34,555 bases of DNA from Thermoproteota archaeon (GTDB taxonomy: Archaea; Korarchaeota; Korarchaeia; Korarchaeales; Korarchaeaceae), in assembly GCA_027492205.1 (NCBI GenBank), contig JAOZFN010000007.1, positions 76,271 through 110,825 of the forward strand. The letters are read 5' to 3'. Shown one piece after another: positions 1-34,555 of this stretch. How positions within the stretch are numbered: the first letter of the stretch is position 1; each line of letters starts with the position of its first letter. Below the pieces are notes generated by a model, which saw nothing but the letters and a program-made list of their open reading frames with translations, was not told the DNA's origin and ran no database searches. A program made the translations under genes and the position numbers.

Positions 1-890
1 GCCTTGGCGTTCCTGATGATCTGATCGGCGTAGGACTCCCCGAAGGCCTTCAGCTCCGCCAGCGCCACGGCCAGGGCGGCGACGGCGTTCAGGTGGTGGT
101 TGCTGAGCAGGCCGGGGAAGCAGGCCTGCTTGATCAGCTCGAACTTCTCGTCGTCGTTGGTCACCACGGCGCCGTGCTGCGGGCCGGGCAGCGTCTTGTG
201 GGTGCTCATGGTCATGCTGTCGGCGCCCTCGCGGAGCGGGTCCTGGAACCTCCCCGCGCCGATCAGGCCTGCCACGTGGGCGGCGTCGTAGTTCACGTGG
301 GCCCCCAGGGAGTGGGCGACCTCGGCGATCTCACGTATGGGCTGCGGGAACAGGATCTCGGAGGCGCCGAACATGATCAGCTTGGGCTTGTACTTCTCGA
401 CCCTCCTGATGGTCCTGTCGACATCTATGTTGAACTCCTCGTCGTTGAACGCGATGTACTCCACCCTCAGGCCGTGGACGGCCCCCGCGGTCCCGCCGAT
501 CCTGGTCCCCTTCTTCCCGTAGAGGGGACCCATGCTTATGTGGCCACCTTTCGTGATGGGGAGGGCCATCATCACGTCTCCCGGCTGAGTGAAGGCCGTG
601 TACACGGCAAGGTTCGCCATCACGCCGCTGATCGGTCTGACGTCCGCGTGCTTGACCCTGAAGATGTCCTTCATCAGGTCCATGGCCAGCTGCTCCACCT
701 GGTCGATGTACCTGCAGCCCGCGTAGACGCGCTCGCCCACCCAGCCCTCCGCGTACCTGTGGCCGAAGTCCGACAGTAGGGCCTCTCGCACCGCGTAGCT
801 GGTCACGTTCTCGCTGGCTATGAGGGGGATAGAGGAATCAAACCAGGCGTGATGCTCCTCCAAAAGGGAGAATACCCTGTCATAAGCCAT
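1..890 (-). CDS. glyA: Serine hydroxymethyltransferase, C-terminus cut by window edge
   Basis: PLP enzyme that interconverts serine and glycine while passing a one-carbon unit to the cell's pterin carrier. About 296 N-terminal residues are present and the frame is still open at base 1. Visible family signatures are LIASENVTS near the N-terminus, HRYAEGWVGERVY, the pterin/PLP-site motif NYDAAHVAGL, and STHKT, whose Lys carries PLP, followed by GPQHGAVV. The chosen ATG at 890 gives an N-terminus like those of Methanocaldococcus and Sulfolobus SHMT as I remember them. An in-frame ATG at 932 would add 14 residues and lies closer to the predicted transcript start. The gene is divergent from the MobB-like gene at 1015 and the two share an 80-base AT-containing spacer. 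Function is secure; the exact start is not. Confidence 0.95.
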   Translation of the reverse strand, partial: MAYDRVFSLLEEHHAWFDSSIPLIASENVTSYAVREALLSDFGHRYAEGWVGERVYAGCRYIDQVEQLAMDLMKDIFRVKHADVRPISGVMANLAVYTAFTQPGDVMMALPITKGGHISMGPLYGKKGTRIGGTAGAVHGLRVEYIAFNDEEFNIDVDRTIRRVEKYKPKLIMFGASEILFPQPIREIAEVAHSLGAHVNYDAAHVAGLIGAGRFQDPLREGADSMTMSTHKTLPGPQHGAVVTNDDEKFELIKQACFPGLLSNHHLNAVAALAVALAELKAFGESYADQIIRNAK

Positions 891-983
891 CTTGGGATCC
901 AACTGGACACCCCGGGGTCCGGTTGTGAACATGGAATAAACGTTAGTCAGGAGGGTCTGTCGATTGGGTCTGGCCGCCGAACC

Positions 984-990
984 ATAAATT
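984..990. promoter_or_regulatory. Shared TATA-like element between glyA and the MobB-like gene
   Basis: The sequence ATAAATT (AATTTAT on the other strand) is the only AT-rich patch in this spacer. It is 25-31 bases before the plus-strand ATG at 1015, which predicts an almost leaderless transcript. On the minus strand it predicts a start near 957 for glyA. A single element serving both directions is an inference from position. Confidence 0.4.
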
Positions 991-1014
991 GCCGACGCTC
1001 CCACCGGCTCAGCG

Positions 1015-1692
1015 ATGCCCACCAGAGTCGTCTCAATCGTAGGGTCCCTGGCTAGAGACGCCGCTCTCGCTGCCGCCGCCCAGGTAGGCTCTACCTGCGT
1101 GGTTGAGGGCGGCGAGCCCGAGCCCCTGCCGAAGGGAGTCGTCAAGAGGGCGATCCTGCGGCGCGGAGGTGTCGTGGAGCACAGGGCGACCGACGCCGAC
1201 CCCCTCTCCCTGCTCATGGGATCGGAGGAGTGCGAGTACGCGATCCTCGTCGGGCTCACCTCCCCCCTGGCGCTGAGGATACTCGCCGTGAGGGGCGAGG
1301 AGGAGGCCCGCGAGCTGGTCGACGATCTGACCGTGGCCGTCACGTCCAGCGAGGAGGTCGACGTCAAGGGCGTGAGGTTCGTGCCAATGGGGGATCTGGG
1401 GGAGTTCATAGCCGGTCTGCCCGTCTACCCGGCCTGGCTCAACTGCGGGGAGTGCGGGTTCAAGACCTGCTTCGACTACCTCAAGGCCGCCGCCAGGGGC
1501 GAGGACGTGTTCTGCCCGCCCGGGGAGCCCAAGCCCACCACCCTGAAGGTGAACGGCAGGCCCGTCGGGCTAGTGAGGTTCGTGGAGCGTCAGCTGCGGG
1601 AGCTCGCGCTGGCCTACCTCAGGACCCTGAAGGGCGTCCCGAAGGACATTAAGGAGGTGGAGCTGCGCATACGCCTGACGGGGGATGAGTGA
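1015..1692 (+). CDS. MobB-like protein with C-terminal 4Fe-4S domain, P-loop lost
   Basis: A 225-residue protein. The C-terminal half has Cys144-x2-Cys147-x4-Cys152 (NCGECGFKTC) and a fourth Cys at 167, the pattern of the FeS domain (PF04060 type). It is followed by a tail ending LKGVPKDIKEVELRIR. From memory, archaeal MobB proteins (GTPases linked to molybdopterin guanine dinucleotide synthesis) carry just this C-terminal Fe-S domain and tail. The N-terminus VVSIVGSLARDAALAAA sits where the GTP-binding P-loop GxxxxGK[ST] should be, but Gly-Lys-Ser/Thr is missing, so GTP binding is doubtful. It overlaps the next gene by 8 bases, so the two are likely co-transcribed. Alternative: a stand-alone Fe-S protein of unknown role that supports the radical SAM neighbour. 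Confidence 0.55.
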   Translation: MPTRVVSIVGSLARDAALAAAAQVGSTCVVEGGEPEPLPKGVVKRAILRRGGVVEHRATDADPLSLLMGSEECEYAILVGLTSPLALRILAVRGEEEARELVDDLTVAVTSSEEVDVKGVRFVPMGDLGEFIAGLPVYPAWLNCGECGFKTCFDYLKAAARGEDVFCPPGEPKPTTLKVNGRPVGLVRFVERQLRELALAYLRTLKGVPKDIKEVELRIRLTGDE

Positions 1693-2773
1693 GGCCGGCC
1701 GCCCGACCCTGAGGGAGACGCCCCTCTGCGAGCGTCTCCAGGGCGGCGCCGTCAGGTGCCTGGTGTGCGAGAGGAGGTGCTTCCTACGGCCGGGCCAGGT
1801 TGGGTTCTGCCGCACGAGGGTGAACCTTGAGGGTAGGCTCCAGACCACGGTCTACGGGGCGCTGAGCGCCATGGAGAGCAGGCCCATCGAGGTCAAGCCC
1901 TTCTATCACTTCTGGCCGGGATCCAGCGCCGCCACGATCTCGACATGGGGGTGCAACTTCAGGTGCCCCTGGTGCCAGAACTGGCACATCAGTCAGGTCG
2001 ATCCCCCCGAGAGCCCCTCCTACGTCCCCCCGGAAGACGTGGTCAAGGCGGCGCTCGCGTGGGGGGATGAGGGAGTTTGCGTCAGCTTCAACGAGCCGAC
2101 GATGCTGTTCGAGTACTCCCTCGACCTGTTCAGGCTGGCCAGGGAGAGGGGGCTCTACTGCACCTACGTCTCCAACGGCTACATGACGAGAGAGGCGCTG
2201 GAGGCGCTCGTGGACGCCGGCCTAGACGGGCTGAAGATAGACATCAAGGGGGGCGAGCTGGCCTACGCAAAGTACGCGCCTGGGGCCGACTGGAGGGTCC
2301 CGTGGAGGAACGCCGAGTTGGCGTTGGAGAGGGGCGTGCACGTCGAACTCGTCTACCTGCTCATCCCCGGCGTGAACGACGGGGAAGACGACATCAGGAC
2401 AGTGGCCAGGCTGGCGGCCCGGCTGGGGGAGGGGAACGTCCCCCTGCACTTCACGCGCTACTTCCCCGCCCACCGTTTCAACGCGCCGCCCACGCCCGTC
2501 GAGGCGCTCGAGAAGGCGTGCGAGATGGCGAGGGAGGAGGGGGTAAGGTTCGCGTACGTTGGCAACGTCCCGGGCCACAGGATGGAGAACACCTACTGCC
2601 CGGAGTGCGGCTGCCTCCTCATAAGGAGGTTCGGGCCCAGGGTCGTCGACGTCAGGCTTGAGGAGGGCAGGTGCCCGCGCTGCGGGGCGGAGGTGCCGGT
2701 AGTCGGAAGGGCCAGGCCGACGGGGAGTGACGCGTTTCAAAAGGGGCTCAGAGGTGGAGGTCCAGCACGGTGA
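1685..2773 (+). CDS. amrS: AmrS-type radical SAM enzyme (AmmeMemoRadiSam system)
   Basis: A 362-residue radical SAM protein. The SAM-cluster motif is Cys90-x3-Cys94-x2-Cys97 in the context TWGCNFRCPWCQNWHIS, characteristic of the AmmeMemoRadiSam and pyruvate-formate-lyase-activase-like group. An N-terminal Cys set (Cys25, 28, 32 and 42) may bind a metal. The C-terminus adds a zinc-ribbon-like module with two CPxCG knuckles (YCPECG and RCPRCG). The reaction of this family is not settled. Partners usually found with it (Memo and AMMECR1 proteins) are not in the window. The ATG overlaps the end of the upstream Fe-S gene, giving a two-gene operon. The 3' end overlaps the convergent phosphoesterase gene by 26 bases. 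Confidence 0.85.
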   Translation: MSEAGRPTLRETPLCERLQGGAVRCLVCERRCFLRPGQVGFCRTRVNLEGRLQTTVYGALSAMESRPIEVKPFYHFWPGSSAATISTWGCNFRCPWCQNWHISQVDPPESPSYVPPEDVVKAALAWGDEGVCVSFNEPTMLFEYSLDLFRLARERGLYCTYVSNGYMTREALEALVDAGLDGLKIDIKGGELAYAKYAPGADWRVPWRNAELALERGVHVELVYLLIPGVNDGEDDIRTVARLAARLGEGNVPLHFTRYFPAHRFNAPPTPVEALEKACEMAREEGVRFAYVGNVPGHRMENTYCPECGCLLIRRFGPRVVDVRLEEGRCPRCGAEVPVVGRARPTGSDAFQKGLRGGGPAR

Positions 2774-3581
2774 CCTCAGGTGGGCAGTTCAGCCTGAGGG
2801 GAGCGAAGGACCAGCCCAACCCCCTGTTCACGTACATTAGCGCCTCTCCCAGGCGATAGAGGCCCGACACGTACCTCCTCCCCAGGCGGGACGGGACGTA
2901 CAGGGGGCCCACGAGGGGAAGCCTCACCTGGCCCCCGTGGGTGTGCCCGCAGAGGACCAGCCTCTCCCGCCCGGTGAGGCCGTCGACGATCTCTGGAGAG
3001 TGCGCCAGCAGCAGGATCGGCTGGTCCTCCGATCTGGAGCGGCCCTCCAGGGCCGACCGAGCGTCGTCCCTCCCGGTGTGGGGATCGTCGACGCCGGCCA
3101 ACCAGATGGACCCGCCGTCAAGCTCAACGGACTCCCCGCTGTTCAGGAGCACCCGGCCTCCGGCGCCCTCTATCGTCTGGACTATCTCGTCGACCGTGGG
3201 CCCGCCCCTACCGGCGGCCCAGTGGTCCCAGTTCCCCAGCACGGCATAAACGGGGCCCAATCCGCATAGATCCGAGTAGAAATCCCTGAGCGCCTCTCTC
3301 CCCTCTGGGGAGTCCACGTGATCGCCAGTCACCGCTATCAGGTCCGGTGAGGCCTCCTCAACTGCGGAGATAGCCCTCTCCTCCCTGTCTCCAATGCCGC
3401 GGAGGTGGAGGTCCGAGAGGTGGGCGATCCTGAGGGAGGCGCCGCGAGAGCCAAGGGTCAGCTCGAGCCTCTCCACCGTGACGTCGTTCAACTCGTGGAA
3501 CCTGGCGTAGAGCACCGTGGAGGCCGCTGCCGCCAAGGACGCGGCGAGGAACGTCCTCCTCGCGACTCTTACGTTGAGCAT
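2748..3581 (-). CDS. Tat-signal calcineurin-like metallophosphoesterase (YaeI-like)
   Basis: A 277-residue binuclear-metal phosphoesterase. The metal-binding blocks appear in order: SDLHLRG (D-x-H), AVTGDHVD (GD), LGNWDHW (GN-D/H variant), LLAHSPE and LCGHTHGGQ (GHTH). The N-terminus VARRTFLAAS followed by a hydrophobic stretch is a twin-arginine signal or anchor, so the enzyme probably acts outside the membrane, like YaeI-type enzymes. The ATG at 3581 was chosen because it places the RR motif at the N-terminus; an in-frame extension upstream runs back through sufC and is spurious. The substrate is unknown. It is divergent from sufC and convergent with amrS, with overlapping 3' ends. Confidence 0.88.
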   Translation of the reverse strand: MLNVRVARRTFLAASLAAAASTVLYARFHELNDVTVERLELTLGSRGASLRIAHLSDLHLRGIGDREERAISAVEEASPDLIAVTGDHVDSPEGREALRDFYSDLCGLGPVYAVLGNWDHWAAGRGGPTVDEIVQTIEGAGGRVLLNSGESVELDGGSIWLAGVDDPHTGRDDARSALEGRSRSEDQPILLLAHSPEIVDGLTGRERLVLCGHTHGGQVRLPLVGPLYVPSRLGRRYVSGLYRLGEALMYVNRGLGWSFAPLRLNCPPEVTVLDLHL

Positions 3582-3613
3582 CCCCTCCGGGCGGGCGGCA
3601 GACTGGTCATAAC

Positions 3614-3660
3614 TTTTTATAACGCCGTTAAATACCTGTCGAGAGGGGGTTAATCTAACA
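3614..3660. promoter_or_regulatory. Divergent promoter of sufCB and the phosphoesterase, with iron-box-like element
   Basis: TATA-like TTTTTATAAC (3614-3623) fits the minus-strand phosphoesterase read as TTATAAAAA, and GTTAAATACC (3627-3636) fits sufC. Around the predicted sufC transcript start lies GGTTAATCTAACA (3648-3660). It differs by one base from GGTTAACCTAACA in the operator-like region in front of feoA. A ribosome binding site GGAGGGG lies 11 bases ahead of the sufC ATG. Confidence 0.45.
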
Positions 3661-3680
3661 CCCGGTCGGAGGGGTGTCCG

Positions 3681-4436
3681 ATGCTTAGGATCGAAGATCT
3701 GCGCGTGACGGTCGATGGGAGGGAGGTGCTGAAGGGCGTTAACCTCGAGCTGGGGGCCAGCGAGATAGCCCTGCTCCTGGGCCCAAACGGCTCTGGGAAG
3801 TCCTCTCTCATCCAGACCCTCCTGGGAAACCCCAAGTATCGGATCAAATCTGGCAGGATCCTCCTCGACGGGAGGGACATTACCGACCTCCCGGCGAACG
3901 AGAGGGCCGCCTTGGGCCTGGGGGCAGTCTTCCAAATGCCGCCAAAGCTCAGGGGTATCAGGCTCAGGGACCTGCTTAGGAGACTTGCTGAGAGGAGCGG
4001 GGCGGATTACCAGAGCCTCATGAAGATGGCGGAGGAGGTGGGCGCGGCTCACCTGCTCGACAGGGACCTGCACGTCGGGTTCAGCGGGGGAGAGGTGAAG
4101 AGGGCCGAGGTCCTCCTCCTGGCCGCCCAGAGACCAAGAGTCGCTCTACTGGACGAGCCCGACTCGGGAGTGGATCTGGACAGCTTACCCGTGCTGGGAA
4201 AGTCCATCAGGAGCGTGATCTCGCAGGACGGAGACAGGGCTCAGGAGAGGAGGTCTGCGTTGGTGGTCACCCACACTGGGCACATAGCGAAGTACCTACA
4301 GGCGACGAGGGCCTTCATCATGGTGGACGGCGTCATTAAGTGCTACGGGGACGCGCAGGCCATCCTCAGAGACGTGGAGAAGTACGGGTTCGAAGGCTGC
4401 CTCAACTGCATCTTCGCCGAGGTGAGGAGGGATTGA
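3681..4436 (+). CDS. sufC: SufC, ATPase of the Fe-S cluster assembly scaffold
   Basis: A 251-residue ABC-type ATPase that drives conformational change in the SufB scaffold during Fe-S cluster assembly in the cytoplasm. Walker A is GPNGSGKS (Lys40), a Q-loop region reads AVFQMPPKLRGI, the signature is GFSGGEVKRAEVL and Walker B is VALLDEPDSGVD followed by a switch His in VVTHTGH. The Glu-Pro-Asp-Ser-Gly-Val-Asp form and the C-terminal GCLNCIF segment fit SufC rather than a transporter ATPase. A strong GGAGGGG ribosome binding site precedes the ATG. Its stop codon overlaps the start of sufB, so the two are translationally coupled. Confidence 0.95.
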   Translation: MLRIEDLRVTVDGREVLKGVNLELGASEIALLLGPNGSGKSSLIQTLLGNPKYRIKSGRILLDGRDITDLPANERAALGLGAVFQMPPKLRGIRLRDLLRRLAERSGADYQSLMKMAEEVGAAHLLDRDLHVGFSGGEVKRAEVLLLAAQRPRVALLDEPDSGVDLDSLPVLGKSIRSVISQDGDRAQERRSALVVTHTGHIAKYLQATRAFIMVDGVIKCYGDAQAILRDVEKYGFEGCLNCIFAEVRRD

Positions 4437-5647
4437 ACGAGGTAGAACTCGAGGAGCTGAGGAAGAGGGCGGAGGCCGCCCTCTCCAAGCCGGCTGCGTA
4501 TGGTCCAGACGTTGACGTGACACAGTTCTCCGTTCCGCCCCCTCCAACGTCGTACGAAGAGATACTGAGCGCCAGCTCCCACCTGCTGGCCAGCGTCGGA
4601 GTCGACCTGACCGGGAGGGGGAGCGCCGGAACCTACCTCCAAGTGGACGAGGAGGCGGTCGAGGTCGAGGTGAGGACCCCAGGTCTCAGGGTCCTGAACC
4701 TCCAGCAGGCCCTGGAGGATGGAATCGTGGACGGCTACCTCTGGAGGGCCGTGCCGGTTGACGCCGACAAGTACACCGCGGCTGCGGAGCTCTTCGGTCG
4801 GAGGCAGGGATACGTGGTGATAGCAGAGAGGGGAGCCAAGATCGAGACGCCCGTCCAGGCGTGCCTCCTCATGTCGGCTCCCGGGGCCATCCAGGCGCCA
4901 CACAACATCGTCATAGTGGAGGAGGGGGCCGAGCTCCACGTGGTGACCGGGTGCCTGACCATGATGGAGCGCGCCGGCCTTCATGCCGGCGTGTCGGAGT
5001 TCTACGTCAAGCGGGGCGGGAAGCTCACCTACACCATGATACACGCCTGGGACGAGCAGACCCACGTGAGACCGAGGACCGGGGTCGTGGTCGAGGAGGG
5101 CGGCCAGTACGTAAGCCACTACGTGAACATGACCCCGACCGCCTCGCTCCAGACCGACCCAAAGGTTTGGCTGGTCGGGAGGGGGGCCAGGGCCCACCTG
5201 TCCTCCGTGATCGTCGCCAAGGGGGACTCCGTCATGGACGTGGGCGGGACGGTCTATCTCCAGGCCCCGGACACTTCGGCGGAGATCGTGTCCAGGGCGG
5301 TCACGAAGGACAGGGCCGAGATGATCGCGAGGTCCCTCATCTCCGCGGAGGCGCCCGGGGTGAGGGGTCACATAGAGTGCGACGGCCTCCTCCTGTCGAA
5401 TCAGTCCCGGATCCTCACGCTCCCGGCCCTAGACGCCAAGCACAGCGACGTCCAGCTCTCCCACGAGGCCGCCGTCGGCAAGCTGGGTGAGGACCAGATA
5501 TTCTACCTGATGTCAAGGGGGTTCTCCGAGGACGAGGCGACGAGCATGCTCGTCCGGGGCTTCATGGAGGTAAAGCTGGAGGGGATCCCGGACGAGCTGA
5601 GGAGGAAGATAGAGATGGCCATCTCGATGGCCGCCGCCGGGCTCTGA
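4433..5647 (+). CDS. sufB: SufB/SufD-family Fe-S cluster scaffold
   Basis: A 404-residue scaffold that forms the SufBC complex. The body shows the SufBD right-handed beta-helix pattern (IVIVEEGAELHVVTGC, VVVEEGGQYVSHYV) and the C-terminal family motif with EAAVGKLGEDQIFYLMSRGFSE, where the conserved G-x-L-xx-Q/E-x-F-Y-LxSRG block is clear. The start is TTG at 4433, overlapping the sufC stop as ATTGA, with GAGGAGG just upstream; an in-frame ATG at 4340 would lie deep inside sufC. There is no separate SufD, as in many archaea with a minimal SufBC system. It is convergent with argS, 34 bases apart. Confidence 0.93.
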   Translation: MNEVELEELRKRAEAALSKPAAYGPDVDVTQFSVPPPPTSYEEILSASSHLLASVGVDLTGRGSAGTYLQVDEEAVEVEVRTPGLRVLNLQQALEDGIVDGYLWRAVPVDADKYTAAAELFGRRQGYVVIAERGAKIETPVQACLLMSAPGAIQAPHNIVIVEEGAELHVVTGCLTMMERAGLHAGVSEFYVKRGGKLTYTMIHAWDEQTHVRPRTGVVVEEGGQYVSHYVNMTPTASLQTDPKVWLVGRGARAHLSSVIVAKGDSVMDVGGTVYLQAPDTSAEIVSRAVTKDRAEMIARSLISAEAPGVRGHIECDGLLLSNQSRILTLPALDAKHSDVQLSHEAAVGKLGEDQIFYLMSRGFSEDEATSMLVRGFMEVKLEGIPDELRRKIEMAISMAAAGL

Positions 5648-5681
5648 GGAATCTCCTCGGTCCCCCTCGGACCCCTCCGCA

Positions 5682-7604
5682 TCACATCTTCTCCAACCTG
5701 GGAACGCCGATCAGGTCCATGGCAAGGCCGAGGGTGTTCCTCACGGCAGAGACGAGGGCCAGCCTGGCCGACCTGGTGGGCTCCTCGGCCGGTAGGACCG
5801 GATGAGTCTCGTAGAACTTGTTGAACCTCGCGGCCAGCTCGTTCGCGTACTGCGCCACCACGTCAGGCCTCCTGAGCGAGATAGCGGACCTGAGCGTCTC
5901 TGGGAACTCGGCGAGGTGCATCACGAGGTCATACTCGCCGTCCGTCCCAAGGGCGGCCGCCTGATACTCCCGCGGAGATCCCCCCGCCTTCCTCAGTATT
6001 CCCGAAGCTCTGGTGTACGCGTACTGGGTGAAGGGACCGCTGTTGGCCTCCAGGTTCAGCACCCTGTCCCAGGAGAAGACCACAGGCTTCGACGGGTCCA
6101 CCGATAGGAGGGCAAACCTTATCGCGCCCACCGCGACCTTCTCCGCGATCTCCTCCACCTCTTCCTGACTCAACCCGGGCCTGTCCCTGAGGAGTTCCAC
6201 CACCTTGCGCTTGGCCTCGTCCATGAGCTCGTCCAGGGTGACGTAGATCCCCAGCCTGCCGGACATCGTCACCCCAACGAGGTTGACCATCTCGTAGCTG
6301 AAGTGCTGTATCCTGTCAGGGTCCTCCCCGGCGAGGGCCACGCTCGCCCTGACCTGGAGCTGCTCCAGCCTCTGCTCCGCGCCTATCACGTTGTAGCAGA
6401 CCTCGACCCCCACCCCCTCGATCTTGTAGAGTGAGTATGCGACGTCGGTCGCGGTGTAGAGCCAGGTCCCGTCGGACCTGGTGAGGTAGAACTTCAGGGG
6501 GGCGACCTCCTCCAGCCTGCCCTCGGCGTCGAGCTCCCTCACCCTCTCGGCCGTGAGGCCGAAGACCCTCGCCACGTCCTCCCTTTCCCTGATGGCCCTG
6601 GCCAGGTCGACGTAGGCGGCGCCGCCTTCGAAACCCACGTAGCCCGAGTCTTTCAGCCTCTCAAACATCTCAGCGGTCCATCCGTTCCAGATCAGATCGC
6701 TCTCCCAGTCATACGCGTCGTGCTTTATGTCTAGGCGATTCAGCGTGTCGACAAAGCCCTCCATAACGGACTCGACCGCCGCCCTCACGATCTCCTTCGC
6801 CCAAGTCTCGCCAGCCTGGTACGCGGCGAGCAGGTTCCGCACGCCCCCCTCGGGGTCTGGGTCCTCCCGTATGGCCCTGAGGACCTTGTCGACTACTTCC
6901 CCTTGCTCGGCCCTCAGCCTGTCCAGCGCCTGTTCGAGCCTCTCCCTCTCTTCCCCCTCGGCGCGCCTCAGCTCGATCGCTATGTTCGTCGCCGCGTAAA
7001 CTGCCCCGAACCAGTGGTCGATCTTACCTTTAGGCTTCTCTCCCGTCACCTTGGAGAAGCCGTAGGACATCAGGACGGTCTGATTGCCCGAATCGTTCAC
7101 CAGGTAGTGGGTCTCTACCCTGCGCCCCGCGTGCCTGAGCATCCTCGCGTAGGAGTCCCCTATCACGGCGTTCCTGCCGCTGCCGACGTGGAGGGGGTGG
7201 GCGGGATTGGCGCTGGTGTGCTCAACCATGACGACGCCCCCTCGAACGTCTCCACGGCCGAACTCTGGAGAGGAGGCCGCGTCGATTATGGCGCGGATGA
7301 GGGTGGGCTCGTCAAACCTGAAGTTCACGAAGCCCCGGGCGGGCGAGGCGCTGGCGGCTATGGGGATGGATGATAGGTTCAGACGATCCACCACATTCTT
7401 TGAGACTTCCTCTGGGCTCATCTTCAGTCTCCCAGCGAGCTTGAATCCTATTGGCGAACCCAGGTGTCCTACCTCCCTGCTCGGGGTCTTTTGAACCGGT
7501 ATTTCCGTTGGGTCAACCTTGAGACCAAGCCGCGAGGCTGCCTCGGCTATCCCCCTGGCTATGTGCTCTTTCAGAGAGCCGAGGGGATCTCTCGAATCGA
7601 GCAT
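5682..7604 (-). CDS. argS: Arginyl-tRNA synthetase
   Basis: A 640-residue class I synthetase that charges tRNA-Arg. The N-terminal Add-1-like domain covers residues 1-100. The class I signature reads ANPAHPLHVGSGRN (residues 133-145), so the usual HIGH is HVGS; the second signature appears as MSGRLG. The DALR anticodon-binding domain is at the C-terminus (ASGILRKAG, LAARFNKFYETHPVL). The missing last His of HIGH is, from memory, seen in some archaeal ArgRS. The ATG at 7604 follows a GGAAGG ribosome binding site, and a TATA-like CTTAATTAG lies at 7628-7637. It is divergent from the Mrp gene. Confidence 0.96.
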   Translation of the reverse strand: MLDSRDPLGSLKEHIARGIAEAASRLGLKVDPTEIPVQKTPSREVGHLGSPIGFKLAGRLKMSPEEVSKNVVDRLNLSSIPIAASASPARGFVNFRFDEPTLIRAIIDAASSPEFGRGDVRGGVVMVEHTSANPAHPLHVGSGRNAVIGDSYARMLRHAGRRVETHYLVNDSGNQTVLMSYGFSKVTGEKPKGKIDHWFGAVYAATNIAIELRRAEGEERERLEQALDRLRAEQGEVVDKVLRAIREDPDPEGGVRNLLAAYQAGETWAKEIVRAAVESVMEGFVDTLNRLDIKHDAYDWESDLIWNGWTAEMFERLKDSGYVGFEGGAAYVDLARAIREREDVARVFGLTAERVRELDAEGRLEEVAPLKFYLTRSDGTWLYTATDVAYSLYKIEGVGVEVCYNVIGAEQRLEQLQVRASVALAGEDPDRIQHFSYEMVNLVGVTMSGRLGIYVTLDELMDEAKRKVVELLRDRPGLSQEEVEEIAEKVAVGAIRFALLSVDPSKPVVFSWDRVLNLEANSGPFTQYAYTRASGILRKAGGSPREYQAAALGTDGEYDLVMHLAEFPETLRSAISLRRPDVVAQYANELAARFNKFYETHPVLPAEEPTRSARLALVSAVRNTLGLAMDLIGVPRLEKM

Positions 7605-7709
7605 CGTTCCTTCCGCACGCCGGCCCTAATTAAGGATGAGCCAGCGTGGCCCTCCCGGATCGAAGTCATTTTAACGTCGTTGTACGAGGCGTCGCGAGGT
7701 GAGTTTACG

Positions 7710-8591
7710 GTGGCCGCAGGTCAAGGAGGCAAGCCCGCTCCACCCCCGCCGGCGCTGACTCCCCCGGCTCAGGTAGGGGTGAATCAGCAGATAAGGGAGA
7801 GGCTCAGCGGGGTCAAGTACAAGATAATCGTGCTGAGCGGGAAGGGCGGCGTGGGCAAGTCCACCGTCACGGCCAACCTGGCGGCGACGCTGGCCAAGAT
7901 GGGCTACTCCGTCGGCGTGTTCGACTACGACTTCCACGGGCCGGCAATGGCGAGGATGCTGGGCGTCCTGGGGGCTCAGCTGCAGGCATTCCCCATGGGA
8001 ATATTCCCCGTCACGGGGGCGGCCGGCGTCAAGGTGATCTCGCTGGCGTTCCTCCTGCCCGACGAGAAGACTCCGGTGATATGGAGGGGTCCCCTCAAGA
8101 ACAAGGCCCTCCAAGAGCTGATGAGCAACGTCGTCTGGGGTCAGCTGGACTTCCTGCTGTTCGACCTGCCGCCGGGCACCGGCGACGAGGCGCTCAACAT
8201 CGCCCAGAACATACCCGACGTCACCGGGGCCGTGGTGGTGACGATACCCAGCGTCGTCTCTCAGGTGGCCGTGGAGAAGTCCGCGGAATTCTGCAAGCAG
8301 CTGAACGTCCCCCTACTTGGCGTGATAGAGAACATGAGCTACTTCAGGTGTCCGCACTGCGGGGAGATCACGGAAATATTCGGCAGCGGGGCAGGGGAGA
8401 AGATCGCCGAGGAGGAGGGCATCAGGTTACTTGGAAGGCTCCCGCTCGATCCTAACGTGGCCCGGTGCCTGGATGAGGGTAGGCCCGTTCCCCTGTGCGC
8501 CCCCGAGTCCGAAACGACGAGGGCCTTCGAGGAACTGGCCAAGAAGCTCGTGGAGATCCTGGAGAATGGAGGGGAAGGAGGGTCTGAGTGA
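7710..8591 (+). CDS. Mrp/NBP35-family Fe-S carrier ATPase (ApbC-like)
   Basis: A 293-residue deviant Walker P-loop ATPase that carries Fe-S clusters to target proteins. SGKGGVGKST (residues 43-52) is the deviant Walker A motif and DLPPGTGDE (152-160) the Mrp hallmark. CPHC at 214-217 provides the cluster-bridging cysteines of the dimer. The first 20 residues are Pro/Ala-rich and low-complexity. GTG at 7710 was chosen as start because GAGGTGAG lies 6 bases upstream; longer in-frame extensions would run into the argS gene. It sits between Suf and the Fe-S respiratory genes, which fits a role in cluster delivery. The 3' end is 15 bases from the convergent mobA. Confidence 0.93.
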   Translation: MAAGQGGKPAPPPPALTPPAQVGVNQQIRERLSGVKYKIIVLSGKGGVGKSTVTANLAATLAKMGYSVGVFDYDFHGPAMARMLGVLGAQLQAFPMGIFPVTGAAGVKVISLAFLLPDEKTPVIWRGPLKNKALQELMSNVVWGQLDFLLFDLPPGTGDEALNIAQNIPDVTGAVVVTIPSVVSQVAVEKSAEFCKQLNVPLLGVIENMSYFRCPHCGEITEIFGSGAGEKIAEEEGIRLLGRLPLDPNVARCLDEGRPVPLCAPESETTRAFEELAKKLVEILENGGEGGSE

Positions 8592-8606
8592 GGCACCACC
8601 AGACCC

Positions 8607-9260
8607 TCATCCAGGGACTTCTCGGGTCCCTCCCAAGTTTTTCACTATTCTGAGGGCTAGGAGGAGGTCTTCGAGCGTGTTAACGTTGAGGAAGGTTACC
8701 TCCGGTCTCTCAGACAGCGCGCCCACCGGAACGAGCTTGACCCTCAGGAGGGAGAGGGCCGACGAGATCCTCAGCTCTCCGCGCGATACGACCTCCTCGG
8801 CAGCTCGGAGGAATTCCTGCCTCCGGTAGGCGGCGACGAGGGGTTCGATGTAGCCGTTGGGCCACGCCGGGACCGCGGCGTCCGCGTCGCCGCCGGCCAA
8901 CTCGGCTTCCAGAACCTCATAGACCCTCTGAGTGACGAAGGGCGTGTCTGCCGGGGCCACCAGGACGGTGCGGCCCTCGGCGGATCGTGCCCCCTCCATC
9001 AGGCCGATCAGCGGCGCCCTGGGGGCCGAATCCGGCTCCACGACTATCTTGGCGGTGGACCCGACGACCTTAGTCAGGCTTTCAGCCTTCTCCCTCCCCC
9101 TGACGACGATCATGACTTCGTCTGAGGCTGGCCGAAGCGCCTCCAGGGAGTACAGGATCATGGGCCTCCCGCCAACCTCGAGGAGAGGCTTGTACAGGCC
9201 GTTCAACCTCTTGGACTCTCCTCCGGCCAAGATCACCCCTGAAACCCGGTCCCGTGGCAA
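8607..9260 (-). CDS. mobA: MobA-like molybdenum cofactor guanylyltransferase
   Basis: A 217-residue nucleotidyltransferase. VILAGGESKRLNG and KPLLEVGGRPM are the nucleotide-binding signature of the MobA/GlmU-like fold. VAPADTPFV supplies the metal-binding Asp (PxDxP-type). MobA attaches GMP to molybdopterin to make the bis-MGD cofactor used by DMSO-reductase-family enzymes. It lies 12 bases downstream of the polyferredoxin gene in one operon, divergent from such an enzyme, which supports MobA over other cytidylyl- or uridylyltransferases. The start is TTG at 9260 with GAGGTGGAG six bases upstream. A related alternative would be a CofC or MocA-like enzyme. Confidence 0.82.
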   Translation of the reverse strand: MPRDRVSGVILAGGESKRLNGLYKPLLEVGGRPMILYSLEALRPASDEVMIVVRGREKAESLTKVVGSTAKIVVEPDSAPRAPLIGLMEGARSAEGRTVLVAPADTPFVTQRVYEVLEAELAGGDADAAVPAWPNGYIEPLVAAYRRQEFLRAAEEVVSRGELRISSALSLLRVKLVPVGALSERPEVTFLNVNTLEDLLLALRIVKNLGGTREVPG

Positions 9261-9272
9261 GGCAACTCCACC

Positions 9273-10769
9273 TCATGAGAGCCCCTCTAGCATCTTCTTC
9301 GCCCTGCACTGCTGGCAGAGCAGGGCGGTCTCCGCGGCCTTGTCCATCCCCTGCGCCTTGAGCCTCCTGTAGACGGCCATGACCAGGCTCTGGGGTCCTA
9401 TAGGCGTCCCGCACTCGACGCACCTGGCCAGCTCGTCTGAACGGAGAACTCTGGGCTCGGATAGATCTTCACGGGGATCCAGCTCCGCGGGGTGGATCTT
9501 TATCGCCGACTCCGGACACACTTCGAGGCAGTACCCGCAGCCCACGCACAGGTCTCGCCTGAAGGTCAAGCTCGTGAGCCTCCCGCCCTTCACCAGGTGC
9601 AGGGCACCCATCGGACACTTCTCCGCGCACACACCACAGAGGGTGCACCCCTGGTCGACCTCAACCGCGGAGAGCAGACCCTCGATTTTCACCGGCTGCG
9701 AGCACAGGTTGGCCGCCATGGACAGCAGGTCCCTCCTCCTCTGGATGGTGAGGGGGGTGGGCGAGGCCCCCGCGCCCCCGACATCGACCTCCTCCGCAGC
9801 CTTGGCGATGACCTGGGGTCCACCCTCGAGGAACTGAAGGGCTACGCCCGCCTGGTTCATCAGCGGAACGAGCTTTGAGGCCTCCCCGACGATCTTGACG
9901 AACGCGTCCCTCCTGTCGCAGTCCAGCCTCGGGCAGTACAGGGCCACCCCGTCCACCCCGGACTCGGCGGCCCTGAGAATGGGGGTCCACCCCGCCGAGG
10001 CGGCACACGGCACCCTCACTGGCAGCACGTGGGCCGAGTGAACCTTCACCCTGGCCAGCTCAGACACGCCGGCGTCGCACGTGAAGAGGACAATCCACGG
10101 GAGGGCCCTCTGGGGGGGTGAGAGGAGGTCCAGGTGAGAGGCCTGCCAGTCGGAGAACGTTGGAATCTGAAGGGCCCCCGTCGGGCACACCGACGCGCAG
10201 AGTCCGCAGTCCTTGCAGGAGAACTCCGAGATCGCGGGACCCCCATCTCCGATTGTTACGGAGCCTGCCGGGCATACCTCCTCGCAGCGCCTGCAGCTAC
10301 CGGCCAGCGTACCCGGGCAGACGCCGACGAGCTTCGGCGACTCCGGGTAACTCCAGGCGCGCCGGGGGAGGCTGAGTAGCTCCCTCCTGGAGATCCTCCT
10401 CGGTGGGGTCCTAAGAGTCCTCTCGATTCCCCGAGTGAGCCTTGGAGCCTCCTCGGACCACTTCAGGGCGTACCTCAGCACGGCCGCCGCCGCGGCCTCC
10501 CGCCCCGGCCCCACCAAGTGCGACAGGGAGACTGGTATGAGCGTCAGCGGGTTTATTTCAGGGCCAGAGAGGATCCTCCTGAGCTCCGTGACGTCCGGCT
10601 CTCCGAGCGGATTCAGGATCAGGGCGGTCGGCCCCGAGAGGTAGTACTCCGGGCGCTCGAAGAGGTCTGCCGCGCTTGCGCGGACTGGCTCGGAGATCTC
10701 GGCGGATATCTCCTCGATCCACTCTTCCGTCGGCGTTACCACGACCAATTTCGGAGATTTTCCGCTCAT
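9273..10769 (-). CDS. Polyferredoxin with FlpD/MvhD-like core, linked to the Mo oxidoreductase
   Basis: A 498-residue cytoplasmic-type Fe-S protein. Residues 1-120 are not recognised. Two 4Fe-4S motifs follow at Cys151/159/162/166 and Cys185/188/191/195 (CKDCGLCASVCP). Residues 224-320 (IVLFTCDAG, VRVPCAASAGW, GVDGVALYCP) resemble FlpD/MvhD, the subunit that passes electrons from hydrogenase to heterodisulfide reductase. Two further clusters lie at Cys375/378/381/385 and Cys408/411/414/418, and a CxxC...CxxC knuckle at 450-488. SRRELLS (128-134) and QRRRDLLS (343-350) each precede a cluster pair, suggesting internal duplication. There is no signal peptide. ATG at 10769 follows GGAGAGG. Its partner and direction of electron flow are unknown. 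Confidence 0.75.
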   Translation of the reverse strand: MSGKSPKLVVVTPTEEWIEEISAEISEPVRASAADLFERPEYYLSGPTALILNPLGEPDVTELRRILSGPEINPLTLIPVSLSHLVGPGREAAAAAVLRYALKWSEEAPRLTRGIERTLRTPPRRISRRELLSLPRRAWSYPESPKLVGVCPGTLAGSCRRCEEVCPAGSVTIGDGGPAISEFSCKDCGLCASVCPTGALQIPTFSDWQASHLDLLSPPQRALPWIVLFTCDAGVSELARVKVHSAHVLPVRVPCAASAGWTPILRAAESGVDGVALYCPRLDCDRRDAFVKIVGEASKLVPLMNQAGVALQFLEGGPQVIAKAAEEVDVGGAGASPTPLTIQRRRDLLSMAANLCSQPVKIEGLLSAVEVDQGCTLCGVCAEKCPMGALHLVKGGRLTSLTFRRDLCVGCGYCLEVCPESAIKIHPAELDPREDLSEPRVLRSDELARCVECGTPIGPQSLVMAVYRRLKAQGMDKAAETALLCQQCRAKKMLEGLS

Positions 10770-10857
10770 CCGGCCTCTCCTGGGCCGGGTGCTGAAAAAG
10801 CCCGCGGTCGGACGCGCGGTTATTCTACTACGGGAATATCGTTGTAAAACACAAAGC

Positions 10858-10898
10858 GTGTTATATTTAACATCTGTAATAACCTTCAAGTTTATATC
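10858..10898. promoter_or_regulatory. Divergent promoter region of the respiration island
   Basis: This AT-rich spacer holds TTTATATC (10891-10898), 34 bases ahead of the ATG of the Mo enzyme, and GTTAAATATAAC on the minus strand (about 10858-10870) ahead of the polyferredoxin gene. A GTTA...TAAC dyad and repeated ATAAC/GTTAT half-sites occur here and could bind a redox or substrate regulator. No regulator is identified. Confidence 0.45.
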
Positions 10899-10931
10899 AA
10901 TGGCTATAGGCCCGATCTTTCAGGTGTGGCC

Positions 10932-13451
10932 ATGGCCTCAGCGAAGATCGCAAGGAGGGACTTCCTGAAGGTTGCGGCCGTCACGGGCGCGCTGGCCACG
11001 CTCTCAGGGCCGGAAGATGTGGTGATAAGGACCCTAAAGAGGGTGGAGGCAAGGGCGCTCGGGCCGCAGGAGTACACCGTTCCCGGGCTCTGCAGGATGT
11101 GCGTCAACAGCTGCGGCACATTCTTCCGCGTGAGGGACGGAAGGCTGCGCAAGATCGACCCCAACCCCAACAACCCCGCCAACGCTGGCAACCTGTGCGC
11201 AAGAGGCCAGGCCGGCGTCAGGAGGGTCTACAACCCAGACAGGCTCAAAAGGCCTCTGATTAGACGGGACAAGTCTCTCAGGGGAACGTGGCAGGGCTTC
11301 GAGGCGACCGACTGGGACACGGCCCTCGACGAGGCCGCGGCCGTGCTGAAGAAGTACATCGACGCCGGGGAGGCCAAGTCGATCATGGTCGGAGGGGGCT
11401 GGCTCCCCTGCGGCGTCTACAAGCCATACGTCGTGGCATTCGCAAAGGCCATAGGAACGCCCAACTTCGTTGGAAGCCCGCCGCCGCTCTGCTTCTTCCC
11501 GAAGGCATTCGCCTGGACGGTCACGATAGGGGCAGGAGGGCACCCGCACATCAGGGCCGACCACGAGTACGCCAACTACATCATCCTGCTCAGGAGGAAC
11601 CTCGCGGGCAGCATCGGCGTCCCCTACGCCTGGCAGTTCGCCAGGGCCAAGAAGCGGGGCGCCAAGATCGTGGTGCTCGATCCCAGGATGAGCGAGAGCG
11701 CGGCGCTGGCAGACCTGTGGGTTCCAATCAAGCCGGGGACCGACCTGGCCTTCCTCCTCGCGATGGGCCACGTTATCGTCAGCGAAGGGCTCTACGACGA
11801 GGAGTTCCTGAGGAGGTACACCAACGCCCCCATGCTCCTCAGGGCGGACAGCAACGCCCCGGCCAAGACCTGGGACGACCCCGACACCGGCAAGAAGAAG
11901 TACCTCGTGTACGACGAGGCGACCGGCGAGGCAAAAGCTCACGACGAGGCCCTTCGACCCGCCCTCGCGGGTGAGTTCGACGTTGAGATCGATGGAGAGA
12001 CGGTGAGGGTGAAGACGGCCTTCCAGGCGCTTGTCGAGAGGCTTCAGCAGTACACGCCCGAGTGGGCCTCGCAGATCTGCGACGTGCCCGCGGAGACCAT
12101 TGTGCGGGTGGCCAGAGAGTTCGGGACGATAAAGCCCGCCGTGATAGACCCAGGCTGGCACGACCCGAAGTACCAGAACTCGGTGCAGACTTGGAGGATG
12201 GTGGCAATTCTCAACGCCCTCGTGGGCAACATCGACAGGCCGGGAGGCCTGATATTCAACGCCGCGGGCAGGAGCCTGAAGTCCTCTGCCCTGCCGGATG
12301 CTAGGGCAGACGTCCAGTGGATGAAGAAGAAGGGGATCATAGTCTCCACGGCCCAGCCTATGATCCTGGCCTACTACGACGCCATAGTCAACGGCGACCC
12401 GTACCCCATAAAGGCCGCCGTGCTGACCGGTGGCAACTGGATCAGAACCCTGCCCGACGACAGGAAGTGGAAGGAGGCGTTCAAGAAGCTCGAGGACGTC
12501 ATAGCCATCGACGTCATGCCCAACGACACGGTCTCCTACGCGGACATCATCCTGCCGGACACCACGTACCCCGAGAGGGACGACCCCATGTTCGGCGTCG
12601 GGTTCTCGCCGGACGCAGCCGTGGCGACCAGCGTCAGGGCCATCGACCCGATCTACGACTGCAGGCCCATGATCGACATCCTCGTGCAGCTGGCGGACAG
12701 GCTGGGCAAGAAGGATGCCTACTTCCAGAACCTTGGGGCCATGCTGGGCGTCGACGGGGCGGCCCTCAAGTCCGCGTATGAGTCCGAGGGGATCGCTGGC
12801 ATAAGGAGGGTGCAGGTGGAGGCGAAGGGGGTTAGCTACGACGAGATCGTGGCGAAGGGCGCCGTCGTGCTCAAGGCGAGAGACCAGCTCATCGGCACGA
12901 TGCCGTACAAGAAGCCCCTGGGCACGCCGAGCGGCAAGGTTGAGATCTACAGCCTCAAGATGGCTGGGATAATGGCCAAGAAGGGCTACAGCGAGCACTG
13001 GGACCCCATTCCGACCTGGATCCCGCCCAGGGTCATGGACGGGGTCGGCGGCAACGTGTTCTACCTCACCTACGGGAGGAGCCCGATCGCGAGCCACACC
13101 CACACCGCCGACAACGACCTGCTCGCCAGCATAGGGAGGCCCGAGCACTTCGGCGTATGGATCAACGCTGCCAAGGCCGCCGAACTCGGCATCAGGGACG
13201 GCGACATGGTGAAGCTGACCAGCCTGGCCACCGGCCAGTCCGTCGTCGCCAAGGCCTTCGTCACCGACGGCGTGAGGCCGGACACCGTGTTCACCGTGTC
13301 CGCCTGGGGCGCCGAGAGCGAGGAGCTGAAGGTCGCCAAGGGGATCGGTGGAGTCGCCTTGAACAAGCTCTGGCCGATGCACGAGGACCTGTTCACGCTG
13401 CTGCCCAACGCGATGACTCAGGAGGTACTTGTTAGGGTGGAGAAGGCGTGA
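10932..13451 (+). CDS. Tat-exported molybdopterin oxidoreductase, PsrA/PhsA/SreA-like catalytic subunit
   Basis: An 839-residue DMSO-reductase-family enzyme. The N-terminus ARRDFLKVAAVTG is a twin-arginine signal. Cys54-x2-Cys57-x3-Cys61-x27-Cys89 binds the proximal 4Fe-4S cluster. Cys187, in NFVGSPPPLCFFPKA, falls where the Mo ligand is expected in this family, so a Cys-ligated Mo is likely. Later blocks (VVLDPRMSESAALADLWVPI, VGNIDRPGG, the C-terminal dinucleotide-binding domain from about residue 690) are all present, so it looks intact. The four-cluster and NrfD partners and the Cys ligand point to polysulfide, sulfur or thiosulfate reductase. Tetrathionate or arsenate reductase cannot be excluded from sequence. 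ATG at 10932 follows GGTG; GTG at 10926 is an alternative. Confidence 0.88.
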   Translation: MASAKIARRDFLKVAAVTGALATLSGPEDVVIRTLKRVEARALGPQEYTVPGLCRMCVNSCGTFFRVRDGRLRKIDPNPNNPANAGNLCARGQAGVRRVYNPDRLKRPLIRRDKSLRGTWQGFEATDWDTALDEAAAVLKKYIDAGEAKSIMVGGGWLPCGVYKPYVVAFAKAIGTPNFVGSPPPLCFFPKAFAWTVTIGAGGHPHIRADHEYANYIILLRRNLAGSIGVPYAWQFARAKKRGAKIVVLDPRMSESAALADLWVPIKPGTDLAFLLAMGHVIVSEGLYDEEFLRRYTNAPMLLRADSNAPAKTWDDPDTGKKKYLVYDEATGEAKAHDEALRPALAGEFDVEIDGETVRVKTAFQALVERLQQYTPEWASQICDVPAETIVRVAREFGTIKPAVIDPGWHDPKYQNSVQTWRMVAILNALVGNIDRPGGLIFNAAGRSLKSSALPDARADVQWMKKKGIIVSTAQPMILAYYDAIVNGDPYPIKAAVLTGGNWIRTLPDDRKWKEAFKKLEDVIAIDVMPNDTVSYADIILPDTTYPERDDPMFGVGFSPDAAVATSVRAIDPIYDCRPMIDILVQLADRLGKKDAYFQNLGAMLGVDGAALKSAYESEGIAGIRRVQVEAKGVSYDEIVAKGAVVLKARDQLIGTMPYKKPLGTPSGKVEIYSLKMAGIMAKKGYSEHWDPIPTWIPPRVMDGVGGNVFYLTYGRSPIASHTHTADNDLLASIGRPEHFGVWINAAKAAELGIRDGDMVKLTSLATGQSVVAKAFVTDGVRPDTVFTVSAWGAESEELKVAKGIGGVALNKLWPMHEDLFTLLPNAMTQEVLVRVEKA

Positions 13452-13461
13452 GGTGGTGAGT

Positions 13462-14025
13462 ATGACGAGGTACGGGATGATTATAGACCTCCGCAGCTGC
13501 ATAGGCTGCGGGGCCTGCATAGCCGCGTGCGACATGGAGAACGAGACCCCGTGGGAGGAGGGCAAGCGCAGGACCTACGTGCCCAGGTTCACCTTCGGCA
13601 GCTACCCCAACGTCACCGTCGTCTACATGCCGAGGCTGTGCATGCACTGCGAGAACCCGCCCTGCGTGTCCGTCTGCCCCACCGGGGCCAGCCACGTCAC
13701 CGCAGACGGGGTAGTCCTTGTGGAGCACGACCTGTGCATCGGGTGCAAGTACTGCGTCGTCGCGTGCCCCTACGACGCCAGGTACGTGGACGAGAGGATA
13801 CGCTCGGTGGACAAGTGCACCTTCTGCTACACCAACAGGGTCCTCAAGGGTGAGGTCCCGGCGTGCGATGCCACCTGCCCCGGCAGGGTGAGGATCTTCG
13901 GCGACCTCGACGACCCCAACAGCGAGGCTGGCAGGCTCGCCGCGAGCGGGCTCGCCAAGCCGCTGAGGCCCGACCTCGGAACAAACCCGAAGGTGCTCTA
14001 CGTCCCGAAGGTTAAGTCCATTTGA
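13462..14025 (+). CDS. PsrB-like electron-transfer subunit with four 4Fe-4S clusters
   Basis: A 187-residue ferredoxin subunit that carries electrons between the membrane subunit and the Mo enzyme. Sixteen cysteines form four clusters: CIGCGACIAAC (13-23), CMHCENPPCVSVCP (60-73), CIGCKYCVVACP (92-103) and the set Cys119/122/135/139. This spacing is that of PsrB/PhsB/DmsB proteins. It has no signal peptide, so it would be co-exported with the Tat-signal partner. The ATG at 13462 follows GAGGTGGTGAG and lies 10 bases after the catalytic gene. The next gene begins 11 bases after its stop. Confidence 0.92.
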   Translation: MTRYGMIIDLRSCIGCGACIAACDMENETPWEEGKRRTYVPRFTFGSYPNVTVVYMPRLCMHCENPPCVSVCPTGASHVTADGVVLVEHDLCIGCKYCVVACPYDARYVDERIRSVDKCTFCYTNRVLKGEVPACDATCPGRVRIFGDLDDPNSEAGRLAASGLAKPLRPDLGTNPKVLYVPKVKSI

Positions 14026-14036
14026 GGTGGTGGTCG

Positions 14037-14978
14037 ATGGAGCCGGTAGTTCAGCACGTTTGGGGCTGGCTGATCGCCCTCTACCTGTTCTTGGGCGGTA
14101 TGGGCGGAGCCACCATGATCGTGGCCCACTACTTCTACGCCTCCAAGAGAGAGAAGTCCCTGGCTGCACCGGGGGCGCTGGCGTCGCTGATCATGGTCGT
14201 CCTAGGTGCGCTGTTCCTGATCCTGGACCTGGAGAAGCCGGAGAAGTTCTACCTGGCCGTGATCAAGTTCCAGACGTCCTCGTGGGTCTTCAGGGGGACC
14301 ATGATACTGAGCGGGTTCATCGTGTTCGGCGCGCTCTACGCGGCCGGCCTGCTCCCCTGGTTCCAGTGGGTGCCCTGGGCCAAGAGCGAGAGGGCCATGG
14401 ACGCGCTCGGGCTGATCGCCTCCGCGTTCGGGCTGCTGGTCACAACCTACACGGGAATCCTGCTCGGCGTCCTCAAGGCGGTGCCCTTCTGGCACTCCCC
14501 CGCACTTCCGGCCCTATTCGTCGCCAGCGGGCTGGCGACCGGGATAGCGGCCATGGGCATAATCAACGCCCTCCAGGGACTTAGGAGGCCGGTAGATGAG
14601 AGGGTGAGGTTCGTCGGATACTGCACCACGCTCTCCAAGTGGGCCGCCATAGTCGTGGGGGCGGAGATGTTCATCCTCGCCCTGTACTACTACGTCAACA
14701 TGTTCGGCCCCGCCGAGGCGTCCTCTGCGGTCAGCATGATGCTCTTCGGCGAACTGAGGAGGTCCTTCCTGGCCTACCTGGACTTCGTCCTCCTCGGCGC
14801 GGCGCTGCTGTCGATGCTGTACCACGTGAGGAAGGCGGACCTGATCGCCGGAAGGGATCAGAGCGTCGTGAAGAGCTGCATACTGCCCCTCGGAGGCGCC
14901 ATCTTGATAATAATCGGCGGGCTCCTACTCAGGAGGACAATCCTCGAGGCTGGGGTCATGACCCAGTTCGCCCCGTGA
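14037..14978 (+). CDS. NrfD/PsrC-family membrane anchor and quinol-interacting subunit
   Basis: A 313-residue membrane protein with about eight hydrophobic spans. Conserved family features are GGMGGA in the first helix region, LDLEKPEKF (the D-x-x-x-P-x-x-F element after helix 2) and SSWVFRGTMI. It anchors the PsrAB-like pair at the outer face of the membrane and is expected to exchange electrons with quinol. The ATG at 14037 follows GAGGTGGTGG. A hairpin plus T-run follows the stop, closing the three-gene operon. Confidence 0.9.
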   Translation: MEPVVQHVWGWLIALYLFLGGMGGATMIVAHYFYASKREKSLAAPGALASLIMVVLGALFLILDLEKPEKFYLAVIKFQTSSWVFRGTMILSGFIVFGALYAAGLLPWFQWVPWAKSERAMDALGLIASAFGLLVTTYTGILLGVLKAVPFWHSPALPALFVASGLATGIAAMGIINALQGLRRPVDERVRFVGYCTTLSKWAAIVVGAEMFILALYYYVNMFGPAEASSAVSMMLFGELRRSFLAYLDFVLLGAALLSMLYHVRKADLIAGRDQSVVKSCILPLGGAILIIIGGLLLRRTILEAGVMTQFAP

Positions 14979-14980
14979 GC

Positions 14981-15006
14981 GGGGGTCTCCCCCTCCCCCA
15001 CTTTTT
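14981..15006 (+). terminator. Hairpin and T-run after the Mo-enzyme operon
   Basis: GGGGG (14981-14985) and CCCCC (14989-14993) can pair across TCT, followed by TTTTT at 15002-15006. It begins two bases after the last stop codon of the operon and before the convergent chaperone gene. Archaeal termination needs mainly the T-run; the stem may simply be GC-rich sequence. Confidence 0.5.
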
Positions 15007-15075
15007 GCATATTCGGCTCGAACCGGGCTTCCCCCGCCGACTTGCCAGGTCCATTCAGTTTTGGTGCGAAAGAGA

Positions 15076-15735
15076 TCACGGCAGTCCCAAGATCCCCGCC
15101 TCATCCTCGACGTACGCCGAGAGGGCCGTGACGGCCTCTCGGTAGAAACCGACCTTTGACTCGCGCCTGACGCACTCCGAGAAGGCTGGCACCCACCTTC
15201 TCAGGTGTTCCACCAGCCTACGGAGATCCCTCTCAGCCTTCTCAGCCTCTTCAGGGTCCCCCTCCTGAATTCCGAGCTTCACCTGCTCCAGAAGGTAGGC
15301 CGCAAGCTCCAGCTCAACTGCCACGTGCTCTGGGAGGTCCCTGAAGTCGTCCGACACGCCGAGACCCCAGCCCCTCAAGATCGCGAGAATCTCAGAGACC
15401 TCATCTGACAAGACTTCCCTCTCCTTCGACACGTAGACCGACTCGTACGGGGGGCAGGGTAGCTTGGGATGGGCGGAGATGAAAAGCCTGGTGTACTCCT
15501 TCCGGAGATCAGGGACGTCTGTGTCCGCGTTGAGTGCCGCCAACAGCTTTTCAAATTCCTCAACAGAGTCGTAACCCAGCTCCTCCAGTTCTGGCAGGCA
15601 TCTGCTGAGCGCCTTCTCGGCCCAGCCACCGAAGAGGAGGTCCTCCACCTCTCCCTCTGGGTACTGAAGTGCGAGAGCCAGAACCGAGTAGGCGGTGGCC
15701 CTCGCAGCAAAGAGGGTAGGGTCTGGAGCATCCAT
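15076..15735 (-). CDS. TorD/DmsD-like chaperone for the Mo enzyme
   Basis: A 219-residue, almost all-helical protein with the marks of the TorD family: KEYTRLFI, the CPPYESVY block (usually P-Y-E-S-V-Y), and LPEHVAVELELAAYLLEQ (usually the D/E-H-x-x-x-E-L-E-F-M motif). These chaperones bind the Tat signal of Mo enzymes and hold export until cofactor insertion. It lies convergent with the Psr-like operon, which fits that role. ATG at 15735 follows GGGTGAGGGA; GTG at 15744 is an alternative. A TATA-like CTTTAAATT lies at 15770-15778. Confidence 0.85.
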   Translation of the reverse strand: MDAPDPTLFAARATAYSVLALALQYPEGEVEDLLFGGWAEKALSRCLPELEELGYDSVEEFEKLLAALNADTDVPDLRKEYTRLFISAHPKLPCPPYESVYVSKEREVLSDEVSEILAILRGWGLGVSDDFRDLPEHVAVELELAAYLLEQVKLGIQEGDPEEAEKAERDLRRLVEHLRRWVPAFSECVRRESKVGFYREAVTALSAYVEDEAGILGLP

Positions 15736-15832
15736 TTCCCTCACCCAGCCTGCGTCTCTAGTTCTCGACCAATTTAAAGGCTCCAGGCCTGAACCTCAGC
15801 CTCCTCGCGGGCGGAGAAATCCTTATCCGGCT

Positions 15833-15846
15833 CCCCCCTTGGGGGG
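15833..15846. promoter_or_regulatory. 14-base dyad ahead of the DtxR-family regulator
   Basis: CCCCCCTTGGGGGG ends 12 bases before the ATG at 15858, around the transcript start predicted from a weak TATA-like CTTATCC near 15821. The reverse complement of this 14-mer occurs at 28568-28581 upstream of the C25 peptidase gene. It may be an operator, an RNA hairpin or chance. Confidence 0.3.
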
Positions 15847-15857
15847 ATTCGAGTCGG

Positions 15858-16334
15858 ATGGACCTCACGGTCAGGGATCAGGAGTACCTGGAGGCGATGC
15901 TCTTTCTCCTGTGGAGAAAGGGGGCCATTCGGGTTGGGGACCTGGCCAGGGAACTCGGAGTCAAGCCGTCGAGCGTGGTGGACGCCCTGGAGAGACTCGC
16001 AGACAAGGGTCTCGTGGCCTACAGAAAGAGGGGAGAGATTTCGCTGACCAACTCGGGCCTTGAGATGGCTCAGGAGATAGCGAAGCGGCACGAGATTCTC
16101 AAAAGATTCTTCGTCGAGGTGCTGGGGATAAGTGAGGACATAGCTGAGAGGGACGCCTGCTATCTTGAGCACGGAATCCACAGAGAGACGCTTGAGAGGG
16201 TCCTACTCTTCCTAGAATTCATCTCTAAGTGCCCAAGGGATCAACCGAATTTCCTTCGACACTTTCAGCATTTCGTCGAGACGGGAGAATGCCCAGAGGA
16301 GTGCAGCAGGGGCGGGTCGGGCGAGGACCTTTGA
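15858..16334 (+). CDS. DtxR/IdeR-family iron-dependent repressor
   Basis: A 158-residue regulator: an N-terminal winged helix (VGDLARELGVKPSSVVDALERL) followed by the helical metal-binding and dimer domain. Aligned by eye with Bacillus MntR, likely ligands are Glu9, Glu12, His78, Cys101, Glu104 and His105. Cys at 101 matches DtxR/IdeR (Cys102, Glu105, His106) rather than the Glu of manganese-type MntR, which favours iron. The tail contains further cysteines (125, 145, 149) and no SH3-like third domain. The gene ends 44 bases before feoA, and that gap holds two palindromes that are its probable operators. The start is leader-poor, with no clear ribosome binding site. Confidence 0.88.
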   Translation: MDLTVRDQEYLEAMLFLLWRKGAIRVGDLARELGVKPSSVVDALERLADKGLVAYRKRGEISLTNSGLEMAQEIAKRHEILKRFFVEVLGISEDIAERDACYLEHGIHRETLERVLLFLEFISKCPRDQPNFLRHFQHFVETGECPEECSRGGSGEDL

Positions 16335-16338
16335 GAAA

Positions 16339-16366
16339 AACCTAAATATAATTTAGGTTAACCTAA
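16339..16366. promoter_or_regulatory. Overlapping DtxR-type operators around the feoA TATA box
   Basis: First palindrome: AACCTAAAT (16339-16347) and ATTTAGGTT (16351-16359) around ATA. Second: perfect TTAGGTTAACCTAA (16353-16366), sharing its left half with the first. The second closely resembles the DtxR/IdeR box (TTAGGTTAG-CTAACCTAA type). The TATA element AAATATA lies inside the first palindrome, so bound repressor would block TBP. The predicted transcript start is about 6 bases before the feoA ATG. Confidence 0.75.
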
Positions 16367-16377
16367 CAGGGTTATCC

Positions 16378-16698
16378 ATGGGGCGAGGGAGCGGGGAGGG
16401 CAAGGGTTATCTCAGGGCTGTCGAGTATCCCGCCGAAACCATCGGCAACGAGGTGGAGCGATTGTCGGGGCAGCCATTGATACCACTGTCCAACCTACCC
16501 CCCGGGGCTCGGGCCGTCGTCATAGAAATCAGGGCTGGCAGGGGGCTGACCAGGCGGCTGATGGAGATGGGGCTCCTGCCCGGAAGCGAGATAACCGTTC
16601 TATCCAACTCCGCAGGCCCCCTCCTCGTCTCCGTCCGAGGGGTCACCCTCTCCCTCGGCCGGGGGATTGCCTCGAAGGTCTTCGTTCAGCTCGCGTAA
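16378..16698 (+). CDS. feoA: FeoA, small SH3-like partner of the ferrous iron transporter
   Basis: A 106-residue protein whose last 75 residues are FeoA-like: IPLSNLPPGARAVVIEI, then GLTRRLMEMGLLPGSEITVL, VSVRGVTLSLGRGIASKVFV. The L-xx-MG-xx-PG core is the family hallmark. FeoA acts in the cytoplasm with FeoB. The first 30 residues (from the ATG at 16378) are an uncommon extension, but that ATG is the one next to the predicted transcript start. It lies directly behind the iron-box promoter and 15 bases before feoB. Confidence 0.9.
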   Translation: MGRGSGEGKGYLRAVEYPAETIGNEVERLSGQPLIPLSNLPPGARAVVIEIRAGRGLTRRLMEMGLLPGSEITVLSNSAGPLLVSVRGVTLSLGRGIASKVFVQLA

Positions 16699-16713
16699 GA
16701 GCGGGGGGTCGCC

Positions 16714-18837
16714 TTGAGAAGATCGAGCCAAGGCGATGAGATCGTAGTGGCGCTCGTGGCCAACCCCAACGTGGGGAAGAGCACCCTCTTCAACACGCTG
16801 ACTGGAGAGACTGCTCACGTGGCCAACTGGCCCGGGGTCACGGTGGGGGTGAACCAGGGGTACGTCGAGCACCACGGCATCCGACTGAAGATAGTCGACC
16901 TCCCGGGAACCTACGGGCTCTCGGTCGGGGCTAAGCAGGTCGCCGAGGCCATAACGGGTGAGTTCATCATCAGACACCAGCCGGACGTCGTTGTGGTTCT
17001 CGCAGATGCCACCGCCCTGGAGAGGACCCTGTACATGGCCGTTCTGGTGTTGGAGCTCACGGGCAGGGTCGTGCTGGCCGTAAACATGATGGATGTGGCT
17101 CAAAAGCGGGCGATTCACATCGATCTGGACGGCCTAGAGGGGGGTCTGGGGGTACCCGTCGTGGGGATCTCCGCCCTGAGGGGTATCGGTCTGGGCGTCC
17201 TACTTGACAGGATTCTCGACGTGGCTCAGGGTAGGGCCGGGAGGCGGCCCCTCCGGGTGGACTACGGTCCCCTCGAGCCGTACATAGCCGAGGTGGAGAG
17301 GCTCATCAGGGGCTGTGAGGCGCTGTCCGGCTACCCCCCGAGGTGGGCGGCCGTCAAGCTCGTGGAGGGGGACGAGGGGGTCGTCGAGACCCTCCGCAGG
17401 GCCGATCCCGCGCTCCTGAAGAGGGTGCTCGAGGTCAGGGGGCGGGCGGAAGGTGAGCTGAGGGCCGCCCCCGAGGAGATGATGGTCCAGGCGAGGTACT
17501 CCCTAGTCTCAAAGATCCTGGAAGGGAAGGTGAAGGTCACCAGGCTGGCCTCCCTCGGGCTGGCGGAGCGCCTGGACAAGATCGCCCTTCACCCGGTCGT
17601 GGGGCCGTTCTTCTCGCTGCTGGTCCTCTTCTCATCGTTCATCGCCGTGTTCGCCGTCAACACCGGCAGCCCCGTCGACATGCTGCTGGACTACCTCGGG
17701 CTGCACGGGGCGGCCGAGCTGGTCGGGGAGTACAGCCTCGTGTCTCTGATAAGCGGGCTATTCGACTCGCTGGCGGGCCTGATTGGGGGGATCCTCCTGC
17801 AGTCTGACAGCCCGGGGTGGCTCGCGTCTCTTCTGTCTGAGGGGGTCGTGTCTGGGCTTGGCCTCGTGCTGAGCTTCCTCCCCCTCGTGTTCACGGTGTT
17901 CCTCCTGCTGGGCATCCTCCAAGACAGCGGAATCATGTCCAGGGTCGCGGTCATCCTCGACAGGTTCTTCAGGAGGTTCGGCGTAAGCGGTAGGGCCGTG
18001 TTCCCCGCGGTTCTTGGGTTCGGATGCAACGTCCCAGCGATCCTGGCGACGAGAGCAATGGACGACGACAGGGAGAGGATAGTGACCGCCCTGGCGGCTC
18101 CGATGATACCGTGCCAGGCCAGGCTGATAGTCACCGTGGCCCTGGCGGCGTCAATCGCCCAGACCCCCGCAGGGCAGGCGGCTGTGCTGGTGGGGCTCTA
18201 CGCCGTTCAGGTCGCGCTCTACCTGCTGACCGCCCTGGTCATGAACAGGCTGATCTTCAAGACCTCTGTGGCTCCCGACCTCCTCCTGGAGATACCCCCC
18301 TACCACACCCCAAGCCTGAAGGTGGCCTGGTGGTACGCGAGGACCAACTCCCTACACTTTCTGAAGAAGGCGGGAACGATAATCTTCGGGGCAAACCTCG
18401 TCTTCTGGGTTCTGCTCCACCTGGGTCCTGAGGGCTTCGTAGAGGGCGCCGAGATTCCCGCGACAAGCGTGGGCGCTTTGTTAGGACGGGCCCTCGAGCC
18501 CATCGGAACCCTGTTTGGCCTCGGAGACTGGAGGGTAATGCTCGCCCTGATCTCAGGCTTCATAGCGAGAGAGGCCGTTCTGACGACTCTAGCAGCGGTG
18601 ACGGGGGTCGGTGATCCCCTGCAGGCCGTGTCGGCGCTGGGTCTCACGCCCGCGCAGGCCCTGTCTCTCGCAATTCTGAGCATGGCGTATACCCCGTGCG
18701 CAGCCACACTCGCGGTGATAAAGCAGGAAGTCAGGCTTGTTGGCCTGTTAATCAAGCAGCTGGTCTATCAGTTGACGGTTGCGGTGGTCTTAGCCGCAAC
18801 GGTGTACTGGGGGGCCGTGATACTGGGGATGTCATAA
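16714..18837 (+). CDS. feoB: FeoB, ferrous iron transporter with N-terminal G domain
   Basis: A 707-residue membrane transporter for Fe(II). The G domain shows G1 NPNVGKST (17-24), a Thr-containing NWPGVTV switch I, G3 DLPG (62-65), G4 NMMD (124-127) and G5 SALRG, then a helical GDI-like domain. The membrane part has the two Gate repeats, including GFGCNVPAILATRAM and AMIPCQARL-type sequence with the conserved Cys residues. Length is normal. The start is TTG at 16714, with GGGGGG 7 bases upstream. It is co-transcribed with feoA and predicted to be iron-repressed. One base separates its stop from the convergent dedA stop. Confidence 0.96.
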   Translation: MRRSSQGDEIVVALVANPNVGKSTLFNTLTGETAHVANWPGVTVGVNQGYVEHHGIRLKIVDLPGTYGLSVGAKQVAEAITGEFIIRHQPDVVVVLADATALERTLYMAVLVLELTGRVVLAVNMMDVAQKRAIHIDLDGLEGGLGVPVVGISALRGIGLGVLLDRILDVAQGRAGRRPLRVDYGPLEPYIAEVERLIRGCEALSGYPPRWAAVKLVEGDEGVVETLRRADPALLKRVLEVRGRAEGELRAAPEEMMVQARYSLVSKILEGKVKVTRLASLGLAERLDKIALHPVVGPFFSLLVLFSSFIAVFAVNTGSPVDMLLDYLGLHGAAELVGEYSLVSLISGLFDSLAGLIGGILLQSDSPGWLASLLSEGVVSGLGLVLSFLPLVFTVFLLLGILQDSGIMSRVAVILDRFFRRFGVSGRAVFPAVLGFGCNVPAILATRAMDDDRERIVTALAAPMIPCQARLIVTVALAASIAQTPAGQAAVLVGLYAVQVALYLLTALVMNRLIFKTSVAPDLLLEIPPYHTPSLKVAWWYARTNSLHFLKKAGTIIFGANLVFWVLLHLGPEGFVEGAEIPATSVGALLGRALEPIGTLFGLGDWRVMLALISGFIAREAVLTTLAAVTGVGDPLQAVSALGLTPAQALSLAILSMAYTPCAATLAVIKQEVRLVGLLIKQLVYQLTVAVVLAATVYWGAVILGMS

Positions 18838-18838
18838 G

Positions 18839-19429
18839 TCAGCGGCCCCTGAGCTTCAGAGAAACGTAGACCACCGCGGCGATCACTATGATGACGGAAA
18901 CCGGCTCTAGGTAGGCCTTCACCATTACCCAGTTCTCCTCCAAGACTACTCCCGCCCACACCAGCGCCGCGTTCCACGGGACGGAGCCGGCGATCGTGGT
19001 GAGCACGAGGGTGGTGAGTCCCACGCCGGCCATCCCGGCCGGAAGGGATATCACCGTCCTGACTACGGGGGCCATCCTGCCAATGAGGAGGGCGACAGCC
19101 CCCCTCTCCTGAAAGAAGTTCTCAGCGACGCGAAGGTGGTCCTCTTCAATCCACGGAATCCTCAAGACCGCTCTCCGACCCCACCTCCTCCCCACATAGT
19201 AGGCAACGGCCGAGCCCAGCAGATTACCCAAGACTCCCGCCGCAACCACACCGGCGAAGCTCATCTCTCCCCTAGCGACGAGAAATCCGGCAAAAGGCAT
19301 TACGATCTCGCTGGGAACGGGCATCAGGGCGCTCTCAAGCGCCATGAGGGCGACTATTGCCGGGTAGGATCCGGCGGCTATTGCGTTCACCATCGCCTCT
19401 ACGACCCGCTCCAGCAGACCTCCAAGCAT
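18839..19429 (-). CDS. DedA-family membrane protein
   Basis: A 196-residue protein with about five membrane spans and the DedA signature: ESALMPVPSEIVMPFAG (with the conserved E and P-x-P-x-E), GNLLGSAVAYYVGRRWG, and RMAPVVRTVISLPAGMAG (the R-x-x-P-x-x-R motif). DedA proteins are thought to move lipids or act with the proton motive force. It is the last gene of a four-gene minus-strand operon, starting 13 bases after the fumarase beta stop. A functional link to fumarase is not evident and may be only co-transcription. Confidence 0.88.
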   Translation of the reverse strand: MLGGLLERVVEAMVNAIAAGSYPAIVALMALESALMPVPSEIVMPFAGFLVARGEMSFAGVVAAGVLGNLLGSAVAYYVGRRWGRRAVLRIPWIEEDHLRVAENFFQERGAVALLIGRMAPVVRTVISLPAGMAGVGLTTLVLTTIAGSVPWNAALVWAGVVLEENWVMVKAYLEPVSVIIVIAAVVYVSLKLRGR

Positions 19430-19442
19430 ACGGAGAGCCCCC

Positions 19443-20033
19443 TCAACCGAGCGCCAGGCGCTCGGCCCTCCTCCTCGCCTCCTCTAGAACCTCCTGATAG
19501 AGGTTGCGGCCCGTTGAATCTATCGTCACGGTCAGCGGGCCGAACTCGTCGACCTCCACCACCCACATGGCCTCTGGGACGCCCAAGTCGAGCCAGTGGA
19601 CAGCAACGACTCTCCTGACGCTGGCAACCGCTAAGGCGCTCACGCCACCTGGGTGTTGAGCGTAGACCGCCCCGAACCTCCTCAGGGCCTCCGTGGTCTT
19701 CTGGAACATGCCTCCCTTGCCCACGACCATCCTGACCCCAAACCTCTCGATGAACTCGGCCTCAAGGTCCTCCATGCGGGCGCTGGTGGTCGGACCGAAC
19801 CCGTAGATCCTCCACTCGCCACCCTCCTCTCTCACTATCGGGCCGCAGTGGTAGACGACGCCGCCCTCCAGGTCGACGGGGATCTCCTCGCCTTTTCGGG
19901 CGAGTTCCAGGGCCCTCCTGTGCGCCTGGTCCCTGGCCGTGACTATGACCCCGGAGACATAGACTACGTCTCCCACCCTGAGCGCCCTAGCCTCCTCCCC
20001 AGAGATGGGAGTAGTGAGGCGGTACTCCGCCAT
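19443..20033 (-). CDS. Class I fumarate hydratase, beta subunit
   Basis: A 196-residue C-terminal subunit of the two-subunit Fe-S fumarase, which interconverts fumarate and malate. Diagnostic blocks are LRVGDVVYVSGVIVTARDQAH, FGPTTSARM, GKGGM and DLGVPEAMWVVEV with FGPLTVTIDSTGRNLY. The ATG at 20033 follows GGAGGGG; GTG at 20039 is an in-frame alternative. The alpha subunit gene ends 15 bases upstream. The tartrate dehydratase beta subunit is related and cannot be fully ruled out. Confidence 0.92.
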   Translation of the reverse strand: MAEYRLTTPISGEEARALRVGDVVYVSGVIVTARDQAHRRALELARKGEEIPVDLEGGVVYHCGPIVREEGGEWRIYGFGPTTSARMEDLEAEFIERFGVRMVVGKGGMFQKTTEALRRFGAVYAQHPGGVSALAVASVRRVVAVHWLDLGVPEAMWVVEVDEFGPLTVTIDSTGRNLYQEVLEEARRRAERLALG

Positions 20034-20048
20034 CTTCACCCCTCCACA

Positions 20049-20906
20049 TCAGGGCTCCAATATCTCGTAAGAGCCGTCTGGCCTGAACTCCACGAGGGCC
20101 CTCCTGGCCGCCCAGCATATCATCGATACGCCCACCGGCAGGCTCGCCGGATGCCTGTGAAGCCACTCCACGTGAACGCCCAGCGCGTAGGTCCTCCCGC
20201 CCAGCCCCATCGGTCCCATGCCAAGGGAGTTTATCTCCTCCAGAAGTCTCTCTTCGAGCTCTGCCACGGTGGAATCAGGGCTCTTGGTGCCGAGGGGCCT
20301 CATTGTGGCCCTCTTCGCGACCTTGAGCGCCGCGTCCGCCCCCCCGCCCACGCCAACCCCGACTATCACGGGCGGGCAGGGCTTGGGACCTGCCCTCAAG
20401 GCAGCGTCTATGACGGCCCTCTCGATTCCGGCGATTCCCCTGGACGGGCTGAGCATGTAGAGCGCCGAGACATTCTCGCTCCCTCCCCCCTTCGCCAGGT
20501 ACCTCACCCTGAGGCCGTCTCCCTCGACGACATCCCAGTGGATGATCGGGACCCCCCGTCCGGTGTTGTCGCCCGAGTTCTCGTTGGTCCACGGGTTCAC
20601 GGCGTTGGGCCTGAGGGGTACCTCCTCCGTCGCCCTCCTAACGGCCGATAGTATCGCCTCTCGCACTCCCGCCTTCAGGGGAAACCCCTCTCCAAGTTCC
20701 ACGTAGAAGGTCGGGGTGCCCGTGTCCTGACAGATGGGAAGACCCCCCTCCTCGGCTGCCCTCAGGTTTCTCAGTATGGCCTCCAAGATAGATCTCGCCA
20801 TGGGAGAGGTCTCCCGCTCCAATGCATCCTCCAGAGCCTTCTGCACGTCGGAGGGCAGCCGAATGGCCGCTCTCCTGATCGCCCGGTAGATCCCCTCCTC
20901 CACCAC
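20049..20906 (-). CDS. Class I fumarate hydratase, alpha subunit (4Fe-4S)
   Basis: A 285-residue catalytic subunit. The three cluster-binding cysteines expected for class I hydro-lyases are visible: Cys59 in PICQDTGTPTF, Cys177 in GPKPCPPVIVG and Cys264 in MICWAARR. GGGSENVSALYML and GMGPMGLGG are also typical, as is HPASLPV. It pairs with the downstream beta subunit to form an oxygen-sensitive fumarase of the reductive or oxidative TCA branch. The start is GTG at 20906, with a second GTG next to it. The aminotransferase stop is 18 bases upstream. Confidence 0.93.
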   Translation of the reverse strand: MVEEGIYRAIRRAAIRLPSDVQKALEDALERETSPMARSILEAILRNLRAAEEGGLPICQDTGTPTFYVELGEGFPLKAGVREAILSAVRRATEEVPLRPNAVNPWTNENSGDNTGRGVPIIHWDVVEGDGLRVRYLAKGGGSENVSALYMLSPSRGIAGIERAVIDAALRAGPKPCPPVIVGVGVGGGADAALKVAKRATMRPLGTKSPDSTVAELEERLLEEINSLGMGPMGLGGRTYALGVHVEWLHRHPASLPVGVSMICWAARRALVEFRPDGSYEILEP

Positions 20907-20924
20907 CTCGGCGAGCAGGCACCA

Positions 20925-22229
20925 TCACCCCGACAGGTGGGAGGCCAGGAGCCTGCCGAGCCTAGTGATCCCCTGCCTTATCTCTTCCGGTGTCAAGTAG
21001 CTGTATCCCAGCCTCATCCCGTGCTTCCTAGGCCTCAGGGGCTCTAGGCTGTTCGTCTCCGGCTCGTATGAATATCCAAAGGGCGGGTAGAACGCCGACC
21101 CGGGCACGTAGGAGACGTCGTTCTTCAGGGCGACCTCGTTGAGGAACCAGTCGGAGTCGAAGTCCCTCTCGTCGGCGGACCACCAGATGAAGAATCCGCC
21201 CGTGGGAGTCGTCCTGTGCCCCGGAGGGAAGCTCTCGTCTATCGACTCCTCCATTGCCTCGCACCTCTCCCTGTAGCCCTCCCTGACCCTCAGGATATGC
21301 TCGTCGAAGTACTTCTCGTAGTACATGAGGGCCAGCTTCTGCATCAGGGTGGGCGTGCAGAGGTCCATGTACCCCTTAGCCTTCACCACCTGCTCCTTGA
21401 GCTTCGGAGGCATGTAGCTGTAGCCCACCCTGAAGACGGCCACCTCCTTGCTGGTGCTCCTCTGGTAGATCACGTACTCGTTGTTCTTGTCGTAGTACTT
21501 TATGGGCCTGTGGGGTTCTCCCCTGAACTGAATCTCCCTGTAGGCCGCGTCCTCTAATATGAAGGTCCCGATGCTCGCCGCCAGGTCGAAGAACTCCTTT
21601 CTGCGGCTCTCTGGCATTGTGGTGCCGGTGGGGTTGTCGGAGTCGGGGACCAGGTAGATGAGCTTCGGCTTCGAGCCCAGTTCCCTCTCTGCCAGCCCAA
21701 TGGCCGCCTCGACGTACTCGGGGACGACGCCGTCCGCGTCGGCCGGCACGGTCACGATCTTGGCCTGGAACTTGGCCGCCACGTTCACGAACCCTAGGTA
21801 GGCGGGCCTCTGAGTTATTATGACGTCGCCTGGATCGATCAGAGAGTCTAAGATAGCGTAGAGCGCCTGCTGGGAACCCGTGGTTATGATGATGTCCCTC
21901 CACCCCTCCTCGGGGTCGATCTCCAGCCCGTCTCTGGCCCTGAGCATCTTCCTGGCCAGGAGCTCTCTGAGTTCGGGAAGGCCCTCAGAGGGCCCGTAGT
22001 TGAAGTGCTCTATTATCTGCCTCTGCTCGCCTCGTAGGAGGAGGTCCATCTCCTCTAAGCCCAGCTCGACCAACAGACGCGGGAACACCCCGGTGGGGAG
22101 TACTCCCGGCTTGCCTCCGGCGAAGTAGTACCTCACCTTAACCCTGAGAAGCCTCCTTATCTCAGACTCCGGGATCAGGCGGGTCCAGGTGGCGAAGTCG
22201 AAGGCGACCGGCAGCTCCTCGCCTGCCAA
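20925..22229 (-). CDS. PLP-dependent aminotransferase, LysN/multi-substrate fold type I
   Basis: A 434-residue fold-type-I enzyme of the class I/II aminotransferase family. Visible are YGPSEGLPELRELLA, ITTGSQQALYAILDSLIDPGD, VPDSDNPTGTTM (the usual N-P-T-G), EDAAYREI, and STSKEVAVFRVGY with the PLP Lys261 and Arg267. These resemble archaeal 2-aminoadipate or branched/aromatic aminotransferases. The substrate cannot be told from sequence. The start is TTG at 22229 with GGTGTGAG close upstream. TATA-like GTTTAAATC at 22268-22276 would drive the operon aminotransferase-fumarase alpha-fumarase beta-dedA. C4-dicarboxylate metabolism next to an aminotransferase would fit aspartate or alanine turnover, but that is inference. 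Confidence 0.85.
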   Translation of the reverse strand: MAGEELPVAFDFATWTRLIPESEIRRLLRVKVRYYFAGGKPGVLPTGVFPRLLVELGLEEMDLLLRGEQRQIIEHFNYGPSEGLPELRELLARKMLRARDGLEIDPEEGWRDIIITTGSQQALYAILDSLIDPGDVIITQRPAYLGFVNVAAKFQAKIVTVPADADGVVPEYVEAAIGLAERELGSKPKLIYLVPDSDNPTGTTMPESRRKEFFDLAASIGTFILEDAAYREIQFRGEPHRPIKYYDKNNEYVIYQRSTSKEVAVFRVGYSYMPPKLKEQVVKAKGYMDLCTPTLMQKLALMYYEKYFDEHILRVREGYRERCEAMEESIDESFPPGHRTTPTGGFFIWWSADERDFDSDWFLNEVALKNDVSYVPGSAFYPPFGYSYEPETNSLEPLRPRKHGMRLGYSYLTPEEIRQGITRLGRLLASHLSG

Positions 22230-22349
22230 AACTCACACCCGTCAGGACGCCACCTATACTGTTAATGATTTAAACCCTATCTATGCGGCAAGGCGCCGCC
22301 GAACGGCCTAGGTCTCCGGGAGATCCGTCGGGGCGCTATACCGGGGTCC

Positions 22350-22372
22350 AAAAAATGTAGGGGCTTGGCCCC
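22350..22372 (-). terminator. Hairpin and T-run after the SSB gene
   Basis: On the minus strand GGGGC and GCCCC pair across a 3-base loop (22360-22372), followed after TACA by TTTTTT (22350-22355). It starts three bases beyond the SSB stop codon. Both a bacterial-like hairpin and the archaeal T-run signal are present. Confidence 0.65.
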
Positions 22373-22374
22373 GC

Positions 22375-22815
22375 CTACCAGCGAGGCCTCCGGTAGGAGC
22401 TCCCACCCTGATAGTGGCTTCCGCCCCTCCCGTAGCCCCTGCCCCCTCTCCTCCTTGGGCGCCAGCCCTCCGGGGCTTCGGGAGACTCGTCGGGGATCTG
22501 ATCAGCGGGCACGACCTCGGAGTCCTCGAGGGTCCTGATCGCGCCCCTCTGCCCGACGTTCAACTGAACCTTGCCCCTGAAGGCCGTCGTGAATCCGTTC
22601 TGGACCTCTATAACCTGGCCCTCTGAGACCGATCCGGCGTGCTCCCCCCAGAGGGTGAGCTTTATCCGGCCGGTCTCGTCACCGATGACGGCCTCGGACA
22701 AGGTTCTAAAACCAGACCTGGTTTCCACATCTCTCGTCTCGCCGACCTCGAGGACCCGGCCCTTGACGTTCACGCCGTCCTCGCCGGGCCTGAGATCGGA
22801 AATCTTCTTCTCCAT
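22375..22815 (-). CDS. ssb: Sulfolobus-type single-stranded DNA binding protein
   Basis: A 146-residue protein with one OB fold (about residues 1-115) and a Gly/Arg/Tyr-rich tail. The stretch VNVKGRVLEVGETRDVETR, GDETGRIKLTLWGEHAG and the GQVIEVQNGFTTAFRGK-type block match, from memory, the crenarchaeal SSB of Sulfolobus almost position by position. The tail (RRRGGRGYGRGGSHYQGG) is basic, whereas the Sulfolobus one ends in acidic residues. It coats single-stranded DNA in replication and repair. The ATG at 22815 gives the family N-terminus MEKKISDLRPG; a longer in-frame extension runs into tatA on the other strand. An AAATTTAAAC TATA-like element at 22860-22870 lies between it and tatA. Confidence 0.92.
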   Translation of the reverse strand: MEKKISDLRPGEDGVNVKGRVLEVGETRDVETRSGFRTLSEAVIGDETGRIKLTLWGEHAGSVSEGQVIEVQNGFTTAFRGKVQLNVGQRGAIRTLEDSEVVPADQIPDESPEAPEGWRPRRRGGRGYGRGGSHYQGGSSYRRPRW

Positions 22816-22860
22816 CTGGCCCGCACTTCCTCGGTTCGTTGGTATCGCCGGCCCTCGGTG

Positions 22861-22870
22861 AAATTTAAAC
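22861..22870. promoter_or_regulatory. TATA-like element shared by ssb and tatA
   Basis: AAATTTAAAC is symmetric enough to serve both strands. It is 46 bases ahead of the ssb ATG and about 70 bases ahead of the tatA start. Assigned by composition and spacing only. Confidence 0.4.
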
Positions 22871-22939
22871 GTGCGGCGGGGTGGCGCCGCAGCCCGGTGT
22901 GGGCCCGGCCGCCCGCGACCTGCGGGAAGGTGATCGGCG

Positions 22940-23227
22940 TTGTTCGACCTGGGTCCCTCGGAGATACTCCTGCTGATGATCCTAGCCCTCATATTGTTCG
23001 GCCCCAGCAAACTTCCTGAGCTCGGGAGGAGCTTAGGAGAGGCCTTGAGGGAGTTCAGAGAGGCCTCTCAGGGGAGACCTGCCCAGACCACTCCGGTGGC
23101 CCAAGAGATCCCTGGAGTCGGGGGGAAGACCGTCAGAGACCTGGCAAGGGATCTGGGGATTGACACGAGCGGAAAGAGCGACGAGGAGCTTGAGAGGCTT
23201 ATCCGAGGTCTGCTCAAGGCCCGGTAA
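22940..23227 (+). CDS. tatA: TatA-like twin-arginine translocase subunit
   Basis: A 95-residue protein that forms the export pore of the Tat system. The N-terminus MFDLGPSEILLLMILALILFG has one membrane span, then the FGPSKLPELGRSLGEALREFREA amphipathic helix with the conserved F-G-P-x-K-x-P-E-L-G hinge. The charged tail is typical, though it ends in a small folded-looking segment (VRDLARDLGIDTSGKSDEELERLI). The start is TTG at 22940 with GGAAGGTGAT upstream. It is convergent with tatC and overlaps it by 14 bases. Confidence 0.92.
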   Translation: MFDLGPSEILLLMILALILFGPSKLPELGRSLGEALREFREASQGRPAQTTPVAQEIPGVGGKTVRDLARDLGIDTSGKSDEELERLIRGLLKAR

Positions 23228-24080
23228 AGGCTTCGGCCTTCGGCTCAAGCCTGGCGGCGAGCAGCGTGGCGAGCCCGTAGAGTATGAAGAAGGGCAGCGT
23301 CAGCATCATCATGCTCACGGGAGTTGGGTCTGGCGTGATTATTGCGGCCACAGCCGATATCACGAAGAACACCGTTCTCCACTTTTTCTTCAGGGTATTT
23401 GACTTGATGAACCCCATCTTAGCGGCTAGAGCCACCGCGAGCGGGAACGTAAAGAACAGGCCGGAGGAGACCATGCCGAGCAGGACGAAGTTGAAGAATT
23501 GTTTAACCGAGAACGTGAGCTCCACGCCGGAACCCAGGTTTATCCAGGCTAGTATCGCAAACGTGGCTGGTATGATCAGGTAATAGGCATAGAAGGCCCC
23601 AAGCAGGAAGAGAATGGCGAATGCGAGTGAAAATCCTATCAGGAGCTTTTTCTCCCTTGGAAAGAGGGCCGGCCTCAGGTAGGCGTAAATCTGATAGCCC
23701 ACGTAGGGCGAGGTGATCAAGAGGCCGACTAGGATCGCCAGATATATCATGACCTCTATCCCGTCGAGCCACCCGTAGGCGATCAGCTTGATGTTGACCT
23801 CTTGGGCACCTAGGAGGGCTCCAAACCTGTTGGCGAACTTGTTCGTGGACTCTAGGAGGTGGTCCCGCATGTAGAAAAATATGCTCAAGACGAGTGGGGT
23901 GTACCCGCCGCCCCCCGGGTTTTTCCCGAAGACTAGAGAGGATGGAATCGCGGTGACCGCGATGGATGCGCCTATAACCGCGAAAAGCACCCTCCTCAGC
24001 CTGACCAGCAGCTCGACGACGTGCTCCTGGATGGGCCTAGGGACATCCTCGGGAGGCTGGGACAACCCCTCTCCCCCCAC
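23214..24080 (-). CDS. tatC: TatC twin-arginine translocase receptor
   Basis: A 288-residue membrane protein with six predicted spans. HVVELLVRLRRVLFA matches the N-terminal H-x-x-E-L-R-x-R motif; SPYVGYQIYAYLRPALFPREKK is the strongly conserved first-loop region; AAIITPDPTPVSMMMLTLP matches the T-P-D-P-x-S segment. An unusually long extracytoplasmic loop after helix 1 includes VFGKNPGGGGYTPLVLSIFFYMRD. TatC recognises the RR signals, of which at least two are encoded here (the phosphoesterase and the Mo enzyme). GTG at 24080 is assumed as start; TTG at 24065 behind GGGGGAGAGGGG is also possible. Confidence 0.93.
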   Translation of the reverse strand: MGGEGLSQPPEDVPRPIQEHVVELLVRLRRVLFAVIGASIAVTAIPSSLVFGKNPGGGGYTPLVLSIFFYMRDHLLESTNKFANRFGALLGAQEVNIKLIAYGWLDGIEVMIYLAILVGLLITSPYVGYQIYAYLRPALFPREKKLLIGFSLAFAILFLLGAFYAYYLIIPATFAILAWINLGSGVELTFSVKQFFNFVLLGMVSSGLFFTFPLAVALAAKMGFIKSNTLKKKWRTVFFVISAVAAIITPDPTPVSMMMLTLPFFILYGLATLLAARLEPKAEAFTGP

Positions 24081-24126
24081 ATCCCAGGATCCGAACTTAG
24101 AGGACGGGTATTGGATGGGCTGGGAC

Positions 24127-24387
24127 TCAGGGGGACCTCTTCAAGACGACTCCCTCTCTGCAGAGACTCTCGAGGAACTCTTCTATGTCCCTAGCGGCCT
24201 GAACCTCGTCGTCGAACTCCCACTCGCCGGAGAGGAGGTTCACTATCCCCTCGGGGGATAGCCAGTCCCCGGAGATCAGGTTGAGCACGACCGACGCCTC
24301 CTCATTCAGCTCGTAGAGGTTGCCGCTCTCCTCGTCGACCAAGAAGCTCCCCTCGACGTAGGCCCCCTCTCGAAGTCTGTACTCCAG
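24127..24387 (-). CDS. Orphan PqqD-like peptide-binding protein, possible CTG start
   Basis: An 86-residue protein if read from CTG at 24387, or 71 residues from TTG at 24342. It shows the PqqD/RiPP-recognition-element layout: two short strands (YRLREGAYVEGSFLVDEESGNLYELNEEASVVL, seen in overlapping parts), then G-x-x-L-S-P-E-G-I-V-N-L-L, and DIEEFLESLCREGVVLKR. The first strands are lost if translation begins at 24342. A TATA-like TTATAAG (24424-24431) and a GAGAGGGTGAT ribosome binding site both point to the CTG. PqqD-like domains hold peptide substrates for radical SAM or other modifying enzymes. No precursor peptide or maturase sits beside it. Confidence 0.65.
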   Translation of the reverse strand: MEYRLREGAYVEGSFLVDEESGNLYELNEEASVVLNLISGDWLSPEGIVNLLSGEWEFDDEVQAARDIEEFLESLCREGVVLKRSP

Positions 24388-24548
24388 GCGCTATCACCCT
24401 CTCCCCGCCACCGCCCGACTCCGCTTATAACCGCTTGGGTCGGGTCAGGTGGGTCGAGAAAAACGCCCCCACCCACGGCGACCGCCGGCGAAGGGCGCGG
24501 CCCAGGTGGTGCGGGGCTCCAAAAAGGGGGAGGGGTGGCGTGAAAGGG
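24388..24548. promoter_or_regulatory. Spacer with pqqD-like promoter and C25-gene termination signals
   Basis: On the minus strand TTATAAG at 24424-24431 is the probable TATA box for the PqqD-like gene. T5 runs at 24521-24525 and 24459-24463 (minus strand), after C-rich stretches, lie past the stop of the C25 peptidase gene and are candidate archaeal terminators. No small gene was recognised. Confidence 0.5.
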
Positions 24549-27500
24549 TCACCCAGAGGCCGCAAAAATCCTGATGAGGTAGATGTCGCTGAACCCTGAG
24601 CTCTCACCCTCGAGGGAGAAGTACGCGGATCCGTCGGCGGACGCGCCGGCGCAGGCTGAGACGGTCCAATCGCCTAGGTCCACGTGGATGCGGTTGATCG
24701 GGCTGAGGGCCGGGTTGAAGGCCACCACGTCGAGGGAGCCCCCGGAGACCAGCGTCACCGCCACCGTCCCGGTCCCGGGCTCGACGGCCAGGCCGGGCGG
24801 ACCCCTCGGCTCGACCGCGTAGTACCCCACTCCGTGGAGCAGGTTCCCGCTGGCGTCCAGGTGGAGCGTCCAGGTCCAGGCGTCTCCCATCCCCTCGAAG
24901 AGCCCCAAGAACGCGACGTACAGATCTCCCGTCGGCGACGCGGTGAGCCTCGGGTAGATCGAGAGATCATCGTCCCTGGTGAGCCTCCTGGTCCAGAGCA
25001 CCTTTCCGCCGGAGGTGAGCTCCTTGAGCACGACCTCGTACTGGCCGTAGCTGTCGTCGGAGTAGGCGACGTAGATGTGGCCATCTGGGCCTACCGCCAC
25101 CGACGGCCAGAGGCTGTCCCCGGGGCTCCACCTGGCCATGGTGAGCCTCTTGGTCCAGAGCACCTTGCCCTGGGCCGACACCTTCTTGAGGTAGATCTCG
25201 AAGTTGCCCGGGCTGTCGTCGGAGTAGGCGACGTAGACGTATCCGTTCGGGGCCACGGCGACTGACGGGTAGATCGAGTCCCCGGGGCTCCACCTGGCCA
25301 TGGTGAGCCTCTTGGTCCACACGACGGTGCCGTCCCACTTGACCTTCTTGAGCACGACCTCGTACTGGCCGTAGCTGTCGTCGGAGTAGGCGACGTAGAC
25401 GTATCCGTTCGGGGCCACGGCGACGCTGGGCATCTCGCTGTCTCCGGAGCTGTAGGTCAGCCTCTTAGCCCACAGCCTGCCGCCCGCTGGACTGTACTTG
25501 GCGAGGTAGATCTCGTAGTCCCCGCCCACGAACGACTGGTATGCGACGTAGGCGTGTCCGGCCGGGCTGGTGGCGACCGAGGGGGCGTGATCTGGATTCG
25601 CGTCTGACGTCACCCGCTTCACCCAGTCCAGCCCGGTCCTCGTGGTGCCGGCCCCCTCGGAGAGCCAGTCGAGGACCCTCGACATGACCTCCGCGCGGTC
25701 GGCGGAGCTGTTGATGGCCTCGAAGCCGAAGGCGAAGTAGACGACCCTGTATACCCCGGTGTCCGCCCTGACGGCCCCGCACCCGTCGCCGGTGTACGTG
25801 AAGACGCAGACGCCGCCCTCCGCGGGGTTGACCTCCTCCTGCAACCACTGGTTCCAGGCGCCGTCCCCTCCCTCTATGCCGATCGTCAGGCCGTCGGATA
25901 TCGGATCTCCCGGGACCCCCTCCAGCTGGAAGATGTTGGAGTGCCCGACGTACTCCGCGTGGAGGTAGTAGCGGTAGAAGTCAAGCAGGTACGGGTCGTA
26001 GGCCCAGCTGTTGTAATCGTCTCCTATGTCCTGACCGGAGAGGAAGAGCCTGCCGCCGGAGTCGAGGTACTCCTCCAGGGCCCCTGCCGCGGAGAAAAGG
26101 TTGCCCCACAACCACCCAGGCGGGTCGGAGGGCGTGTACCAGATCGCGACCCCGTGCCCCCGCAGGTCACCAGCGTCGGGGTAGCCCAGGGCGTACGCGG
26201 GCCACACGTCGAAGTCCTCCCCGAGCCCAGACAGCGCGTCCTCGTAGTAGTGGGGCCACGTGAACTCGTAGTGGGCGTAGTCCCAGACGTCCTCGACCAG
26301 GAGCACCCTCGCTCCGGTCTGCGGGGGCACCGTGTGGAGGAAGAGCCAGCCCTCCATCCCGTCGGGGGACTCGGCCCTGACCAGGTACTCGCCCCTCCAC
26401 CCCGCCGAGAAGGAGTAGTCGAACTCTCCGCGCCCCTGGGCCAGGTCGTCCACGCGGTGTACGGTCCAGTTCACCCTGTAGACCGTGACCTCGTCGCCGG
26501 GGGAGGACACCCTTACAGCTGCGGGTCCGTCCGTCCAGTAGTAGGGCTCTCCGCTGAATGGGGAGTGGCCGTCCGGGTCCACGGCCTCGATCAGCGGGCG
26601 CTGGCCGGGCTGAGACCCTCCGCGCCGCGGGAGGGTCAGGGCTGGGTCCCCGAGCAGGGCGGTCTCCAGCAGGGTCCTCCTGTCGATCAACGCCGACCAG
26701 TCCGAGCCCGACACGTCATTCCACATAGCGTAGAGGCGCCAGGCCCCGAGGGCGGCGTCGCCCAGCGCCCTCACCCCCTCGCTGTATGAGAGGAAGAAGT
26801 TCTGGGTCATCTGGTCCATGTAGAACGGGTAGGCGTCTACCACGTACCCCTCGCTCTCTCCCCAGTCCAACCCTGCGTAGGCCACCCTGGTGGCCCCGAA
26901 GTACGCCACCCCTCCGGCCGGCGAAAGGAGCAGGCCCTCCCCGAAGGAGATGGGGAAGCCCACGCTCCACAGCTCCTCGTCGAACGCCGCGTTGTCGCAC
27001 GCCACCGAGACCACGACGGGCAGCTCCGTCGACTCCGGCATGGACAGCAGGTCGCCCACGTCCACCAGCTCGACGAAGCCCTCGAAGTTGTAGAGCCACA
27101 TCCCGTCTCCCGAGCCGTGGTTCACCTCGTAGATCAGGCCGTAACCCCCGCCGTAGGCCTCCAGGGCGGAGTCGGGGGTCAGGTCTCCCGTGGAGTAGTA
27201 CAGCTTGCGCACCCTAAAGTCGCTAAGGTAGCCCTCGTTGACCGTGTCGACGGAGAGCAGCTCCCCGTGGAATTCCTTGAATGGAAACGCCGGTCCAGCG
27301 ATGAGGGCGGCGCTCCAGAACCAGTCCCCCGGGCTCCAGGACGCGAGCTTGTCAACCACCTCCCCGGCCGCGCTAGAGTTCACGGGTAACCTTCCGACCG
27401 CGTAGTCGGGGACGAGGTCGTAGTCGGGCGAGGCGTAGAGGTAGTCCGTGGGGATCCAGGCCTCGTACCCGCCGCCCCACCAGCCCTCGTCGTAGTAGTA

Positions 27501-28505
27501 GAAGCTGGGGGGCACCAGGTCGGAGTCGCCCAGTATGGTCACGTACCTCAGGTTCGGGTGGGCCACCCGGTCCCTCAGGTACGATATGATTCTCTTGGCG
27601 AGGTCGTAGTCGTACCCGACTATCCGGTCCCTGTCGGGGAGGGTCTCGTTCCAGTAGCCGGGGAGGGGGGGATCCCCGGCCGGCGGGTAGTACCTGGCTA
27701 TCTCCTCCACGGTGACCACGGCCGTCGGGACGCCCCAATCGGCGTGGAGCTCCGCCAGCTCCTCTGCCGCGTCCCTGAGGCCCTCTGTGGTTATGATCAC
27801 GCCCTCGGCCCCGGTGAGTATTGGCGAGAGGGCCTCTGCCGGGCCCTCCTCCCCCGCGACGTAGTACAGCTCGACCCGGGCACTCGTTATCAGGACCGCC
27901 CTCCTGCGGGCCGGGGAGTACTGGACCGGGAAGAACTCCACGAAGGCCAGGACCCTCCGGCCGTCGCTCCCGTACCTGACTCGGGCGACTACCCCGGGCA
28001 GGTAGGCCTCCGAGGAGTAGACCTCCGGGTCGGGGCTGAGGACGTCTCCTCCCTCCCTCCCGACCTCTCCGGGAGGCCCGCCGCCCCTGGGCGGGAGCCA
28101 GGTCTGCGGCTTGGGCATCGGCGCTATCACCAGGTCGCCCTCAAGCTCCACGTACTCCCCGCCGACCACCCTCAGGCCGAGCACCCTGGCGCCGGGCGGG
28201 AGCTCCAGCTCCGTGACCCTGACCGGCAGGAGGGGCTCCCCGGGCGATCCCCTGAGCTTGGATCCGCTCAGCGTGACGAGGTCAAATCCCGCCATCTTCA
28301 GCGTCTCCACCTCGGACGGGTCCACTGCGAGGGAGAGCGACAGGGTCTCGAAGGGTCCGGTCGGGGGAGAGGGTAGTCCCATGTCGATGCCCAGGTCCTT
28401 CAGGTCCATCGAGGGAGTCGCCGCGAGGGGTCCTGGGACCGGGACGAGGAGGATTCCGGTGAGGGCCAGCAGAGAGAGGGTGGATGACAGCCTTCTCCTC
28501 CTCAA
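24549..28505 (-). CDS. Secreted C25 (gingipain-like) peptidase with C-terminal repeats
   Basis: A 1318-residue exported protein. Residues 1-29 are a basic, then hydrophobic signal peptide. Residues 230-650 are a C25 cysteine peptidase domain: TILGDSDLVPPS, PDYAVGRLPV, catalytic His463 in VNHGSGDG and Cys503 in VSVACDNAAFD. Residues about 700-980 include a ThuA/GATase-like segment (VLLVEDVWDY, FLSGQDIGDDYNSW). Residues about 1000-1230 are tandem 54-residue units with PSVAVAPNGYVYVAYSDDS, likely a beta-propeller. No C-terminal membrane anchor or sorting motif is obvious. The start is TTG at 28505 with GAGGTGAA upstream. It could degrade external protein or process surface proteins. Confidence 0.85.
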   Translation of the reverse strand: MRRRRLSSTLSLLALTGILLVPVPGPLAATPSMDLKDLGIDMGLPSPPTGPFETLSLSLAVDPSEVETLKMAGFDLVTLSGSKLRGSPGEPLLPVRVTELELPPGARVLGLRVVGGEYVELEGDLVIAPMPKPQTWLPPRGGGPPGEVGREGGDVLSPDPEVYSSEAYLPGVVARVRYGSDGRRVLAFVEFFPVQYSPARRRAVLITSARVELYYVAGEEGPAEALSPILTGAEGVIITTEGLRDAAEELAELHADWGVPTAVVTVEEIARYYPPAGDPPLPGYWNETLPDRDRIVGYDYDLAKRIISYLRDRVAHPNLRYVTILGDSDLVPPSFYYYDEGWWGGGYEAWIPTDYLYASPDYDLVPDYAVGRLPVNSSAAGEVVDKLASWSPGDWFWSAALIAGPAFPFKEFHGELLSVDTVNEGYLSDFRVRKLYYSTGDLTPDSALEAYGGGYGLIYEVNHGSGDGMWLYNFEGFVELVDVGDLLSMPESTELPVVVSVACDNAAFDEELWSVGFPISFGEGLLLSPAGGVAYFGATRVAYAGLDWGESEGYVVDAYPFYMDQMTQNFFLSYSEGVRALGDAALGAWRLYAMWNDVSGSDWSALIDRRTLLETALLGDPALTLPRRGGSQPGQRPLIEAVDPDGHSPFSGEPYYWTDGPAAVRVSSPGDEVTVYRVNWTVHRVDDLAQGRGEFDYSFSAGWRGEYLVRAESPDGMEGWLFLHTVPPQTGARVLLVEDVWDYAHYEFTWPHYYEDALSGLGEDFDVWPAYALGYPDAGDLRGHGVAIWYTPSDPPGWLWGNLFSAAGALEEYLDSGGRLFLSGQDIGDDYNSWAYDPYLLDFYRYYLHAEYVGHSNIFQLEGVPGDPISDGLTIGIEGGDGAWNQWLQEEVNPAEGGVCVFTYTGDGCGAVRADTGVYRVVYFAFGFEAINSSADRAEVMSRVLDWLSEGAGTTRTGLDWVKRVTSDANPDHAPSVATSPAGHAYVAYQSFVGGDYEIYLAKYSPAGGRLWAKRLTYSSGDSEMPSVAVAPNGYVYVAYSDDSYGQYEVVLKKVKWDGTVVWTKRLTMARWSPGDSIYPSVAVAPNGYVYVAYSDDSPGNFEIYLKKVSAQGKVLWTKRLTMARWSPGDSLWPSVAVGPDGHIYVAYSDDSYGQYEVVLKELTSGGKVLWTRRLTRDDDLSIYPRLTASPTGDLYVAFLGLFEGMGDAWTWTLHLDASGNLLHGVGYYAVEPRGPPGLAVEPGTGTVAVTLVSGGSLDVVAFNPALSPINRIHVDLGDWTVSACAGASADGSAYFSLEGESSGFSDIYLIRIFAASG
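24960..25480 (-). repeat. Tandem 162-base repeats inside the C25 peptidase gene
   Basis: Copies of the CTGTCGTCGGAGTAGGCGAC segment start at 25051, 25213 and 25375, exactly 162 bases (54 codons) apart. The segment beginning TCCCCGGGGCTCCACCTGGC recurs with the same offset. Neighbouring copies are nearly identical at DNA level, which points to recent duplication or gene conversion. More divergent units flank them. Confidence 0.85.
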
Positions 28506-28759
28506 GGGGAGTTCACCTCGCGCGCCGTTAGTTTCACCAAGCTCGCCACTTATCTAAAAATCATTCCCCCCCCAAGGGGGGCTGCGTTCGGAATCCTTCA
28601 CATACAAAGGGAGGGCAGGTGCTCGGTGGGTGGGGATGGGAAGGGTAGCGTCAGCTAAAAGAGTCTCCGCCCCGCGTGGTGGAATTCCCTATCAAGCTCA
28701 CCTCACCTCACTTCACTTCAAACTCCAATCTGATCCTCGCCTCGCGAGCTCCGTCCGTG
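28506..28759. other. Non-coding gap with dyad, promoter and short C/A-rich repeats
   Basis: No gene is supported here. On the minus strand a TATA-like TTTAGATAAG lies at about 28547-28557 for the C25 gene. Just upstream is CCCCCCAAGGGGGG (28568-28581), the reverse complement of the dyad ahead of the DtxR-family gene. At 28697-28720 is a short imperfect tandem repeat of CTCAC and CTTCA units. The rest shows nothing recognisable. Confidence 0.5.
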
Positions 28760-28987
28760 TCATCCGTGGGCCGACGAGATCAGCGTTACTGGATCGCCTA
28801 GGGACTCGGACAGGCAGAAGCCCCCCAGTATCAGGGGCATGAGCGGGTATGCGGGGACGACCCATACTCCGCGCCTGGGCCTCGAGCTGGTGTTCAGCTC
28901 CCTCGGAATGGGGGAGAGAACCCTGCGCAGAGCGAACTTTCTACCGCCGGGGACCGACTCTTCCACCGGACACCCTTGGCCCACCGC
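28760..28987 (-). pseudogene. Decayed duplicate of the prepilin peptidase 3' end
   Basis: The minus-strand frame ending at 28760 reads GGRKFALRRVLSPI, then WVVPAYPLMPLILGGF, then LGDPVTLIS. The intact peptidase just upstream ends with GRRKLNLSRVLSPL, WFVPAYPLMPLILLGY and VGDPLTLLA in the same order. DNA similarity is also visible (AGTATCAGGGGCAT in both). Only about 75 codons are kept; the catalytic aspartate region is absent and no proper start is present, so I call it a remnant of tandem duplication. Expression as a tiny membrane peptide cannot be excluded. Confidence 0.75.
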
Positions 28988-29007
28988 ACTGCCCGATCTC
29001 GCCTGCG

Positions 29008-29721
29008 TCAGGGTCGGTACACCCCCGCCAGGAGGGTCAAGGGGTCGCCGACTGCGAGGGAGAGGAGATATCCGAGTAGTATCAGGGGCATTAGCGGATA
29101 GGCGGGCACAAACCATCGGCAGCTCTCGTCGGGAACCCTTGCCTCCAAAGGGCTCAGGACTCTGGACAGATTCAGCTTTCTTCTGCCGTCACGCACCTCC
29201 TCCGCGGGAACCGCCCCGAGCCCCGGCCTTGTGGTGAGCAGAGCCAGTCCGATTATTATTTTCCAGACAGGCTCATCTACACCCTCTAGGAGGGAAGGAT
29301 CTCTCCTTAATTTGAGAAAATTTGAAATCAATTGTATCGGAGGAATGGTCAGGACCAAGGCCTTGGAGTATATCAGGGTGGAGAACATCGGGGGGATTGC
29401 CCTCAGAACGGGATCCCTGAGGTAGAGCGGGGTGGACAGTCCTATGGACAGGTACGCCAGCACGTCTGCCTCCCCGAGGAGTCTGAGTTTCCAGCTGAGG
29501 ATCAGAACACCCACCGCGGGGGCGGAGAGGAGCGCCGATGACACAATGTGGTCCACCATTCCGCGGCCTGCGAGGGCCAAGTCTAGGATCAATGAGGGCA
29601 AAGCCAACGCGAGCCATATCTTATCGCTCACCTGGCGAGTCCTAACGTCCTGGATGGATGCGGTCAGCAGAGATGCAGCCGTGATCGCGTACTGAGCTGC
29701 TATTATATATCGAACCGACAA
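29008..29721 (-). CDS. Archaeal prepilin/preflagellin peptidase (PibD/FlaK-like, A24)
   Basis: A 237-residue membrane aspartic protease that cuts the leader of type IV pilin-like proteins. The two catalytic aspartates are Asp25 in SIQDVRTRQVSDKIW and Asp86 in LLGEADVLAY (the G-x-A/x-D motif as GEAD). About six membrane spans are seen, plus a C-terminal FVPAYPLMPLILLGYLL span. The start is TTG at 29721 with GGGGAG close by, and a TATA-like TTTTATCC lies at 29755-29762. It lies beside pilin-like genes that are its likely substrates, and is divergent from the plus-strand pilin. Confidence 0.85.
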   Translation of the reverse strand: MSVRYIIAAQYAITAASLLTASIQDVRTRQVSDKIWLALALPSLILDLALAGRGMVDHIVSSALLSAPAVGVLILSWKLRLLGEADVLAYLSIGLSTPLYLRDPVLRAIPPMFSTLIYSKALVLTIPPIQLISNFLKLRRDPSLLEGVDEPVWKIIIGLALLTTRPGLGAVPAEEVRDGRRKLNLSRVLSPLEARVPDESCRWFVPAYPLMPLILLGYLLSLAVGDPLTLLAGVYRP

Positions 29722-29835
29722 TTCTCCCCCTACGCTGCTGATCAGGCTTAGACGGATAAAATCTACGATAGTTCGGTCTTAAGGGGCTACTGCGGCACCC
29801 GCCAGTGATCCCCGAGCCGCACGCCCACAAAACCA

Positions 29836-29865
29836 CTTTTAAGAAAGTGCGCTGATAGGAGGGAG
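29836..29865 (+). promoter_or_regulatory. Promoter and ribosome binding site of the pilin-like gene
   Basis: TATA-like CTTTTAAG at 29836-29843 and a strong GGAGGGAG ribosome binding site just before the ATG at 29868. The short distance predicts a leader of only a few bases in front of the binding site. Confidence 0.5.
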
Positions 29866-29867
29866 CG

Positions 29868-30281
29868 ATGTCAAGAACGACGATTGAAGTTGTCCTCCTA
29901 GTTCTTGGGGTGACCTTGGCGGTCCTCACATTTTACGTGGTCAGGGGCGGCACCATCAACATCTTCACCAGACAAACATCTTCACTACCCCAGACAGACA
30001 TTCAGATTGTGAACTTCAATCCGTGTGACGGGTCAAGCGCCGTAATAACGATAAAAAACAAGGGGCCGGTGACGCTCCAGGTATCCTCAGAGGACGATTG
30101 GGCGGTCTTCATCAACAACTCCGCCGTGACTCTCTGCCCCATGGGGCCCGCCCAGGTGGATGTTGGCGAGACTATAGAACTCCACATATGCGGCTGCTTC
30201 GACGAAAACGCCCCACAGTCGATCAAGGTATTTGGCCCTCAGAACAGCCAGGCCTGGGCTAGCTGGGCCCCGCCGGGATGA
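29868..30281 (+). CDS. Pilin-like or FlaF/FlaG-like surface protein
   Basis: A 137-residue protein with one N-terminal hydrophobic helix (TIEVVLLVLGVTLAVLTFYVV) and Glu7 where pilins carry their conserved Glu. The extracytoplasmic part looks like a beta-sandwich (IQIVNFNPCDGSSAVITIKNKG) with four cysteines (53, 90, 108, 110) that could form two disulfides. There is no clear class III signal (K/R-G before the helix), so processing by the adjacent prepilin peptidase is uncertain. It ends 23 bases inside the 3' end of the convergent gene. No closer family was recognised. Confidence 0.6.
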   Translation: MSRTTIEVVLLVLGVTLAVLTFYVVRGGTINIFTRQTSSLPQTDIQIVNFNPCDGSSAVITIKNKGPVTLQVSSEDDWAVFINNSAVTLCPMGPAQVDVGETIELHICGCFDENAPQSIKVFGPQNSQAWASWAPPG

Positions 30282-30744
30282 TCGCTATGAGGCCCTCCCC
30301 CTGCTCCGCCTTGAGGTTGGAGATGTAGAGGACGTAGTCCTCGGCCTGCTGGTCGTACCTCAGGGAGAATATTATCTCGCCGGAGTAGAGGGGGCTGGGG
30401 GCCACGACCCTGATGTCAGAGGCCCAGGCGGCCTCCCCCCTCCCTTCGGCGGACCCGCTTACCACTCTGACGACAACCCTCCGGTCCTCGGGCAGGACGT
30501 ATATCTCAACCAGCTTCCCCCGGGAGGGGGAGACCTTAATGGACTCCTCACCGACGATGGCCCCCTCCGTCCTGCTGGCGGCCAGGAAGTCGATCTCGTC
30601 GGCGATTACCCTGGCTACGATCTCGGCGTCCCTGCTCAGGCTCCTCCGGAGGACCACCGGCCTTATGTAGAAGGAGTAGGCCAGGACGAGAACCCCCATC
30701 AGCACCAACGTGGCCACGACGGCGACGTCCCTCAACCCGCTCAC
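30259..30744 (-). CDS. Small membrane-anchored pilin-like protein A (unrecognised)
   Basis: A 161-residue protein with an N-terminal hydrophobic helix (VAVVATLVLMGVLVLAYSF) and a soluble outer domain rich in beta strands (KLVEIYVLPEDRRVVVRVV). Layout and size are those of minor pilins or pseudopilins; no family is recognised. The start is GTG at 30744, overlapping the stop of the upstream gene as GTGA, so translation is coupled. It is the last gene of the minus-strand surface operon and overlaps the 3' end of the pilin-like gene. Confidence 0.6.
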   Translation of the reverse strand: MSGLRDVAVVATLVLMGVLVLAYSFYIRPVVLRRSLSRDAEIVARVIADEIDFLAASRTEGAIVGEESIKVSPSRGKLVEIYVLPEDRRVVVRVVSGSAEGRGEAAWASDIRVVAPSPLYSGEIIFSLRYDQQAEDYVLYISNLKAEQGEGLIAIIPAGPS

Positions 30745-31226
30745 CCTCCCCCTCGGTTCCACCCGATAGTGATCACCATCGGCTGTTTGTAGGAGACCGT
30801 GACTAGGTTGACAGAATTCGCGTAGGCGAGGCCCCCGTTCTCCAGTCTCCACTCACCCGTCGAGTTGACGACCACGGCCGTCGCGGTCCCGCGGGGCTCG
30901 ATTCTGACCTCTACCACCTCACCTTCGAACTCGACGCTCACTCCCTCCCAGACCGGACACGCGTCGCACAGGAACGTGGTGGCATTTGGTTCGAACGCCG
31001 GAGTGACGTGGTCCGGTATGTTCAAGTACAGGCTGGATTCTGAGCCGGGACCCGATACAACGACCCCCTCAATAGCGTTGGCGAGCGTTATGGCATCTTT
31101 CAACGTGACGTCGAGCCTCTGCCTGGCCTCTCTCTCGCGCATGTAGGGGAGAATCAGCTGATACGCGGTGGCCAGGACTATAACGCCGAGGAGTAGGAGG
31201 GTCGCGGCTATGGCCACAGAATTCAC
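30741..31226 (-). CDS. Small membrane-anchored pilin-like protein B (unrecognised)
   Basis: A 161-residue protein with an N-terminal helix (VAIAATLLLLGVIVLATAYQL) followed by a charged linker (MREREARQRLD) and a beta-rich outer domain with Cys residues in FLCDACP. Its N-terminus resembles that of the downstream gene (AxxATLxLxGVxVLA), so the two are probably paralogues. The start is GTG at 31226 with GGAGGGGTGAT upstream. The upstream gene ends 6 bases before. Role inferred only from layout: a minor pilin or assembly partner. Confidence 0.6.
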   Translation of the reverse strand: MNSVAIAATLLLLGVIVLATAYQLILPYMREREARQRLDVTLKDAITLANAIEGVVVSGPGSESSLYLNIPDHVTPAFEPNATTFLCDACPVWEGVSVEFEGEVVEVRIEPRGTATAVVVNSTGEWRLENGGLAYANSVNLVTVSYKQPMVITIGWNRGGG

Positions 31227-31232
31227 GGGCGA

Positions 31233-32366
31233 TCACCCCTCCGGCACGCCCACCAACGCCTCAAATTTCACGGAGTACGGGTAGATGTAGATAGGTATGA
31301 ACGCTCCGTTCACGCCGCCCCCATGGCGAACAACGTACAAGCCGGGTGGAACGTCGAGTCCTAGGACCACCAGCTCCGAACCTGAGACGACCCTGACCAG
31401 CTCCCCCTCACCGGGGTCGTACCAGAGGTAGTCTGGAGGGATGCGCCCCGGGGACATCTTTATCGGCACGATGCGCCAGAGTTCCCAGCTCGCTGTGGAC
31501 AGCACAATCTTCTCTCCCGCCTGGAAGTGGTGGGACTCGCCCCCCGTCTCGTTGAGCGTCATGACGTCTTCGTCCCTTCCAGGTAGAGAATCCGTCACCA
31601 CCGTTCCCAGGTCACGGTTGATGGAAAAGCTCCACTGTACTCCTTCGATTTCGCCCTGATAGGACACCGAGACGGTCAGGTCTATGGGGGCGTATCCGGG
31701 GTAGGACTCCCCCGAGAGCGGGACCACAACCTTTGCCCCCCCATTCTGGACGGGCGCCGATCTCACCCTGAGTGACTCCCCGCCGGCTATCACCTCTACA
31801 GTCGCACTTCCAGCGGTTATCGGAGTTCCATCAGGCCAGAAGGCCAAGACGTACACGATCACATCCTCCACCTCCCAGTATGGGCTCCCTGGACCGGTGG
31901 TGTGGTTGACGACGTAGACCTTCTCTCTGTACGGGACGACCAGGAAGACCGGTGAGGTCCTGTTTTTAGGAAGTGAGTAGAGGCCGTGGGTGACGTTGAA
32001 CTTAAGTTCAGGCGTGGGAGAGTCGGTGGAGTTGACCAGGTGCATCTCGTACTCAGAGCCATTATAGAGCAGCTGGGAGGCGTTGAGCTGCGCCCAGGCG
32101 CCGGTGCTGTTGTAGATCGTCTCCACCAGTCTGTCTAATTTTGCAATAAACTCCTCATAGTCGATGTCACCCTGAACGTACATGGAGAAGATCCCTCCCG
32201 CTATTCCGGCAATCCCCCTGGCCTCCATCCTCGCGACTCTCTCGGAAAACTCGAGACCCGTCACCTGAGAGTAACCCCAGCCAAGCCCGTGCAGCCTAAT
32301 TGCGGAGAGCGCAACGAGGGCTATGAGGGCGACCGAGGCTATGGCCTCCAGGGGCTCCACATCCAA
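31233..32366 (-). CDS. Membrane-anchored surface protein of the pilus-like operon (unrecognised)
   Basis: A 377-residue protein with one N-terminal hydrophobic segment (ASVALIALVALSAIRL) and a large extracytoplasmic part with several N-x-S/T sites and Ig-like beta regions (for example VIVYVLAFWPDGTPITAG, which recalls bacterial macroglobulin or invasin-like modules). Glu7 precedes the helix as in pilins. The start is TTG at 32366 with GGGTGA upstream. It lies between two small anchored proteins in one operon. It may be a pilus tip or adhesin component; no family was recognised. Confidence 0.6.
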   Translation of the reverse strand: MDVEPLEAIASVALIALVALSAIRLHGLGWGYSQVTGLEFSERVARMEARGIAGIAGGIFSMYVQGDIDYEEFIAKLDRLVETIYNSTGAWAQLNASQLLYNGSEYEMHLVNSTDSPTPELKFNVTHGLYSLPKNRTSPVFLVVPYREKVYVVNHTTGPGSPYWEVEDVIVYVLAFWPDGTPITAGSATVEVIAGGESLRVRSAPVQNGGAKVVVPLSGESYPGYAPIDLTVSVSYQGEIEGVQWSFSINRDLGTVVTDSLPGRDEDVMTLNETGGESHHFQAGEKIVLSTASWELWRIVPIKMSPGRIPPDYLWYDPGEGELVRVVSGSELVVLGLDVPPGLYVVRHGGGVNGAFIPIYIYPYSVKFEALVGVPEG

Positions 32367-32372
32367 CTCGCT

Positions 32373-32849
32373 TCACCCGCCCGAGAGCTTAACCAAAACC
32401 CTGCACAGGGTTCCATTCTCATAAACAGCGTATCCAGGGACCGTGTATATCAGTCCAGCATGGAGGGGGGTCCCTAGAACGACGGATGGGCGCTCTTCAA
32501 AGTTCCCGGGATCAGAGGGATCCTCGCGATATATCTCCACGAGGACGTCGTAGGGCCAGGCCCCGCTCCCGTTGCGGAATAGCTCATAGTTCGAGTCGGC
32601 CATGGCCCTCACCTCCTCGAGCCTGGTCAGGTTGATGACGTAGGGCCTGTCGTCACTGGCCAGGCCCACGATGGGGGGGGTTGACCCCAGGTCGCCCTCG
32701 TTCTCTAGGAGCTGCTTCATTACCCTCTCCGCCGCCGCGATCTCAGCCGGATCCTCTCCAAACTCGAGCCTGGAAATCTGCCACGTCGTGAGCAGGCCAA
32801 ATATTAGGACCATAACTAGCGAAGCGGTCCACGCCAACACCTTCCTCAT
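32373..32849 (-). CDS. Small membrane-anchored pilin-like protein C (unrecognised)
   Basis: A 158-residue protein: a short basic N-terminus (MRKVL), one hydrophobic helix (WTASLVMVLIFGLLTTWQ), then a soluble domain that starts with an acidic helical stretch (EDPAEIAAAERVMKQLLEN) and ends in beta strands (VLGTPLHAGLIYTVPGY). ATG at 32849 follows GGGGGGTG; GTG at 32855 is an alternative. It sits in the surface operon directly ahead of the 377-residue protein. Function unknown; a pseudopilin-like role is inferred from layout. Confidence 0.55.
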   Translation of the reverse strand: MRKVLAWTASLVMVLIFGLLTTWQISRLEFGEDPAEIAAAERVMKQLLENEGDLGSTPPIVGLASDDRPYVINLTRLEEVRAMADSNYELFRNGSGAWPYDVLVEIYREDPSDPGNFEERPSVVLGTPLHAGLIYTVPGYAVYENGTLCRVLVKLSGG

Positions 32850-32930
32850 ATCCACCCCCCTCTCAGAGGGACCTTCGAGTGCAGACAGAGGCGGCTGATC
32901 GCCTATGTCTGACGATGATGGCTTTCCGGC

Positions 32931-34555
32931 TTACTCTCCAAAGCCCCGATTCCAGCCTCCTGCAAATAGCGCCAGTAGGTACTCCCTGTACTCTTCAAAG
33001 TCGTTTGTCCAGTGGAGGGGAATCAAGATACTCCCGCCGCTTCCGTAGGATATCCGGATGAACCCATCATCTATCTCGCCTCTCCGGAGCTCCATGGCCA
33101 GGATGTAGCCCTCCTCCGGATCCAGCGATATCTCTATGGGAGTCCCCTCCCCCTCGTCTGAGATCCCGCCTCTGAGATTCACGAGGAACCACTCAACAAA
33201 CTCGGTGTCCACCCCCTCTGGGGTTAGCGTAACGTTGAGCGGGTCCTCTCCGGCATCATGGAGGTAGAGTGATGTCCACGCCGTCTCGCGGCCCTCTGGG
33301 CTATATATCACAATTGAGTCTGGCCACACGATGAGACCCCTCTCCTGAGACCCCTCTCCAGGAGGATTTAGGTCCCCCCACCCCTGCCCGTTGACCCTCA
33401 GGTAGGAGGTGCAGCCTGACAAGTGAAGCGTACCTCCCCCGGGACCATGAGCGAACGTGGCAGATACCCTATGCAGCTTTGCTATCGCTATCTCGTCCCC
33501 GTATCCGCTGCCGGACCAGCTCTTAACGGTCTGACCATCCACCGTCAGATGGCCGGATCCGCTGTAGACCGTGAGGTTCAGCCACAGGCTGCTCGAGGGA
33601 CTGTCGGCCGGGGCCGACAGCACGGTCGAGACTGGAGTCGTCGGGAGAAGCTCCGTGCCGTCTAGTTTGAGAGAATTGACCCAGCTGGTACGCTCTACGG
33701 AGGCTATCGAGACGTGATCATCCTCAATACTCATGGTGGTCGTTCCTCCAGAGTTGGGCCACGCCAGGCCGATCCTCACCAAGTCTCCCGCCTTGAGTCC
33801 AACTAGGCCACTCCCATGGCCCGTGTAGGTGGTGATGAAGGGACCATCGTACGCGAACGTGATGTCGCCTCCGAACTCCATGTCAAATGTTCCCGAAAAG
33901 TCGAGCTCAAAGTTCACCAAGCAGGCTGAGTTCTCGAGAGAATCGGCCGCTGTGGGGGTTGGAAACTCAAAGTTTCTTCCATAGTCAGGGAGATTAAGCA
34001 TCATGCACTTGGCGGTCGAGGGAGCCGTCACAGCTACACCTCCGCTCCACCCCTCAACGTCAAAGTCTGAGAGGTGGTATATGCCACCCTGGGCGGGAGT
34101 GGACTCCATGTAGTGCCAGCTAACCTTATTGTCCTCCAAATTCACATTCACCCACGTCCCGTGGGACTTGGGTTCGAACGTTAGGTTGACATCCGCTTGG
34201 AACCCGGAGACCCTAGAGATTAGTATGCTGCTCTTGCAGTACGGGAAGTCGTCTGGATTGTAGGTCTCGCCATTTATGGTGAACGTGTCAACCCAGTCCA
34301 TCCAAACGCTTACGTAGCTGCTGTGGGCGTATACATAGCCCCATCCCCCACTCGAGGCTATGCTGAAGGTTACCTCATCGCCGGGGTTAATTCGTATCTC
34401 CTCACGGGGCCACCACCTCTCTATGCATACGAGCGCCCCCTGCTCAGCTGTGAAGCTAACCTGACCAGAGACTTCATAATCAACACCCGTGAACTGTGAG
34501 GTGTATACCGTTATATTGCCGCCAGATGAGCATCCGCCTCCTCCGCCTCCTCCGC
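32931..34555 (-). CDS. Large secreted or surface beta-rich protein, N-terminus beyond the window
   Basis: At least 540 residues; the frame stays open to base 34555, so the start is outside the window. The protein is almost all beta strand with many Ser/Thr/Gly, repeated WVNVNL/LWLNLTV-type strands, and several lone cysteines. A Gly run followed by CSSGGNITVY is encoded at the window edge and looks like a flexible linker between domains. No enzyme motif is seen. The C-terminus (EYREYLLALFAGGWNRGFGE) is not a membrane anchor. It is first, in this window, of the operon that continues with the four small anchored proteins, and may be a shaft or tip adhesin of the appendage. Confidence 0.65.
   Translation of the reverse strand, partial: GGGGGGGCSSGGNITVYTSQFTGVDYEVSGQVSFTAEQGALVCIERWWPREEIRINPGDEVTFSIASSGGWGYVYAHSSYVSVWMDWVDTFTINGETYNPDDFPYCKSSILISRVSGFQADVNLTFEPKSHGTWVNVNLEDNKVSWHYMESTPAQGGIYHLSDFDVEGWSGGVAVTAPSTAKCMMLNLPDYGRNFEFPTPTAADSLENSACLVNFELDFSGTFDMEFGGDITFAYDGPFITTYTGHGSGLVGLKAGDLVRIGLAWPNSGGTTTMSIEDDHVSIASVERTSWVNSLKLDGTELLPTTPVSTVLSAPADSPSSSLWLNLTVYSGSGHLTVDGQTVKSWSGSGYGDEIAIAKLHRVSATFAHGPGGGTLHLSGCTSYLRVNGQGWGDLNPPGEGSQERGLIVWPDSIVIYSPEGRETAWTSLYLHDAGEDPLNVTLTPEGVDTEFVEWFLVNLRGGISDEGEGTPIEISLDPEEGYILAMELRRGEIDDGFIRISYGSGGSILIPLHWTNDFEEYREYLLALFAGGWNRGFGE

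What the first reader, a model, noticed from the sequence alone, without database searches (positions are those of the whole stretch)
9273..10769. Polyferredoxin with an FlpD/MvhD-like core paired with a Mo enzyme operon
The protein joins four 4Fe-4S motifs, an FlpD-like domain and a Cys-knuckle tail, is divergent from a Psr-like operon and shares an operon with mobA. FlpD/MvhD normally connects hydrogenase or formate dehydrogenase to heterodisulfide reductase. Here it could feed electrons from the cytoplasm into sulfur or oxyanion respiration, or form a new electron-bifurcating module.
Basis: inference. Interest (0 to 1): 0.6.

Follow-up and report, generated by a model that had tools for sequence, protein, structure and literature searches.

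The report
Chaperone-linked polyferredoxin for molybdenum enzyme assembly
This archaeal gene encodes a cytoplasmic iron-sulfur protein, present in many archaea and bacteria but with no known function, that almost always accompanies the TorD chaperone and exported molybdenum enzymes, so it more likely helps build those enzymes than feeds or bifurcates electrons.

Summary
The gene is real but lies on the minus strand (9273-10769; 498 aa). It has four 4Fe-4S motifs, an MvhD/FlpD-derived core and a C-terminal Cys quartet. mobA follows 12 bp downstream and a Psr/Phs-like operon diverges from it. The FlpD assignment holds at family level: a profile of cysteine-bearing homologs matches six solved MvhD chains (E 6e-12 to 2e-10). 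The C-terminal half matches HycF of formate hydrogenlyase, whose quartet metal sits near the interface with the Mo subunit FdhF.

Pairing with Mo-enzyme operons is conserved in 28 inspected loci, from Proteobacteria (FDH3) through haloarchaea to several deep archaeal families. The tightest partner is the TorD chaperone: 25 of 27 archaeal genomes with this protein have TorD, against 23 of 367 without it. In a sister genus the match is 7/7 versus 0/9 although the two genes are unlinked.

Partner Mo subunits carry twin-arginine signals (25/26); the polyferredoxins do not (0/20). The HdrA flavin domain is missing, so bifurcation is not supported. Best reading: a TorD-partnered accessory polyferredoxin acting on the Mo enzyme before export. 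Its role is inferred, not shown. SreD of sulfur reductase operons may be the same kind; no SreD sequence was available to test.

The parts
9273..10769 (-). polyferredoxin gene P0001, 498 aa
10335..10769 (-). residues 1-145, unassigned N-terminal region; in long homologs this position holds an HdrA-type N-terminal domain, but no relation is detectable in P0001
10161..10334 (-). residues 146-203, first 4Fe-4S pair (C151, 159, 162, 166; C185, 188, 191, 195)
9810..10100 (-). residues 224-320, FlpD/MvhD-derived core with C231, C255, C279, C284
9288..9656 (-). residues 372-494, HycF-like module: second 4Fe-4S pair plus Cys quartet
9294..9434 (-). Cys quartet C450xxC453-x31-C485xxC488
8607..9260 (-). 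mobA-like nucleotidyltransferase, 12 bp downstream, same strand
7563..8591 (+). Mrp/NBP35 Fe-S carrier ATPase; the same kind of gene sits by the homolog in Sulfitobacter, Pseudosulfitobacter and Sagittula
10926..13451 (+). Psr/Phs-like molybdopterin catalytic subunit with Tat signal; nearest solved relative 2vpw thiosulfate/polysulfide reductase
13429..14025 (+). 4Fe-4S electron-transfer subunit of the Mo enzyme
14022..14978 (+). NrfD/PsrC membrane subunit
15076..15744 (-). TorD/NarJ-type chaperone

Best explanation
P0001 is a cytoplasmic accessory polyferredoxin of a family that travels with TorD-type chaperones and Tat-exported bis-MGD molybdenum enzymes. Its parts derive from older redox modules: an HdrA-type ferredoxin pair, an MvhD/FlpD core, and a HycF-type tail (two clusters plus a Cys quartet). 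The proposed mechanism is that the HycF-like tail docks on the TorD-held Mo subunit, and the clusters pass electrons (or a cluster) to it while Mo cofactor and Fe-S clusters are installed, before export. Shown: domain homologies, conserved pairing, TorD co-occurrence, opposite topology signals. Inferred: docking, electron or cluster delivery, timing before export.
For: TorD co-occurrence: 25 of 27 archaeal genomes with the protein have TorD, against 23 of 367 without it (Fisher 4e-24, relatedness not corrected). In sister genus g3, 7/7 versus 0/9 (p 9e-5), although the genes are unlinked there, while Molydop_binding enzymes occur in 15 of these 16 genomes. Neighbourhoods: Mo enzyme genes next to the homolog in 28 inspected loci, TorD usually adjacent, with MobA, FdhD, Mrp or Tat genes in several. 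Topology: twin-arginine motif in 25/26 partner Mo subunits, in 0/20 polyferredoxins. The C-terminal half matches HycF (74 bits, all four quartet Cys aligned); in the FHL structure this quartet binds a metal opposite FdhF, the bis-MGD subunit (PMC9474812).
Against: No experiment on any member was found. G133 has the protein without a detectable TorD and away from Mo genes; G386 has both but apart. In the sister genus g3 the gene sits by a CBS-domain gene, not by a Mo operon. Co-occurrence with TorD would also follow if the protein were a working electron carrier of the enzyme. Relatedness of the genomes was not modelled. HycF works in electron transfer, not assembly.
Confidence: 0.55

Rival explanations
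1. It is a working electron carrier: it collects electrons in the cytoplasm and passes them to, or takes them from, the Mo enzyme complex through its membrane subunit.
For: Four cluster motifs and an MvhD-type core, which in known complexes relays electrons between hydrogenase or FDH and Hdr. The HycF-like tail belongs to an electron relay in FHL.
Against: The Mo subunits carry Tat signals in 25/26 cases and the polyferredoxin carries none, so the catalytic subunit should lie across the membrane. The protein accompanies both dehydrogenases and reductases. In g3 it is unlinked from the enzyme but tracks TorD.
Confidence: 0.22
2. It is a Fe-S cluster or sulfur carrier, or a redox checkpoint for the chaperone-bound enzyme, rather than an electron donor.
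For: Mrp/NBP35 Fe-S carrier ATPases lie next to it in the window and in several alphaproteobacteria; SufC/SufD-type ORFs (named by eye) also lie in the window at 3681-5647. Clusters and quartet are conserved while the FlpD cysteines are not.
Against: Mrp was not seen in the other archaeal and bacterial neighbourhoods inspected. Ferredoxin-type clusters are usually stable redox centres.
Confidence: 0.15
3. It forms a new electron-bifurcating module with Hdr-like partners.
For: Collinear match to the C-terminal part of HdrA2; long homologs also carry an HdrA-type N-terminal domain.
Against: No FAD-binding family is found in P0001 or in the long homolog L093, whereas HdrA of the same genome shows it. 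No hdrB, hdrC or hydrogenase genes were seen in the cluster.
Confidence: 0.03

Closest known systems
'4Fe-4S binding protein' of proteobacterial FDH3 operons (fdh3AB - TorD - DUF3305/DUF3306)
   Same: Matches residues 150-495 including the core and the Cys quartet; next to a Tat-exported Mo enzyme and TorD.
   Different: Has a longer N-terminal region related to HdrA; FlpD cysteines lost; partner is formate dehydrogenase.
SreD of the sulfur reductase operon sreABCDE (Acidianus ambivalens, Thermoproteus tenax)
   Same: Described as a polyferredoxin of unknown function in an operon with Mo, Fe-S and membrane subunits and a chaperone (PMC3189178).
   Different: No SreD sequence was available here, so homology is untested.
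HycF / HyfH of formate hydrogenlyase
   Same: Two 4Fe-4S clusters followed by CxxC-x31/34-CxxC; profile match over 130 residues.
   Different: HycF is a subunit of a membrane hydrogenase complex; P0001 adds two clusters and an FlpD core, and no hydrogenase genes are nearby. HycF forms its own supported clade.
MvhD/FlpD and HdrA2
   Same: Core homologous to MvhD; ferredoxin pair plus core collinear with HdrA2.
   Different: No flavin domain, no Hdr or hydrogenase partners, cysteines not conserved in the family.
TorD-linked 'hypothetical ferredoxins' reported in a survey of NarJ-family chaperones
   Same: PMC4464133 reports hypothetical ferredoxins among additional genes frequent (43%) in TorD-Fdh operons.
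   Different: That survey gives no domain analysis or function in the passages read.

Membership tests
FlpD/MvhD (PF02662) | sequence-profile homology to MvhD | tested here: met
   Family profile A3 hits six MvhD chains, E 5.8e-12 to 2e-10; P0001 alone 22.2-25.3 bits around the cut-off 22.3
FlpD/MvhD (PF02662) | cysteines available for the [2Fe-2S] cluster | tested here: inconclusive
   C231, C255, C279, C284 kept in P0001, but lost in proteobacterial and g3 homologs; which ones bind a cluster was not tested
FlpD/MvhD (PF02662) | encoded with hydrogenase or FDH and Hdr subunits of a cytoplasmic complex | tested here: not met
   None seen in the cluster; the genome's regular HdrA-MvhD pair lies by a CO dehydrogenase on another contig
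bifurcating HdrA module | FAD-binding domain | tested here: not met
   No FAD family in P0001 or in long homolog L093
HycF/HyfH-type module | two 4Fe-4S motifs followed by a Cys quartet | tested here: met
   hmmsearch 74 bits, all four quartet Cys aligned; PDB 7z0s_F matches residues 372-494
HycF/HyfH-type module | part of a membrane hydrogenase (complex I superfamily) operon | tested here: not met
   Neighbours are mobA, Mo enzyme, TorD, Mrp
TorD-linked polyferredoxins of Mo-enzyme operons (group defined in this report) | four Fer4 motifs plus Cys quartet | tested here: met
   Most motif cysteines invariant in alignment A1, quartet fully so
TorD-linked polyferredoxins of Mo-enzyme operons (group defined in this report) | TorD in the genome and a Tat-exported Mo enzyme nearby | tested here: met
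   TorD at 15076-15744; twin-arginine motif in the Mo subunit
SreD of sulfur reductase | gene cluster with sreA, B, C and chaperone E | tested here: met
   Mo, Fe-S and NrfD subunits and TorD present, though the polyferredoxin gene is divergent rather than in line; literature description
SreD of sulfur reductase | sequence homology to SreD | not testable with these tools

The most novel reading that the evidence does not exclude
A widespread, undescribed class of maturation factor: a polyferredoxin assembled from Hdr/Mvh and formate-hydrogenlyase modules that gives electrons to the chaperone-held molybdenum enzyme, making cofactor insertion or cluster assembly redox-driven before Tat export.
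Probability: 0.35. Interest if true: 0.7.

Novelty: new variant of a known kind. Interest (0 to 1): 0.45.

Why it matters
[quoted passage not shown] The chaperone (TorD) and the cofactor steps (MobA, FdhD) are known, but I found no described role for a dedicated redox protein in their assembly. A conserved partner of TorD found in bacteria and archaea would give one, and would assign a function to a protein now annotated only as '4Fe-4S binding protein' or 'hydrogenase iron-sulfur subunit'. It also warns against reading every FlpD-like domain as an Hdr link or a bifurcation module.

Tried and rejected
hhalign of P0001 residues 1-140 against the HdrA-type N-termini of long homologs found nothing (probability about 0.1%). 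A quartet-only profile against the PDB ranks HycF at E 7e-4, but C2H2 zinc fingers rank above it by matching the first CxxC only; the HycF claim therefore rests on the longer C-terminal match. Lokiarchaeal, Armatimonadota and Proteobacteria loci from the first scan (L010-L016) look HdrA-like or are short ferredoxins, not family members. Literature searches for polyferredoxin with chaperone or TorD found nothing on function. Bifurcation was considered and rejected for lack of a flavin domain. The electron-carrier reading was kept as a rival.

Full report
WHAT IS THERE. The finding gives no strand. The + strand of 9273-10769 is closed by seven stops; the minus strand is an open frame of 498 aa starting with ATG at 10769. 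It holds four 4Fe-4S motifs, an FlpD-like stretch and a four-cysteine tail. mobA follows 12 bp downstream on the same strand. A Mo-enzyme operon (molybdopterin subunit, Fe-S subunit, NrfD) diverges on the other side, followed by a TorD-type chaperone on the opposite strand. The catalytic subunit is nearest to thiosulfate/polysulfide reductase 2vpw (280.8 bits) and scores 378.8 bits against PhsA, below that model's cut-off of 694, so its substrate is open. A second species of the genus keeps the gene at 97% identity in the same order.

THE DOMAINS. The single sequence scores FlpD only at the edge of Pfam's cut-off (22.2 against 22.3). A profile of eight homologous cores that keep cysteines finds six MvhD chains of the PDB, E 5.8e-12 to 2e-10, with a wide gap to the next hit. 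The ferredoxin pair plus core is collinear with the C-terminal part of HdrA2 (E 4e-22). The C-terminal half matches HycF of E. coli formate hydrogenlyase over 130 residues including the quartet (74 bits). In the FHL structure that quartet (CxxC-x34-CPxC) binds one metal ion near the interface with FdhF, the Mo subunit (PMC9474812). Long homologs begin with an HdrA N-terminal domain (E 6.8e-15 to 5odc_A). In P0001 this position is shorter and shows no relation. No flavin domain is found in P0001 or in the long homolog L093. Structure prediction from the single sequence failed (pLDDT 35.8).

THE FAMILY AND ITS NEIGHBOURS. Homologs on proteobacterial plasmids are '4Fe-4S binding protein' genes of FDH3 operons with TorD, DUF3305 and DUF3306, and in several cases an Mrp/NBP35 ATPase or MobA. 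In haloarchaea the homolog stands by TorD with a Mo-Fe-S-NrfD operon, MobA and arsenic genes (Natronorubrum), or with an FDH-like operon (Haladaptatus). In 13 further archaeal loci and four bacterial ones it also stands with a Mo enzyme, usually directly beside TorD, sometimes with Tat or FdhD genes. With the window this makes 28 loci. Exceptions: G133 and G386, a distant linkage in G151, two short contigs (L099, L100), and the sister genus g3, where the gene lies by a CBS-domain gene. Genes in unannotated loci were named by phmmer against window and plasmid genes, with Tat genes named by eye.

THE PARTNER IS TORD. In the 16 genomes of genus g3 the polyferredoxin occurs in seven and TorD in the same seven, with none in the other nine (Fisher p 9e-5), although the genes are unlinked there. 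Molydop_binding enzymes in general occur in 15 of those 16 genomes and do not track it. Over 394 archaeal genomes, 25 of 27 with the polyferredoxin have TorD against 23 of 367 without (p 4e-24). The set of 27 was assembled from two searches with some judgement: G169 and G185 were admitted on their match to P0001 and their neighbourhood, and HdrA hits were left out. The genomes are related, so the p-values overstate the case. By family, 10 of 11 families with the polyferredoxin have TorD; I count 20 families with TorD in the whole sample. One of the two misses (G369) is 62% complete, and its contig ends at the polyferredoxin.

TOPOLOGY. A twin-arginine motif is seen in 25 of 26 partner Mo subunits and in none of 20 polyferredoxins, and P0001 has no membrane-like segment. 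The protein and the exported catalytic subunit therefore most likely meet only before export.

MECHANISM. I take these facts to favour an accessory role in assembly: the HycF-like tail docks on the TorD-held Mo subunit and the clusters provide electrons, or a cluster, for maturation. Docking, transfer and timing are inference. A working electron carrier remains possible (0.22). Bifurcation is unlikely (0.03).

KNOWN OR NEW. The gene kind is known by position only: 'hypothetical ferredoxins' in TorD-Fdh operons (PMC4464133) and SreD, a 'polyferredoxin of unknown function', in sulfur reductase operons (PMC3189178). SreD homology could not be tested. I found no report of the HdrA/MvhD/HycF make-up or of the TorD link, but the library searched lacks most subscription journals. 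A tree of the C-terminal module sets HycF and its relatives apart with strong support and leaves the deep order of the family unresolved.

Noticed in passing
G000 contig C11:124000-137000 (locus L170): The genome has a regular HdrA (669 aa, flavin domain present), an FlpD-ferredoxin protein (303 aa) and a small Fe-S protein next to a CO dehydrogenase (Prismane/CODH family), suggesting a CO-linked Hdr complex.
   Followed up: partly
L171-L174 (genus g3): TorD in the sister genus sits in a conserved cluster next to an ABC transporter set with a ZnuA-like binding-protein ORF, a small CopG/NikR-like ORF and a CBS-domain gene (names by eye).
   Followed up: no
L049 and L101 (genome G014): Both the Mo catalytic subunit and the polyferredoxin are split into several frames in this MAG, either by sequencing errors or by decay.
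   Followed up: no
L050, L051, L053, L054 (genomes G017, G021): Two paralogous Mo catalytic subunit genes per genome both end at a contig edge near residue 366-373, as if the paralogs share a repeated stretch that broke assembly.
   Followed up: no
window 1015-2773: A protein with a FeS (PF04060) motif weakly like MobB/FeS-domain proteins overlaps the start of a radical SAM gene.
   Followed up: no
window 23214-24080: A tatC gene lies about 7.5 kb beyond TorD; Tat genes also lie beside the homologs in L092, L145 and L146 (by eye there).
   Followed up: partly
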